This document shows positions 1 to 50,569 of a stretch of 50,569 nucleotides of DNA, in pieces; within the stretch, counting starts at the first letter, position 1; every line of letters starts with the position of its first letter. Made by a program: the position numbers and the translations under genes. Below the pieces are notes generated by a model. The model was given only the letters and a program-made list of their open reading frames with translations. It did no database searches and had not been told where the DNA came from. This DNA is from an uncultured Porphyromonadaceae bacterium (GTDB taxonomy: Bacteria > Bacteroidota > Bacteroidia > Bacteroidales > Muribaculaceae), in contig CAMWNB010000012.1 in the NCBI GenBank assembly GCA_947175495.1, forward strand, positions 1 to 50,569, given 5' to 3'.

Positions 1-153
<153 letters not shown>

Positions 154-172
154 TAATTCTCTCACATACGAG

Positions 173-215
173 ATACGGAGCCTTGTCAAATGCGACCAGG
201 CTCCGTATTCCTTTA
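173..215 (+). terminator. Rho-independent-type terminator of the aldo/keto reductase gene
   Basis: A perfect 10-bp stem (ATACGGAGCC at 173-182 with GGCTCCGTAT at 199-208) encloses a 16-nt loop and is followed by a T-rich stretch (TCCTTTAT). It lies 20 bases after the reductase stop codon and insulates the capsule locus from upstream transcription. Confidence 0.75.
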
Positions 216-271
216 TATTATTGCTTGATTTCAGTTCCCGACATTTTTGTGAAACGAGGTGCTTGCGCTAT

Positions 272-284
272 CTCTTAACAAGAG
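272..284. repeat. Left inverted repeat of a candidate invertible promoter
   Basis: CTCTTAACAAGAG at 272-284 recurs as its exact reverse complement CTCTTGTTAAGAG at 456-468. Each copy is itself a dyad (CTCTT/AAGAG) with an asymmetric centre, AAC in one and GTT in the other. That is how short tyrosine-recombinase core sites are often built. The two copies bracket 171 bp holding promoter-like sequence. Only 13 bp match, and the flanks differ. Confidence 0.5.
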
Positions 285-355
285 TTACTCTCGCCGAAAT
301 TTGCATTGTTTTTTAAGTTTATATGAACTAAAAAAACAAGTTTTGATAAACAATC

Positions 356-375
356 TCGGTATTTGTCGGTATTTG
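356..375. repeat. Perfect 10-bp tandem repeat inside the candidate invertible segment
   Basis: TCGGTATTTG occurs twice head to tail (356-365 and 366-375). The period is close to one helical turn, so two protein monomers could bind the same DNA face. It lies about 40-60 bp upstream of the two candidate -7 elements of the regulator gene. A role as an activator or recombinase site is inference. Confidence 0.45.
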
Positions 376-412
376 TTGCCTTAATTTAAAGAAAGTTGAA
401 TGGGAATGGCCT

Positions 413-440
413 TATATTTGTCGATTTTTTATTAACTTTG
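413..440 (+). promoter_or_regulatory. Candidate promoter for the capsule regulator, between the inverted repeats
   Basis: Two matches to the Bacteroidetes -7 element TAnnTTTG are present: TATATTTG at 413-420 and TAACTTTG (followed by C) at 433-440. The second fits the most common form seen elsewhere in this window. Neither has a clear TTTG at the usual distance of about 20 bases upstream, so activation by a bound protein is plausible. In the orientation shown, transcription would run rightward across the right inverted repeat into the gene starting at 633. This would be the ON state if the segment inverts. Confidence 0.5.
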
Positions 441-455
441 CAGTCTCTTGGCACT

Positions 456-468
456 CTCTTGTTAAGAG
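456..468. repeat. Right inverted repeat of a candidate invertible promoter, within a larger dyad
   Basis: CTCTTGTTAAGAG at 456-468 is the reverse complement of the copy at 272-284. Here it is embedded in a further dyad: GGCACTCT at 450-457 pairs with AGAGTGCC at 465-472 across a 7-nt loop. The transcript would carry this as an 8-bp hairpin just after the predicted start of the regulator mRNA. It could therefore serve as a recombination site in DNA, as a leader hairpin in RNA, or both. Confidence 0.5.
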
Positions 469-538
469 TGCCATAAGGGACAGGCCAATCAATGCTACGC
501 TTTTTGCACGGATTGAAACTGCATACTGATAATGTGGG

Positions 539-575
539 TTCTCTCTTTTTTAGCGTGATGCTGAAAAAGAGAGAA
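539..575 (+). promoter_or_regulatory. Long leader hairpin upstream of the capsule regulator
   Basis: Bases 539-554 pair with 560-575 to give a 16-bp stem with one G-U pair and a 5-nt loop (GTGAT). It ends 57 bases before the ATG at 633. No U-tract follows, so it is not a simple terminator. The loop-side strand contains TAGCGTG, which is also found in the ops element that recruits the NusG paralogue RfaH in enterobacteria. The match is only 7 bases and may be chance. A pause or recruitment site for the antiterminator encoded just downstream is a plausible reading. Confidence 0.5.
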
Positions 576-632
576 GAGGAAGTGTGCATATCGTTCGATG
601 TTTTATGATTTTTGTTAATTGTTGCAAGTGCA

Positions 633-2060
633 ATGAATCAGCGGTTTAGTCGAGCTTTGTTTGTGGAATATGTCGAAAGTGAAGTTGCTGCTCTCCGGTC
701 TGACTTGTTGACATCGACCGCGGCAAACTCCTTGTTGACCTCCATGCGCGCCCATGGCTACACTGAGATTACCAAGGATTCTCTCCGCATGTGGATTGTG
801 GATATGACACTCAACAATCTGAAAATCTCTACTCGCAAGAAATACTTCAGTCGGGTACATACTATCTATCGAGGGTGGAAGAGCGTTCCGGGAGAGAATC
901 CGTTTGAAGCTGTCAAAGATGCTATCAGCTTCGATTTCCAATGTACCGATAAAGAAGCAAATGCAAATCTCGGACTTCTTGACCGGATTGTCGGTCCTTC
1001 AAAAAAGGAAGTTGATAAAGAATGTAATAATTTGTTTCTCTATCTATTTTATAACCCGATGGCTACGATGGGCGATGTCATCAATCTAAAATTTGATGAC
1101 TATAATGTTGATTGTCCTCAGATAGACGAAATTATTGAAGAACAGAAGGAGATAAGCCGCCGAAGTACAAATGTGTTTGGGCTTGGGCGTGGTCGCAAAA
1201 GAGAACCGCAGATTATGCGCGATACTCTGTCGGAGTTGGGCTCCATTGCCAAGTTGGCAGGTATGCGTTTTACAGGAACATTCTCTCGCGATTCAATTAT
1301 TGCTATGTGGATTGCTGCTGCTTTAAAAGCCGCAGTCCCGGTTGCCGACATAAGGGCTGTTATTTCTTCCGTGCCGGCTGAATATTCGTCCTTATGTCTT
1401 GTTCCTGTTGTACCGATTTCCGACGCAAGAAAAAGTGAGATTATCCGGCAGGTAGCTGACTCGGTCAACAATAAACCTCGCCAATGGTTCGTGATGAAGA
1501 TGCGTTCCGGTCAGACTCCCGAGGCCATTAAGGATAGGATTAAAGCCACAACGGATGGCCTGCTTGATACGATGTTGTTTTATTATCCTACACATACGGT
1601 CTTAAGGAAAAATGCCAAAGGCAAAAGTGTCAGAAAAGAAGTGCCATATCTTCCCGGAATCTTGTTTTTCAAGATTTGCCGGAATAAAGTTCCACTGCTG
1701 ATGAGCCGTATTGGCGAATTGGCATGGTGCTATAAATACACAAATGCTATTGACCGGGATTACTGCACAATCTCACGCAATGAGATGAAAGCGTTTCAGC
1801 ACAGTATCGGAGAGTTTACTCCCGATATTGAGATGGGACTTGAAGTAAGGGAGGAACCATTGGGAGAAGGCACGGTTGTGAAAATCAACGGAGGAGGCCG
1901 AATGGTCGGTATGGAAGCAAAGATTGAGAGCGTTAAAAATATTAATGGCACAAGGACATATACGCTAAGCCTGACAAATTATTTGCAGGCCAAATGGACT
2001 GTTAAAGATGTGGAGGAAATCTACATTGCCCCGGTTGAGCATGGCGTAGAAGTTTCTTGA
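633..2060 (+). CDS. Fusion of a tyrosine-recombinase-like domain with an UpxY/NusG-like antiterminator
   Basis: This 475-residue protein probably controls transcription of the capsule operon. The C-terminal part is NusG-like: an NGN domain at about 284-400, beginning QWFVMKM and containing PYLPGILFFKI, and a KOW-like domain at about 421-470 (GTVVKINGGGRMVGMEAKI). This matches UpxY antiterminators, which start Bacteroidales capsule operons. The N-terminal 270 residues look like a core-binding plus catalytic tyrosine recombinase fold. They are degenerate: the first catalytic Arg region reads PMATMGDVINLKFDDY, the H-x-x-R-H box reads T-x-x-R-D at 216-220, and the Gly-His reads Ser-Ser. Catalysis looks unlikely and DNA binding possible. 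I chose ATG 633 because the upstream in-frame TTG at 612 is a poor start. The recombinase relation is inferred from pattern; the NusG relation is firmer. No UpxZ-like gene follows. Confidence 0.75.
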   Translation: MNQRFSRALFVEYVESEVAALRSDLLTSTAANSLLTSMRAHGYTEITKDSLRMWIVDMTLNNLKISTRKKYFSRVHTIYRGWKSVPGENPFEAVKDAISFDFQCTDKEANANLGLLDRIVGPSKKEVDKECNNLFLYLFYNPMATMGDVINLKFDDYNVDCPQIDEIIEEQKEISRRSTNVFGLGRGRKREPQIMRDTLSELGSIAKLAGMRFTGTFSRDSIIAMWIAAALKAAVPVADIRAVISSVPAEYSSLCLVPVVPISDARKSEIIRQVADSVNNKPRQWFVMKMRSGQTPEAIKDRIKATTDGLLDTMLFYYPTHTVLRKNAKGKSVRKEVPYLPGILFFKICRNKVPLLMSRIGELAWCYKYTNAIDRDYCTISRNEMKAFQHSIGEFTPDIEMGLEVREEPLGEGTVVKINGGGRMVGMEAKIESVKNINGTRTYTLSLTNYLQAKWTVKDVEEIYIAPVEHGVEVS

Positions 2061-2195
2061 ATTGTAGGTGGATGAAGCCAGATAAGTGCGTTTGTACTCA
2101 TAAATGGTACATCCCCTCATTCAAAGATGTGTGGTAGCCGCTCGCATATCGCTTCTTATGTTTTTCGAAAACGATAATTAATTTAAAATAAAAAT

Positions 2196-2217
2196 GGAAA
2201 CGATGACTGTCGTCTCC
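2196..2217 (+). promoter_or_regulatory. Small hairpin in the leader before the export gene
   Basis: GGAAACGA at 2196-2203 pairs with TCGTCTCC at 2210-2217 (one mismatch, 6-nt loop). It lies 18 bases before the start of the Wza-like gene, in a 174-base gap that has no TAnnTTTG promoter. It may affect translation or be a pause site for the antiterminator. Support is weak. Confidence 0.25.
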
Positions 2218-2234
2218 AAAACTTTCAAATACAT

Positions 2235-3071
2235 ATGCGCATAAAATTCTTTGCAACAGCAACTTTGTCGGTGGCATTGTTGCTGGGGTCATGCTCTACG
2301 CCCAAAAATATCAATTACTTTCAAGATGTACATTCTGGCACAGTGATAGCTCCGGCCAAACAGCTCGACATCAAGGTGAAACCGGAAGACAAGTTGTCGA
2401 TTATTGTAACCGCTCAAGATCCGGCACTGTCGCAACTGTTCAACCTTGTTTCTACGCAAAACCGGCTTGGAGGCACAACAAGCACGACATCACAGGTTGG
2501 AAATATGGGCGATTCCGGTAGCGGTCAAATGGCTTATTACACAGTCAATCGCATGGGCGATATAGACTTTCCTGTGCTTGGCGAGCTCCATGTGGCCGGC
2601 ATGAATCGATATGAAGTGGCCGACTACATCAAGCAACGTCTCAGCGAGCGTGATCTTGTGAAAAATCCGATTGTTACGGTAGAGTTTGCCAATACCGGCA
2701 TATCAATCATCGGTGAAGTTGCGGCCCCGGGCCGATATGAGTTCAACAAAGACCAGATGACGATTGTTGATGCCATAGCAATGGCCGGTGATCTGAAAAT
2801 CAATGCAGCGCGAAGTAATATACTTGTTATGCGTAAGAACTCCGATGGCAAGCAGGAAGGCTTCCGAATTGACCTGACCGATATGCATAGCCTTGCGAAC
2901 TCGCCGGCATATTATCTACAACAGGACGATGTGATTTATGTAGAGCCCAATGACAAGTTGAAAAGAGAGACAACACCTAACGGCAACACGCCCTATACCC
3001 CGGCGTTTTGGGTGTCAATGGGGTCTTTTGCAATGACAATTGCCACGCTTGTCATCACCCTTACAAAATAA
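2235..3071 (+). CDS. Wza-type polysaccharide export lipoprotein
   Basis: The 278-residue protein has a lipoprotein signal (LLLGSC, lipidated Cys20), a polysaccharide export domain at about 40-150 (VKPEDKLSIIV; GDIDFPVLGELHVAG) and an SLBB-like domain at about 153-235 (GEVAAPGRYEF). It ends in a hydrophobic segment at about 254-277. Proteins of this family form the outer-membrane exit channel for capsular polysaccharide and pair with a Wzc-type protein, encoded 41 bases downstream. It is shorter than E. coli Wza, as is usual in Bacteroidales, where one SLBB domain is often found. The C-terminal hydrophobic segment fits an outer-membrane-spanning helix. No promoter is seen in front, so it is probably read from the regulator promoter. 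Confidence 0.9.
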   Translation: MRIKFFATATLSVALLLGSCSTPKNINYFQDVHSGTVIAPAKQLDIKVKPEDKLSIIVTAQDPALSQLFNLVSTQNRLGGTTSTTSQVGNMGDSGSGQMAYYTVNRMGDIDFPVLGELHVAGMNRYEVADYIKQRLSERDLVKNPIVTVEFANTGISIIGEVAAPGRYEFNKDQMTIVDAIAMAGDLKINAARSNILVMRKNSDGKQEGFRIDLTDMHSLANSPAYYLQQDDVIYVEPNDKLKRETTPNGNTPYTPAFWVSMGSFAMTIATLVITLTK

Positions 3072-3112
3072 AATAATCAGTCAGAAAATCCATTACTTAC
3101 ATTTGAATCAAA

Positions 3113-5539
3113 ATGGCTGAGTCGAAACAGAAATTGAGCAATAAAAAAGCGAGCTATGCCAATGGTTCCGTGCCATTGAGCGATATATTCTTCATGACAC
3201 TGCGCCATTGGCCATGGGTGTTGCTGTCTGTGGCGATATGCGTGGGCGGTGCATACTTTTATCTTCTCCGTACGCCTGACGTTTATACAAGATCGGCGGA
3301 AATTCTTATCAAGGATGACAGTAAAGGCGGTTCCGCAGCCGCAGATGAATTTGCCGATTTTGGTCTCTTCCACAGCAATACAAATATTCAGGATGAAATG
3401 ACCAATCTGAAGGCTATTGACTTGATGGAAGAGGTCGTAAAACGTCTCGGACTTGATGTAAACTATTACAAAGCCGGACGTTTTCGCGACGAGATTGCTT
3501 ATGGGTTTGATCTCCCCGTGAAATTGACAATGGCGAATTTTCCTTCTGAAAATAGTCTTTCCTTGACACTGGAAGTGTCAGGTGATGGAAAAGTCGCTAT
3601 CTCCAAATTGAACGCGTCAGGAACAGCGCAGGACAATAAGAAATACACAGGTAATATTAATGACTCCATCACGACACCGGTAGGTAAGATTGTCGTGTCT
3701 CCGACGATTGCATATCAAGAAGGTGTTCCCATAAATCTGGATGTCCGTAAAGAGCCCATTTCGGCTGCTGTCGGTTCTTATAACGGACGTTTGGGCGTAA
3801 GTATGGCAAATGACAAAGGCCGTGTAATCAAACTCACGATGTCTGACCGGTCAATCCAGCGAGCCGATGAGATTCTTGCCACTCTCATAAATGTCTATAA
3901 TGAAAACTGGATTCGCGACAGGAATCAGATTGCGGTTTCTACTTCAAATTTCATCAACGACCGTCTCGGCGTTATCGAAGGAGAACTTGGAAATGTAGAC
4001 TCGGACATTTCATCATATAAATCTGCCAATCTTATACCCGATGTCGATGTGGCGGCATCAATGTATATGAGCCAGAGCCAGCAGAACCAAGCAGCTATGC
4101 TTGAGGTTAATAACCAGTTGCAGATGGCACGCTACATACGTTCATATCTTACCGCGGACGGCAACCGCGATCAACTGCTTCCAGCCAATACCGGACTTCA
4201 AGGCGGCAATGTGCAGAGCCTGATTGGTGAGTACAATGATAAGATGCTTCAGCGCAATTCATTACTCGCCAAGTCTTCGTTGGAGAATCCTCTCGTGCAG
4301 CAACTTGACGAACAGCTTTCGGCACAGCGTCAGGCAATAATTCGTTTTATTGACAACGAGATTGTAGCTCTAAACACACAGCTTAAAGGCATACGCGGCA
4401 GTGAGGCGGCTACCGTTTCAAAGCTTGCTTCCAATCCTACTCAGGCAAGAAACCTTCTTTCAGTGGAGCGTCAGCAGAAAGTAAAGGAGTCTCTCTATCT
4501 CTTCCTGCTTCAGAAAAGAGAGGAAAATGAACTTTCACAGGCATTTACAGCCTATAACACGCGAATTGTAAACCGTCCGCATGGCGCGGGAGTTCCACCG
4601 ACACCCAATCGCCGCAATATACTATCTATGGCTTTTCTGATTGGTCTTGCAATACCTTTCGGCTTTATGTATATCAAGGAAACACTCAACACAAAGGTGC
4701 GCGGACGCAAAGATGTGGAAGATCTTCAGGCTCCCTTCCTTGGCGAAATTCCCTTGTATGAGGGCAACAGAGAAAAAGGAAAGTTTGGTCGCGAAACATA
4801 CATAAAGGCGATCGTTGTAAAGTCCGGCAGGCGCGACGTTATCAACGAGGCATTCCGAGTTCTTCGCACTAATCTTGAGTTTATGAAGATTCACAAGGAT
4901 GAAGCCGATGTGATTGCACTTACATCATTCAACCCCGGCTCAGGCAAATCGTTCTTGACAATGAATCTCGCTGTAGCAATTGCTCTTAATAATCAGAAAG
5001 TGCTTGTGATTGATGGCGATATGCGCCACGGTTCATCGTCCGCATACATTGATTCTCCCGAAACCGGTCTGTCGGACGTGCTCACGAATAAGGTGGCCAA
5101 CGTGTCTGATGCGATCGTACGCGACAAAGAGTTGCCGATGCTTGCGGTTCTGCCTATTGGCACTGTGCCTCCAAATCCGACGGAGCTTCTGAAAACCAAA
5201 CGCTTTACCGATGTTATGGGTGAATTGCGCAAGCAGTATGACTATATCCTTGTGGATTGTCCGCCTATTGAGGTGGTTGCAGATGCCCAGATTATCGACA
5301 AACATGCCGACCGTACGATTTTCGTGCTCCGCGCAGGATTTCTCGAACGTTCCATGTTGCCGCAGGTTGACAAACTCTACAACGAGGAAAAGTACAAGAA
5401 CATGTGCATCATTCTCAATGGTACAAGCAATGCACATGGACGATATGGTTACTCCCATTCCTACAAATATGGTTATGGCTATGGTTACGGCTATGGCTAT
5501 AATTACGGCAACGACAAATCAAATTCCAAAAAGGGTTGA
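3113..5539 (+). CDS. Wzc-type chain-length determinant / tyrosine autokinase
   Basis: This 808-residue inner-membrane protein has the full Wzc layout: Wzz-like transmembrane helix at about 33-53, long periplasmic region with coiled coils, second helix at about 500-520, and a cytoplasmic BY-kinase domain. Kinase motifs are visible: Walker A NPGSGKS near 605-611, Walker A' VLVIDGDMRHG near 630-640, Walker B ILVDCPP near 711-717. The tail at about 776-800 is a run of alternating Tyr and Gly, the cluster that is autophosphorylated in this family. It sets chain length and works with the Wza-like protein just upstream to control export. A separate phosphatase (Wzb) is not present in the window. The Tyr/Gly tail is encoded by short tandem repeats in multiples of six bases, so copy change would keep the frame. 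Confidence 0.95.
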   Translation: MAESKQKLSNKKASYANGSVPLSDIFFMTLRHWPWVLLSVAICVGGAYFYLLRTPDVYTRSAEILIKDDSKGGSAAADEFADFGLFHSNTNIQDEMTNLKAIDLMEEVVKRLGLDVNYYKAGRFRDEIAYGFDLPVKLTMANFPSENSLSLTLEVSGDGKVAISKLNASGTAQDNKKYTGNINDSITTPVGKIVVSPTIAYQEGVPINLDVRKEPISAAVGSYNGRLGVSMANDKGRVIKLTMSDRSIQRADEILATLINVYNENWIRDRNQIAVSTSNFINDRLGVIEGELGNVDSDISSYKSANLIPDVDVAASMYMSQSQQNQAAMLEVNNQLQMARYIRSYLTADGNRDQLLPANTGLQGGNVQSLIGEYNDKMLQRNSLLAKSSLENPLVQQLDEQLSAQRQAIIRFIDNEIVALNTQLKGIRGSEAATVSKLASNPTQARNLLSVERQQKVKESLYLFLLQKREENELSQAFTAYNTRIVNRPHGAGVPPTPNRRNILSMAFLIGLAIPFGFMYIKETLNTKVRGRKDVEDLQAPFLGEIPLYEGNREKGKFGRETYIKAIVVKSGRRDVINEAFRVLRTNLEFMKIHKDEADVIALTSFNPGSGKSFLTMNLAVAIALNNQKVLVIDGDMRHGSSSAYIDSPETGLSDVLTNKVANVSDAIVRDKELPMLAVLPIGTVPPNPTELLKTKRFTDVMGELRKQYDYILVDCPPIEVVADAQIIDKHADRTIFVLRAGFLERSMLPQVDKLYNEEKYKNMCIILNGTSNAHGRYGYSHSYKYGYGYGYGYGYNYGNDKSNSKKG

Positions 5540-5650
5540 CAAGCCATTAATTGCCTGGTACGATGCGCGGTGAAGTTCATTGCGCAATTGAATAAGGCTT
5601 TTAAACTCATCACATATTCACTTGCTAAAAAGGCTATAGAATAATCTGCG

Positions 5651-7213
5651 ATGAATCCTAATACAAGAGTTGCCGTCAATGCGATGGCTACATATGGAAG
5701 AACCGTGCTCCGTATGGGACTTGGTCTTTTCTCAAGCCGATGGGTGCTGGAATCCCTCGGAGAAGTAGACTATGGTCTTATGGGCGTAGTGGGAAGTCTC
5801 ATCGTAATGGTTACTTTCCTGAACACGGTTGTGACCGGTGCATGTGCCCGCTTCTTTGCATTTTCCATTGGAAAAAATGATGTTGAAGATTTGCGTAAAT
5901 GGTTTAATACCGGACTCTCTGTCCATCTTATTCTTGCAGTGGTACTTGTGGGAAGTCTGGGCCCGGTCGGAGAGTGGGCGATAGACAATTTTCTGAATAT
6001 CCCTTCCGATCGACTGGTGGCTGCGCATTGGGTGTTTCGCTTCTCTTTGGTCAGTGCCTTTTGGTCGATGATTTCAACTCCTTATATGGCAATGTATACT
6101 GCTACACAAAATATAGCGGAGCTTACTCTATGGGAGATCACGTATATTCTTGTGAATTTTGTATTCGTCTATTGGCTTACGACCTATACAGGAGATGCCT
6201 GGCTGATGTATGCAGGGTTCTCTGTCTTCATCACGTTGCTGCTCGGCATTGGGCAGGCCGTCAGAGCAAGATGCGCATTTCTCGGTTGTCACATTAACTT
6301 CACCTATTGGGGAGATTGGAAAAGGATTAACGAAATGTTCTCATTCTCCGGATGGTCGTTATTCGGTAGCCTTGGATATATGGCTCGCGCACAATTCCCC
6401 TCGATTCTGCTGAATCAGTTTTTTAATCCACTTCGCTTTGCATTTGTGAATGCTTCATACCAGGTGGGCGGAGCGCTGGCAGGTTATACGCAGAGTATGT
6501 CGAATTCTCTGATGGGAGCTTTCACTCCTCAAATCACCACATTGGCAGGAGCTGATGACCAAAAAGGAATGGTGACAACTTCATTTCGAGCCTCGAAGTT
6601 CGGCACATTCTTGACTTTGTTGTTTGCTGTACCTGTGTTTATAGAAGCCGACTATCTTCTCGTTCTGTGGCTTAAAGAGCCGCCATTGATGGCGGCTTCA
6701 TTCTGCAGACTGGTGCTGTTGCAGGCAATTCTTGACAATCTGACATTCGGCAATATGTCTGGAATCATGGCAAGTGGGCGCATTAAGTGGTATCAGATTA
6801 CTACCGGAACAATTTGCGTACTCAGTATTCCGTTGGCATGGCTGTTTTTAGAAATGGGCGGTGGTCCTTTGATGGTTGGATGGGCCCTTACCATTGGGGT
6901 CCTGGCCAATAGTATCGCAAGACTCTTCTTTGGCAGAGCAATTCTTGGAATTGGAATTCGACAATGGACGGGAAATATCCTGCTTCCAATATTGATGATA
7001 ATAGCTGCTTCGGCTGCCGTTGGCTGCATCGTGACAGCTGCGATAACAGTGCCGTCACTTTTGCGCATATGCATTACAACTTTGGCATGTGTGTCGGTAA
7101 TGTCAGGTATTGCGTGGTTCAAATTACTCAGTATGGTGGAACGTAACGCTATAACTCATATTTTCGACAAATTCATTTGTGGGATAAAAACTCGAATCTT
7201 CTGTTGGCGATGA
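5651..7213 (+). CDS. wzx: Wzx-type polysaccharide flippase
   Basis: The 520-residue protein is almost wholly hydrophobic, with about 12-14 predicted membrane segments, and fits the polysaccharide-biosynthesis flippase (MOP/MATE-like) family. Typical family features are the N-terminal amphipathic start leading to SSRWVLESLGEVDYGLMG and an Arg/Lys-rich cytosolic loop after the sixth segment. It would flip the undecaprenyl-linked repeat unit across the inner membrane for the Wzy-like polymerase at 18663. Its stop overlaps the start of the next gene by 4 bases (ATGA at 7210-7213), indicating translational coupling. Assignment is by topology and context, as this family has few fixed motifs. Confidence 0.85.
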   Translation: MNPNTRVAVNAMATYGRTVLRMGLGLFSSRWVLESLGEVDYGLMGVVGSLIVMVTFLNTVVTGACARFFAFSIGKNDVEDLRKWFNTGLSVHLILAVVLVGSLGPVGEWAIDNFLNIPSDRLVAAHWVFRFSLVSAFWSMISTPYMAMYTATQNIAELTLWEITYILVNFVFVYWLTTYTGDAWLMYAGFSVFITLLLGIGQAVRARCAFLGCHINFTYWGDWKRINEMFSFSGWSLFGSLGYMARAQFPSILLNQFFNPLRFAFVNASYQVGGALAGYTQSMSNSLMGAFTPQITTLAGADDQKGMVTTSFRASKFGTFLTLLFAVPVFIEADYLLVLWLKEPPLMAASFCRLVLLQAILDNLTFGNMSGIMASGRIKWYQITTGTICVLSIPLAWLFLEMGGGPLMVGWALTIGVLANSIARLFFGRAILGIGIRQWTGNILLPILMIIAASAAVGCIVTAAITVPSLLRICITTLACVSVMSGIAWFKLLSMVERNAITHIFDKFICGIKTRIFCWR

Positions 7214-8391
7214 ACTATACTTACTATTCAGACGATATAGAAAGTAAGGAACAGCTGAAATATTCCGCATCGCTCAATCGTTTTGTAGAAGAACCTCAGC
7301 TTGGAGTTAAATTGCTGGACAGGGCAATTATTGTGCCCTCGGTTGGTGTATACCATAACGGCGGCATCTGCCCCGAGTCGTTTTGGGGAGGTGTTGTGGA
7401 CAAGGACCTCAGGTTTGACGAGAGCTCAAACGAGTTTTTAGAAGACAATTCTGAAGTATATTATTTGGGTACATTTCACCACTGTTGGGGGCATGAAATC
7501 ACCGATGGTATGCGTCTTCTGTGGGGACTGTTGCCTGAACTTGGAGGTGTTCCGCTGAGTGACAATGTGAAATATGTCTATTCGCTTTGCGGTGATGGCT
7601 ATGCGCTGCCCGAAAACTTCATGATGTTGCTTGAGGCGCTCGGAGTAGACTTGGACAGGCTTGTAAGAGTGGATACACCAACGCGGTTTAAGAAAGTTTA
7701 TTTGGCAGATGAATCGTATTGGTATGACATTGCCTCAGAAACAAAGCGTACTTTCGGCGAGACTTTCCGGCAACTCTACGAAATCTTGTGCAGTAAAGTT
7801 GTTGCTGAAAGAAAAGAACCTACGAGGACTGTATATCTCAGCCGTTCCGGGTGGCAAAAGGGTAATCCCGACTATGGAGAGGCCACGATAGAACGAACAT
7901 TTGTGGAGAAAATGAAATGTGAGGTGTTCCGTCCCGAGAATCTTTCATTTATAGAAATGGTGGAATTGTTGCAGGAAACAAAAACACTCATTGCCACCGA
8001 GGGTTCGATTTCACATAATGCTCTGTTTCTTCAGCCAGGTACCAGGCTTATTATTCTGCGCAAGGCGGGCTTTATCAGCTACTATCAGCTCATGATCAAC
8101 CAGTTGAAAGAGCTGGATGTTACATATATCGATGCTCACCGCACTCACCATTTCACTGATCCGGCATGTCCTTACTATGGGCCGTTTTTTCTTGTGCTCA
8201 ACAAGTCGCTTGCAGAGTTCTTGGGTGTAAAGCCACGGTTCCCGTTTATGGAATATGTGAGTTATCGAGGAGAGGTTTTCCGGCGCAGAGTCCGCCGCAT
8301 CGTCTTTCCCGTTTTGGCAAAAACCAAGCGCAGGCTCACTTCATTGATACAAAAAAACAGGAGAGTTGCGGATAGTGTCGCAGACTGTTGA
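7210..8391 (+). CDS. Glycosyltransferase family 61 (DUF563-like)
   Basis: This 393-residue cytosolic protein resembles GT61/DUF563 glycosyltransferases. Family-like motifs are FHHCWGHEITDGMRLLWGL near residue 88 and a C-terminal nucleotide-sugar-binding-like stretch EGSISHNALFLQPG near 264. The ATG at 7210 overlaps the flippase stop, which supports this start over an in-frame upstream codon at 7177 inside the flippase gene. The donor and acceptor sugars cannot be told from the sequence. A second, diverged member of the family is encoded at 11873, with the matching pattern INHWGHFLVETLARLWYL. Confidence 0.8.
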   Translation: MNYTYYSDDIESKEQLKYSASLNRFVEEPQLGVKLLDRAIIVPSVGVYHNGGICPESFWGGVVDKDLRFDESSNEFLEDNSEVYYLGTFHHCWGHEITDGMRLLWGLLPELGGVPLSDNVKYVYSLCGDGYALPENFMMLLEALGVDLDRLVRVDTPTRFKKVYLADESYWYDIASETKRTFGETFRQLYEILCSKVVAERKEPTRTVYLSRSGWQKGNPDYGEATIERTFVEKMKCEVFRPENLSFIEMVELLQETKTLIATEGSISHNALFLQPGTRLIILRKAGFISYYQLMINQLKELDVTYIDAHRTHHFTDPACPYYGPFFLVLNKSLAEFLGVKPRFPFMEYVSYRGEVFRRRVRRIVFPVLAKTKRRLTSLIQKNRRVADSVADC

Positions 8392-8412
8392 TAAGTTGTT
8401 TAGCCGAATATT

Positions 8413-9612
8413 ATGAAAGAAAAGATAAAGAAAATATTGCTTGACCGACTCCATTGCATAGAGCGGCAGGAATATGACTTGGCCGACGCCATTGCGCGGC
8501 GAGGAGTGAGAGGATATGCAGAGTTTGATTTCAGCGTATTCAAAAAAGAGATACTGGAGTACGTCGAATCGGTGCGATGTGGAGAATTTGCATATAAGTA
8601 TTCGGCAAGTCGGAAACAGCCGGTTCTTTATGCGAGCATCTATGCAGTCATGCTTGAAGGATTACTTGGAGTTCTTGACAAACGCTCGCCCGAGGAATTA
8701 AGGCATTGGGCCGATTATCTCAATTCTTTTCAGAATCCCGATGACGGCCTCTATTATGACCCGGCACTTGCCGGCGATGCCTATGAGCACCTCGGCATAT
8801 GGAACGAAGGGTGGGGGAAGCATCATCTGATGGGACATATAATAATTGCATTTGCAAGATTAGGGCATAGACCGAAATATCCGCTCCGCTATCTTGAGAA
8901 ATATTATGACCGGGACTATCTCATGGAATGGATGGATTCGTTTGATTTTTCCGGAGATGTGTGGACCGCGAGCAACTATTTCATGAATCTTTTCACTGTG
9001 TTGGAATACTCCCGCGATTATCTTGACGATCCATGTGCCGGCGTGGCAATTGACACTATGTTGAAATGGCTCAAGGACAAACAGAACCCTGAAACCGGGA
9101 TGTGGCATGCGACACCAATGTCGGAACTTGACCATTTGGGCAAACTAAAGGTGGTTCGGGCCGCATATCATTATTTCCCGCTTTTTGAATATGAGGGGGT
9201 GGAAATACCATATGCCGACAAAATAGTTGAGAATATATTGCCCCTGCAAAATGGTTGGGGTGGATGGGCGGTAGAGCATGGAAATTCTGGCGCCTGTGAA
9301 GATATCGATGCAGTCGAGCCACTTATAAGGTGCGCATCAGCCAGCCCCGACAAGGCAGACGAGATAAGATCAGCATTAATCCGTTCAATAATATGGCAGT
9401 TGGCATGTAGAAATGCCGACGGAGGATTCTCCTTTTATCTGAGAGCTCAACAAGAATATGGAGGACATCCACTGACAACAAGCCTTAGGGACGAGAGTTC
9501 TATGTTTGCCACCTGGTTCCGCACCCTGTGTCTTGCGTATGAAATGGAATATTTAAAAATGCCCAACGGATTCTGCCTCGGAAAATATCCCGGCTATGAA
9601 ATTAGTTTGTAA
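8413..9612 (+). CDS. Alpha/alpha-toroid (prenyltransferase/terpene-cyclase-like fold) protein of unknown role
   Basis: The 399-residue soluble protein has no signal peptide. It contains repeats spaced about 60-90 residues apart of the kind found in alpha/alpha-toroid enzymes: QNPDDGLYYD, KQNPETGMWHA, QNGWGGWAVEHG and CRNADGGFSFY. These recall the Q-x-x-DGG-F/W repeats of squalene cyclase and protein prenyltransferase folds. No Asp-rich terpene cyclase motif (DxDD) is clear. It sits inside the capsule operon, 21 bases after a GT61 gene, so a role in polysaccharide modification or assembly is likely. The fold could also belong to a lyase or glycosidase of the (alpha/alpha)6 type. I do not recognise a characterised member, and the function is open. 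Confidence 0.55.
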   Translation: MKEKIKKILLDRLHCIERQEYDLADAIARRGVRGYAEFDFSVFKKEILEYVESVRCGEFAYKYSASRKQPVLYASIYAVMLEGLLGVLDKRSPEELRHWADYLNSFQNPDDGLYYDPALAGDAYEHLGIWNEGWGKHHLMGHIIIAFARLGHRPKYPLRYLEKYYDRDYLMEWMDSFDFSGDVWTASNYFMNLFTVLEYSRDYLDDPCAGVAIDTMLKWLKDKQNPETGMWHATPMSELDHLGKLKVVRAAYHYFPLFEYEGVEIPYADKIVENILPLQNGWGGWAVEHGNSGACEDIDAVEPLIRCASASPDKADEIRSALIRSIIWQLACRNADGGFSFYLRAQQEYGGHPLTTSLRDESSMFATWFRTLCLAYEMEYLKMPNGFCLGKYPGYEISL

Positions 9613-9759
9613 CCAAATTTATGTTCAAAAAGGTTGAGATTGTGTTTGGCGTATGTTGTTCTGAGCCAATCAGTTGTCAAAGAGCTTGAAAACCTCACGG
9701 CTAAGGGTTGAATAGCATCAAATGATTTATTACCAACTTTTAATCTATACACGTTAAGA

Positions 9760-10788
9760 ATGCCAGCAGTCACGGTGCTTATGAGTGTTTACAATGGAGA
9801 AAAATATCTTCGAGAAGCCATTGATAGCATTTTAAACCAAACGTTTAGAGATTTTGAATTCGCAATTTATGATGATTGCTCCAATGATGCAACGGAAAAA
9901 GTCATCTTGTCATATGCTGATTCCCGTATTCTTTATAGGCGCAACTCCGAGAATAAGGGACTGACATCAAATCTTGCAGACGGAGTACTTCGCTCCGAAG
10001 CCAAATATATAGTAAGAATGGACGCGGATGATATCGCATTCCCTGATCGTATAGAACGTCAAGTGGAGTGGATGGAGCATCATCTCGACATAACAGTCAT
10101 GGGAACTCCCGTTGTATACTTTAGTAAAAAACCAGGAGACTTAGGCATTGCTCATCAGCCATGTGATGACGCAACAATTAAGGCTAAACTTTTTATTGAT
10201 TTCACTTTAATGCATCCAAGCATTATTATCCGGCGTGAGTCACTCGTTGGCAACGGAATCAATTATAATCCGAAATATCGTTATTCCCAGGATCATGCCC
10301 TTTATTTCGATTGCATAAAAAAAGGTCTCAAATTTGCCAACATGTCGATGCCATTGCTATATATGCGAGCTCACAATGGCAGTATCTCAAGGCATAAACA
10401 TTCGGCTCAACAAGAATGTTCGTGCCAGGCCAGAACAAGGTTCCTGCAAGACACCGGTATTGGAGCAGGTATGACTGACGAGGAAATTAATATATATAAC
10501 TCCTTTGCGTCTGGTGAATTTCCAAAAACAAGAAAAGGCGTGAGATTGTTTGAACAGTTCGCCACTAAAGTGTGTCATAACCCTGCGACGAACAGCTATT
10601 TTGACATAGACGTGTTGCAGCATGTTATGGCAGAAAAACTCATAAATGCTTCCTATCACGCTTCGGGGTGTAAAGGTTTTAAGCTTGCGGCTTGGCAAGG
10701 GTTCAATACCCGGTTATGTACCGGAATTGCTCCTGTCAGTATGATGCGAAGAATTAAATTCTTGTTGAAAATATTGTTGAGAAGATGA
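9760..10788 (+). CDS. Glycosyltransferase family 2
   Basis: The 342-residue protein starts with the GT-A fold signature VTVLMSVYNGEKYLREAIDS and has the donor-binding DxD-type motif MDADD at about 87-91. The C-terminal half, after residue 220, is less conserved and probably defines the acceptor. It lacks transmembrane segments and would act on the cytosolic face on the lipid-linked repeat unit. A 147-base gap precedes it, the longest within this part of the operon, and no clear promoter is visible in the gap. Sugar specificity cannot be predicted. Confidence 0.88.
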   Translation: MPAVTVLMSVYNGEKYLREAIDSILNQTFRDFEFAIYDDCSNDATEKVILSYADSRILYRRNSENKGLTSNLADGVLRSEAKYIVRMDADDIAFPDRIERQVEWMEHHLDITVMGTPVVYFSKKPGDLGIAHQPCDDATIKAKLFIDFTLMHPSIIIRRESLVGNGINYNPKYRYSQDHALYFDCIKKGLKFANMSMPLLYMRAHNGSISRHKHSAQQECSCQARTRFLQDTGIGAGMTDEEINIYNSFASGEFPKTRKGVRLFEQFATKVCHNPATNSYFDIDVLQHVMAEKLINASYHASGCKGFKLAAWQGFNTRLCTGIAPVSMMRRIKFLLKILLRR

Positions 10789-10875
10789 CTCTTGTCATTT
10801 GCAGATATTGTTCAGTAACAATGTGCTTAATTCCTATTGGTTCATACTATTCAACACATTTCTAACATGACACAT

Positions 10876-11871
10876 ATGAAAATATCCGTAATTGTGCCAA
10901 TTTACAATTGTGAGAATTATCTTGGCGAATGTCTCGACAGTGTGCTGGGACAAACCTACAGGGATTGGGAATGCATTTGTGTAGACGATGGAAGCACGGA
11001 CCGAAGTGGTGATATTGCAGATGAATATGCCCGACGCGACGATCGTTTTAGGGTAGTGCACAAACCAAATGGAGGAGAGGGCTCGGCACGAAATTCCGGA
11101 CTTGATATTTTCACAGGGGATTGGGTGTATTTCCTTGATTCCGATGACATACTTAACAATCGTGCATTGGAAGTTTGCGCAGAAGGCATTAATAATAATC
11201 CTGATGTTGACATTTCCTGTATAGGGATAGCTAATTATATCGATGGAGCATCCCCGTCGTGGGAATCTGACAAGCCAATAACATGGATGACGCATGATAT
11301 CTCAACTTATATAGACCCGACAAATTACGGCCTTTATGTATGGTGTGCAGCTTATAGAGCGGAATTAGTAAAGAACAAACGCTTTACAGATTTGAAAGTA
11401 GGAGCCGACAGAGTATTTGTGCTTGATGTACTGATGAATTCCAAAAATGTAGTACGGAGCAATTATATCGGCTATGGCTATCGCACGAGAGAGGGGAGCA
11501 TTGTCAATACTCCAATGACGAAAGAAAAATTTCTTGCCGACTTGCGCCATCGTATGTTTTGCCTTGAGTTGTTCAAGTCCTCCGGCAAACAGTTTGCAAA
11601 AAGCATTATCAGAAATTTTGCAAAAGACATCATGGAATATACCGGAGATTGCTTCTTCCGAATGACAAAGATAGAGCAGGAGGAGTCGCTAAATGAATGG
11701 TGCGACGCTTTGCGCGCCTGTTCAAAGTCGAGGTTGTGGAATGTTGCAATTTCATACCGGATGAAAATATGCGGCACAATTCGTTCGCGTGGCGTACTGT
11801 GGTGTTTGTGTTGCCTGCCTTATTGGCTCAAAGCTCATGGGGTTAATCGAAAATTTGCAATTCAGAAATAA
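10876..11871 (+). CDS. Glycosyltransferase family 2
   Basis: This 331-residue GT-A enzyme begins MKISVIVPIYNCENYLGECL, followed by DDGSTDRSGDIADEYA and the FLDSDD metal/donor site near residue 94. It closely resembles the GT2 enzymes encoded at 14201 and 15145. I set the start at ATG 10876 because the family fold begins there. ATG 10867 in the same frame is equally possible; the TTG at 10837 is unlikely. The stop is one base before the start of the next gene at 11873. The transferred sugar is unknown. Confidence 0.88.
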   Translation: MKISVIVPIYNCENYLGECLDSVLGQTYRDWECICVDDGSTDRSGDIADEYARRDDRFRVVHKPNGGEGSARNSGLDIFTGDWVYFLDSDDILNNRALEVCAEGINNNPDVDISCIGIANYIDGASPSWESDKPITWMTHDISTYIDPTNYGLYVWCAAYRAELVKNKRFTDLKVGADRVFVLDVLMNSKNVVRSNYIGYGYRTREGSIVNTPMTKEKFLADLRHRMFCLELFKSSGKQFAKSIIRNFAKDIMEYTGDCFFRMTKIEQEESLNEWCDALRACSKSRLWNVAISYRMKICGTIRSRGVLWCLCCLPYWLKAHGVNRKFAIQK

Positions 11872-11872
11872 T

Positions 11873-13132
11873 ATGGATAACTTCGAATATCTCCGCAGAC
11901 TTAAGGCCGATGCCGCAAGTGCGACATACGGCAAGATTAAGAACAAGACCGGGTGTTTGAAAGTCGAGCCATATGATGACGTTGAACTGATCATTGAGTA
12001 TACGGACCACCCCAAAGCGCAGCCGACATTCAATAGAAGCAACGCCAACGCCACACTCAAGCATATAAGCGAAAAAGCAAGACACATCAGTGGAACGGTT
12101 TTGTTCGGTGGCTTTTTTATTAATCATTGGGGGCACTTTTTAGTTGAAACTTTGGCTCGCTTGTGGTATCTGTACCAGGATTCGGCTGAAAAGATAGAAA
12201 AGGTGGTTTTTGTGTCGGAAAATCCTGATTTTGCCGGCTTGCATGGCAATATGAAGCAGTTTTTTGAGTTGGCAGGTCTTAGTGATATTATTGAAGTGGT
12301 TACATCCGATGTTTCGTGCGACCGACTGATAGTGCCGGAGATGGCACTGTCCCACTGGCATACGAGTCAAGAATACGGGGCGATATTTAACTCTCTTATT
12401 CGCAAAGTACTATCCTCTGCGACGGAGTGTGAAGGCACTGGCAGAGTGGAAAATAAAAAAGTGTTTCTCACGCGTTCGAAATTGAAAAACGCAACTCGTA
12501 AGGAGATTAATATTGAGTGTGTCGACAAATTCTTTCAAAATAATGGATACACCATAATCTCGCCGGAAAAACTCATGTTAAAGGATTTGGTCATTATGAT
12601 GTCGGATGCGTCGGAGATTGTATCAATTAATGGCACGCTGGCCCACAATGTCCTCTTTGCGCCGCAAGGTGTTGATTTTACAGTGCTTGAACGTCATGGC
12701 TTTATTAACAGTTGGCAAATGGGGTGTAATATCGCCAAGGGAATTGACGGGACTTATGTGGATTGCTATGAGCTTCCAACAATATCCAATCCCATTGGAA
12801 GTGTGTTCCTATATGAGGCCACAGAACAGTTTCAGCAATGGGCTTGCTCTAAGGGGATGACAGTAACGGAATTTTCACAGCATCCTGCAGCGCTGAAAAA
12901 AGAATTGAAGAGATTTTTGCGGCTCACCACTTCGGAATATGGCCACACTCCTGTGGTATTGCCGTATGACCTCCACCGTGGCTCCATATATATGGAAGCC
13001 ATGCTTGATAGCGAACGCAGATACTACAGATGGGCACGCAGACAACAGCCTTTGTTTCTGTCGGACTATTTCAGCCTGTCATGTCATAAAAAATGGTGGC
13101 TGAGCTCTCTTGTCCGCAAGATTCTACGATAA
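11873..13132 (+). CDS. Glycosyltransferase family 61 (DUF563-like), second copy
   Basis: The 419-residue protein shows the GT61/DUF563 pattern: GGFFINHWGHFLVETLARLW near residue 80 and SINGTLAHNVLFAPQG near 250, in the same order and spacing as the protein encoded at 7210. Identity between the two appears low outside these blocks, so they probably transfer different sugars. ATG 11873 immediately follows the upstream stop codon. An ATG at 11837 and a GTG at 11789 in the same frame would overlap the upstream gene and are less likely. Soluble, cytosolic, part of the capsule operon. Confidence 0.78.
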   Translation: MDNFEYLRRLKADAASATYGKIKNKTGCLKVEPYDDVELIIEYTDHPKAQPTFNRSNANATLKHISEKARHISGTVLFGGFFINHWGHFLVETLARLWYLYQDSAEKIEKVVFVSENPDFAGLHGNMKQFFELAGLSDIIEVVTSDVSCDRLIVPEMALSHWHTSQEYGAIFNSLIRKVLSSATECEGTGRVENKKVFLTRSKLKNATRKEINIECVDKFFQNNGYTIISPEKLMLKDLVIMMSDASEIVSINGTLAHNVLFAPQGVDFTVLERHGFINSWQMGCNIAKGIDGTYVDCYELPTISNPIGSVFLYEATEQFQQWACSKGMTVTEFSQHPAALKKELKRFLRLTTSEYGHTPVVLPYDLHRGSIYMEAMLDSERRYYRWARRQQPLFLSDYFSLSCHKKWWLSSLVRKILR

Positions 13133-13166
13133 TCATATAAGCATATTCACACAATAGTCCGGGAGA

Positions 13167-14204
13167 ATGGAATTAGCAATCTCGTTGGTTTCAATAGTGC
13201 TGATTGTGGCTTCAATGAGCGGCAAGAGACTTCTCAATAAGTTTGATATATCCAACACCTTGGCTCTAAGAGGCATTCTCGCAGCCATGATAGTCTTGTC
13301 GCACATAACACAACATGTTATGAGCGATTTTTCTGCTACGTTATTGGTCCGGGAAGTGACATTGCAGATTACCGGAAGCGCCATTTATGTAGTCGCAACA
13401 TTCTTTTTTCTGTCGGCCTACGGACTGATAGCGTCATACAGACACAAGGGCGAAGCTTATTTAGCGGGATTCTTTCAGAAACGATGCCAAAGGCTGTTGA
13501 CACCATTCTTATTGGTTGTTATTGTGTATCAGATTTATAATGTTATAACAGGAACGTTTGAGCCATTGGCTATAGTTGTGGGATTGACGCAAGGAGGTAC
13601 ATTGCACTTGTGTCCTAACACATGGTTTGTACTGTCGCTGCTGATATTCTATCTTATGTTTTGGATAGTTGCAAAAGCAACTCACGACATCAAGAAAATT
13701 GCTTTGCTCCTTTCATGTCTTACCATTATATATACAATAGTATTGTTTGCTTTATTCCATTTCAAAGGATGGGGCTTGCATTGGTTTCAATCCAATCTGG
13801 GATTTGTTTCCGGAGTAGTGATTTGTTGCTATGAAAGACAATTGCGCAGAATTATATCTGCTCACAAGATTGCTGTGACAATGCTGTTGATTGGCGGATT
13901 GATTGGCTTGTGGCTTTTTGTGCACATACACTGGGTGGCCATAACTATCGCATGTGGAGTAGTGCCGTTGCTGATTTATTGTTCCATCTGCCGGTTGCGC
14001 AGCACCCATAATAGTGTACTTGGTTTTCTTGGTAAATATTCCTATGAGATTTATATCACTCATGGCGTACTTATTGTGATGTTTGGATTTGTCACAGATC
14101 CGATATGCTTTTCGTTGATTGTCATGGTCATGGTAATGCCATTCTCAATCATCGTAAACAAGTGTTCTGCGCGCATTCAAAATTTGTTCAATTCTTCAAA
14201 ATGA
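13167..14204 (+). CDS. Membrane acyltransferase family 3 (OafA-like)
   Basis: The 345-residue protein has about ten hydrophobic segments and the acyltransferase-3 pattern: ALRGILAAMIVLSHI with the family His near residue 50, FFFLSAYGL near 80, and RCQRLLTPFL near 110. Family members add acetyl or other acyl groups to surface polysaccharides from the periplasmic side. It would decorate the repeat unit or polymer. The stop overlaps the next start by 4 bases (ATGA at 14201). A second family member is encoded at 21006. Confidence 0.82.
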   Translation: MELAISLVSIVLIVASMSGKRLLNKFDISNTLALRGILAAMIVLSHITQHVMSDFSATLLVREVTLQITGSAIYVVATFFFLSAYGLIASYRHKGEAYLAGFFQKRCQRLLTPFLLVVIVYQIYNVITGTFEPLAIVVGLTQGGTLHLCPNTWFVLSLLIFYLMFWIVAKATHDIKKIALLLSCLTIIYTIVLFALFHFKGWGLHWFQSNLGFVSGVVICCYERQLRRIISAHKIAVTMLLIGGLIGLWLFVHIHWVAITIACGVVPLLIYCSICRLRSTHNSVLGFLGKYSYEIYITHGVLIVMFGFVTDPICFSLIVMVMVMPFSIIVNKCSARIQNLFNSSK

Positions 14205-15148
14205 CTTTTTCATTAGTTATTCCTGTTTACAACGTAGAGCCGTACATCCGCAAATGTCTTGACTCGGTTATTCACCAGGACTTTGGCGACTGGGAAGCCT
14301 TGCTCATAGACGACGGAAGCACAGACACGTCCGGGAACATTTGCGACGAATATGCGGCTCGAGACAAACGTTTCCGTGTATTCCACAAACCCAATGGAGG
14401 CGTCAGCTCAGCTCGGAATATGGCCCTTGACAATGCGCGGGGCGAATGGATATGGTTTGTCGATCCGGACGACTGGATAATGCCGTCGGCGCTGAATCGA
14501 CTTGCAACTGTTGCCGGTCGTTATTGCTGTGATACGATTTTGTTTGGAATCGAGTATTATAATACGAAAGGTCAACTGCTCGGAAGCGACGATACGGAAG
14601 ACGCATTTGGAAAAAGCAAAGACGAGGTTATTTCCGAGTCGGATTATCCTCCGGTCTGTTATTTGTTGCGACGCAATATCGTTGAAAACGCTCAGCTAAG
14701 ATTTACTGAAGGCGTGGCAGTCGGAGAAGATTTGGAGTTCCAGTATAAATACTTTATGTTGTGTCAGAGGCCGGTTAGCGCGAACTTGAGATTGTACGGG
14801 TGTTTGCGTCGCGAAGGATCGGCTACATGCAATCCACACACACTAATTGATAATGCCATCCATATCCCGAACGTGCTCGGCCGGTTGGTCGATTTTGTGG
14901 AAAGCTATAATATAGCTGAGTCCAAGTGGCTTGCGGCGCGGCTCAATCGCGTGTTTAAATCGGCGATGAGCAGCAATTATCTTGTTAGGGATTTCCGTGA
15001 CGGATTACAACAGAAAATCAGAAATGCCGATCGGCGTCTGATGGACATGGGATTCTTTAAATATCGTGATGCCGCGGTAAAAGCAGCTGTTACAGACATG
15101 CGTCTTTACTTTGCCTGTCAGCGTCTACGCAAATTTTTGAAAAGATGA
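14201..15148 (+). CDS. Glycosyltransferase family 2
   Basis: This 315-residue GT-A enzyme starts MTFSLVIPVYNVEPYIRKCL, with DDGSTDTSGNICDEYAARD and a metal site FVDPDDW near residue 89. The ATG at 14201 overlaps the stop of the acyltransferase gene and coincides with the start of the fold; the longer in-frame extension to 14105 lies inside that gene and is not used. Its own stop overlaps the following GT2 start by 4 bases. The two adjacent enzymes resemble each other along the N-terminal half and look like an old duplication. Confidence 0.88.
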   Translation: MTFSLVIPVYNVEPYIRKCLDSVIHQDFGDWEALLIDDGSTDTSGNICDEYAARDKRFRVFHKPNGGVSSARNMALDNARGEWIWFVDPDDWIMPSALNRLATVAGRYCCDTILFGIEYYNTKGQLLGSDDTEDAFGKSKDEVISESDYPPVCYLLRRNIVENAQLRFTEGVAVGEDLEFQYKYFMLCQRPVSANLRLYGCLRREGSATCNPHTLIDNAIHIPNVLGRLVDFVESYNIAESKWLAARLNRVFKSAMSSNYLVRDFRDGLQQKIRNADRRLMDMGFFKYRDAAVKAAVTDMRLYFACQRLRKFLKR

Positions 15149-16101
15149 ATAAGAAGAGACTTTCTATCATCATCCCGGCCTATAATGTTGAGCAGTATAT
15201 CGGGAGGTGTCTGGAATCTTGTCTGAATCAAGATTTGGCTCCGAAAGATTATGAGATAATCGTAGTCAACGACGGCACTCCGGACAAATCAATGGAGGTC
15301 GTGGACCTCTATGCCAAGTCCCACGATAATATTATCTCGGTGAACAGAAAGAACGGAGGGCTGTCTGCGGCAAGAAACACCGGCCTGGAATATGCAACCG
15401 GCGAATATGTGTGGTTCGTCGATAGCGATGATAGGATTGAGGCCAACTGTTTGGGATACCTGTTGAATTTTGCCGGCGACAACCGCTTGGATGTGCTTTG
15501 TTTTGGCCTTTTTCTGGAGTATGCCGATGGACGCACAAGTCTTTTTCCCATCAATAATAAAGGAGGAGAAGTGTACAAGGGTTGCGATTTTCTGAATCGT
15601 GTTGCCATGCCTCCTGCAGCATGGGCGGCGTTATATAAGCGCAGTTTCTTGAACTCCCGTTATCTGAGGTTTCTTGAAGGCATCTTGCATGAAGACCAGG
15701 AATTTACGCCAAGGGCATATTATCTCTCGGAGAGAATAGCGTTTATAAACATTCCGTTTTATTATTACTGTCAACGGGAGGGTAGCATCATGAAGAGTAG
15801 CCGTGATGCCAGACGATGTCGTGACCTTCTGAAGGTGGCCGACTCCCTGTATTACTTTGCGGAAACTGAAGTTGACCGAGGTTCCGAGGCGTGGAACACA
15901 TTCTTGCAAAAAGTGTATTTTTGTGTCACCCAGTCTCTTGCTTTCTATTCTTCTGATGTATTTGAGCTCGGGGAATATAAAAAACGCGAGTATTACCCTT
16001 TCAACCTGTCAGTAGTAAAAGGGACCATAAAACATAAACTCTGTCTGGCCAATTATTCATTGAGGCTTTATGTCATGTTGCATCGGCTGCTGAAGAAATA
16101 A
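15145..16101 (+). CDS. Glycosyltransferase family 2
   Basis: The 318-residue GT-A enzyme starts KRLSIIIPAYNVEQYIGRCL and carries VNDGTPDKSMEVV and the donor site FVDSDDR near residue 92. It overlaps the preceding GT2 gene by ATGA and ends 3 bases before the fucosyltransferase gene, so all three are translated together. The conserved C-terminal stretch HEDQEFTPRAYY resembles the acceptor-side motif of related enzymes (ED-x-EF). Specificity cannot be read from the sequence. Confidence 0.88.
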   Translation: MNKKRLSIIIPAYNVEQYIGRCLESCLNQDLAPKDYEIIVVNDGTPDKSMEVVDLYAKSHDNIISVNRKNGGLSAARNTGLEYATGEYVWFVDSDDRIEANCLGYLLNFAGDNRLDVLCFGLFLEYADGRTSLFPINNKGGEVYKGCDFLNRVAMPPAAWAALYKRSFLNSRYLRFLEGILHEDQEFTPRAYYLSERIAFINIPFYYYCQREGSIMKSSRDARRCRDLLKVADSLYYFAETEVDRGSEAWNTFLQKVYFCVTQSLAFYSSDVFELGEYKKREYYPFNLSVVKGTIKHKLCLANYSLRLYVMLHRLLKK

Positions 16102-16104
16102 ATC

Positions 16105-17055
16105 ATGAACAGAATATATGTGAAAATGGACGGCAGGCTGGGAAACCAGTTTTTCCAATATGCCTTTGCCCGCAAATTGCAATCTCTTGTTGGTGGTGAT
16201 TTGATTTTTGACTTCACAAGTTTGAAGCTGAACAAGAAGGACGGCTTTGACGGAGCCGATGGGCTGGAGAATCATCTTGAAAAGTTTAATGTCAAGCCCT
16301 ATAAATATATTGATTCAGGCAACTTTGACAGTTCAATCATACCGTCGCATCAACGCCGGCTGTTCAATATTATGCGCAGAATAAAGCCAATGACTCGTCG
16401 GCGATGGTATGTGGAGCTTGTCGAATTAATAGATCATAGGTTGCTGCAGGCTTTGGGCATTTATTTTTTGGAGAGCGCCAATCCTTATAAGTATCTCAGA
16501 TATCCGTCAAAACCGCGCGACCTTTTCGTGAGAGGATGGTTTGAGGGCTCATGCTATTTCAAGGACATTGCAGCCGAGCTCCGCGAGGAGCTTACTCCTA
16601 AACTCCCGATATCAGATGATTTGACCGGTCTATATGCCGACTTGCTCTCTGACGAATATATATGCGTCACCATTCGGCGAGGCGATTTCACATCCGACAC
16701 ATATAGCAAAAGATATTTAATCTGCACTCCCGAATATTACGAAAAAGGGGTGAGAATCATTAAAGAAAGGCATCCCGGTGCCAAGGTGTTCGCCTGCTCT
16801 GACGATGTCGACTGGTGCAGACGCAATCTTGACTTTGGCTCCGATACGATATTTGAACCGGACGGACTGCCCGTCTGGGAGAAAATCAGATTGATGAGTG
16901 CATGCAAGCATTTTGTGCTGTCAAACAGCACTTTCAGTTGGTGGTGCCAGTTCCTGTCGGCCTACGGCGAAAAGTGTGTTGTCGCCCCCTCTGTATGGCG
17001 ACGCGACAATCCTGCTCCGAAGGAGATTTTTGATGAAGATTGGATTTTGATATGA
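16105..17055 (+). CDS. GT11 alpha-1,2-fucosyltransferase-like
   Basis: The 316-residue protein has the diagnostic GT11 start GRLGNQFFQYAFAR at residues 10-23, the GDP-fucose-binding motif VTIRRGDF at about 190-197 (H-x-R-R-G-D in most members, here with Ile in the His position), and the C-terminal block SNSTFSWW near 273. Bacterial members such as H. pylori FutC and E. coli WbsJ add fucose alpha-1,2 to galactose. The next gene is a GT10 fucosyltransferase, so the repeat unit probably carries two fucoses. GDP-fucose synthesis genes are not in the window. Some GT11 enzymes use other acceptors, so the exact linkage is inference. Confidence 0.88.
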   Translation: MNRIYVKMDGRLGNQFFQYAFARKLQSLVGGDLIFDFTSLKLNKKDGFDGADGLENHLEKFNVKPYKYIDSGNFDSSIIPSHQRRLFNIMRRIKPMTRRRWYVELVELIDHRLLQALGIYFLESANPYKYLRYPSKPRDLFVRGWFEGSCYFKDIAAELREELTPKLPISDDLTGLYADLLSDEYICVTIRRGDFTSDTYSKRYLICTPEYYEKGVRIIKERHPGAKVFACSDDVDWCRRNLDFGSDTIFEPDGLPVWEKIRLMSACKHFVLSNSTFSWWCQFLSAYGEKCVVAPSVWRRDNPAPKEIFDEDWILI

Positions 17056-17075
17056 TTTAAATCATTGTAAATACA

Positions 17076-18122
17076 ATGTCGAAGCGAAAGATAAAGATAA
17101 AATTCATTGACTATTGGGGCAGCTTCTATAAGGAAGAGATTGAGGACTGCTTGATTATGCGGATTCTGCGCAAGCACTACGATGTAGAAGTATGTGACGA
17201 CGCTGATTATGTGTTTTTCTCGACCTCGGGGGAAAGTCATTGGAGTGTTCCTGACCGTTGTGTCAAGATATACCAGACCGGCGAGAATATTGTGCCGGAT
17301 TTCAATGCCTGCGACTATGCCGTTGGCTTTGAATGGATGGAGTATGAGGATCGATACATACGTTTTCCCAACTATATGTTTTACGATGTGGATATGCTGC
17401 ATAAGATGGAGCATAAGCATGAATTGCCCGAAGGTTGGGACATCGCGGTTGAGAAACCTGATTTCTGCGGTTTTATGGTCAGCAACCATAGGAATCCCAA
17501 GCGCAACAAGACCTTTCATCGCCTTTGCGAATATAAAAAAGTGGATTCAGGCGGGGGCTATCTCAATAATATTGGCCATAGGGTTGACGATAAATTTGCA
17601 TTTGATAGCACTCATCGGTTCTCTTTGTGTTTTGAGAATGGCGCCCACAATGGATATACCACCGAAAAACTCGTTCAAGCGTTTGCTGCAAGAACAATAC
17701 CAATATATTGGGGCGACCCGTTGGTTGGTAAGGTGTTCAATGAGAAAGCGATGATTGATGCCTCCTCTTATGGGAACATGGATGCCCTCGTTGAGAGAAT
17801 CAAGGAAATAGAAGAATCCCCGGAACTGCAATTACAGATACTCCGTCAACCGGCTCTGCTGCCTGAATCTCCATCCGTTGACGACGAACTTGCGAGATTT
17901 GAGAGTTGGCTTATCCATATATTTGAGCAGCCGCTTGAAATGGCATATCGCAGAAACCGAGAGATGCATGGCCGGTGGTACATTGAACGCAGATTCAAGA
18001 TTGACACCAGAGCCAATCGTCGGGCGATACATAACTTGAGAAAGCAATGGATAAAGAAAGCATGGAACCATCTGAAGCGAAAAGCAACCTTTGCATTTGC
18101 CCTTTTGTGCGTGTGGATGTGA
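17076..18122 (+). CDS. GT10 alpha-1,3/4-fucosyltransferase-like
   Basis: The 348-residue protein has the GT10 signature in its C-terminal half: SLCFENGAHNGYTTEKL, then IPIYWGDP (residues about 183-214). These bind GDP-fucose in H. pylori FucT. The N-terminal half has the family-like DADYVFFST. The C-terminus after about 290 is rich in Arg and Lys and ends in a hydrophobic stretch, like the basic membrane-associating tails of bacterial GT10 enzymes. GT10 adds fucose alpha-1,3 or alpha-1,4 to GlcNAc or Glc. Next to the GT11 gene it suggests a Lewis-like difucosylated motif, though the acceptor is not known. Confidence 0.88.
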   Translation: MSKRKIKIKFIDYWGSFYKEEIEDCLIMRILRKHYDVEVCDDADYVFFSTSGESHWSVPDRCVKIYQTGENIVPDFNACDYAVGFEWMEYEDRYIRFPNYMFYDVDMLHKMEHKHELPEGWDIAVEKPDFCGFMVSNHRNPKRNKTFHRLCEYKKVDSGGGYLNNIGHRVDDKFAFDSTHRFSLCFENGAHNGYTTEKLVQAFAARTIPIYWGDPLVGKVFNEKAMIDASSYGNMDALVERIKEIEESPELQLQILRQPALLPESPSVDDELARFESWLIHIFEQPLEMAYRRNREMHGRWYIERRFKIDTRANRRAIHNLRKQWIKKAWNHLKRKATFAFALLCVWM

Positions 18123-18169
18123 TTCGTCAGTGAGCCAATGCCTGCGATGCTTATTTTAAAAGATTAGAA

Positions 18170-18670
18170 ATGCGCACTATAGTTTCATATATAAACAATC
18201 TTATTTTCCCGTTGATTCCCGAGTCAAGGGCATTCGGATTCAAGCGGCTCATGCTTAGGATTGCAGGTGCTGAAATCGGAGCTAATGTCAAAATTAGTTC
18301 TTCATGTAAGATTTTCGGTGCGGGGGAATTGGTTATTGGCGATAACACATGGGTTGGATACCAATGCACTATTGTGACATCTTCACGTATCACGATTGGA
18401 AAAAATGTGGATATAGCCCCCGGTGTCTACATCGGAACCGGCACTCATGTCATTGACCCGGCATCAGATCATATCGCGGCCCTGGATATAAGCCGGGACG
18501 TGAGAATAGGCGACGGATGCTGGATATGCGTCAACGCTACGATTTTGCCGGGCTCGGAGATTGGCGACAAATGTGTGGTGGCCGCAGCGGCCGTGGTAGG
18601 AGATAAATATCATGATGAGAAAGTGTTGATAGCAGGAGTCCCCGCTAAAATCATCAAACACTATGATTAA
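18170..18670 (+). CDS. Hexapeptide-repeat acetyltransferase (WbbJ/LbH-like)
   Basis: The 166-residue protein is built of hexapeptide repeats typical of the left-handed beta-helix acetyltransferases (IGANVKI, IGDNTWVG, IGKNVDIAPGVYIG, IGDGCWIC, IGDKCVVAA), ending in the family motif IAGVPAKIIK. The likely active-site His lies in GTGTHVID near residue 87. It would transfer acetyl from acetyl-CoA to a sugar of the repeat unit in the cytosol. The gene overlaps the polymerase gene by 8 bases. Confidence 0.88.
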   Translation: MRTIVSYINNLIFPLIPESRAFGFKRLMLRIAGAEIGANVKISSSCKIFGAGELVIGDNTWVGYQCTIVTSSRITIGKNVDIAPGVYIGTGTHVIDPASDHIAALDISRDVRIGDGCWICVNATILPGSEIGDKCVVAAAAVVGDKYHDEKVLIAGVPAKIIKHYD

Positions 18671-19874
18671 GTATTTTAACCTTTTTATTGATTACATAAA
18701 ATCCGACATCGGGTGGTGGCCGTTCGCATTTGCTGTAATTATGGGCAGCAAAGTGTTGGGTGGAAATATTCCTATGAGCGACATCGCATCCTATGCCATG
18801 TTGATTATCGCGTCAATAATATGCCTGAGACATGGTGGTGACTTCGACCGGCTGAGTACGGCTTTTATCCTCTTCATCCCGGTCGCACTTGTACTGGCAT
18901 CCCCTGCTCCGGTTTTCAAATCATGGTCACGTTATGTTTTATTTGCAATACTGTATATAGCAGTCTCTCCCTTGGCCAGAAATGAATATTCAAGGAAATT
19001 CAGATTAAGCGTGTTTAAGATGACAATAATTATATGTATAGCATTGTCTTGCATTTCGTTTGTCTGCTATTTCCTTGGAGTAAACATGATGAGAAGTAAT
19101 TATGATGGTTCTGAATTGAACTATATGGTGAACACGGCAGGAACTTTTGGTGGAATAACGGCTCATTCCATGCTGTTGGGACCCATAAGCGGAATAGCCA
19201 CAATTGCTTGTTCTTATCTGGCAATGAATCAAGACAAAAGATACTGGATATTTGCCGTGATGTGTGCCGGCAGTATGTTGTTTGCCGCATCTCGTTCATC
19301 ACTTCTGGCAACTTTATGCGGAGAAATGGCATTGTTTTACTTTTCAACCGAAAGCATTGGGAAAAACACAAAACGCATCTTGACCGTCGGGGCGATTCTT
19401 TTCTTGACTTATCCTGTGTGGAATGGTGCAATGGCCGGAGTGATAGCAAAGAATCAAGGCTCGATGTCTTCGGGCATAAACACAAGCTCCAGAGCGGACA
19501 AATGGTCTATTCGCATTGAAGAATGGGAATCCTCGCCAATATATGGTGTGGGATTCTGCGCAGTCTCGGAAAAAGATGATGTCGGCAGCGATGGAATTAT
19601 TGAGCCGGGATCGTCGTGGCTTGCTGTGTTGTCAATGACAGGAATCATGGGATTTATCCTTTTTTTTTCAATGTTTTATCGTGCAGTTCGCAACTCTTTG
19701 CGGCATCGAACGCCTTATGGGGCTTTGATTGGTTCCGTATTGATATTGCTGGGAGTCCACATGTTTGCCGAAGGCCATGTTTTCTCCGGCGGAAGCTATC
19801 TGTGTTTGTGCGTGTGGCTTGGCATTGGATGTGCAACTGATTATGAACCGGACGAAATAGACGGGGAAGAATGA
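18663..19874 (+). CDS. wzy: Wzy-type polysaccharide polymerase (O-antigen ligase-like)
   Basis: The 403-residue protein has about 10-12 membrane segments and a large periplasmic loop between about residues 245 and 320 with the pattern SSRADKWSIRIEEWESSPIYGVGF, which matches the conserved loop of the O-antigen ligase/polymerase family (R-x-x-x-W...G.G). It would join flipped repeat units at the periplasmic face. It is the only candidate polymerase in the locus, which fits a Wzx/Wzy pathway together with the Wzc/Wza pair. The stop overlaps the next start by 4 bases. Confidence 0.85.
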   Translation: MIKYFNLFIDYIKSDIGWWPFAFAVIMGSKVLGGNIPMSDIASYAMLIIASIICLRHGGDFDRLSTAFILFIPVALVLASPAPVFKSWSRYVLFAILYIAVSPLARNEYSRKFRLSVFKMTIIICIALSCISFVCYFLGVNMMRSNYDGSELNYMVNTAGTFGGITAHSMLLGPISGIATIACSYLAMNQDKRYWIFAVMCAGSMLFAASRSSLLATLCGEMALFYFSTESIGKNTKRILTVGAILFLTYPVWNGAMAGVIAKNQGSMSSGINTSSRADKWSIRIEEWESSPIYGVGFCAVSEKDDVGSDGIIEPGSSWLAVLSMTGIMGFILFFSMFYRAVRNSLRHRTPYGALIGSVLILLGVHMFAEGHVFSGGSYLCLCVWLGIGCATDYEPDEIDGEE

Positions 19875-20989
19875 CTGTTACATTTTTTATAAACTATCTC
19901 AATCACCATCAACTGCCGGTAGCTGATGAAATGTATCGTCTGTTGGGTGACAATTTCCGTTTTGTTGCCACATATCCACGCAGTGTTTCAGAGTTGAAAG
20001 GCGGTGAGGACTATAGCGGTCGGCCATATTGTCTTCTCCCTGCCGAGAATACAGAGCATGAAAAGTTGGCCCATCGGCTTAACTTGACTTCAGATGTGTG
20101 CATTTACGGTGCTGGCAATCTCGGTTGGGAGGCGGAACGGGCTGCAACCGGAAGATTGTCGTTTGAAATCAGCGAAAGATGGTTTAAGCGCGGAATAATC
20201 AATCTTTTGTCTCCGAGATTGATGGAGTGGTGGTGGTTGTATCAGACGAAGCTGCGCAATAAGCCGTTCTACAAACTCTGTGCAAGCGCATTCACGGCAT
20301 CCGATTGCAGGAAACTGAGAACATTTAAGAACAGATGCTTTAAATGGGGATATTTTACCATGCTGCCGGTATTCTCTCAGTCCAAACCGATAAATCGAAT
20401 TCCACAGATAATGTGGTGTGGGAGACTGATTGGATTAAAGCATCCCGAACATGCAATAGAGACTGCACGGCGGTTAAAAAAACAAGGCTGTCGATTTGTT
20501 TTAAACATATATGGAGACGGTCAATTGAGATATGATATTCAGCAGTTAATCTCAAGGTTGTCGCTGGACGATTGCGTGAGATTAAAAGGCAATGTTCCGA
20601 ATTCTCAAATACTGTCGGCCATGCGTGAGAGCGACATATTCATGTTCACGTCCGATAGGCAGGAAGGGTGGGGAGCAGTTGTCAATGAGGCAATGTCGGC
20701 CGGCTGTTGCGTCATCGGAAGCGATGCGATAGGTTCGGTGCCATACCTGATTGCGGACGGAACCAATGGTTTGATTTATCACAATGGAAATCTGAATTCC
20801 CTGTACAGTAAAGTAAAATATGCCCTTGAGAATATGGACAAAGTCAGAGCGATGGGGCAGATGGCGGCGAGGGACATGTCTGAGACTTGGAGCCCTCGTA
20901 ATGCAGCAAATAGTCTGATGCAGCTGATTGATTATTTGAATGGCGGCGAATCGCTGTTGCCTCCTTCGGGCCCTTGTTCAAAAGCATAA
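19871..20989 (+). CDS. Glycosyltransferase family 4
   Basis: The 372-residue GT-B enzyme has the family C-terminal donor-binding site: FMFTSDRQEGWGAVVNEAMSAG with the paired E-x7-E glutamates at about 263-271, and the INIYGDGQLR-type strand (here LNIYGDGQLR) near 215. The N-terminal acceptor domain is divergent. It starts on an ATGA overlap with the polymerase gene. Retaining GT4 enzymes use nucleotide-sugar donors; the sugar is unknown. It ends 16 bases before the second acyltransferase gene. Confidence 0.88.
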   Translation: MTVTFFINYLNHHQLPVADEMYRLLGDNFRFVATYPRSVSELKGGEDYSGRPYCLLPAENTEHEKLAHRLNLTSDVCIYGAGNLGWEAERAATGRLSFEISERWFKRGIINLLSPRLMEWWWLYQTKLRNKPFYKLCASAFTASDCRKLRTFKNRCFKWGYFTMLPVFSQSKPINRIPQIMWCGRLIGLKHPEHAIETARRLKKQGCRFVLNIYGDGQLRYDIQQLISRLSLDDCVRLKGNVPNSQILSAMRESDIFMFTSDRQEGWGAVVNEAMSAGCCVIGSDAIGSVPYLIADGTNGLIYHNGNLNSLYSKVKYALENMDKVRAMGQMAARDMSETWSPRNAANSLMQLIDYLNGGESLLPPSGPCSKA

Positions 20990-21005
20990 CTTAATACCTT
21001 TAATA

Positions 21006-22079
21006 ATGACAATACATAGAGACAGCAGTATTGATATTACGCGGTGCATATCAAATTATATGATAGTTCTTCTACATGCAAGTGCGGTAAATCAGTACTG
21101 CAATCAAGCGACATGTGAAGCTGTGTTTTGGAATTTCATATATGACAGTATCTGTCCGTCCGCTTTGCCTGCTTTGTTTTTCATTTCTGGCTATCTTATG
21201 TTTAAGAATTATTCCATAAATGGCTATTACAATAAGATTAAACGAAGAGTCGGTCGTCTTGTTGTCCCATATATTTCTTGGAATATACTTTTTATAGTGA
21301 TATATCTTATTGGAAGTATTTTTGTGCCAAGATTGAGTTTAAGAGTTGAAGGCTTTGATTTGCATTCGCTCTCGGGCGTCTGCAGCAAGGTGTTTAGTCT
21401 GATGACGGCTCCGATTGACGGTCCGTTATGGTTCATAAGGGCACTCTTCATATATAGTTTGTTGTCGCCTATAATTGCAATCTTTCTGCGAAATGTATTT
21501 TCGAGGGTGCTATTTGTTTTTATTTTGCTTGTTTGTGCGGCATATTTTACGGAAATCGGTTTTTCTGCAAGATTAACCTTGACATATCCGGTATATTCAT
21601 TGATGATGTTCTTCATCGGTGGTGTAATGTCCAAAACGTTTCATGAGCCTTTTGCCATATTCAAGAGCATCAGAATCTTGTTTATAAGCGTATTTGGACT
21701 TGTTATTATTGCTGTTAGCCGCAGCATTGCATTACCGGCTCTGATAACGGGGGTGAGCGATGTGCTTTCGGATTTCTTCAAGATGGTACTCCTGGTCAAT
21801 GTGGCATCTCTCTTAAATACCGAAAAGATGAGGCGAAGTCCGATTTACGAGAAATTGCGTGAAATGTCGTTTTTCGCTTATGCCGGACATTTTTTGTTCT
21901 GCTCAATTCTTCTTCATTTGATAGCTCCGACACTCTCATTTTTAGAAATGGGGAAGCAAACATTTCTTACGGCAATCTTCTTCTTTGGTGGAATATGCAT
22001 CATGTGGCTTGTCTATTTTCCTTTAAAAAAGATTGCACCACGTATTTTGGGGCTATTTGACGGAACACTTAAATTGTGA
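21006..22079 (+). CDS. Membrane acyltransferase family 3, second copy
   Basis: The 357-residue protein starts at ATG 21006; the longer frame back to 20940 overlaps the GT4 gene and is not used. It has about ten membrane segments and the acyltransferase-3 features ISNYMIVLLHAS (His near residue 26), ALFFISGYLMF near 57, RRVGRLVVPYISW near 80, and GPLWFIRALF near 140. It would acylate the polysaccharide from the membrane. Two such enzymes plus a soluble acetyltransferase in one locus suggest several decoration sites. It is only weakly similar to the copy at 13167. Confidence 0.83.
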   Translation: MTIHRDSSIDITRCISNYMIVLLHASAVNQYCNQATCEAVFWNFIYDSICPSALPALFFISGYLMFKNYSINGYYNKIKRRVGRLVVPYISWNILFIVIYLIGSIFVPRLSLRVEGFDLHSLSGVCSKVFSLMTAPIDGPLWFIRALFIYSLLSPIIAIFLRNVFSRVLFVFILLVCAAYFTEIGFSARLTLTYPVYSLMMFFIGGVMSKTFHEPFAIFKSIRILFISVFGLVIIAVSRSIALPALITGVSDVLSDFFKMVLLVNVASLLNTEKMRRSPIYEKLREMSFFAYAGHFLFCSILLHLIAPTLSFLEMGKQTFLTAIFFFGGICIMWLVYFPLKKIAPRILGLFDGTLKL

Positions 22080-22098
22080 TGAACCTGCAATTCTGCAA

Positions 22099-23136
22099 AT
22101 GAAACCTATACTTATTGACGCGCTCCATATCAACATGGGTGGCGCACTGACGATACTTAACCACCTTGTTGACCGACTTGTGGCTAAAAATGTCAATTTC
22201 GTGTTGCTGAAGGATGACCGCTGCCCGCAGTTGAAGTCTGAAGAAAAGGTCAGACATATGATGGTAATGTCGTGCGCCGAATCAAAGAGGAAAAACTATT
22301 ATAAGGCTCATCGAAAAGACTTCAAGACAGTGCTGTGCCTCGGCAATATTCCGCCCGCAATCAAGATGCCGGTACCCGTCTATACATATATTCACAACGT
22401 CAGTCTTCTTAAAATACCCGAGGATTATGGCTATATATGGAAGCTGAAATCGTTCCTTAAGCGCTGGTACATAAGGTTCCGGTCATTTTATACCGATGCA
22501 TGGATTGTTCAGACAAGCAACACCGAAAATTTAGTGAAGAAATATTTGCCATGCAAAGGAAAGGATATATTTACCTATCCTTTTTATGAAATCCCTGCTA
22601 AAGTCCGGAATGAAAAAGATAAAAATCGCACAGACTATATATTTGTTGGAGAACACACCTATGCAAAAGGGCATGAATATCTCATTGATGCCTGGGTCAT
22701 ATTGTCGGAGAAATTGAAACAGAATTGCCCCGTACTGCATCTGACAGTCGGTTCGGACGTCTTGAAGCCATATATAGAAAATGCTATACGAAATGGCGCA
22801 AAAATAATCAACCATGGACGTATGCCGTTTGAAGAGGTCTGCCGGCTATATCAAAGGTGTAAGGCGATTGTATATCCTTCTCTCAACGAAAGTCTTGGCT
22901 TGGGAATTGTAGAGGCTATAGAGGCGGGATGCGATGTTATAGGGTGCGACCTGCCCTATCTGCATTCTGTCTGTCTGCCTTCTGAAACGTTTGTCCCCCA
23001 AAATCCGGATTCTATAGTGGCGGCAATCTTGAAATATCGAAGCGGCACATCCGCCAAGACCCAACTTACAATAAAGGACGAAGCTGACAACTTGATAGAT
23101 TTTTTGCATTCTGATTCTCCGGCCTCAAGACAATGA
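22099..23136 (+). CDS. Glycosyltransferase family 4
   Basis: The 345-residue GT-B enzyme opens with the family's Gly-rich acceptor loop (INMGGALTILNHLV) and has the C-terminal donor site AIVYPSLNESLGLGIVEAIEAG with the E-x7-E pair. A YIFVGEHTYAKGH strand begins the second domain. ATG 22099 is chosen because the fold starts there; the in-frame extension to 22033 overlaps the acyltransferase gene. An 83-base gap without a clear promoter separates it from the next gene. Sugar specificity is unknown. Confidence 0.87.
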   Translation: MKPILIDALHINMGGALTILNHLVDRLVAKNVNFVLLKDDRCPQLKSEEKVRHMMVMSCAESKRKNYYKAHRKDFKTVLCLGNIPPAIKMPVPVYTYIHNVSLLKIPEDYGYIWKLKSFLKRWYIRFRSFYTDAWIVQTSNTENLVKKYLPCKGKDIFTYPFYEIPAKVRNEKDKNRTDYIFVGEHTYAKGHEYLIDAWVILSEKLKQNCPVLHLTVGSDVLKPYIENAIRNGAKIINHGRMPFEEVCRLYQRCKAIVYPSLNESLGLGIVEAIEAGCDVIGCDLPYLHSVCLPSETFVPQNPDSIVAAILKYRSGTSAKTQLTIKDEADNLIDFLHSDSPASRQ

Positions 23137-23219
23137 ATGCTACGGGCTTGAACATAAAATTACAATTGCGTATTGTTGGTCTTGCGATGAAAATCTAACC
23201 ACTACTAATAATATTACTA

Positions 23220-24125
23220 ATGCTTGACCTCTCTGTACTTATCCTGACAAAAGACGAAGAGTTGCACATAAAACGTTGCCTTGACAACGTAAATGAAATC
23301 GCCAAAGAGATTTTTATCATTGACAGCTACTCCAACGACAGGACTCTTGAAATAGCAAGGGAATATCCTAAGGTCCATATTTTACAGAATAAGTGGATCA
23401 ACAATTATGCTTATCAGTTCAATTGGGGGCTTGAGAATGCTCCGATAACAGGCAAATGGGTGTTGCGACTTGATGCCGACGAATATCTTCTGCCGGAGTT
23501 GATTGAAGAACTGAATCAAAAATTGCCGACTATATCCGATAGTATAACCGGCATATCGTTTAACCGCCGTCACATTTTCATGGGTAAATGGATGAAGCAT
23601 GGCATTTATCCGGTGACATTATTGCGCCTTTTCAGATACGGCAAAGGCAAATGCGAGCAGAGGCTGATGGACGAACATATACAGCTGGCGGAGGGCGAAA
23701 ATATCGTGTTCGGGAATGATTTCTGCGACCACAACCTCAACAACTTGTCTTGGTTTTGCCATAAGCACGTGAATTATGCCGTAAGAGAGGCGGCGGATTT
23801 GCTTGACATTGAAATGGAGCTTACTGGTGCGGCGGAGACAGACAAAGAAAAAGCGCTCAACAGTCAGGCGGCCAACAAGAGAATGAAAAAACACAAATAT
23901 GCAAAACAACCATTGTTTTGGCGTTCGTTTGCATACTTTCTGTACAGATATTTTCTCAAGGGAGCATGGCGGGATGGCAAGGAAGGCTTTATCTTCTCGT
24001 TCATTCAAGGATGGTGGTATCGGACTCTTGTCGATGCAAAAGTGCTCGAAATAAAAAAAGCGTGTGGTAATAATCCGCATGAAATAAAGCGATTGCTCGC
24101 CGAACAGTACAACGTGATTTTTTAA
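23220..24125 (+). CDS. Glycosyltransferase family 2 (WaaE/KdtX-like)
   Basis: The 301-residue protein begins LSVLILTKDEELHIKRCLDN, with IIDSYSNDRTLEIA and the donor site LRLDADEY near residue 83. This form of GT2, with a tryptophan-rich C-terminus containing KHKYAKQPLFWRSFAYFLYR, is like the beta-1,4-glucosyltransferases of the WaaE/KdtX type found in capsule and LPS loci. The C-terminal hydrophobic and basic region may bind membrane. A hairpin follows the stop at 24130-24158. Confidence 0.85.
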   Translation: MLDLSVLILTKDEELHIKRCLDNVNEIAKEIFIIDSYSNDRTLEIAREYPKVHILQNKWINNYAYQFNWGLENAPITGKWVLRLDADEYLLPELIEELNQKLPTISDSITGISFNRRHIFMGKWMKHGIYPVTLLRLFRYGKGKCEQRLMDEHIQLAEGENIVFGNDFCDHNLNNLSWFCHKHVNYAVREAADLLDIEMELTGAAETDKEKALNSQAANKRMKKHKYAKQPLFWRSFAYFLYRYFLKGAWRDGKEGFIFSFIQGWWYRTLVDAKVLEIKKACGNNPHEIKRLLAEQYNVIF

Positions 24126-24129
24126 GTAT

Positions 24130-24158
24130 ATGTCGTTCACTGAAAGAGTGGACGACAT
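24130..24158 (+). terminator. Hairpin after the WaaE-like gene, possible partial terminator
   Basis: Bases 24130-24141 pair with 24147-24158 in a 12-bp stem with one G-T pair and a 5-nt loop (GAAAG). It starts 5 bases after the stop codon. No T-run follows, so termination would be inefficient or factor-dependent. The rest of the 233-base gap to 24358 has no recognised promoter. Confidence 0.4.
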
Positions 24159-24358
24159 TGTGATTACCCGGGGATCCGCTGCAGAGTTGCACCGGACAAC
24201 CTTTGTGTGGCCGACAGGTCGAAATGCTTTGCAGTGATTGCCTTCTGGCTAAAAAAGAAACAAATCATTAAATCTTAAATCTTCAAACGGATTAATCATA
24301 CATCTCCCGAGAGGGAACGAATCGTATCTATTTCATTTATAAACCATTTCCTGATTTT

Positions 24359-25156
24359 ATGAGAATTTCCATTATAACTGCTGCTTATAATAGCGGCAGA
24401 ACTTTGCGCGACACTATGTGTAGTGTCTTGTCGCAATCCTATCCGGACTTTGAGCATATAATCGTTGATGGAGGCTCAAAGGATAATACAGTCAACCTGA
24501 TACAAGAACTGGAGCCAAAATATAAAGGTCGACTCCGATGGATTAGCGAACCGGACAGAGGCATATATGATGCCATGAACAAGGGTATTGCAATGGCGAC
24601 CGGTGATGTTGTCGGAATTCTCAATTCGGATGATTTCTATACATCTGAAGATGTCCTGACAAAGGTCGCAATACAGATGATGGACGACAAGATTGACGCA
24701 GTGTATGGCGACATTCATTTCGTGGACGATGATGATCTTCAGACCTGTGTTCGCTATTATTCATCTCGATATTTCTATTGGTGGATGATGGCAATGGGTT
24801 ATCAGCCGGCACATCCTTCGTTCTATTGTCGCAAGTCCGTTTATGAAAAATATGGTGCGTTTGATTTGTCGTTTAATATAGCATCCGACTTTGAGCATAT
24901 GCTGAGAGTCTTGTTCGTCAATCGTATCAAGGCGAGATATATCCCGATGGACTTCGTGACGATGCGCACCGGAGGCGCGTCCACCGCGGGCATTGCCAGC
25001 CATCGTCAGATAATCATCGACCATTACCATGCCTACAAGAAGCATGGAATCAAGACCGGCTACTGCATGGACTTTGTCCGATACCCCTTCAAAATCGCAG
25101 AAATTTTCATGTCGAGAATGTTCCCGGCTTACAGGAATTGCAGAACTCAGATATAA
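24359..25156 (+). CDS. Glycosyltransferase family 2 (WcaA-like)
   Basis: The 265-residue protein has the GT2 start RISIITAAYNSGRTLRDTM, the nucleotide-binding IIVDGGSKDNT, the family block EPDRGIYDAMNKGI, and the donor site ILNSDDFY near residue 91. This form occurs in colanic-acid-type and capsule loci. It is the last gene of the capsule block, and is separated from the rest by a 233-base gap holding a hairpin. The next gene, ogt, has its own promoter whose -33 element lies inside the last codons of this gene. Confidence 0.88.
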   Translation: MRISIITAAYNSGRTLRDTMCSVLSQSYPDFEHIIVDGGSKDNTVNLIQELEPKYKGRLRWISEPDRGIYDAMNKGIAMATGDVVGILNSDDFYTSEDVLTKVAIQMMDDKIDAVYGDIHFVDDDDLQTCVRYYSSRYFYWWMMAMGYQPAHPSFYCRKSVYEKYGAFDLSFNIASDFEHMLRVLFVNRIKARYIPMDFVTMRTGGASTAGIASHRQIIIDHYHAYKKHGIKTGYCMDFVRYPFKIAEIFMSRMFPAYRNCRTQI

Positions 25157-25168
25157 TGACTACATTTG
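25138..25168 (+). promoter_or_regulatory. Bacteroidetes-type promoter of ogt
   Basis: TTG at 25138-25140, a 20-base spacer and TACATTTG at 25161-25168 match the consensus well. The -33 element is inside the end of the upstream glycosyltransferase gene. The predicted start site leaves a leader of roughly 12 bases before the ogt ATG at 25188. Confidence 0.65.
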
Positions 25169-25187
25169 CGCGCAAACAAATGTCTAG

Positions 25188-25742
25188 ATGAGCACGATGC
25201 CGTTATATATCGAACGCAGTACCGGATTCCACACGGAAACGACCATTCTCACTCGCCGGTATGAGGCGCCATGCGGAGCGCTCTTGCTGGGTTCTTTGGG
25301 CGACAGGCTGTGTCTCTGCGATTGGGCTGAGAATAGGCTTCGCAATCATGTGGACGCCAGGCTGCGTCGTGTGCTTCGTGCTGAATTTGTGGATGGGGCG
25401 TCCGGTGTCACAGACATGGCCGCCGCTCAGCTTGACGAATATTTTGCAGGAAAGCGGCGGGTGTTCGACGTGCCGCTATTGTTTGCAGGCACAGAGTTCC
25501 GGAAAAGAGTGTGGGGAGCGCTCCTTGCCGTGCCGTTTGGAAAAACGGTGTCTTATGGCGATTTGGCCCGGCGGATGGGCATCCCCGCCGCAGTCCGGGC
25601 GGTTGCCAACGCCTGCGGAGCGAACGCCATGTCCATTTTTGCTCCCTGCCACCGTGTGGTAGGGAGCGACGGCGCGCTCACAGGCTATGCCGGAGGCCTT
25701 GCAGCGAAAGAATTCTTGCTTAGGCTGGAGGGCGCAATCTGA
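25188..25742 (+). CDS. ogt: Methylated-DNA--protein-cysteine methyltransferase
   Basis: The 184-residue protein repairs O6-alkylguanine by moving the alkyl group to its own cysteine. The C-terminal domain has the defining site PCHRV with acceptor Cys154, the preceding helix-turn-helix with FGKTVSYGDLARRMG, and the Asn-containing hinge VANACGANAMSIFAPCHRV. The N-terminal domain (about 1-85) is the usual variable RNase-H-like part without the zinc-binding Cys of Ada. Length fits Ogt. Base composition is visibly richer in G and C than the capsule genes, marking the right edge of that locus. Confidence 0.93.
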   Translation: MSTMPLYIERSTGFHTETTILTRRYEAPCGALLLGSLGDRLCLCDWAENRLRNHVDARLRRVLRAEFVDGASGVTDMAAAQLDEYFAGKRRVFDVPLLFAGTEFRKRVWGALLAVPFGKTVSYGDLARRMGIPAAVRAVANACGANAMSIFAPCHRVVGSDGALTGYAGGLAAKEFLLRLEGAI

Positions 25743-25757
25743 TTTTTTAAGAATTAT

Positions 25758-25788
25758 TTTGTAGATAAACCAAAAATATATAATTTTG
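25758..25788 (+). promoter_or_regulatory. Bacteroidetes-type promoter of the MarR-GNAT gene
   Basis: TTTG at 25758-25761, a 19-base spacer and TAATTTTG at 25781-25788 form a near-perfect consensus. The ATG at 25819 follows after a leader of about 25 bases. Confidence 0.75.
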
Positions 25789-25818
25789 CGTAATTGTTTA
25801 CGAAACTAATTACCGAAT

Positions 25819-26778
25819 ATGGTCGAGTTGTTTGAAAAGTCAGGCATCTTAAGTCTTGGCAGCAGATTGCGCTGGCTGTCGGACATGGTCACGCGTGACG
25901 CCGGCGAAATTTATAAAATTTATGGCTTGGACATTAAGCCGAAATGGTTCCCTGTGCTATATATGTTGTTTAAAGGCACGGACAATTCAGTCACAGGCAT
26001 AGCAAAATCCATAGGGCAGACGCATCCTTCAGTGAGTAATCTTGTCAAGGAGTTGACTGCCGCGGGACTTACAGAAGAATCAAAGAGTGGCGACGACCGC
26101 CGCACAACGCTCGTGCGGCTTTCGGCCAAGGGGCGTAAGCTTGAGCCACAGCTGATGCAGGTGTGTGAGGATGTCAAGGCCGTTGTGGAGTCGATAGATT
26201 CAAAGGCCACAGACAGATTGTGGAATGCCATTGGCTATTGGGAGAGATGTCTTGATGAAAAGTCATTGCTTGCCAGGGTCGCCGATGAGAGAAAACGGCG
26301 GGAGTCCGACGTTGTCGAGATTGTAGACTATAGTCCGGAACATCTTGAGGTGTTCAAGAGGCTGAATATTATGTGGATAAACAGCCATTGGTCGCTTGAG
26401 CCGCACGACCTTGAAGTGTTGAGCAGTCCGGAAGACGCAATCTTGTCGAAAGGAGGATGTGTGCTTGTGGCGCTTGTCGGGGGCCGAGCGATGGGAGTGG
26501 TGGCTCTTTGCCGGATGAATAATAGTGAATACGATTTTGAGTTGGCGAAACTCGCGGTTGATCCCGAAGCCCGTGGTTCCGGTATTGGAGAAGCAATATG
26601 CCGTGCAGCTATAGCGCGGGCGGAGTCTCTCGGAGCCAAACGGCTGTTTTTGGAAAGCAACACACTCCTTAAACCGGCCATCAGTCTTTACCGAAAAATC
26701 GGATTCACCGAACTGAAAGAATACCATCCCGCTTACAAGCGCGGAGACATACAAATGGAACTGACTATCAAAAAATAA
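25819..26778 (+). CDS. MarR-type regulator fused to a GNAT acetyltransferase
   Basis: The 319-residue protein has two domains. The N-terminal half (about 20-145) is a MarR winged helix, with VTGIAKSIGQTHPSVSNLVKEL as recognition region and the wing SGDDRRTTLVRLSAKG. The C-terminal half (about 165-317) is a GNAT fold with the acetyl-CoA motif LAVDPEARGSGIGEAIC and the C-terminal SLYRKIGFTEL. Such bifunctional proteins are known across bacteria; the ligand and the acetylated substrate are usually not known. The downstream cupin gene begins 7 bases after its stop and is probably its co-transcribed partner. Confidence 0.9.
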   Translation: MVELFEKSGILSLGSRLRWLSDMVTRDAGEIYKIYGLDIKPKWFPVLYMLFKGTDNSVTGIAKSIGQTHPSVSNLVKELTAAGLTEESKSGDDRRTTLVRLSAKGRKLEPQLMQVCEDVKAVVESIDSKATDRLWNAIGYWERCLDEKSLLARVADERKRRESDVVEIVDYSPEHLEVFKRLNIMWINSHWSLEPHDLEVLSSPEDAILSKGGCVLVALVGGRAMGVVALCRMNNSEYDFELAKLAVDPEARGSGIGEAICRAAIARAESLGAKRLFLESNTLLKPAISLYRKIGFTELKEYHPAYKRGDIQMELTIKK

Positions 26779-26785
26779 AAATCGG

Positions 26786-27121
26786 ATGCTTAAAACAGTA
26801 GTCAAGAAAGACGATGCGGTCAAGCGCATGTTCAAAGGTGTAAACCTCGATTCCCTTGCCGTCGGAGAAAAGTCAATGGTAACTAAAATGAATTATGTCG
26901 TTGGCAACTATGCGGCCGTCCATCGACATCCGCACGAGCAGTGTGGCTACGTCATCTCCGGAAGGCATCGTCTTGTCGTGGAATGTGAGCCAAGGATAGA
27001 TGTGGTTCTGGAAGCTGGCGACAGTTATGCGATACCTGGAAATACGCCTCATTCGTTTGAGGTTCTGGAGGCCGGTGAGGTCATAGATGTATTCACTCCA
27101 CAACGCGAAGACTACTTGTAG
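26786..27121 (+). CDS. Small single-domain cupin
   Basis: The 111-residue protein is a single cupin barrel. Motif 1 is HRHPHEQCGYVISGRHRLVVE (two His, a third His and a Gln in the metal-ligand positions); motif 2 is GDSYAIPGNTPHSFEV. The set His-His-Gln-His could bind a divalent metal. Proteins of this kind are dioxygenases, isomerases or small-molecule sensors; the substrate cannot be predicted. It forms a two-gene unit with the MarR-GNAT gene, closed by a strong terminator at 27158-27190. Confidence 0.82.
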   Translation: MLKTVVKKDDAVKRMFKGVNLDSLAVGEKSMVTKMNYVVGNYAAVHRHPHEQCGYVISGRHRLVVECEPRIDVVLEAGDSYAIPGNTPHSFEVLEAGEVIDVFTPQREDYL

Positions 27122-27157
27122 GATTCAGCATTGGGACATCGTTTCATCCATCCGCTT

Positions 27158-27190
27158 GCAGTCGGCCGACATTGCCGGCTGCATTTTTTT
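27158..27190 (+). terminator. Strong intrinsic terminator after the cupin gene
   Basis: GCAGTCGGC at 27158-27166 pairs with GCCGGCTGC at 27174-27182 (one G-U pair, 7-nt loop) and is followed by A and seven T. It separates the MarR-GNAT/cupin unit from the glycoside hydrolase gene. Confidence 0.9.
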
Positions 27191-27249
27191 GAATAAGCTT
27201 CGTCGAAACTAACGGCTATTATTTTAGCAGAAGGTCGGATTTTTTTCAT

Positions 27250-27257
27250 TACCTTTG
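27250..27257 (+). promoter_or_regulatory. -7 element of the GH2 gene promoter
   Basis: TACCTTTG at 27250-27257, followed by C, is a full match to TAnnTTTG. It gives a leader of about 25 bases to the ATG at 27289. No clear -33 TTTG is present at 20 bases upstream, so the promoter may need an activator. Confidence 0.6.
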
Positions 27258-27288
27258 CAGACACAATCAATATCCATATTCTTTAGCC

Positions 27289-29118
27289 ATGAAAATACGG
27301 TGCTTCGCGACGGCTGTCGCTCTTTCTGCCGTGTGCGTGGCCTTGGCATCCTCGCCCGATGCAGGCACGCGCCCGCTCATCCAGAACGCTCATGCTCGCG
27401 ATGCGCTCTCGCTCGACGGGCAATGGAAGATAATAGTCGATCCTTACGAGAACGGCTACTACGACTACCGCCTCAATCCCACCGACGAAGGCTATGCGCA
27501 GGACCGCGACTATACCGACCGCACCCGGCTGCAGGAATATGAATTCGAGACCGACCGCTCGCTCAACGTACCCGGCGACTGGAACACGCAGATGCCCGAG
27601 CTTTACTACTACGAAGGCACCGTGTGGTATCGCAAGCGTTTTAACTACACCCCCGAAGCCTCCTGCCGCCAGTTTCTGCACTTCGACGGCGCCAACTACA
27701 ACACCATTGTGTGGCTCAACGGCCGCCGTCTGGGCAACCACCGCGGTGGCTTCACCGGCTTTACCTTTGAGGTGACCGATTTGCTGAACGACGGCGAGAA
27801 CAGCGTCGTTGTGAAGGTCGACAACAAGCGCGAGCCCGAAGGCGTGCCCACCGTCAACTCCGACTGGTGGAACTATGGCGGCATCACCCGCAGCGTAAAC
27901 CTTCTCGAAACTCCGGCCACATTCATAAGCGATTACACATTGCATCTTGCCGACACCCCGAATGGAGGCCTTTCCGGCTGTATCACTCTGGATGGCGACG
28001 ACAAGGCCTCCCGTGAGTTCACCGTGACTATTCCCGAGCTGAAAGCCACGGTCAGCGGCGTCACAGATGCCGACGGACATGCCGAGTTCTCTCTCAAGGC
28101 GCGCCCTGAGTTGTGGTCGCCGGAATCGCCGCGGCTCTACGATGTCACATTCGCTATCGACGGCGACGACGTGGCCGACCGCATTGGCTTCCGCACCATC
28201 GCCACCGACGGCACCCGCCTGCTCCTCAACGGCAAAGAGATTTTCTGCCGGGGCATAAGCATCCACGAGGAAGCGCCGTTCACCAACGGACGCGCATGGA
28301 ATCGCGACCAGGCCGAGACGCTGCTCGACTGGGCCGCCGATCTGGGCTGCAACTTCGTGCGCCTTGCCCATTACCCCCACAACGAACATATGGTGCGCGC
28401 CGCCGAGGAGCGCGGCATGCTTGTGTGGTCGGAAATACCTGTCTATTGGACCATCCACTGGGACGATGCCGACACCTACGCCAATGCCGAACGTCAGCTT
28501 TCCGATATGATTGCCCGCGACAGAAACCGGTGTGCGGTCGTGGTGTGGAGCATTGCCAACGAGACACCCGTCAGCGACGCGCGCAACCGTTTCCTCGGCT
28601 CACTGGCCGACAAGGCACGTGCGCTCGACGGCACACGCCTCATCGGTGCGGCCATGGAGAAGCGCGAGGTAAGCCCCGGAGTCATGACTGTCGACGACCC
28701 GCTCAGCGACATAATCGACCTGGTGAGCTTCAACGAGTATGTGGGCTGGTACGACGGCACCAACGAGAAGTGCGACCGGGTCAGCTGGACTTTCGATGTG
28801 AAAAAGCCGGTGTTCATCAGTGAGTTCGGCGGTGGCGCGCGCTACGGCTGTCATGGCGACACCACCACCCTTTTTACCGAAGAGAACCAGGAAGATCTCT
28901 ATCGCCGCCACACCGCCATGCTCGACCGCATCCCCGGCCTTGCAGGCTGTACGCCATGGATTCTTAAAGACTTCCGCTCGCCGCGCCGTCAGCTGCGTGG
29001 CATACAGGACGACTTCAACCGCAAAGGTCTCGTTTCCGAACAGGGGCAGAAAAAGAAAGCCTACTATGTGCTGCGCGACTGGTACGCCCGCAAGCGCGCC
29101 GCGCACACACAACGATAG
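27289..29118 (+). CDS. Secreted glycoside hydrolase family 2 (beta-glucuronidase/beta-galactosidase-like)
   Basis: The 609-residue protein has an N-terminal signal sequence (about 1-21), then a GH2 sugar-binding domain (WYRKRF, FDGANYNTIVWLNGRRLG, NYGGITRSV), an immunoglobulin-like domain at about 220-305 and a TIM barrel from about 310. The predicted acid/base is Glu425 in SIANETPVSD and the nucleophile is Glu512 in FISEFGGG. The length and the GITRSV and HYPHNEHM motifs are like beta-glucuronidase-type members. Glucuronidases usually carry an Asn-x-Lys motif that binds the carboxylate; the DNETKG-type form is not evident here, so galactosidase or another activity remains open. It has its own promoter and precedes the utilisation locus regulator, so it may be part of the same locus. 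Confidence 0.88.
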   Translation: MKIRCFATAVALSAVCVALASSPDAGTRPLIQNAHARDALSLDGQWKIIVDPYENGYYDYRLNPTDEGYAQDRDYTDRTRLQEYEFETDRSLNVPGDWNTQMPELYYYEGTVWYRKRFNYTPEASCRQFLHFDGANYNTIVWLNGRRLGNHRGGFTGFTFEVTDLLNDGENSVVVKVDNKREPEGVPTVNSDWWNYGGITRSVNLLETPATFISDYTLHLADTPNGGLSGCITLDGDDKASREFTVTIPELKATVSGVTDADGHAEFSLKARPELWSPESPRLYDVTFAIDGDDVADRIGFRTIATDGTRLLLNGKEIFCRGISIHEEAPFTNGRAWNRDQAETLLDWAADLGCNFVRLAHYPHNEHMVRAAEERGMLVWSEIPVYWTIHWDDADTYANAERQLSDMIARDRNRCAVVVWSIANETPVSDARNRFLGSLADKARALDGTRLIGAAMEKREVSPGVMTVDDPLSDIIDLVSFNEYVGWYDGTNEKCDRVSWTFDVKKPVFISEFGGGARYGCHGDTTTLFTEENQEDLYRRHTAMLDRIPGLAGCTPWILKDFRSPRRQLRGIQDDFNRKGLVSEQGQKKKAYYVLRDWYARKRAAHTQR

Positions 29119-29168
29119 GCGCTCTTTCTTTTTTGGGGCGGGAGCGATGCCGCTTGCGAAAAAAGTGT

Positions 29169-29176
29169 TATTTTTG
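29169..29176 (+). promoter_or_regulatory. -7 element of the TPR regulator promoter
   Basis: TATTTTTG followed by C at 29169-29176 matches TAnnTTTG. Transcription would begin near 29182, which makes the ATG at 29185 almost leaderless and favours the ATG at 29206. No good -33 element is visible. Confidence 0.5.
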
Positions 29177-29205
29177 CGGCTGCAATGGCTGTATTACTTA
29201 GAAAT

Positions 29206-30858
29206 ATGATGTCTTGGGTGCTTTGCGTGGCAGCCGCGTTGCCGGCCGGAGCTGCGGCGTCCGCAGTGGCCGATTCGCTCATGCGCGAGCTTGACGATGT
29301 GATTGCCTGCCGCGATATGTACCTGGCAGAAAAGGAGGCGCAGCTCGACTCGCTCGAGCAGGCCGTTAGAACTGCTGCCGACGACCGCGGGCACTTCGAT
29401 GCGCTGGTACATCTCTACGAGGCCTACCACTCTTTCAATGTCGACTCTGCCTATAGCATAAGCCTGCGGCAGGAGGCGCTGGCGCGACGCATCGGCGACC
29501 CCGTGCTGCTGACCAACGCACGTCTCAACCGTGCTGAGTTGCTGAGCGCCACAGGTATGTACCACGAGACGCTGGCCATCATGGATTCCGTGCGCCTTGC
29601 CGACCTCCCCGACTATCTGCACCCGTACTATTACCATATTAAGCGCACCGTGTACGGCCGGATGGCCGACTATGCCGCTTTCGGCCCCGAACGCGAACAG
29701 TACGACCGGCTCACCCGCATGTATCGCGACTCCATCATGGCCGCCAACGCGCCAAATACGCTGGCCCACGTCGTCACCAAGGCCGACTGTCTCAACGTGA
29801 AGGGCCACCCCGGGGAGGCTGTGCGGCTGCTTAAGGCCTTCATGGACTCGGCCGCGCTGTCTGAGCACGAGCGCGCGATATGCGCCTGGACGCTGTCCGA
29901 GGCCTACGGGATATTGGGCGACCGTGTTTCGCAGAAAGAGCAGTTGCTGGTGTCGTCCATCGCCGACATGCGCTCATCGGTGCGAGAATATGTGTCGTTG
30001 CGCCAGCTGGCGCTGATGCTCTATGAGGACGGCGACCTCGATCGCGCCTACAGCTTCATGAACATAGCAGTGGATGATGCCGCCAAATGCAACGCCCGCC
30101 AGCGCATCGTGGAGCTGAACTCGTCGTATCCCAAAATCAATGGCATATATGTGGACACCGTGCGCACGCAGAAGCGTCGGCTCGAGTGGACCATCGTCAT
30201 CATCACAGTGCTGTCGCTTGTGCTGCTCGCGTCGCTGCTGTATGTGCGCAAGCAGATGAGCCGCATAGCCCGCGCGCGCAAAGAAACCGAGGAGGCCAAC
30301 AGGCGTCTCGAGGAAATGGCAGGCCGGCTCAAGGCGTCGAACGCCGCCCTCAGCGATGCCAACAGTTCCATAGCCGAAATATCCGAGCTCAAGGAAGTGT
30401 ACATCGGTCGATACATGGACCAGTGCATGGTCTACATCGAGAAACTCGACACCTATCGCAAGTCGATCGGCAAACTGCTCAAGACGGGCAAGAGCGACGA
30501 ACTGAAAGAACTTGTGAAGTCGACTGTGCTGACCGACGATGAACTCAAGATGTTCTACGAACAGTTCGACCGCACGTTCCTGCGTCTGTTCCCCACATTC
30601 GTGGAAGACCTCAACAACCTCCTGCTTCCCGAAGAAGCCATAGTGCCAAAACGCGCCGGCTCGCTCAACACCGAGCTGCGCATATTCGCCCTGATACGCC
30701 TGGGCATCACCGACAGCGACAAGATTGCGAAATTCCTGCGATATTCGCTCACCACTATCTACAACTACCGCACCAAAGTGCGCAACAAAGCCCGCGGCGA
30801 CCGCTCCCTTCTGGAGGCGGAAGTGATGAAGATTGGCCGCGCACGGCGTCCCCAGTAG
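29206..30858 (+). CDS. Membrane TPR regulator with C-terminal HTH (SusR/DUF6377-like)
   Basis: The roughly 550-residue protein has a signal sequence, a periplasmic region of TPR-like helices (about 25-320, e.g. NARLNRAELLSATGMYHETLAIM), one transmembrane helix at about 325-348, a coiled coil (about 350-400) and a C-terminal domain with a helix-turn-helix at about 495-528 (LGITDSDKIAKFLRYSLTTIYNYRTKVRNKA). This layout is that of the SusR-like regulators next to SusC/SusD genes in Bacteroidales. They sense an oligosaccharide in the periplasm and activate the locus from the membrane. It lies directly upstream of susC, separated by a 205-base regulatory region. The start at 29206 is preferred because of the promoter position; ATG 29185 adds seven residues. 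Confidence 0.83.
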   Translation: MMSWVLCVAAALPAGAAASAVADSLMRELDDVIACRDMYLAEKEAQLDSLEQAVRTAADDRGHFDALVHLYEAYHSFNVDSAYSISLRQEALARRIGDPVLLTNARLNRAELLSATGMYHETLAIMDSVRLADLPDYLHPYYYHIKRTVYGRMADYAAFGPEREQYDRLTRMYRDSIMAANAPNTLAHVVTKADCLNVKGHPGEAVRLLKAFMDSAALSEHERAICAWTLSEAYGILGDRVSQKEQLLVSSIADMRSSVREYVSLRQLALMLYEDGDLDRAYSFMNIAVDDAAKCNARQRIVELNSSYPKINGIYVDTVRTQKRRLEWTIVIITVLSLVLLASLLYVRKQMSRIARARKETEEANRRLEEMAGRLKASNAALSDANSSIAEISELKEVYIGRYMDQCMVYIEKLDTYRKSIGKLLKTGKSDELKELVKSTVLTDDELKMFYEQFDRTFLRLFPTFVEDLNNLLLPEEAIVPKRAGSLNTELRIFALIRLGITDSDKIAKFLRYSLTTIYNYRTKVRNKARGDRSLLEAEVMKIGRARRPQ

Positions 30859-30884
30859 GGGGTAGGAGAGGTCTGAATACCCCC
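30858..30884 (+). terminator. Hairpin after the regulator gene
   Basis: GGGGGTA at 30858-30864 pairs with TACCCCC at 30878-30884 across a 13-nt loop, followed by AAAACGCTCACTTTTT. The T-run is 10 bases away, so termination efficiency is uncertain. It starts on the last base of the regulator stop codon. Confidence 0.45.
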
Positions 30885-30949
30885 AAAACGCTCACTTTTT
30901 ACTACCAAAAAACGTCCCGCTTTGGCGGTTAAGTCTCTGATGCTCAGTT

Positions 30950-30969
30950 GTGAAGTGCTTTCAATTCAC
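30950..30969. promoter_or_regulatory. Possible operator upstream of susC
   Basis: GTGAA at 30950-30954 and TTCAC at 30965-30969 form an inverted repeat with a 10-base spacer. It ends about 20 bases before the -33 element of the susC promoter, a suitable place for activator binding. The arms are short, so chance is possible. Confidence 0.3.
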
Positions 30970-30988
30970 TACATTTTAGGCATGTGGC

Positions 30989-31020
30989 ATTGACATGGCA
31001 TTTTTATGTATGTAATTTTG
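30989..31020 (+). promoter_or_regulatory. Bacteroidetes-type promoter of the SusC/D operon
   Basis: ATTG at 30989-30992, a 20-base spacer and TAATTTTG at 31013-31020 match the consensus. The ATG of susC at 31064 follows after a leader of about 37 bases. The rest of the 205-base gap holds the hairpin at 30858 and the inverted repeat at 30950. Confidence 0.75.
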
Positions 31021-31063
31021 CATCGGTAGAAACCCGCAACAATAATCTAATATCATTATTCAA

Positions 31064-34057
31064 ATGGCAAAAAGTAGCAGTAAGCTTCACTCGCTGTTTC
31101 TGATGCTGATGCTGTTGGCCGGCTTCGCGTTCGCGTCGGCTCAGCAGATAAACGTATCGGGCACAGTGGCCGATGCCTCCGGCGAACCCCTCATCGGGGT
31201 AAGCGTGACGGCGGCAGGCGCAAAAACCGGCGGTGCGGTCACCGACATCGACGGCAACTACACAATCCAGGTCGATACAAAAGGACGCCTGCGTTTCTCT
31301 TATATAGGATACGAGACGCAGGAAGTGGCCGTGGCCGGCCGTGCTAAAATCGACGTGGTGATGCACGAAAACTCCGAAGTGCTCAATGAAGTCGTGGTCA
31401 TCGGCTACGGCACCATGGACAAGAAAGAGCTCACCTCGGCCATCTCGCATGTGGGCGAGAAAGATTTCCTCTCTGTCAGCACTCTTGACCCCTCCATGAT
31501 GATTCAAGGCAAAGTGCCCGGCGTGTCCATCACCAACACCGGCGCCGGCGACCCAAACAATCAGGCCAGCATACAGATTCGCGGCGTGTCATCGCGCAAC
31601 GCGGGTCTCGGACCGCTCATCGTGATTGACGGCGTGCCCGGAGGCAATCTCACCAACATCAACCCCAACGACATCGCATCGTTCGACATCCTCAAGGACG
31701 GTGCCGCATCGGCCATCTACGGCACGCGCGGTTCCAACGGCGTCATACTCGTCACCACCAAGAAAGGCAGCAAAGACGGCTCTACACACACATCCTACAC
31801 CGGCACCTTCGCCTGGGACAAGGCCAACCGCGACCTCGACATGATGAGCGCGCAGGACTACCGCGATGTGCGTCTCGGATGGGGTGACCGAGGAGTAGAC
31901 CTCGGCGGCAACGAAGACTGGTTTGATGCGGTGACGCGTACAGGCTTCACCACGCAGCACACTCTCACCGTCAGCGGAGGCAACGAGCGCAGCAACTACC
32001 GCGTCAGCGCCGACTATCGCAACGCCAACGGCATCGACCTGCGCAGCGCACGCGAAGAGTACGGCGCACGAGCATCGGTGATGCACACCACCAAAGGCGG
32101 CCTGTTCACCGTCAATCTGAATGTGGCTCCACGCATCATCTATCGCGACAATGCCGACTGGAACGTGTTCCGCAACGCCATAGAAGCCAACCCCACCACG
32201 CCCATCATGGACCCGGACAATCCCAACCGTTACTATAATTTTCAGGGCCAGGTGGTTGGCAACAACCCCGTGGAGCTGATGAAACTTGAAAAAGACCATG
32301 CCGACACCAAGCTGCTCGACTGGGACGGCACCATCAAGCTCAACCTGTTGCCCCTGCTGGCCAAGGACGGCGAGAGCAACCAGACGCTCAGCACCCAGAT
32401 AATGTTTGCCGACCACCAGTACAGCAACAACAACTCCTGGTTCCGCCCCTCCACCAGCACCCAGGCCATCAACGCCGGCTACGATGGCGAAGCCAGCCGA
32501 AGCTACAGCAAAGAGCGCCAGTATGTAGTGGAATGGCTTGCCAACTACAGCGCCCGCTTCGCCGACAAGCACAATCTCAAGGTGATGACCGGCTACTCCT
32601 ACCAGTACTCGCAGTACTCCGGATTCTCTGCCGAGAACAAGGATTTCCCCAACGACGGCCTCGGTGCCGACAACCTCGGATCCGGCGAACTCGCCAAGGA
32701 AGAAGGCGAGGTGCTGATGGGCAGCTACAAGAACGACTCCAAACTCATCTCCTTCTTCGGTCGCGTAAGCTACGACTTCGAAGGCAAATACCTCTTCACA
32801 GCCTCGCTGCGCCATGAGGGCTCCAGCAAGTTCGGCCAAAACCACAAGTGGGGCAACTTCCCCGCCGTGTCGGCCGGCTGGCGCATCTCGCAGGAGACGT
32901 TCATGAAAGACGTGGAATGGATCAACGACCTCAAGATCCGTGCCGACTATGGTGTCACCGGCAACCAGGACTTCGGCAGCTACATCTCGCTGAACACCAT
33001 GACAGGCTTCGGCTACTATTTCTACAACGGCAAGTACTTCCAGGTATGGGGCCCGTCAAAGAACGTAAACCCCGACCTCAAATGGGAGAAAGGCAAAAAC
33101 TGGAACGTCGGCGTCGACTTCTCCATGTTCAACAACCGCTTCTACGGCTCGCTCAACTACTTCAACCGTCGCCAGCAGGATTTGCTCGGCAACTACAAGG
33201 TGTCCGTGCCGCCATATCTCTTCGACGAAACCTACGTCAACGTGGGCACTATGAAGAATACCGGCTTTGAATTCGACCTTAGCTTCAACGCGGTCAACAC
33301 CAAGGACTTCGGCTACAATTTCAACGTCGTAGGCACCGTAATGTCCAACAAGTTCGTCGACTTCAGCAATTCTCAGTACGTCGGCCAGGACTTCTACAAC
33401 GTCTGCGACACGCAGGATCCATATCCTTTCTACTCGCTGCAGCGCATCGAGAAAGGCGAGTCGCTCGGCAACTTCTACATGTGGAAATACGCCGGCATCA
33501 CAACCGACGGCGACTGGCTCGTGTACGACCGCGAGGGCGACATAATCCGAGCCTCGCAGGCCACCGACGAAGACCGCCGCATCGTGGGCAACGGCATGCC
33601 CAAGTTCACCATGTCGACCAGCCACAACTTCCGCTACCGCAACTTCGATCTGGCTCTATTCTTCCGCGGTGCCTTTGGATTCGACATCTTCAACATTCAC
33701 GAGTTCTACTACGGCACGCGCAACTTCACGGGCAACATGCTCAAGACTGCCTATGGCCGCAACTTCGACATCAACCCCAACGCCAACCCCGTGGTGTGCG
33801 ACTACTTCCTGGAACGCGGCGACTACTTCAAGCTCGACCAGGTGACGCTCGGCTACACGCTGTCGGTGCCCAAGGCTCGCTTCATCGACCGCCTGCGCGT
33901 CTACGGCACAGTGAAAAATGTGTTCACCCTCACCAAGTTCACCGGCGTGGACCCATCCACCTATCAGGTGAACGGTCTCACCCCCGGCGGCCAGGGCTCG
34001 CGCACCTACTATCCATCCACGCGCCAGTTCATCCTGGGTCTGCAACTCGATTTCTAA
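31064..34057 (+). CDS. susC: SusC-type TonB-dependent outer membrane transporter
   Basis: The 997-residue protein has a signal sequence ending near SAQQ (about residue 28), an N-terminal carboxypeptidase-regulatory-like domain at about 29-92 (GTVADASGEPLIGVSV), the TonB-box-proximal VVVIGYGTMDKKELT, and a plug domain with the SusC marker LIVIDGVPGG and GAASAIYGTRGSNGVILVTTKKG. A 22-strand barrel follows and ends with an aromatic residue (LDF), as required for barrel assembly. SusC proteins import oligosaccharides with energy from TonB. The partner SusD gene begins 19 bases downstream. Use of codons is GC-rich, unlike the capsule genes. Confidence 0.96.
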   Translation: MAKSSSKLHSLFLMLMLLAGFAFASAQQINVSGTVADASGEPLIGVSVTAAGAKTGGAVTDIDGNYTIQVDTKGRLRFSYIGYETQEVAVAGRAKIDVVMHENSEVLNEVVVIGYGTMDKKELTSAISHVGEKDFLSVSTLDPSMMIQGKVPGVSITNTGAGDPNNQASIQIRGVSSRNAGLGPLIVIDGVPGGNLTNINPNDIASFDILKDGAASAIYGTRGSNGVILVTTKKGSKDGSTHTSYTGTFAWDKANRDLDMMSAQDYRDVRLGWGDRGVDLGGNEDWFDAVTRTGFTTQHTLTVSGGNERSNYRVSADYRNANGIDLRSAREEYGARASVMHTTKGGLFTVNLNVAPRIIYRDNADWNVFRNAIEANPTTPIMDPDNPNRYYNFQGQVVGNNPVELMKLEKDHADTKLLDWDGTIKLNLLPLLAKDGESNQTLSTQIMFADHQYSNNNSWFRPSTSTQAINAGYDGEASRSYSKERQYVVEWLANYSARFADKHNLKVMTGYSYQYSQYSGFSAENKDFPNDGLGADNLGSGELAKEEGEVLMGSYKNDSKLISFFGRVSYDFEGKYLFTASLRHEGSSKFGQNHKWGNFPAVSAGWRISQETFMKDVEWINDLKIRADYGVTGNQDFGSYISLNTMTGFGYYFYNGKYFQVWGPSKNVNPDLKWEKGKNWNVGVDFSMFNNRFYGSLNYFNRRQQDLLGNYKVSVPPYLFDETYVNVGTMKNTGFEFDLSFNAVNTKDFGYNFNVVGTVMSNKFVDFSNSQYVGQDFYNVCDTQDPYPFYSLQRIEKGESLGNFYMWKYAGITTDGDWLVYDREGDIIRASQATDEDRRIVGNGMPKFTMSTSHNFRYRNFDLALFFRGAFGFDIFNIHEFYYGTRNFTGNMLKTAYGRNFDINPNANPVVCDYFLERGDYFKLDQVTLGYTLSVPKARFIDRLRVYGTVKNVFTLTKFTGVDPSTYQVNGLTPGGQGSRTYYPSTRQFILGLQLDF

Positions 34058-34076
34058 CCAGCTAATACCTCAAGAA

Positions 34077-35813
34077 ATGAAATTTCTCAGACATATAGCG
34101 TCGGCAGCCCTGTGCACCATGGCGCTGGCCGCCTGCACCGATCTGGACGAGACGCTTTACGACCAGGTGGGCACGCAGAACTACTACAACACCAAGAGCG
34201 ATGTGCTGCGCGCGGCTTTCCGCCCGTTCGAGCACGCTTTCTGGAGCATACAGAGCCGCCATGTGCTCAACGAGCTCACTGCCGACCAGCTCATTACTCC
34301 CACCCGCGACGGCTGGTGGGACGACGGCGGCAAATGGCGCCGCCTGCACTACCACCAGTGGAATGTCGAAGACGGCGGCGACGCTCAGACCGAATGGAAC
34401 GGATGCTTCCAGGGCATCATGCAGTGCAACTACGTCATCGAGGACCTGGCGCGTCTTAATCCCGAGCAGTTCGGCTTCTCCCAGCCCGAATTCGACAACA
34501 TCAACGCCCAGTGCCGTGCGCTGCGTGCATGGTTCTACCTGCGCCTGCTCGACGCTTTCCGCAACATCCCCCTGGCCGTCAGCTACAATGACGTGTCTCT
34601 CAACACCGAGAGCCAGGTGGAACCCCGCGTGATATTCGACTTCATCGAGGGCGAGCTCAAGGACTGCACCTCACTGCTTGTCAAGAAAACCGCTCTCGGA
34701 TCCGGTTCGGCCATGCAGGGCCAGTGGACGCAGGCAGGCGCTGCCGCGCTTCTTGTGCGCCTCTATCTCAATGCCGAGGTCTACATCGGTGAAAGCCGCT
34801 ACCACGAATGCGAGGAAGTGGCACAAGCCATCCTCGGCGGCGATTATGGCCCCTACGAAGTAGCCGACCGCTGGGATGCGGCCTTCGACTGGGACAACGA
34901 TGCGTGCGACGAAGTGATTTTCGGATTCCCCGCATCGCAGGGCTACTCCTTCTGGCACTACCAGGGCGACACCTACTGGTGGACCGTACCCGCCCGCGCC
35001 CGATACTACTTCAACGACCGCAAGGCTAAAGCCGGCGACCACAACACCAAATACGCCGCATCGCCATCCTACGACCTCGACGGCAACCTATACACCTACG
35101 AGCTGGGCATGCCCGTGCAGAACTTCCGCAAATATCCCGGCGACGTCCGCATGAAGCTTTACACCAACCTCGGCGACAGCCGCCGCGAAGGCCTGTTCCT
35201 CTATGGCTATCTCGAGTATATCGACGAGGACGGCAAAAAAGCCCGCGTGCGTGCCCCCGAGCAGCCCTACGATCTCTACATCCGCGACGCCGTCGGCAAC
35301 TTCCAGGGCATGTCTCCCGACAAGTGGCCTGCCAACAAAACCAGCAATCTCATGAACGGCGACCACAATTCGGGATGGCACTTCGCCAAATATCCCTTCT
35401 ACACCGACGACGACCCGCACCAGATGGAGAGCGACTACACCGAGATTCGCCTCCCGGAAATCATCTATTCGCTGGCCGAGTGCAAGCTCCGTTCCGGACA
35501 GAAGCGCGATGCAGCCATACTGCTCAACAGCGTGCGTCGTCGCAACTATCCCGAAGAGAACCACAGTGAGGTGCTGTATTCTCCCGAAGGCAGCGCGCAG
35601 CTCGACGAAAACGAAATGTTGGCCGAGTGGGGACGCGAGTTTTTCGCCGAGAGCCGTCGCCGAGTCGACCTCATACGCTTCGGCAAGTTCTGCACAGGCA
35701 GCTGGTGGGACAAGACACCCGATGCCGACCGCAACCCCGAAATATTCCCCATCATGCGACCCATCCTCAACTCCAATCCCGCCCTGGTGCAGAATCCGGG
35801 CTATAGCAACTAA
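34077..35813 (+). CDS. susD: SusD/RagB-type glycan-binding outer membrane lipoprotein
   Basis: The 578-residue protein carries a lipoprotein signal (LAAC, Cys20), the SusD N-terminal motif near TDLDETLYDQVGTQNYYNT, helices with TPR-like packing, and the conserved RRRNYPEENH and EWGREFFAESRRRVDLIRFG near the C-terminus. The last block is diagnostic of SusD/RagB. It caps the SusC barrel and delivers glycan to it. Many Trp and Tyr residues at about 75-110 and 290-310 could form the sugar-stacking platform. It is followed 5 bases after its stop by the SusE/F-like gene. Confidence 0.95.
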   Translation: MKFLRHIASAALCTMALAACTDLDETLYDQVGTQNYYNTKSDVLRAAFRPFEHAFWSIQSRHVLNELTADQLITPTRDGWWDDGGKWRRLHYHQWNVEDGGDAQTEWNGCFQGIMQCNYVIEDLARLNPEQFGFSQPEFDNINAQCRALRAWFYLRLLDAFRNIPLAVSYNDVSLNTESQVEPRVIFDFIEGELKDCTSLLVKKTALGSGSAMQGQWTQAGAAALLVRLYLNAEVYIGESRYHECEEVAQAILGGDYGPYEVADRWDAAFDWDNDACDEVIFGFPASQGYSFWHYQGDTYWWTVPARARYYFNDRKAKAGDHNTKYAASPSYDLDGNLYTYELGMPVQNFRKYPGDVRMKLYTNLGDSRREGLFLYGYLEYIDEDGKKARVRAPEQPYDLYIRDAVGNFQGMSPDKWPANKTSNLMNGDHNSGWHFAKYPFYTDDDPHQMESDYTEIRLPEIIYSLAECKLRSGQKRDAAILLNSVRRRNYPEENHSEVLYSPEGSAQLDENEMLAEWGREFFAESRRRVDLIRFGKFCTGSWWDKTPDADRNPEIFPIMRPILNSNPALVQNPGYSN

Positions 35814-35818
35814 CCAAG

Positions 35819-37387
35819 ATGAAACTCAAATCACTGATATATGCCATTGCCGGTTGTGTGCTGTCTGCTGGCATGGCAGCGTGCGACGACCACAAGGACC
35901 TCATCATCATCGAGGGAAACCTGCCCATCAAGACCACAACGCTCTACATGGTGGGCGACGCCACCCCCAACGGTTGGAGCATTGACGCCCCCACGCCTCT
36001 TGAGGTAACCGACGACGACCCCCTGATTTTTGCATGGGAGGGCGCGCTCAATCCCGGCGAGCTCAAGCTGTGCCTCACCACAGGCAGCTGGGACGCTCCT
36101 TTCATCCGTCCCGCCGCCAACGGCGAGGAGATCGGCAAGGACGCCATCGATGGCAAACCCTTCCAGATGCACGCCGGCGACCCCGACGAAAAATGGCGCG
36201 TAATCGAAGGAGGCACCTACCGCCTCACATTCGACCTCCGCAACTGGACCATGAGCAGCACCTACATCAGCGGTCTGCCCGAGCCGGCGAAGGACCCGAT
36301 TGAAAGTGACGCCATGTTCATCGTCGGCGACGCCACTCCCAACGGATGGAACGTGGACGCGCAGACCGGTCTCACCCGCAAGAGCGCCTACATCTACGAG
36401 TACGAAGGCCCGCTTACCATCGGCGACTTCAAGGCCGACTTGCAGCAGGGCAGCTGGGATGTGCCCTTCATCCGTCCCGAATCCGACGGTTGCGTGATCG
36501 ACCGCAACGGCGTTGCCTCCGAAGGCTTTCTCTTCTGCACCGCTCCCGACAACAAGTGGCATGTAGCCGAGGCCGGCGAATACCGCCTCACATTCGATCT
36601 CGAACACTGGACCATCGCCGCCGAATATCTCGGCGAGATTCAAGTGTCCGCCGACCCCATCGAGAGTGAAACGCTCTATATGATAGGTGACGCCACCCCC
36701 GGCGGCTGGAGCATGGACGATGCCACAGCCTTCACCCGCGATGCCTCCGACAAGTACATCTTCACATGGCAGGGCACACTCGTCGAAGGAAATATGAAGG
36801 CCTGCCTTCAGCCCGACGGCACCTTCAGCTGTCCGTTCCTGCGCCCCTCTTCCGCAGGCGTGGAGATTGGCCCCGACGGCGTGGCCGCCCCGGATTTCGT
36901 CTACACCACTTCGCCCGACGACCAGTGGCGCATCACCAAGGCCGGCGAATATAAGCTGACCTTCGATCTCGAGCACCGCACCATCGCCGCGCAGTACATA
37001 GGCAACGCCCAGGGCGGTGGCGGCGACGAGCGCGCACCCATTGAGAGCGAGACGCTCTACATGATAGGCGACGCCACCCCCGGCGGCTGGAGCATGGACG
37101 ATGCCACCGCCTTCACCCGCAGCGAGTCCGACGGATATACGTTCACATGGCAGGGCACCCTCGCCGAGGGCAACATGAAGGCCTGCCTTCAGCCCGACGG
37201 CACTTTCAGCTGTCCGTTCCTGCGCCCCTCTTCCGCAGGCGTGGAGATTGGTCCCGACGGCGTGGCCGCCCCGGATTTCGTCTACACCACCTCGCCCGAC
37301 GATCAGTGGCACATCACCAAGGCCGGGCGCTACAGCATCACTTTCAACCTTAAAGAATGGACCATCGAGGCCAAGTACCTTGATTAA
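35819..37387 (+). CDS. Four-domain SusE/F-like surface glycan-binding lipoprotein
   Basis: The 522-residue protein has a lipoprotein signal (MAACDD, Cys22) and four repeats of a SusF/SusE-type carbohydrate-binding domain at about residues 39-150, 163-275, 281-405 and 409-522. Each repeat has the pattern LYMxGDATPxGWS, then a cluster with CPFLRP or VPFIRP, and ends in TFDLexxTIAAxYI. In SusE/F, such domains bind maltooligosaccharides on the cell surface. Domains three and four are nearly identical in DNA (381-bp period), while one and two are diverged. The gene lies directly after susD. The target glycan is inferred as an alpha-glucan from family and neighbours. Confidence 0.85.
   Translation: MKLKSLIYAIAGCVLSAGMAACDDHKDLIIIEGNLPIKTTTLYMVGDATPNGWSIDAPTPLEVTDDDPLIFAWEGALNPGELKLCLTTGSWDAPFIRPAANGEEIGKDAIDGKPFQMHAGDPDEKWRVIEGGTYRLTFDLRNWTMSSTYISGLPEPAKDPIESDAMFIVGDATPNGWNVDAQTGLTRKSAYIYEYEGPLTIGDFKADLQQGSWDVPFIRPESDGCVIDRNGVASEGFLFCTAPDNKWHVAEAGEYRLTFDLEHWTIAAEYLGEIQVSADPIESETLYMIGDATPGGWSMDDATAFTRDASDKYIFTWQGTLVEGNMKACLQPDGTFSCPFLRPSSAGVEIGPDGVAAPDFVYTTSPDDQWRITKAGEYKLTFDLEHRTIAAQYIGNAQGGGGDERAPIESETLYMIGDATPGGWSMDDATAFTRSESDGYTFTWQGTLAEGNMKACLQPDGTFSCPFLRPSSAGVEIGPDGVAAPDFVYTTSPDDQWHITKAGRYSITFNLKEWTIEAKYLD
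36662..37384 (+). repeat. Tandem 381-bp near-identical coding repeat (domains 3 and 4)
   Basis: The unit starting at 36662 recurs at 37043, a 381-bp (127-codon) period. Most differences are silent. The block from about 36791 to 36930 and its partner 381 bases downstream differ at only a few positions. It keeps the frame and ends at the stop codon, consistent with a recent duplication or gene conversion. Confidence 0.85.
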
Positions 37388-37402
37388 AGACTAAACTGCA
37401 AT

Positions 37403-38821
37403 ATGAGAAACATGAGCATAATAGCCGCAACACTGGCTGCTGCCGCCATGACTGCCGCCTGCACGGACGAGATTGAAATGCGCCGTCCGCCCGTGTTCAC
37501 CCTGCCCGACCTCCCCGAGGTGGAAGGCCTTCACACATACAAGGCTCCCCTCTACTGGAGCGTCTACGAGTACTGCTATGAGCAGGAGCAGGCCGGCGTG
37601 GCCAACTCCGACATGGACATCACTCCCGAGGAATGGGACAAAATCATCGACTGGGTGGCCACCGACCTCAAGCCCTACGGCTACGACATGGTGTGCACCG
37701 ATGGCTTTATCCCCATGCTCGCCAACGATGCCTCCGGCTACATGACCCACTACGGCTCCATGTCGCTCAAGGACCTCGTGGCCAAGTGCCGTGCCCGGGG
37801 GCTCAAGGTGGGTGTCTACGACAACCCGCTGTGGATACATGGCCCGCGGGAGACACGCATCGAGGGCACTGACTACACCTTCGGCAACCTTTACTACAAC
37901 GGCACCACCGACATCATGAACCCCTCGGTGGAGAACATGTGGTTCAACTGGGCGGTGGCCGACTACCCTGGCACCCGCGAGTACATCGACGGCTTCTTCA
38001 AGCACTATGCCGAGCTCGGCATCGACTACATCCGCATGGACTTCCTGTCATGGTATGAGGATGGCAAGGACCGCAACATCGGCATCGTAGGCCACGGATA
38101 TGGCCGCGAGTCCTACGCACGCGCCCTGGCCTACATTGCCGAGTCTGCCAAAAAGTACGGCATCTTCACATCGCTCGTCATGCCCCATCTCTACAACGAC
38201 GCCGAGGTCGAAGCCAAGTACGGCAACATGGTGCGCATCGTCGCCGACACCGCCGGCGGAGGTTGGTGGCATTTCTCGGCCCAGGACAAGGGCAAGAGCT
38301 ACACCACATGGCCCAACTGCATGAACATGTTCGACGGCTTCACCTACTGGTCGCACATCGCCGGCCGCGGAAAGGTGATTCTCGATGGCGACTTCATCCG
38401 CCTCAACAAGTTCGACACCGACGACGAGCGCCGAAGCGTCATATCGTTGCAGCTCATGGCCGGAGGCCCCGTCACCGTGGCCGACCAGTACTACACCATT
38501 GGCTCTAACCTTCCGTTCTACACCAACGAGGAGATGCTGGCGCTCAACGCCGACCGTTTCGTGGGCCGTCCGCTCTCCGACAAGCTCAACGACCGCGACA
38601 ACGAAGTGTGGTACGGTCAGATGAGCAACGGCGACTACGTTGTGGGTCTCTTCAACCGCGACGACAGCCCCCGCAGCTACGAACTCGACCTTTCTGCCTT
38701 CGGTATGTCCGGCGAGTGGAACGTGCGCGACCTCTGGGCGCATGCCGACGAAGGCGCCGCTTCGGCGCTGAAAGCCACCGTGCCTGCCCACGGATGTAAA
38801 ATCGTAAGACTTTCAAAGTAA
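37403..38821 (+). CDS. GH27-like (clan GH-D) glycoside hydrolase lipoprotein
   Basis: The 472-residue protein has a lipoprotein-type signal (TAACTD, Cys20) and a TIM barrel followed by an all-beta C-terminal domain (VVGLFNRDD, then CKIVRLSK at the end) as in GH27. Candidate catalytic residues are Asp213 in GIDYIRMDFLSW and Asp282 in RIVADTAGG, spaced 69 apart (61 in human alpha-galactosidase A). The DxxC and RxxDD forms of classical alpha-galactosidases are altered, so it may act on another alpha-linked sugar, such as isomaltose (GH27 includes isomaltodextranases). It lies between the SusE/F-like and GH97 genes, which supports an alpha-glucan or alpha-galactan target. Surface or periplasmic location follows from the signal. 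Confidence 0.75.
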   Translation: MRNMSIIAATLAAAAMTAACTDEIEMRRPPVFTLPDLPEVEGLHTYKAPLYWSVYEYCYEQEQAGVANSDMDITPEEWDKIIDWVATDLKPYGYDMVCTDGFIPMLANDASGYMTHYGSMSLKDLVAKCRARGLKVGVYDNPLWIHGPRETRIEGTDYTFGNLYYNGTTDIMNPSVENMWFNWAVADYPGTREYIDGFFKHYAELGIDYIRMDFLSWYEDGKDRNIGIVGHGYGRESYARALAYIAESAKKYGIFTSLVMPHLYNDAEVEAKYGNMVRIVADTAGGGWWHFSAQDKGKSYTTWPNCMNMFDGFTYWSHIAGRGKVILDGDFIRLNKFDTDDERRSVISLQLMAGGPVTVADQYYTIGSNLPFYTNEEMLALNADRFVGRPLSDKLNDRDNEVWYGQMSNGDYVVGLFNRDDSPRSYELDLSAFGMSGEWNVRDLWAHADEGAASALKATVPAHGCKIVRLSK

Positions 38822-38829
38822 CCAGCTAA

Positions 38830-40956
<2,127 letters not shown>

Positions 40957-40968
40957 TCTGCCAAAATC

Positions 40969-41844
40969 ATGAAGAAAACAGTTATCGCACTTTTCGCCGC
41001 ATGCAGCCTCAGCGCAGGCGCGGGCAATCTCTGGATAATCGGTCCTGCCACCTCTTACGGATGGTCCACCGACGATGCAACCGCTCTCTTGTCCACCGGG
41101 GCCGAGCCCGACGTGTACACTGGCACACTATATCTGAAGGCCGGAGAAGACTTCAAGTTCATGACCGTACCCGACTTCGGCAATACCGAGATTGGCGCCG
41201 CCCCCGACGCAACTCTTGTCGACGGCACCATCGCCCTCGCATCCGGCACCGACGACAGCGGCTACGCCAAGCTCCAGGTGCCCGAGAGCGCCAACTATGC
41301 CATCACGGTGAACACCGCCGCCATGACCGCCACCATGGTAAAATCGCCCTATCAGGACAGCGAGATTGGCGTCTGCGGCCTCTATATGGTAGGCAGCGCA
41401 ATGCCCGAGGGCTGGGATGTGATGAAAGGACTGCCCCTGTATCAGGACCCGGAACGTCCCTACGAATACGCCTCCGGCAAGGTCGCTCTCAATGCAGGCA
41501 CCTTCAAGATAGCCCGCGAGCTGAAAGGCGCTTGCTCGTGGGACGCCCGCTACTGGTACTTCCGCGATGCCGACGACGCTTCCAAAGTGGCTCTCGGCCA
41601 GGACGGCGACCTACAGTGGGAAATCGCAGACGCCGGCAACTACAATGTGAATGTCAATCTCAACACCTCGGCGATTTCTATTGCCAAAGCTGCCGGAACC
41701 GGCATTGAATCCGTTGAAGCCGATGCCTCCGACGCTCCTGCCGAATATTATACCGTCACAGGCATCCGCATCCCGGCTCCCGCCGCAGGCCAGGTGTGCA
41801 TTGTAAAGCGCGGCACAAAGGTTTCCAAGGTTTTAGTTAAATAG
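40969..41844 (+). CDS. Two-domain SusE/F-like secreted protein with sorting-like tail
   Basis: The 291-residue protein has a signal sequence (about 1-19, no lipobox Cys) and two domains resembling the SusE/F repeat: LWIIGPATSYGWSTDDATAL at about 21-40 and LYMVGSAMPEGWDVMKGL at about 137-154. The tail after about residue 255 (EYYTVTGIRIPAP, then VCIVKRGTKVSKVLVK) resembles the C-terminal sorting or anchoring domain often found on Bacteroidales secreted proteins (type IX-like). It is the last gene of the utilisation operon, 12 bases after GH97, followed by a strong terminator. Binding of glycan outside the cell is inferred. Confidence 0.7.
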   Translation: MKKTVIALFAACSLSAGAGNLWIIGPATSYGWSTDDATALLSTGAEPDVYTGTLYLKAGEDFKFMTVPDFGNTEIGAAPDATLVDGTIALASGTDDSGYAKLQVPESANYAITVNTAAMTATMVKSPYQDSEIGVCGLYMVGSAMPEGWDVMKGLPLYQDPERPYEYASGKVALNAGTFKIARELKGACSWDARYWYFRDADDASKVALGQDGDLQWEIADAGNYNVNVNLNTSAISIAKAAGTGIESVEADASDAPAEYYTVTGIRIPAPAAGQVCIVKRGTKVSKVLVK

Positions 41845-41884
41845 TCGTTTCGACAACAAGTAATCCCGTCCGGGACAAACGCGG

Positions 41885-41928
41885 CACGGACCGGCACTCT
41901 TTGCGAGCGCCGGCCCGTGTTTGTTTTT
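41885..41928 (+). terminator. Terminator between the utilisation operon and the convergent receptor gene
   Basis: CACGGACCGGC at 41885-41895 pairs with GCCGGCCCGTG at 41909-41919 (one mismatch, 13-nt loop), followed by TTTGTTTTT. It can also serve the receptor gene, whose stop codon is at 41928-41930 on the other strand. Confidence 0.85.
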
Positions 41929-43964
41929 CAGAAACGGAAACTTACGAAGCCGCGCAGCGAGAATGGTGTGCCGGGAGTGAAGCATATATCGGTGACGGGA
42001 TGGTCGTCGCCTGGAATCATGGTCTCGGTGGCAAATTGTGCCTCGCGCCATTTTCGGTCGAAAAGATTGTCGATGGCGAAGCCCACGGTCATATGCCGGT
42101 AGGTGTAGGCGGCGTTAAGGTCCACGATGAAGTAGCCCTTGGCTGTGAGAGTGTAGTCCTCGTTGGCGGGACGGTTGGAGAGCCAACGGCAGTTGGCGCC
42201 TGCGTTGAATCCCTTGTGTTTCCAGGTAAGACCTGCGGTGAGAGTGTGCACAGGCGCGAGAGGGATATAGTCCTCGCCTTTGGGTTCGTCAATGCTGCGT
42301 GCGCGACACCAGGTGTAGTCGGTGCGGAAGTAGAAATCGCGCAGAAAGTTGTAGCGCAGTCCCACGTCCACGCCCACGCGGCGCGAGCGGCCCGATGGCT
42401 CGACGATGGCTTCGTCGCCCACATAGACAAACTCCTGCTCGCTGTGCATGTACCAGCCCGTAAGGTTGATGAGCATGCCGGCTATGGGCTTGTATTTGAA
42501 GCCGAGGTCCACGGCGGTGACGCCGGGCAGAGTCTCCTTGCCGTCTTCCACCACGACCACGCGGGCGTCGTTGCTGTGGAATCCGCGGCCGAATTTGGCC
42601 AGTATCTCAAGTTGCTCCACGGGCGAATACACCACGCTCAGTTTTGGCGACAGCTTGGCCTGCGACGTCGCGCGGCAGTCGAAATTGCCCTCGGCCTCGG
42701 CCATGCGGTCGCGGTAGCTCATCTTGAACCAGTCTATGCGCACGCCGGGGTAGATGACGAGCTTTCGCCCCACGTTCATCTCCAGACCGGCATAGGCGAA
42801 TAGCGAGCTTTGGTCCACGTCGCCGAAAGAGTAGGTGCCTATGACGTTGCGCTTTTCTGCATGGTAGAGCCCGAGGTCGCGCACGGCGTCGTAGCGGAAT
42901 CCGGCGCCGGCGTTGAGTTTCCATGTGTCGGACCGCACGCCGAACGGCAGCGTGTAGGCCGTGTTGGCGCCCGACAGCCAGCGCCGTTCGTGCTGGCGTA
43001 TCTCGTCGCCGTGTTCCGGATCGTTGAGATAAAATGTGAAGTTGGAAAAGAGGTTGAACGTGTAGTACGATGCCCACAGCGTAGTGTTGAACGACGCGCC
43101 GTTGTCGAGGTGCATATGGTGTATGGCCTGGACGCTCGTGCGCGAGGTGCTGCCGCCCTCGCTGGGGTCGAGCGAGCCGAACCAGCCTATAAGGCCTTCG
43201 TCTACGGCGCGTTCCGGAATCTGGCCGGAGGCGTTCCATGTGCTGTTGAAGTGCGAGGCAATGATGCTGAACTTGGAGCTGGCGCTCCAGTGCGTGTATT
43301 TGCCCATGGCGTTGAAGCGCTTGAAGTTCTGGCCGGCGTCGAAAAATCCGTCGTCGGTGAGAAACGATGCCGCGGCATACAGCGACTGCGTGTCGTTGTC
43401 GAGCAGCGACGCCGATGCGCGGTAGCGCTGATAGTTGTGCATGCCGATTTCCACGCCGGCCTCGGTGGGCACACGGTCTTTGGTGCGGAACTCCACATAG
43501 CCGGCCGTGGCAAGGTCGCCGCGGGCCACGTCGTAAGGGCCTTTGTCGAAGTCCACCATGTCTATGAGTTCGGGCATGAGGAAGTGCAGGTCGGCGTAGC
43601 CCTGTCCGTGGGCGTGCGACAGCATGTTCACAGGCATGCCGTCCACGGCTATGTTGATGTCGGTGCCGTGGTCGAGGTCGAATCCGCGCAGAAACATCTG
43701 TTCGGCCTTGCCGCCGCCGGCATGCTGGGCGATGAACAGGCCGGGCACCACGCGCAGCACCTGCTGCGACGATTGCACTGGAGTGGTTTCAAGGTCGATG
43801 CGCACGGCCTCATTGAGGTGGCGGAGGCGGGCGCCCACGGTCACTTCGTGCAGTTGCACGCGTCCGAGCGAGTCTTTTGTTTCTTCTGTCTCGTGGGCTT
43901 GTACGGCCAGGATTGTTAGAGTTGCAGCAGCGGCGAGCGCGGCCGGTCGCAGACAATGTTGCAT
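41928..43964 (-). CDS. TonB-dependent outer membrane receptor
   Basis: The 678-residue protein has a signal sequence (about 1-24), a plug domain at about 40-160 (VTVGARLRHL, LRVVPGLFIAQHAGGGKAEQ, FLRGFDLDHGTDINIAVDGMPVN) and a barrel ending in FVSFRF, with the C-terminal Phe typical of outer membrane barrels. It lacks the SusC N-terminal domain, so it is of the classical siderophore/vitamin/metal receptor type. The N-terminus of the mature form is rich in His, Glu and Asp (AHETEETKD), but the substrate cannot be predicted. It is on the opposite strand to the utilisation operon and downstream of the miaA operon. Confidence 0.88.
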   Translation of the reverse strand: MQHCLRPAALAAAATLTILAVQAHETEETKDSLGRVQLHEVTVGARLRHLNEAVRIDLETTPVQSSQQVLRVVPGLFIAQHAGGGKAEQMFLRGFDLDHGTDINIAVDGMPVNMLSHAHGQGYADLHFLMPELIDMVDFDKGPYDVARGDLATAGYVEFRTKDRVPTEAGVEIGMHNYQRYRASASLLDNDTQSLYAAASFLTDDGFFDAGQNFKRFNAMGKYTHWSASSKFSIIASHFNSTWNASGQIPERAVDEGLIGWFGSLDPSEGGSTSRTSVQAIHHMHLDNGASFNTTLWASYYTFNLFSNFTFYLNDPEHGDEIRQHERRWLSGANTAYTLPFGVRSDTWKLNAGAGFRYDAVRDLGLYHAEKRNVIGTYSFGDVDQSSLFAYAGLEMNVGRKLVIYPGVRIDWFKMSYRDRMAEAEGNFDCRATSQAKLSPKLSVVYSPVEQLEILAKFGRGFHSNDARVVVVEDGKETLPGVTAVDLGFKYKPIAGMLINLTGWYMHSEQEFVYVGDEAIVEPSGRSRRVGVDVGLRYNFLRDFYFRTDYTWCRARSIDEPKGEDYIPLAPVHTLTAGLTWKHKGFNAGANCRWLSNRPANEDYTLTAKGYFIVDLNAAYTYRHMTVGFAIDNLFDRKWREAQFATETMIPGDDHPVTDICFTPGTPFSLRGFVSFRF

Positions 43965-44084
43965 AATGGAGCGAATGTTGAATAATACGTTACAGCAATA
44001 TCAACAATCTTCCTCCGATATTGTTCTCCGGGCCCGGGCGCTGATCATATCTTCCCGATGGCAAGAAAAAGTCTGCTTCAGGGC

Positions 44085-44118
44085 TCTTCTCCTCAGCCTC
44101 CTCGGCTTATTGAGAAGA
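44085..44118 (-). terminator. Hairpin after the DUF2007-like gene
   Basis: TCTTCTC at 44085-44091 pairs with GAGAAGA at 44112-44118, with an inner AGCC/GGCT pair. It starts at the stop codon of the DUF2007-like gene on the minus strand. A T-rich stretch (ACTTTTTCT) follows about 15 bases later, so it is a weak candidate terminator before the receptor gene. The 154-base gap 43965-44118 shows no clear minus-strand promoter. Confidence 0.4.
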
Positions 44119-44343
44119 CTATTGCAGCATGTCGCCGGCGCGGAGCGCGGCGCGGGCGGCATTGAGGTCGCGCTCCCGCACCATCACGCGTATGCCGCCG
44201 ACCACGGGCAGGATGGTGCTTATGGTAGCGTTGTCGGCAATGGACTGTATGCCGTTGGCAGCCAGGAGCCCGATGGCCAGAGAGGCTGTGGGAGCGTCGG
44301 GGTAGACTGCGCAGAGCACGAGATTGTCGGATGTCTTGTTCAT
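44119..44343 (-). CDS. DUF2007-like small protein (putative signal-transducing protein)
   Basis: The 74-residue protein has the simple fold pattern of DUF2007 proteins: a beta strand with VLCAVYPDAPTASLAIGLL, a helix, ANGIQSIADNAT, and the terminal VMVRERDLNAARAALRAG, as in PII-like DUF2007 members. No enzyme activity is known for the family. It starts on the 4-base ATGA overlap with the end of miaA, so it is translated with that gene. Confidence 0.75.
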   Translation of the reverse strand: MNKTSDNLVLCAVYPDAPTASLAIGLLAANGIQSIADNATISTILPVVGGIRVMVRERDLNAARAALRAGDMLQ

Positions 44344-45251
44344 AGCAGTGCGTTTATCAGAGACATGGCGTCGTCAAAGGCTGTGTCGCGACGCAGGCGC
44401 ACCACCTCGGTGTCGCGCGCCAGCCATGTGAGTTGTTTTTTTGCGTACACGCGTGTGTTCTTGGCTATGCGCGCGGTGGCGGTGGACAGGTCCATCAGGC
44501 CGTCGAAGTGGGCGAACAGTTCCTTGTAGCCTACGGTGTTGAGCGAGTTGAGATGGCGCAGCCCGTACACTCGCCTTGCCTCGTCGGGCAGTCCGGCCTG
44601 CATCATGGCGTCGACGCGGGCGTTGATGCGGCCGAACAGTTGCTCGCGGGGCATGTCTATGCACAGTTTCACCACGCGGAACGGGCGCTCTTTTGCCAGG
44701 CCCGTGCGCAGCGACGAAGCCGGCACTCCGGCCTGCAGCGTTATCTCCACGGCATGTATCACACGCTTGGGGTTGCGGCGGTCTACGGTGCGGTGCATCT
44801 CCGGATCAATGATTTCAAGCCATGCCAGCAGAGCCTCGAGACCCTGGGCGTTGTAGAAATCAAGCACGCGCGCACGCACCTCGGGCGAGATGGACGGCAT
44901 GTCGTCGATGCCGCGTGTGAGAGCGTCGACATACATCATGGAGCCGCCGCACACCACCTGCACCGGCCTCTCGGCAAAAAGTCCGCCGAGCACACGCAAA
45001 GCGTCGGCTTCATAGGCCGCGGCGCTGTATGGGGCGTCGAGCGGCAGGAAGCCGACGAGATGGTGCGGCACACGCGAGCGCTCCTCCTCGGAGGGCGCCG
45101 CGGTGCCTATAGGTATGTCGCGGAACACCTGGCGCGAGTCGGCCGACACAATGTGGCAGCCGAGCGCTTCGGCCAGGTCTATGGCCAGAGCTGTCTTGCC
45201 CGAGGCTGTCGGTCCTGTGACGACGACGAGCAGCGGCTTTCCGGCGGTCAT
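44340..45251 (-). CDS. miaA: tRNA dimethylallyltransferase
   Basis: The 303-residue enzyme adds a dimethylallyl group to A37 of tRNAs reading UNN codons. It shows the P-loop [15 protein letters not shown] (about 8-22), the [14 protein letters not shown] motif, the [18 protein letters not shown] region, and the C-terminal [14 protein letters not shown] and [20 protein letters not shown] blocks that bind tRNA. Length is as usual for the family. It overlaps the upstream pepT gene by 4 bases and the downstream DUF2007 gene by 4 bases. Confidence 0.97.
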
Positions 45252-46474
45252 TTTCGCTCGCCGGTGATGCGGGCAATCTCCACTATCACTTCCATGGCTT
45301 TCTCCATCGAGGGGATGGGCACGAACTCATAGCGGCCGTGGAAGTTGAGACCTCCGGCAAAGATGTTGGGGCAGGGCAGACCCTTGAACGATAGCTGCGC
45401 GCCATCCGTGCCGCCGCGAATGGGCTGCACCTTGGGCTTGACGCCGGCGCTCACCATGGCCTCCTCGGCTATGTCGATGATGTGCATCAGCGGCTCCACT
45501 TTCTCGCGCATGTTGTAGTACTGGTCCTTGATGTCGATGGAGCAGCAGCCGGGAAATTCATGGTTGATTTTGCGGGCGAGGTGTTCCAGCTCTTTCTTGC
45601 GGCGCTCGAAGCGATCGCTGTCGTGGTCGCGTATTATATATGTGAGCACGGTTTCCTCCACTGTGCCCTGCATCGACACCAGGTGGTAGAAGCCTTCGTA
45701 GTCCTCTGTGTGTTCGGGAGTTTCCCAGCGGGGCAGCATGATTACGAACTGGTTGGCAATGCGCATGGAGTTCACCATCTTGTGTTTGGCATAGCCGGGA
45801 TGCACGTTGCGGCCCTTGAAAGTGACGCGTGCCACGGCGGCATTGAAATTCTCGAACTCAAGCTCGCCTATCTCGCCGCCGTCCATGGTGTAGGCCCATT
45901 CGCAGCCGAAGCGCTCGACATCGAATTTGTGGGCGCCCTGGCCGATTTCCTCGTCGGGGTTGAATGCGATGCGCACTGCGCCGTGCTTCACCTCGGGGTG
46001 CTGCTGAAGATATTCCACGGCGCTCACTATCTCGGCGATGCCGGCCTTGTCGTCGGCGCCGAGCAGAGTGGTGCCGTCGGTCACGATGAGGTCCTGGCCC
46101 TTGTAGTGGAGCAGCTCCGGGAATTCTTCGGGCGACAGCACGATGCCGAGCTCGTGGTTGAGAGTGATGGTGCCGCCGTCATAATCGCGCACGATGCGGG
46201 GCTTGACATGCTTGCCGCTCATGTCGGGCGATGTGTCGAGGTGGGCTATGAAGCCGATGGTGGGCACATGGCGGTCGGTGATGTTGCCGGGCAGCGTGGC
46301 CATGAGGTAGCCGTTTTCGTCAAGGGAGATGTCGCTGAGGCCCATCTCCTCGAGTTTGTCGCGCAGATGGCGTGCAAACACCATCTGACCCGGAGTGGAA
46401 GGTGTCATGTTGGTGAGTTCGTCGCTCTGCGTGTCGAACTGCACATAGTCGAGGAATCTGTCAACAAGATTCAT
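45248..46474 (-). CDS. pepT: Peptidase T (tripeptidase)
   Basis: The 408-residue protein is an M20-family aminotripeptidase that removes N-terminal residues from tripeptides in the cytosol. Zinc-site residues are seen in order: His78 and Asp80 (IAHLDTSPD), Asp141 (LLGADDKAG), Glu175 and Glu176 ([10 protein letters not shown]) and Asp198 (MDGGEIG). The C-terminal [20 protein letters not shown] block carries the family signature, and the second zinc His lies further on. Length and spacing fit PepT. It starts 30 bases after the lipoprotein stop and overlaps miaA by ATGA. Confidence 0.97.
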
Positions 46475-46504
46475 ATCGTAGAGTCTATAAGAATGTTAAA
46501 ATGG

Positions 46505-47305
46505 TTAGTCGGCAAGGATTTCGCGCCAGGGCAGGGTGGCTTTCAGCTCCGAGTCGCCGGCGGGAGTGGTCAGGACGAAGCGGTAGCCGTCGATTCCGAG
46601 GTCGCGGTTCATCTTAACTATGGATTCGGCCAGCGGACCATAGCCCTGGTAGATAGGTTTGAGCAGCTTGAGATAGCGCGCCTTGAGGTTGGCCACGTTG
46701 AGGCCGGAGTAAGACTTTGCGTTGTCGTATGTGATGGTGTAGGTGGCAAAGCTCGATGTCAGCTCCATGTCCACTTTCTGCACGCCGGGTCCTACGGCGA
46801 AGCGGATGCTGCGGTCGCGCAGGATTTCAAGCACCTCGGCACGCACGGCGGGCAGCTGCAGCTGCGAGCGCTGCGTCTTGAAAAGTGTGCGCAGCGTGGC
46901 GGCCGGAAGGTCGTAGCTGCGGGTGGTGCCGTACACGTCGGTGAGGGTCAGACGCAGAGGTTCCTTCACCTTTGCCAGAGTGTTCACGATTTCGTCAAGG
47001 TCTTTGCCGCCGTGGCTTTTGATTTCGCCGGAGAGGAAAAACTCTACGATGGCTTGCGAATAGTCGCTCACCTGCAGCGTGGAGTCGGCGAACACGATAT
47101 TTACGCGGAATGCCGAGTCGGCATATGCGGCGTCGGCTTTGGCGAAGAGGGACGGATATTGAGCGGCGTCTTCAGCCAGTTCGATATTGACGCGGTCGGC
47201 CTGGCGCTGCAGGACTTCGGCTTCTTTATTGCCGCCGCAAGAGCTCATGGCCAGTGCCATAGTGCCTGCGGCCACGATGCTGAGGATAGATTTCTTAGTG
47301 AGCAT
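46505..47305 (-). CDS. Lipoprotein of unknown function
   Basis: The 266-residue protein has a lipoprotein signal (AMSSC, Cys23) and a mostly soluble body with repeated acidic, helix-forming stretches and a central region TRSYDLPAATLRTLF. No recognised catalytic motif is visible. It is the first gene of the minus-strand operon lipoprotein-pepT-miaA-DUF2007 and has its own promoter on the minus strand near 47335. An outer-membrane or periplasmic location is expected from the lipobox. I do not recognise the family. Confidence 0.7.
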   Translation of the reverse strand: MLTKKSILSIVAAGTMALAMSSCGGNKEAEVLQRQADRVNIELAEDAAQYPSLFAKADAAYADSAFRVNIVFADSTLQVSDYSQAIVEFFLSGEIKSHGGKDLDEIVNTLAKVKEPLRLTLTDVYGTTRSYDLPAATLRTLFKTQRSQLQLPAVRAEVLEILRDRSIRFAVGPGVQKVDMELTSSFATYTITYDNAKSYSGLNVANLKARYLKLLKPIYQGYGPLAESIVKMNRDLGIDGYRFVLTTPAGDSELKATLPWREILAD

Positions 47306-47327
47306 AAGTGTACTTTAAATTATCTTG

Positions 47328-47335
47328 CAAAATTA
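47328..47335 (-). promoter_or_regulatory. -7 element of the minus-strand lipoprotein operon
   Basis: The minus strand reads TAATTTTG (complement CAAAATTA at 47328-47335), a full -7 match 22 bases upstream of the ATG. No TTTG is found 20 bases further upstream. The other strand holds CAATTTTG at 47419-47426, a 7 of 8 match that may serve the divergent porin gene. Confidence 0.6.
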
Positions 47336-47460
47336 ACAAAAAAAGACTATTGAAGGTTACATATTGCGCCACTTATTTTCGGTTTATGCCAAATAACATA
47401 TTTTCTGCATCGGAAAAACAATTTTGCGACTGCTGTGTTTTAATTGTAAATTCATCACAT

Positions 47461-48768
47461 ATGAAGCTCATTCTCCCCCTTCTCACTCTTGCCGCTGCGG
47501 CCATGCCGGCCGCAGCGCAGACTACGAGCCTGGTCGATGCCCATCGCGATGAAGTGGCCGCAAATTCCATGTTCATAGAACTTGGCGGCAACAAATACAC
47601 GCAGGAGCAGGTCGACAGCATCAACCGCATCATTTCGCAGTACTATTACGACCAGTTCCGCGGGTTCCAGGATCCGGAGGCGCCCTATTTCATGTTCATG
47701 AGCCGCGACTCGCAGTTGGCCATGGGCATCGGCGGATGTGTGCGCATGCGAGGGTGGTACGACATCGGCAACGTGATTCAGTCCAATGGCTTCGCGCCAT
47801 ATCTCATCCCCATGACGCCCGGCCGCATCGACGACAAGCGCATCGGCACCTCACCCGCCGGAACTGCGATTTTCTTCAGAGTGCTCGGACGCAACAAGAT
47901 GCTCGGCCACTATCAGCTCTACATCGAAGGCAATTTCAATGGCTACGGACATGTGGGATTCCAACTCAAGAAAGCCTACGCCCAGGTGCGCGACTTCACC
48001 ATAGGCTATGCGTCGTGCACATTCGGCGACCCTGCCGCACAGACGCCGGTGATTGATGCGCAGGGCGCCAACAACAAGATTGGCAACACGGCTGTGCTCG
48101 TGCGCTATATGCACACCATGCGCGACCGCTGGACAGCAGCCGTCTCAGTCGAGATGCCGAGCCCGCAGATAGGAGCCGACGGCACCAACACCGCCAACAT
48201 CAGCAACGCGTGGCCCGACGGCTCGGCTTTTATCCAGTATGCCTGGGGCCCGACATCGCATATCCGCCTCAGCGGCACCGTGCGCTCGCTCGGCTACCGC
48301 GACCTGCTCACGTCCACCAACCATCGGCGCGCCGGCTGGGGCGTGCTGCTCAGCGGGGTAGGGCATCCCGCCGCGCCGCTCACCGTCTATGGCACTCTCA
48401 ATTATGGACGAGGCACGTCCAGCCTTGGGGGCGACCTGCTGTGCGGCAACTACGACCTCATCGACAACTCCGATAGTCCCGGCCACATGTATGCTCCCGC
48501 CTCGCTTGGCTATCAGGTGGGCGTACAATACAATTTCAGCACCGCCATTTTTGCAAGTGCCTCGTTCAGCCAGTCGCGTCTGTACGTCTCCCATCCCGTC
48601 GCAGGCTCTGAGTACAAATATGGTCTGTGGGCTGCCGCCAACCTGTTTTGGAACGTCACCCCGCGCATACAGACCGGCGTGGAAATCGACTGGGGCCTTC
48701 GTCGCAATTTCGACGGCTTCGCACGCTCCTCGCGTCGCATAGGCGCCCTCTGCCAGTTCTCCTTCTGA
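47461..48768 (+). CDS. DcaP-like outer membrane porin-type protein
   Basis: The 435-residue protein starts at ATG 47461 with a clear signal sequence ending at AAAQ (residue about 20); the long upstream frame lies in the intergenic region and is not used. A predicted coiled region at about 20-55 is followed by a beta-barrel pattern: alternating hydrophobic residues, aromatic girdle (GRGTSSLGG, YQVGVQYNF) and a terminal Phe (CQFSF). This is like the DcaP-type trimeric porins with an N-terminal coiled coil. Substrate is unknown. It is transcribed away from the lipoprotein gene at 47305. Confidence 0.75.
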   Translation: MKLILPLLTLAAAAMPAAAQTTSLVDAHRDEVAANSMFIELGGNKYTQEQVDSINRIISQYYYDQFRGFQDPEAPYFMFMSRDSQLAMGIGGCVRMRGWYDIGNVIQSNGFAPYLIPMTPGRIDDKRIGTSPAGTAIFFRVLGRNKMLGHYQLYIEGNFNGYGHVGFQLKKAYAQVRDFTIGYASCTFGDPAAQTPVIDAQGANNKIGNTAVLVRYMHTMRDRWTAAVSVEMPSPQIGADGTNTANISNAWPDGSAFIQYAWGPTSHIRLSGTVRSLGYRDLLTSTNHRRAGWGVLLSGVGHPAAPLTVYGTLNYGRGTSSLGGDLLCGNYDLIDNSDSPGHMYAPASLGYQVGVQYNFSTAIFASASFSQSRLYVSHPVAGSEYKYGLWAAANLFWNVTPRIQTGVEIDWGLRRNFDGFARSSRRIGALCQFSF

Positions 48769-48805
48769 GTTTCTAACTTTAATTAAGATAAAATAAGTCA
48801 AATAG

Positions 48806-48837
48806 TTTGCACGGTCGCCCTGATGTCTTTACCTTTG
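48806..48837 (+). promoter_or_regulatory. Bacteroidetes-type promoter of the last + strand gene
   Basis: TTTG at 48806-48809, a 20-base spacer and TACCTTTG at 48830-48837 form a full consensus. The predicted start site is near 48844, so the in-frame codon at 48823 lies inside the promoter and cannot be the start. ATG 48856 is the first usable start. Confidence 0.85.
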
Positions 48838-48855
48838 CCGCAAACAAAGGTAAAG

Positions 48856-50145
48856 ATGAAGGCGACCTTGCTCTGCGTTATGCTTGTATTGTCTGCGTTT
48901 GCCGCCCGTGCGCAAGTGGTGGTCGACTCTGTGTTGGGCATGCCCCTGCCGAGCGCTTCGGTGTTCGATTGCCACGGCCGCCTCGCGGGCATCTGCAGCG
49001 TCAACGGCGAGATGCCTTTCGTTTCGCCCGACGACTATCCGCTCACCATACGCTACATGGGTTTCTGCGAAAAGACCGTGTCGCAACCCGGCGCCCGCAT
49101 CATACGCATGCGGGAAAACGTCATGGAACTGCCCGAGTTTGTGGTGGAGACGGGCGAGCGGCGCATGCTGCACATGCTTGCCTACATACGGGAATACTCC
49201 ACTCTCTGCACCTATAGCGACACCGTGTTTCTCTTTCGGGAGAAGATGGTCGACTACATGTTGCCTGCCGGCGCGCCTTCCGGCAAGTTCCGGGGGTGGC
49301 GCAGTCCGCGGGTGTTGTCGTCCAGATCCTACTACCGCTTCACCAACACCTGGGGGCTCGACAGCGTGAGCGACCGGTTCAACCAGCATTTTTCGTGGGC
49401 CGATTGGGTCGGCATATCGCCGGAAGCCGAGTTGCCCGCGGCGCTGGCGGCGGCAGAAGTCGCCACAGACACCGTGCGCGGCCGCTACAGCCCCGCCGAA
49501 TTGTGGCATCGTTCGGCCGACCGTGTGACCCTTGACGTCGACGTGCTCGCCGACACTGCGAGTCGCAAATGGGTGCCCAATCTCTCGGCATTCTTCCGGC
49601 GTAATCTCGATTTCGGACAGTTTCGCATGCGTTTGCGTTATGGCAACGTCGTCGACTCACAATTGTCGCCGGTCGACCTTGCCGGCTATTCCTTCAATAT
49701 CGAGTCCCGAGGCCGTGGCCGCAGCATGTTCCTCTACCACCGTCCGCAGGATCCCTTCTTCGTGAGCACCTACGGAGAGGTCTACATGCTCGACAAAGAA
49801 TACATCACCGTGAAGGAAGCGCGCCGATGGGAGAGCCTGCAGCGAGGTGCAGCCGGCGTGGATATCTACGAGCCTGCCGACGCGCCGCCGTTGCAGCCGA
49901 ACATTGTCGAACTGATAGCCCGCGTCGAATCCATCGACCACGATGCCCTGCGCCTCGGCTTCGCTCCCGACGAGCGTCTGGGCGGCCGCAGGGTGCAGCT
50001 TAATTTCGGCCAAAAAGTGCTGTCGCGCGTCAAGCAGATGTTTGGTATCGACGAAATCAATGCCCGTCGCAAGTGGAAACGACAGTGGCGCCGGTTCCGC
50101 GACACACAGCGCGAAGAAATTGTCAGATCACGCAGCGACGACTGA
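48856..50145 (+). CDS. Secreted protein with carboxypeptidase-regulatory-like N-terminal domain
   Basis: The 429-residue protein starts at ATG 48856, which gives a normal signal sequence (MKATLLCVMLVLSAFAARAQ). Residues about 21-85 resemble the carboxypeptidase-regulatory-like domain seen at the N-terminus of SusC and many Bacteroidales outer-membrane proteins (SVLGMPLPSASVFD, YPLTIRYMGFCEKTV). The rest, from about 90, has no recognised domain and is rich in Arg, Asp and aromatic residues. The C-terminus after about 390 is strongly basic. Periplasmic or outer-membrane placement is inferred. It has its own promoter, overlapping the start of the longest frame. Confidence 0.7.
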   Translation: MKATLLCVMLVLSAFAARAQVVVDSVLGMPLPSASVFDCHGRLAGICSVNGEMPFVSPDDYPLTIRYMGFCEKTVSQPGARIIRMRENVMELPEFVVETGERRMLHMLAYIREYSTLCTYSDTVFLFREKMVDYMLPAGAPSGKFRGWRSPRVLSSRSYYRFTNTWGLDSVSDRFNQHFSWADWVGISPEAELPAALAAAEVATDTVRGRYSPAELWHRSADRVTLDVDVLADTASRKWVPNLSAFFRRNLDFGQFRMRLRYGNVVDSQLSPVDLAGYSFNIESRGRGRSMFLYHRPQDPFFVSTYGEVYMLDKEYITVKEARRWESLQRGAAGVDIYEPADAPPLQPNIVELIARVESIDHDALRLGFAPDERLGGRRVQLNFGQKVLSRVKQMFGIDEINARRKWKRQWRRFRDTQREEIVRSRSDD

Positions 50146-50152
50146 TAGCTGC

Positions 50153-50191
50153 AAAAAACGAGCAAGGGAGGTCCTCACGGATCCCCCTTGC
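50153..50191 (-). terminator. Terminator of the candidate small RNA
   Basis: The minus strand reads a GC-rich stem (outer arms GCAAGGG/CCCTTGC at 50162-50168 and 50185-50191) followed by TCG and T6. The plus strand has no T-run after the stem, so the direction is minus. Confidence 0.65.
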
Positions 50192-50278
50192 GTCGTACAC
50201 ATAGTGTTGATATTAATTAAGTGTCTATTCCATATTACTCATGAAAAGAAAGCAATCTCTTGCTGTGTTTTTTATTTC
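50153..50278 (-). ncRNA. Candidate small RNA, about 125 nt
   Basis: A full consensus promoter on the minus strand (-7 TAACTTTG at 50285-50292, -33 TTTG at 50313-50316, 20-base spacer) is followed after about 100 bases by a hairpin (50162-50174 with 50179-50191) and an uninterrupted T6 run (complement of A6 at 50153-50158). Between them there is no ORF longer than five codons (MSNME). A second hairpin, AGCAA/TTGCT with a GAGA loop, is near the 5' end. The transcript is convergent with the gene ending at 50145, and is not a known RNA family that I can recognise. The end points are estimates. Confidence 0.5.
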
Positions 50279-50284
50279 CCGATG

Positions 50285-50316
50285 CAAAGTTAATAAAAAA
50301 AGTAATGCCGTGCAAA
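50285..50316 (-). promoter_or_regulatory. Consensus promoter on the minus strand
   Basis: The minus strand has TTTG (complement at 50313-50316), a 20-base spacer and TAACTTTG (complement CAAAGTTA at 50285-50292). Both elements are perfect. It points left, toward the candidate RNA. Confidence 0.75.
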
Positions 50317-50479
50317 CCCGCTTGTGGTGCGGAATGCGGGATTGGAAACACACACAGAAATCAATCATGTCTGAAAAATTATAAGTTTTAACGCCTTTGG
50401 GGTGGTAATTTGCAAAAACGTAAGAAAACACGATGCAAAAATTATCATTTGAAATAGTTTGCAGGCGTCTGTTATAAGG
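50317..50479. other. Non-coding contig end, no supported gene
   Basis: No ORF with coding character is found. The last part, from about 50459, already resembles a damaged reverse copy of adapter sequence (GCGTCTG followed by TTATAAG, inverted with respect to the adapter at 50480 onward). Bases after about 50458 should be treated with caution. Confidence 0.5.
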
Positions 50480-50569
50480 CTGTATCTTATACAAATCAGA
50501 CGCTGCCCACGAAAAGAGAGTTGTAGAACTCGGTGGTCGCCGTATCATTAAAAAAAAAAGCTGGGGGGG
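50480..50569. other. Nextera/Illumina adapter read-through, not genomic
   Basis: Bases 50480-50512 match the Nextera transposase end and adapter (29 of 33 by my alignment), 50513-50520 sit where the 8-base i5 index belongs (AAAGAGAG), and 50521-50549 match the P5 adapter (27 of 29), ending in CGGTGGTCGCCGTATCATT. A poly-A run (50550-50559) and a poly-G run (50563-50569) follow, typical of reads past the end of the fragment. It is a sequencing artefact left in the assembly. Confidence 0.95.

Follow-up and report, generated by a model that had tools for sequence, protein, structure and literature searches.

The gene at positions 633–2060 of the window, as we call the whole 50,569-nt stretch of DNA analysed here, encodes a protein in which a UpxY/NusG antiterminator half follows a half derived from a recombinase. 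The interpretation we favor, with moderate confidence, is that it encodes a UpxY-type capsule antiterminator whose N-terminal module, a dead tyrosine recombinase, works in a scheme of promoter switching and docking. The gene occupies a single uninterrupted frame of 475 codons with an ATG start on the plus strand, and its assignment draws on the open frame, profile matches and the predicted fold. In profile–profile comparison, residues 9–251 aligned with tyrosine recombinases (E 1.3e-20, versus 0.035 or worse for the controls), and the predicted structure contains the core-binding and catalytic domain fold of these enzymes. The tyrosine-recombinase layout proposed for the N-terminal half in the initial annotation was thereby borne out, including by the structure check, which asked whether this half is unrelated to recombinases and returned a recombinase-like fold. 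The core-binding (SAM-like) domain spans positions 654–947 on the plus strand (approximately residues 8–105, with a border set by eye; Pfam matches to this domain were found in relatives only). It is followed on the same strand by a degenerate catalytic domain without a recombinase active site (948–1472, approximately residues 106–280). The fused-family profile also matched, over its N-half alone, frames of 312–460 aa that are presumed to be recombinases (best 4.4e-28); these came from 16 genomes among 295 of the order, the host genome not counted.

The C-terminal half has a NusG/UpxY fold over residues 281–468, with an NGN domain (1473–1817, plus strand; residues 281–395) preceding a KOW domain (1851–2042, plus strand; residues 407–470), the order expected of UpxY antiterminators. 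UpxY proteins usually have 170–200 residues, and the 36 unfused relatives used here have 141–237; the length of about 475 residues that had been singled out is indeed that of the window protein and is accounted for by the second, recombinase-derived half. The UpxY profile NF033644 gave the window protein 44.6 bits, under its curated cut-off of 100 bits. All 40 aligned members of the fused family matched the profile at E <=0.001, and a 483-codon frame that the window protein hits in G057 scored 106.6 bits, above the cut-off. The profile match and the fold together upheld the UpxY-like character of the C-terminal NGN and KOW domains.

Comparison with 31 recombinase rows indicated that the catalytic apparatus has been lost in the aligned fused proteins. 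Tyrosine was present at the nucleophile column in 30 recombinase rows, the remaining one being a gap; it was found in none of 40 fused rows of alignment A6 and none of 28 rows of alignment A1, one of them a gap, the two alignments having genes in common. The window protein has Cys255 at this column, which was reached by an ungapped extension four columns past the point where the profile alignment stops, on the assumption that no gap intervenes. The stretch containing the lysine β hairpin is also shortened: the spacing between its landmarks is 45–46 in the recombinase rows and shorter in 40 of 40 fused proteins (median 29.5, maximum 41 in L076). Recombinase rows kept K264 and R337-H338 in all 31 cases and, except for one gapped row, G359-H360 and Y369. 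Among the four residues R, H, H and Y, none was retained in 31 of the 40 A6 rows and one in the other 9; in A1, none was retained in 20 of 28 rows, one in 7 and two in a single row (L016). The missing nucleophile, the shortened lysine hairpin and the lost R-H and Gly-His positions rule out a working recombinase. These tallies agree with the early claim that most active-site positions are replaced, and its reading of Ser-Ser for Gly-His was correct. Its reading of T-x-x-R-D as the counterpart of H-x-x-R-H was in the wrong register; that motif sits four residues ahead of the aligned R-H position, where the residues are I-A.

The recombinase half is no longer catalytic, yet sequence comparison suggests that it still serves some purpose. 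Thirteen gene pairs were compared for dN/dS, of which the N-half was measurable in six, the C-half in six and both in five; the remaining pairs were saturated, and several measurable ones have a synonymous divergence above 1.5, so that the ratios are rough. The N-half gave 0.14 for the window gene and its paralog, 0.11, 0.08, 0.10 and 0.16 in other pairs, and 0.52 in a diverged pair, and the C-half gave 0.03, 0.01, 0.04, 0.12 and 0.34 in the five shared pairs and 0.07 in the sixth. The N-half is clearly constrained by purifying selection and evolves faster than the C-half. Five of its six ratios lie between 0.08 and 0.16, and both N-half domains are retained in many divergent members, which makes it highly improbable that the recombinase half is useless debris of the fusion hitch-hiking with the antiterminator. 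That reading would draw on the constraint being weaker in the N-half than in the C-half in all five pairs measurable for both, and on the absence of parts of the catalytic domain from some members: L025, L031 and L071 lack much of it, and L032/L075 have the core-binding part only.

The N-half carries little net charge (median of 67 proteins +1, pI 7.6, versus +17, pI 9.9 in the 31 recombinase rows), and the median in the window protein's own clade of 14 is −2.5. Docking of this half on DNA is therefore disfavored. Loss of charge while fold and selection persist speaks for a scaffold without DNA binding, in which the N-half would hold dimers, prevent the KOW domain from acting before the protein loads, or attach to RNA polymerase or some other factor; the heavy losses tolerated by the truncated members above point the same way. 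We regard such a scaffold as a realistic minority reading. It offers no obvious use for the basic core-binding helix of the window protein (residues 61–86), which has a net charge of +7, compared with +1 to +5 in the 13 other clade members.

The fused arrangement is common among relatives. A search of 198 genomes sampled from the host family detected relatives of the window protein in 42, and frames of at least 400 aa were found at 38 places in 32 genomes, a number counted by hand from 48 rows, not every one of which was inspected residue by residue; the other 10 places are shorter and represent unfused UpxY, shortened members or contig ends. In a second, partly overlapping collection, a frame of at least 400 aa was present at 48 of 54 loci. 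Records in this collection are mostly labelled Muribaculaceae, Porphyromonadaceae or Bacteroidales; the names Alistipes, Rikenellaceae, Bacteroides and Clostridiales also occur as submitters' labels. Carriers of the gene include Duncaniella muris DSM 103720 (L051) and Muribaculaceae Isolate-110. Relatives with both halves are thus single open frames, and the two sets of long frames rule out two genes joined by an assembly error, the alternative raised when a homologue search was proposed. A single-protein scan of genome contigs returned no relatives, nor did a scan of viral contigs with alignment A3.

In a tree of the C-half, 67 fused and 36 unfused proteins were split by one branch (99/84; one change). 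Nine fused proteins were excluded because they miss a landmark, are too short or contain unknown residues, as were 10 duplicates, and four rows fell in no group. The simplest reading of this tree is one old fusion event, which is probable rather than proven, since the unfused rows were selected (mostly the best UpxY scorers), the bootstrap is unsettled and the root is not safe, the NusG row being too long. Unusually long fused members were also noted (L068, 717 aa; L070, 624 aa; L058, 558 aa), and L058 and L070 have strong hairpins approximately 130 nt upstream of the start. A different long NusG-like protein of 355 aa (L036:1339-2406, in G000:C4) has its extra part at the C terminus and adjoins a PHP-type phosphatase-like gene, named by eye; further long NusG-like forms occur in L133 (357 aa) and L157 (343 aa).

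In the window, the fused gene is followed on the plus strand by genes for a polysaccharide export protein (Poly_export and SLBB domains; 2235–3071), a Wzc-like chain-length regulator (GNVR and AAA_31; 3113–5539) and a family-61 glycosyltransferase (longest open frame with a putative start; 7177–8391), so the fused gene heads a capsule-type locus, as had been proposed. Between the fused and export genes, terminator-like matches lie on both strands at 2126–2218, which perhaps hint at a second control point. The frames next downstream of the fused gene in the 54 loci included Polysacc_synt (8), Polysacc_synt_3 (7) and Poly_export (4) among the best 25 of 56 families, in a scan that covered 62 of 66 same-strand frames after four short ones were dropped; sugar aminotransferases and epimerases lie downstream of several fused genes. 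Many fused genes, not all, head polysaccharide loci.

The exceptions include nine loci (L077, L078 and L083–L089) that are close to the window protein. There the fused gene stands alone, for example at L085:5857-7311, with its flanking genes on the opposite strand wherever the sides are readable. A rhamnogalacturonan lyase of family 11 is encoded upstream in six of the nine, GH88 and GH106 pectin enzymes downstream in seven, and an ECF-type sigma factor gene in three, some contigs ending too early to show all neighbors. No polysaccharide operon was seen behind the fused gene in this group. These nine loci are not accounted for by an antiterminator that acts on a capsule operon in cis alone; the fused gene of the pectin cluster must act in trans or on itself, and a trans-acting offshoot is likely.

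Upstream of the window gene lies an apparent invertible promoter. Its left arm, CTCTTAACAAGAG (272–284, plus strand), and right arm, CTCTTGTTAAGAG (456–468, plus strand), match at 13 of 13 nt as inverted repeats. They are separated by 171 nt, the presumed invertible segment (285–455), and lie 164–361 bp upstream of the gene; this agrees with the inverton layout of inverted repeats that flank a promoter and are 100–300 bp apart. The consensus of the Bacteroidetes −7 box is TAnnTTTG. It is matched by TAACTTTG at 433–440 on the plus strand and a second time by TATATTTG at 413–420. TAnnTTTG boxes begin 22–35 nt inside one arm, and in the window the box is directed at the gene, that is, in the ON orientation. 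Among 16 distinct segments from different loci, scored without a shuffle control, eight were ON, five OFF and three boxless. Perfect pairs of the repeat core CTCTTNNNAAGAG were found upstream of fused genes at 15 of 70 non-redundant loci (shuffle expectation 0.0); the center triplet of the repeats varies between many loci and is reverse-complementary within each of the 15. Paired cores with a gap of 158–188 occurred in 92 of 397 genomes of the family and the reversed control pattern in one. From this site structure the region 272–468 would be an invertible promoter, with flipping expected from the arrangement of its repeats.

The initial annotation had proposed that a DNA-binding recombinase module could tether the antiterminator to its own locus; in this reading the dead half would bind the inverted repeats or nearby promoter sequence. 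Within the 2.34-Mb host genome (90 contigs) the core CTCTTNNNAAGAG occurs at three places, all upstream of fused genes, and the reversed control pattern at two; the third place lies approximately 180 bp upstream of a fused paralog with 70% identity, whose second arm may sit past the contig end. This restriction of the motif, the position of the arms close to the gene, the basic core-binding helix and the reference-family recombinases that adjoin such sites are in keeping with a tether. The loss of charge from the N-half speaks against it, as do the perfect core pairs before only 15 of 70 loci and the presence of the same motif at two loci of the genome and before unfused upxY genes. Locus specificity through repeat binding is hardly possible because the motif is common to the window locus and its paralog. 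The core repeat pair was, moreover, not found in the seven of the nine pectin-cluster loci with enough upstream sequence, conserved relatives in which no polysaccharide operon was seen either. Tethering to its own locus is thus possible but weakened, and we consider it unlikely.

Sites of this type were examined at 29 loci, of which 13 have a UpxY-type frame, 6 a separate reference-family recombinase nearby and 16 either. The 13 UpxY-type frames comprise six of ordinary length, two of 343–357 aa and five of at least 390 aa, three of the latter being known fused genes. At 13 of the 29 CTCTTNNNAAGAG-type sites (L131–L159), the sequence examined contained no UpxY-type frame and no recombinase. 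The obvious candidate invertase for the window promoter would be a reference-family recombinase encoded elsewhere in the same genome (G000:C9:34007-35173). The initial annotation placed a separate recombinase gene before upxY in many Bacteroides capsule loci; such neighbors exist in the host family, where a recombinase is followed by upxY on the same strand within 0.8 kb at eight places (among the rows listed, in G008, G012, G037, G038, G041, G042, G046 and G056). At a ninth place, in G042, the recombinase is only a short piece. At L147:3-3019, an intact-looking recombinase, an invertible-promoter site and an ordinary upxY are followed, 9 bases past upxY, by a second recombinase-like frame that contains a core-binding part and runs off the contig. 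L147 presents the parts of the fused gene in unfused form.

A recombinase gene is not always directly upstream of a fused gene; this was seen on the same strand at only 3 of 86 loci, a total of 32 and 54 in which several genes are counted twice and many have less than 1.5 kb of upstream sequence. In all three (L021, L026 and L062) the repeat pair separates the recombinase gene from the fused gene, and in L051 a recombinase is more distant and on the opposite strand. This arrangement, together with the descent of the dead half from enzymes of the likely invertase's kind, would suit a governor of inversion, in which the dead half, by competing with the active invertase for the repeats or forming mixed complexes with it there, fixes the promoter orientation, so that ON stays ON. 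We find this doubtful, more so than the tether. There is no perfect core pair at 55 of 70 non-redundant loci, and no recombinase directly upstream at the other 83 of the 86, with upstream sequence often short. The charge loss again counts against repeat binding, and in the nine-locus group, where the seven testable loci had no core pairs, both gene pairs measured indicate purifying selection on the N-half.

Between promoter and gene, the leader contains a hairpin at 539–575 on the plus strand (arms 539–554 and 560–575). The RNA fold of 505–632 had a z score of −3.65, and the 17 pairs of the hairpin were equalled in none of 200 shuffles. Leaders of the paralog (−4.50), L007 (−2.96) and L008 (−1.82) gave negative z scores as well; those of L004 (−0.38), L006 (−0.52) and L005 (+1.27) folded no better than shuffles. 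The purine-rich 3′ end of the element, GAGAGAAGAGGAAGTGTGCAT (569–589, plus strand), was matched by eye to GGGGGAAGAGAAGGTATGTG in relatives, many of which close the 3′ arm with a G-run followed by AAG..GTATGTG or TCGG. A motif picked after inspecting the leaders, GGGG(AA|TC), occurred before 25 of 69 fused genes in sense and 2 in antisense (shuffle mean 3.1, maximum 7 in 100 rounds). Before the 36 unfused upxY genes it was at background (sense 3, antisense 4, shuffle mean 1.9). The motif is absent from the leaders of the window gene, the paralog and L006, whose versions were matched by eye. Because the loops are too divergent for an alignment of leader DNA, pairing of the 3′ arm with an upstream arm was counted in 28 leaders, the 25 with the motif plus these three. 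This gave 231 pairs, whereas 200 shuffles averaged 185 and never exceeded 205, and individual leaders fell below 0.05 in 6 of 28, the window among them. Since the motif is enriched before fused genes and at background before unfused ones, at least some of the fused genes seem to possess a leader signal peculiar to them.

Taken together, the interpretation we favor, a UpxY-type antiterminator with a dead recombinase module, would operate in four steps. A separate active tyrosine recombinase would invert the promoter at 272–468, whose site structure is observed. With the promoter facing the gene, the leader would be transcribed, and its hairpin and purine tail would mark the transcript, an element with statistical support in part of the family. 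The NGN domain would then load on RNA polymerase and render it termination-resistant across the long capsule operon, as known for UpxY action. In the fourth and weakest step, the dead half would serve as a docking module that brings the protein to the right transcription complex through its basic core-binding helix, protein contacts or both, without cutting DNA. We rate such docking, whether it relies on nucleic acid or on protein, as the most likely role of this half, with a pure scaffold close behind. Counting against the whole are the presence of GGGG(AA|TC) in only 25 of 69 leaders, the window's not among them, and the L004–L006 leaders, which are unstructured beyond shuffles. More speculatively, and in our judgment improbably, a dead invertase may have turned into a targeting half, so that one protein reads both the switch sites (or the enzyme acting on them) and the departing RNA polymerase; promoter orientation and antitermination would then form one self-reinforcing switch, and the pectin offshoot would act in trans in the manner of RfaH.

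UpxY proteins are reported to prevent transcription from ending too early in the untranslated leader of the operon that encodes them (PMC7315117, PMC7819879). Enrichment of UpxY genes and tyrosine-type invertases near invertons (PMC11892184) and the presence of integrases within capsule clusters of P. distasonis (PMC9409006) are also reported. The window gene resembles the UpxY antiterminators of Bacteroides capsule loci (NF033644) in its NGN and KOW domains, its place as first gene of a capsule operon, its apparently invertible promoter and its leader. It differs in the extra recombinase-derived half of its 475-aa protein, in a score below the family cut-off, and in the leader motif, which is frequent in fused relatives and at background before the unfused genes. 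With Bacteroidota tyrosine recombinases and promoter invertases (the L096/L098 integrase family) it shares the domain layout and the profile similarity given above, and some genes of that family adjoin the same CTCTTNNNAAGAG sites. Unlike them, it lacks the nucleophile tyrosine, the full lysine hairpin, R-H and Gly-His, and has an antiterminator attached. For RfaH, LoaP and other NusG paralogs, a recombinase domain goes unmentioned in the portions consulted of PMC7593976 and PMC7819879, the latter describing an extra domain of another kind in NusG of T. maritima. Plant ALOG regulators, according to an excerpt of PMC3537659, likewise reuse the DNA-binding domain of a tyrosine recombinase in regulators, but these are plant proteins with the N-terminal domain only and no antiterminator. 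Among the matches listed from the open-access literature, no title or abstract opening named a fusion of UpxY/NusG with a recombinase, and none described experimental work on the window protein or its relatives.

A separable domain that was added to UpxY and kept under selection after loss of the enzyme activity provides a direct handle on operon choice by UpxY, and its halves can be swapped between paralogs of one genome. To our knowledge, how each UpxY selects its own capsule operon is not settled. The fused family would also show, as is uncommon in bacteria, a tyrosine recombinase put to new use in regulation, and this at the loci where these enzymes act as switches.
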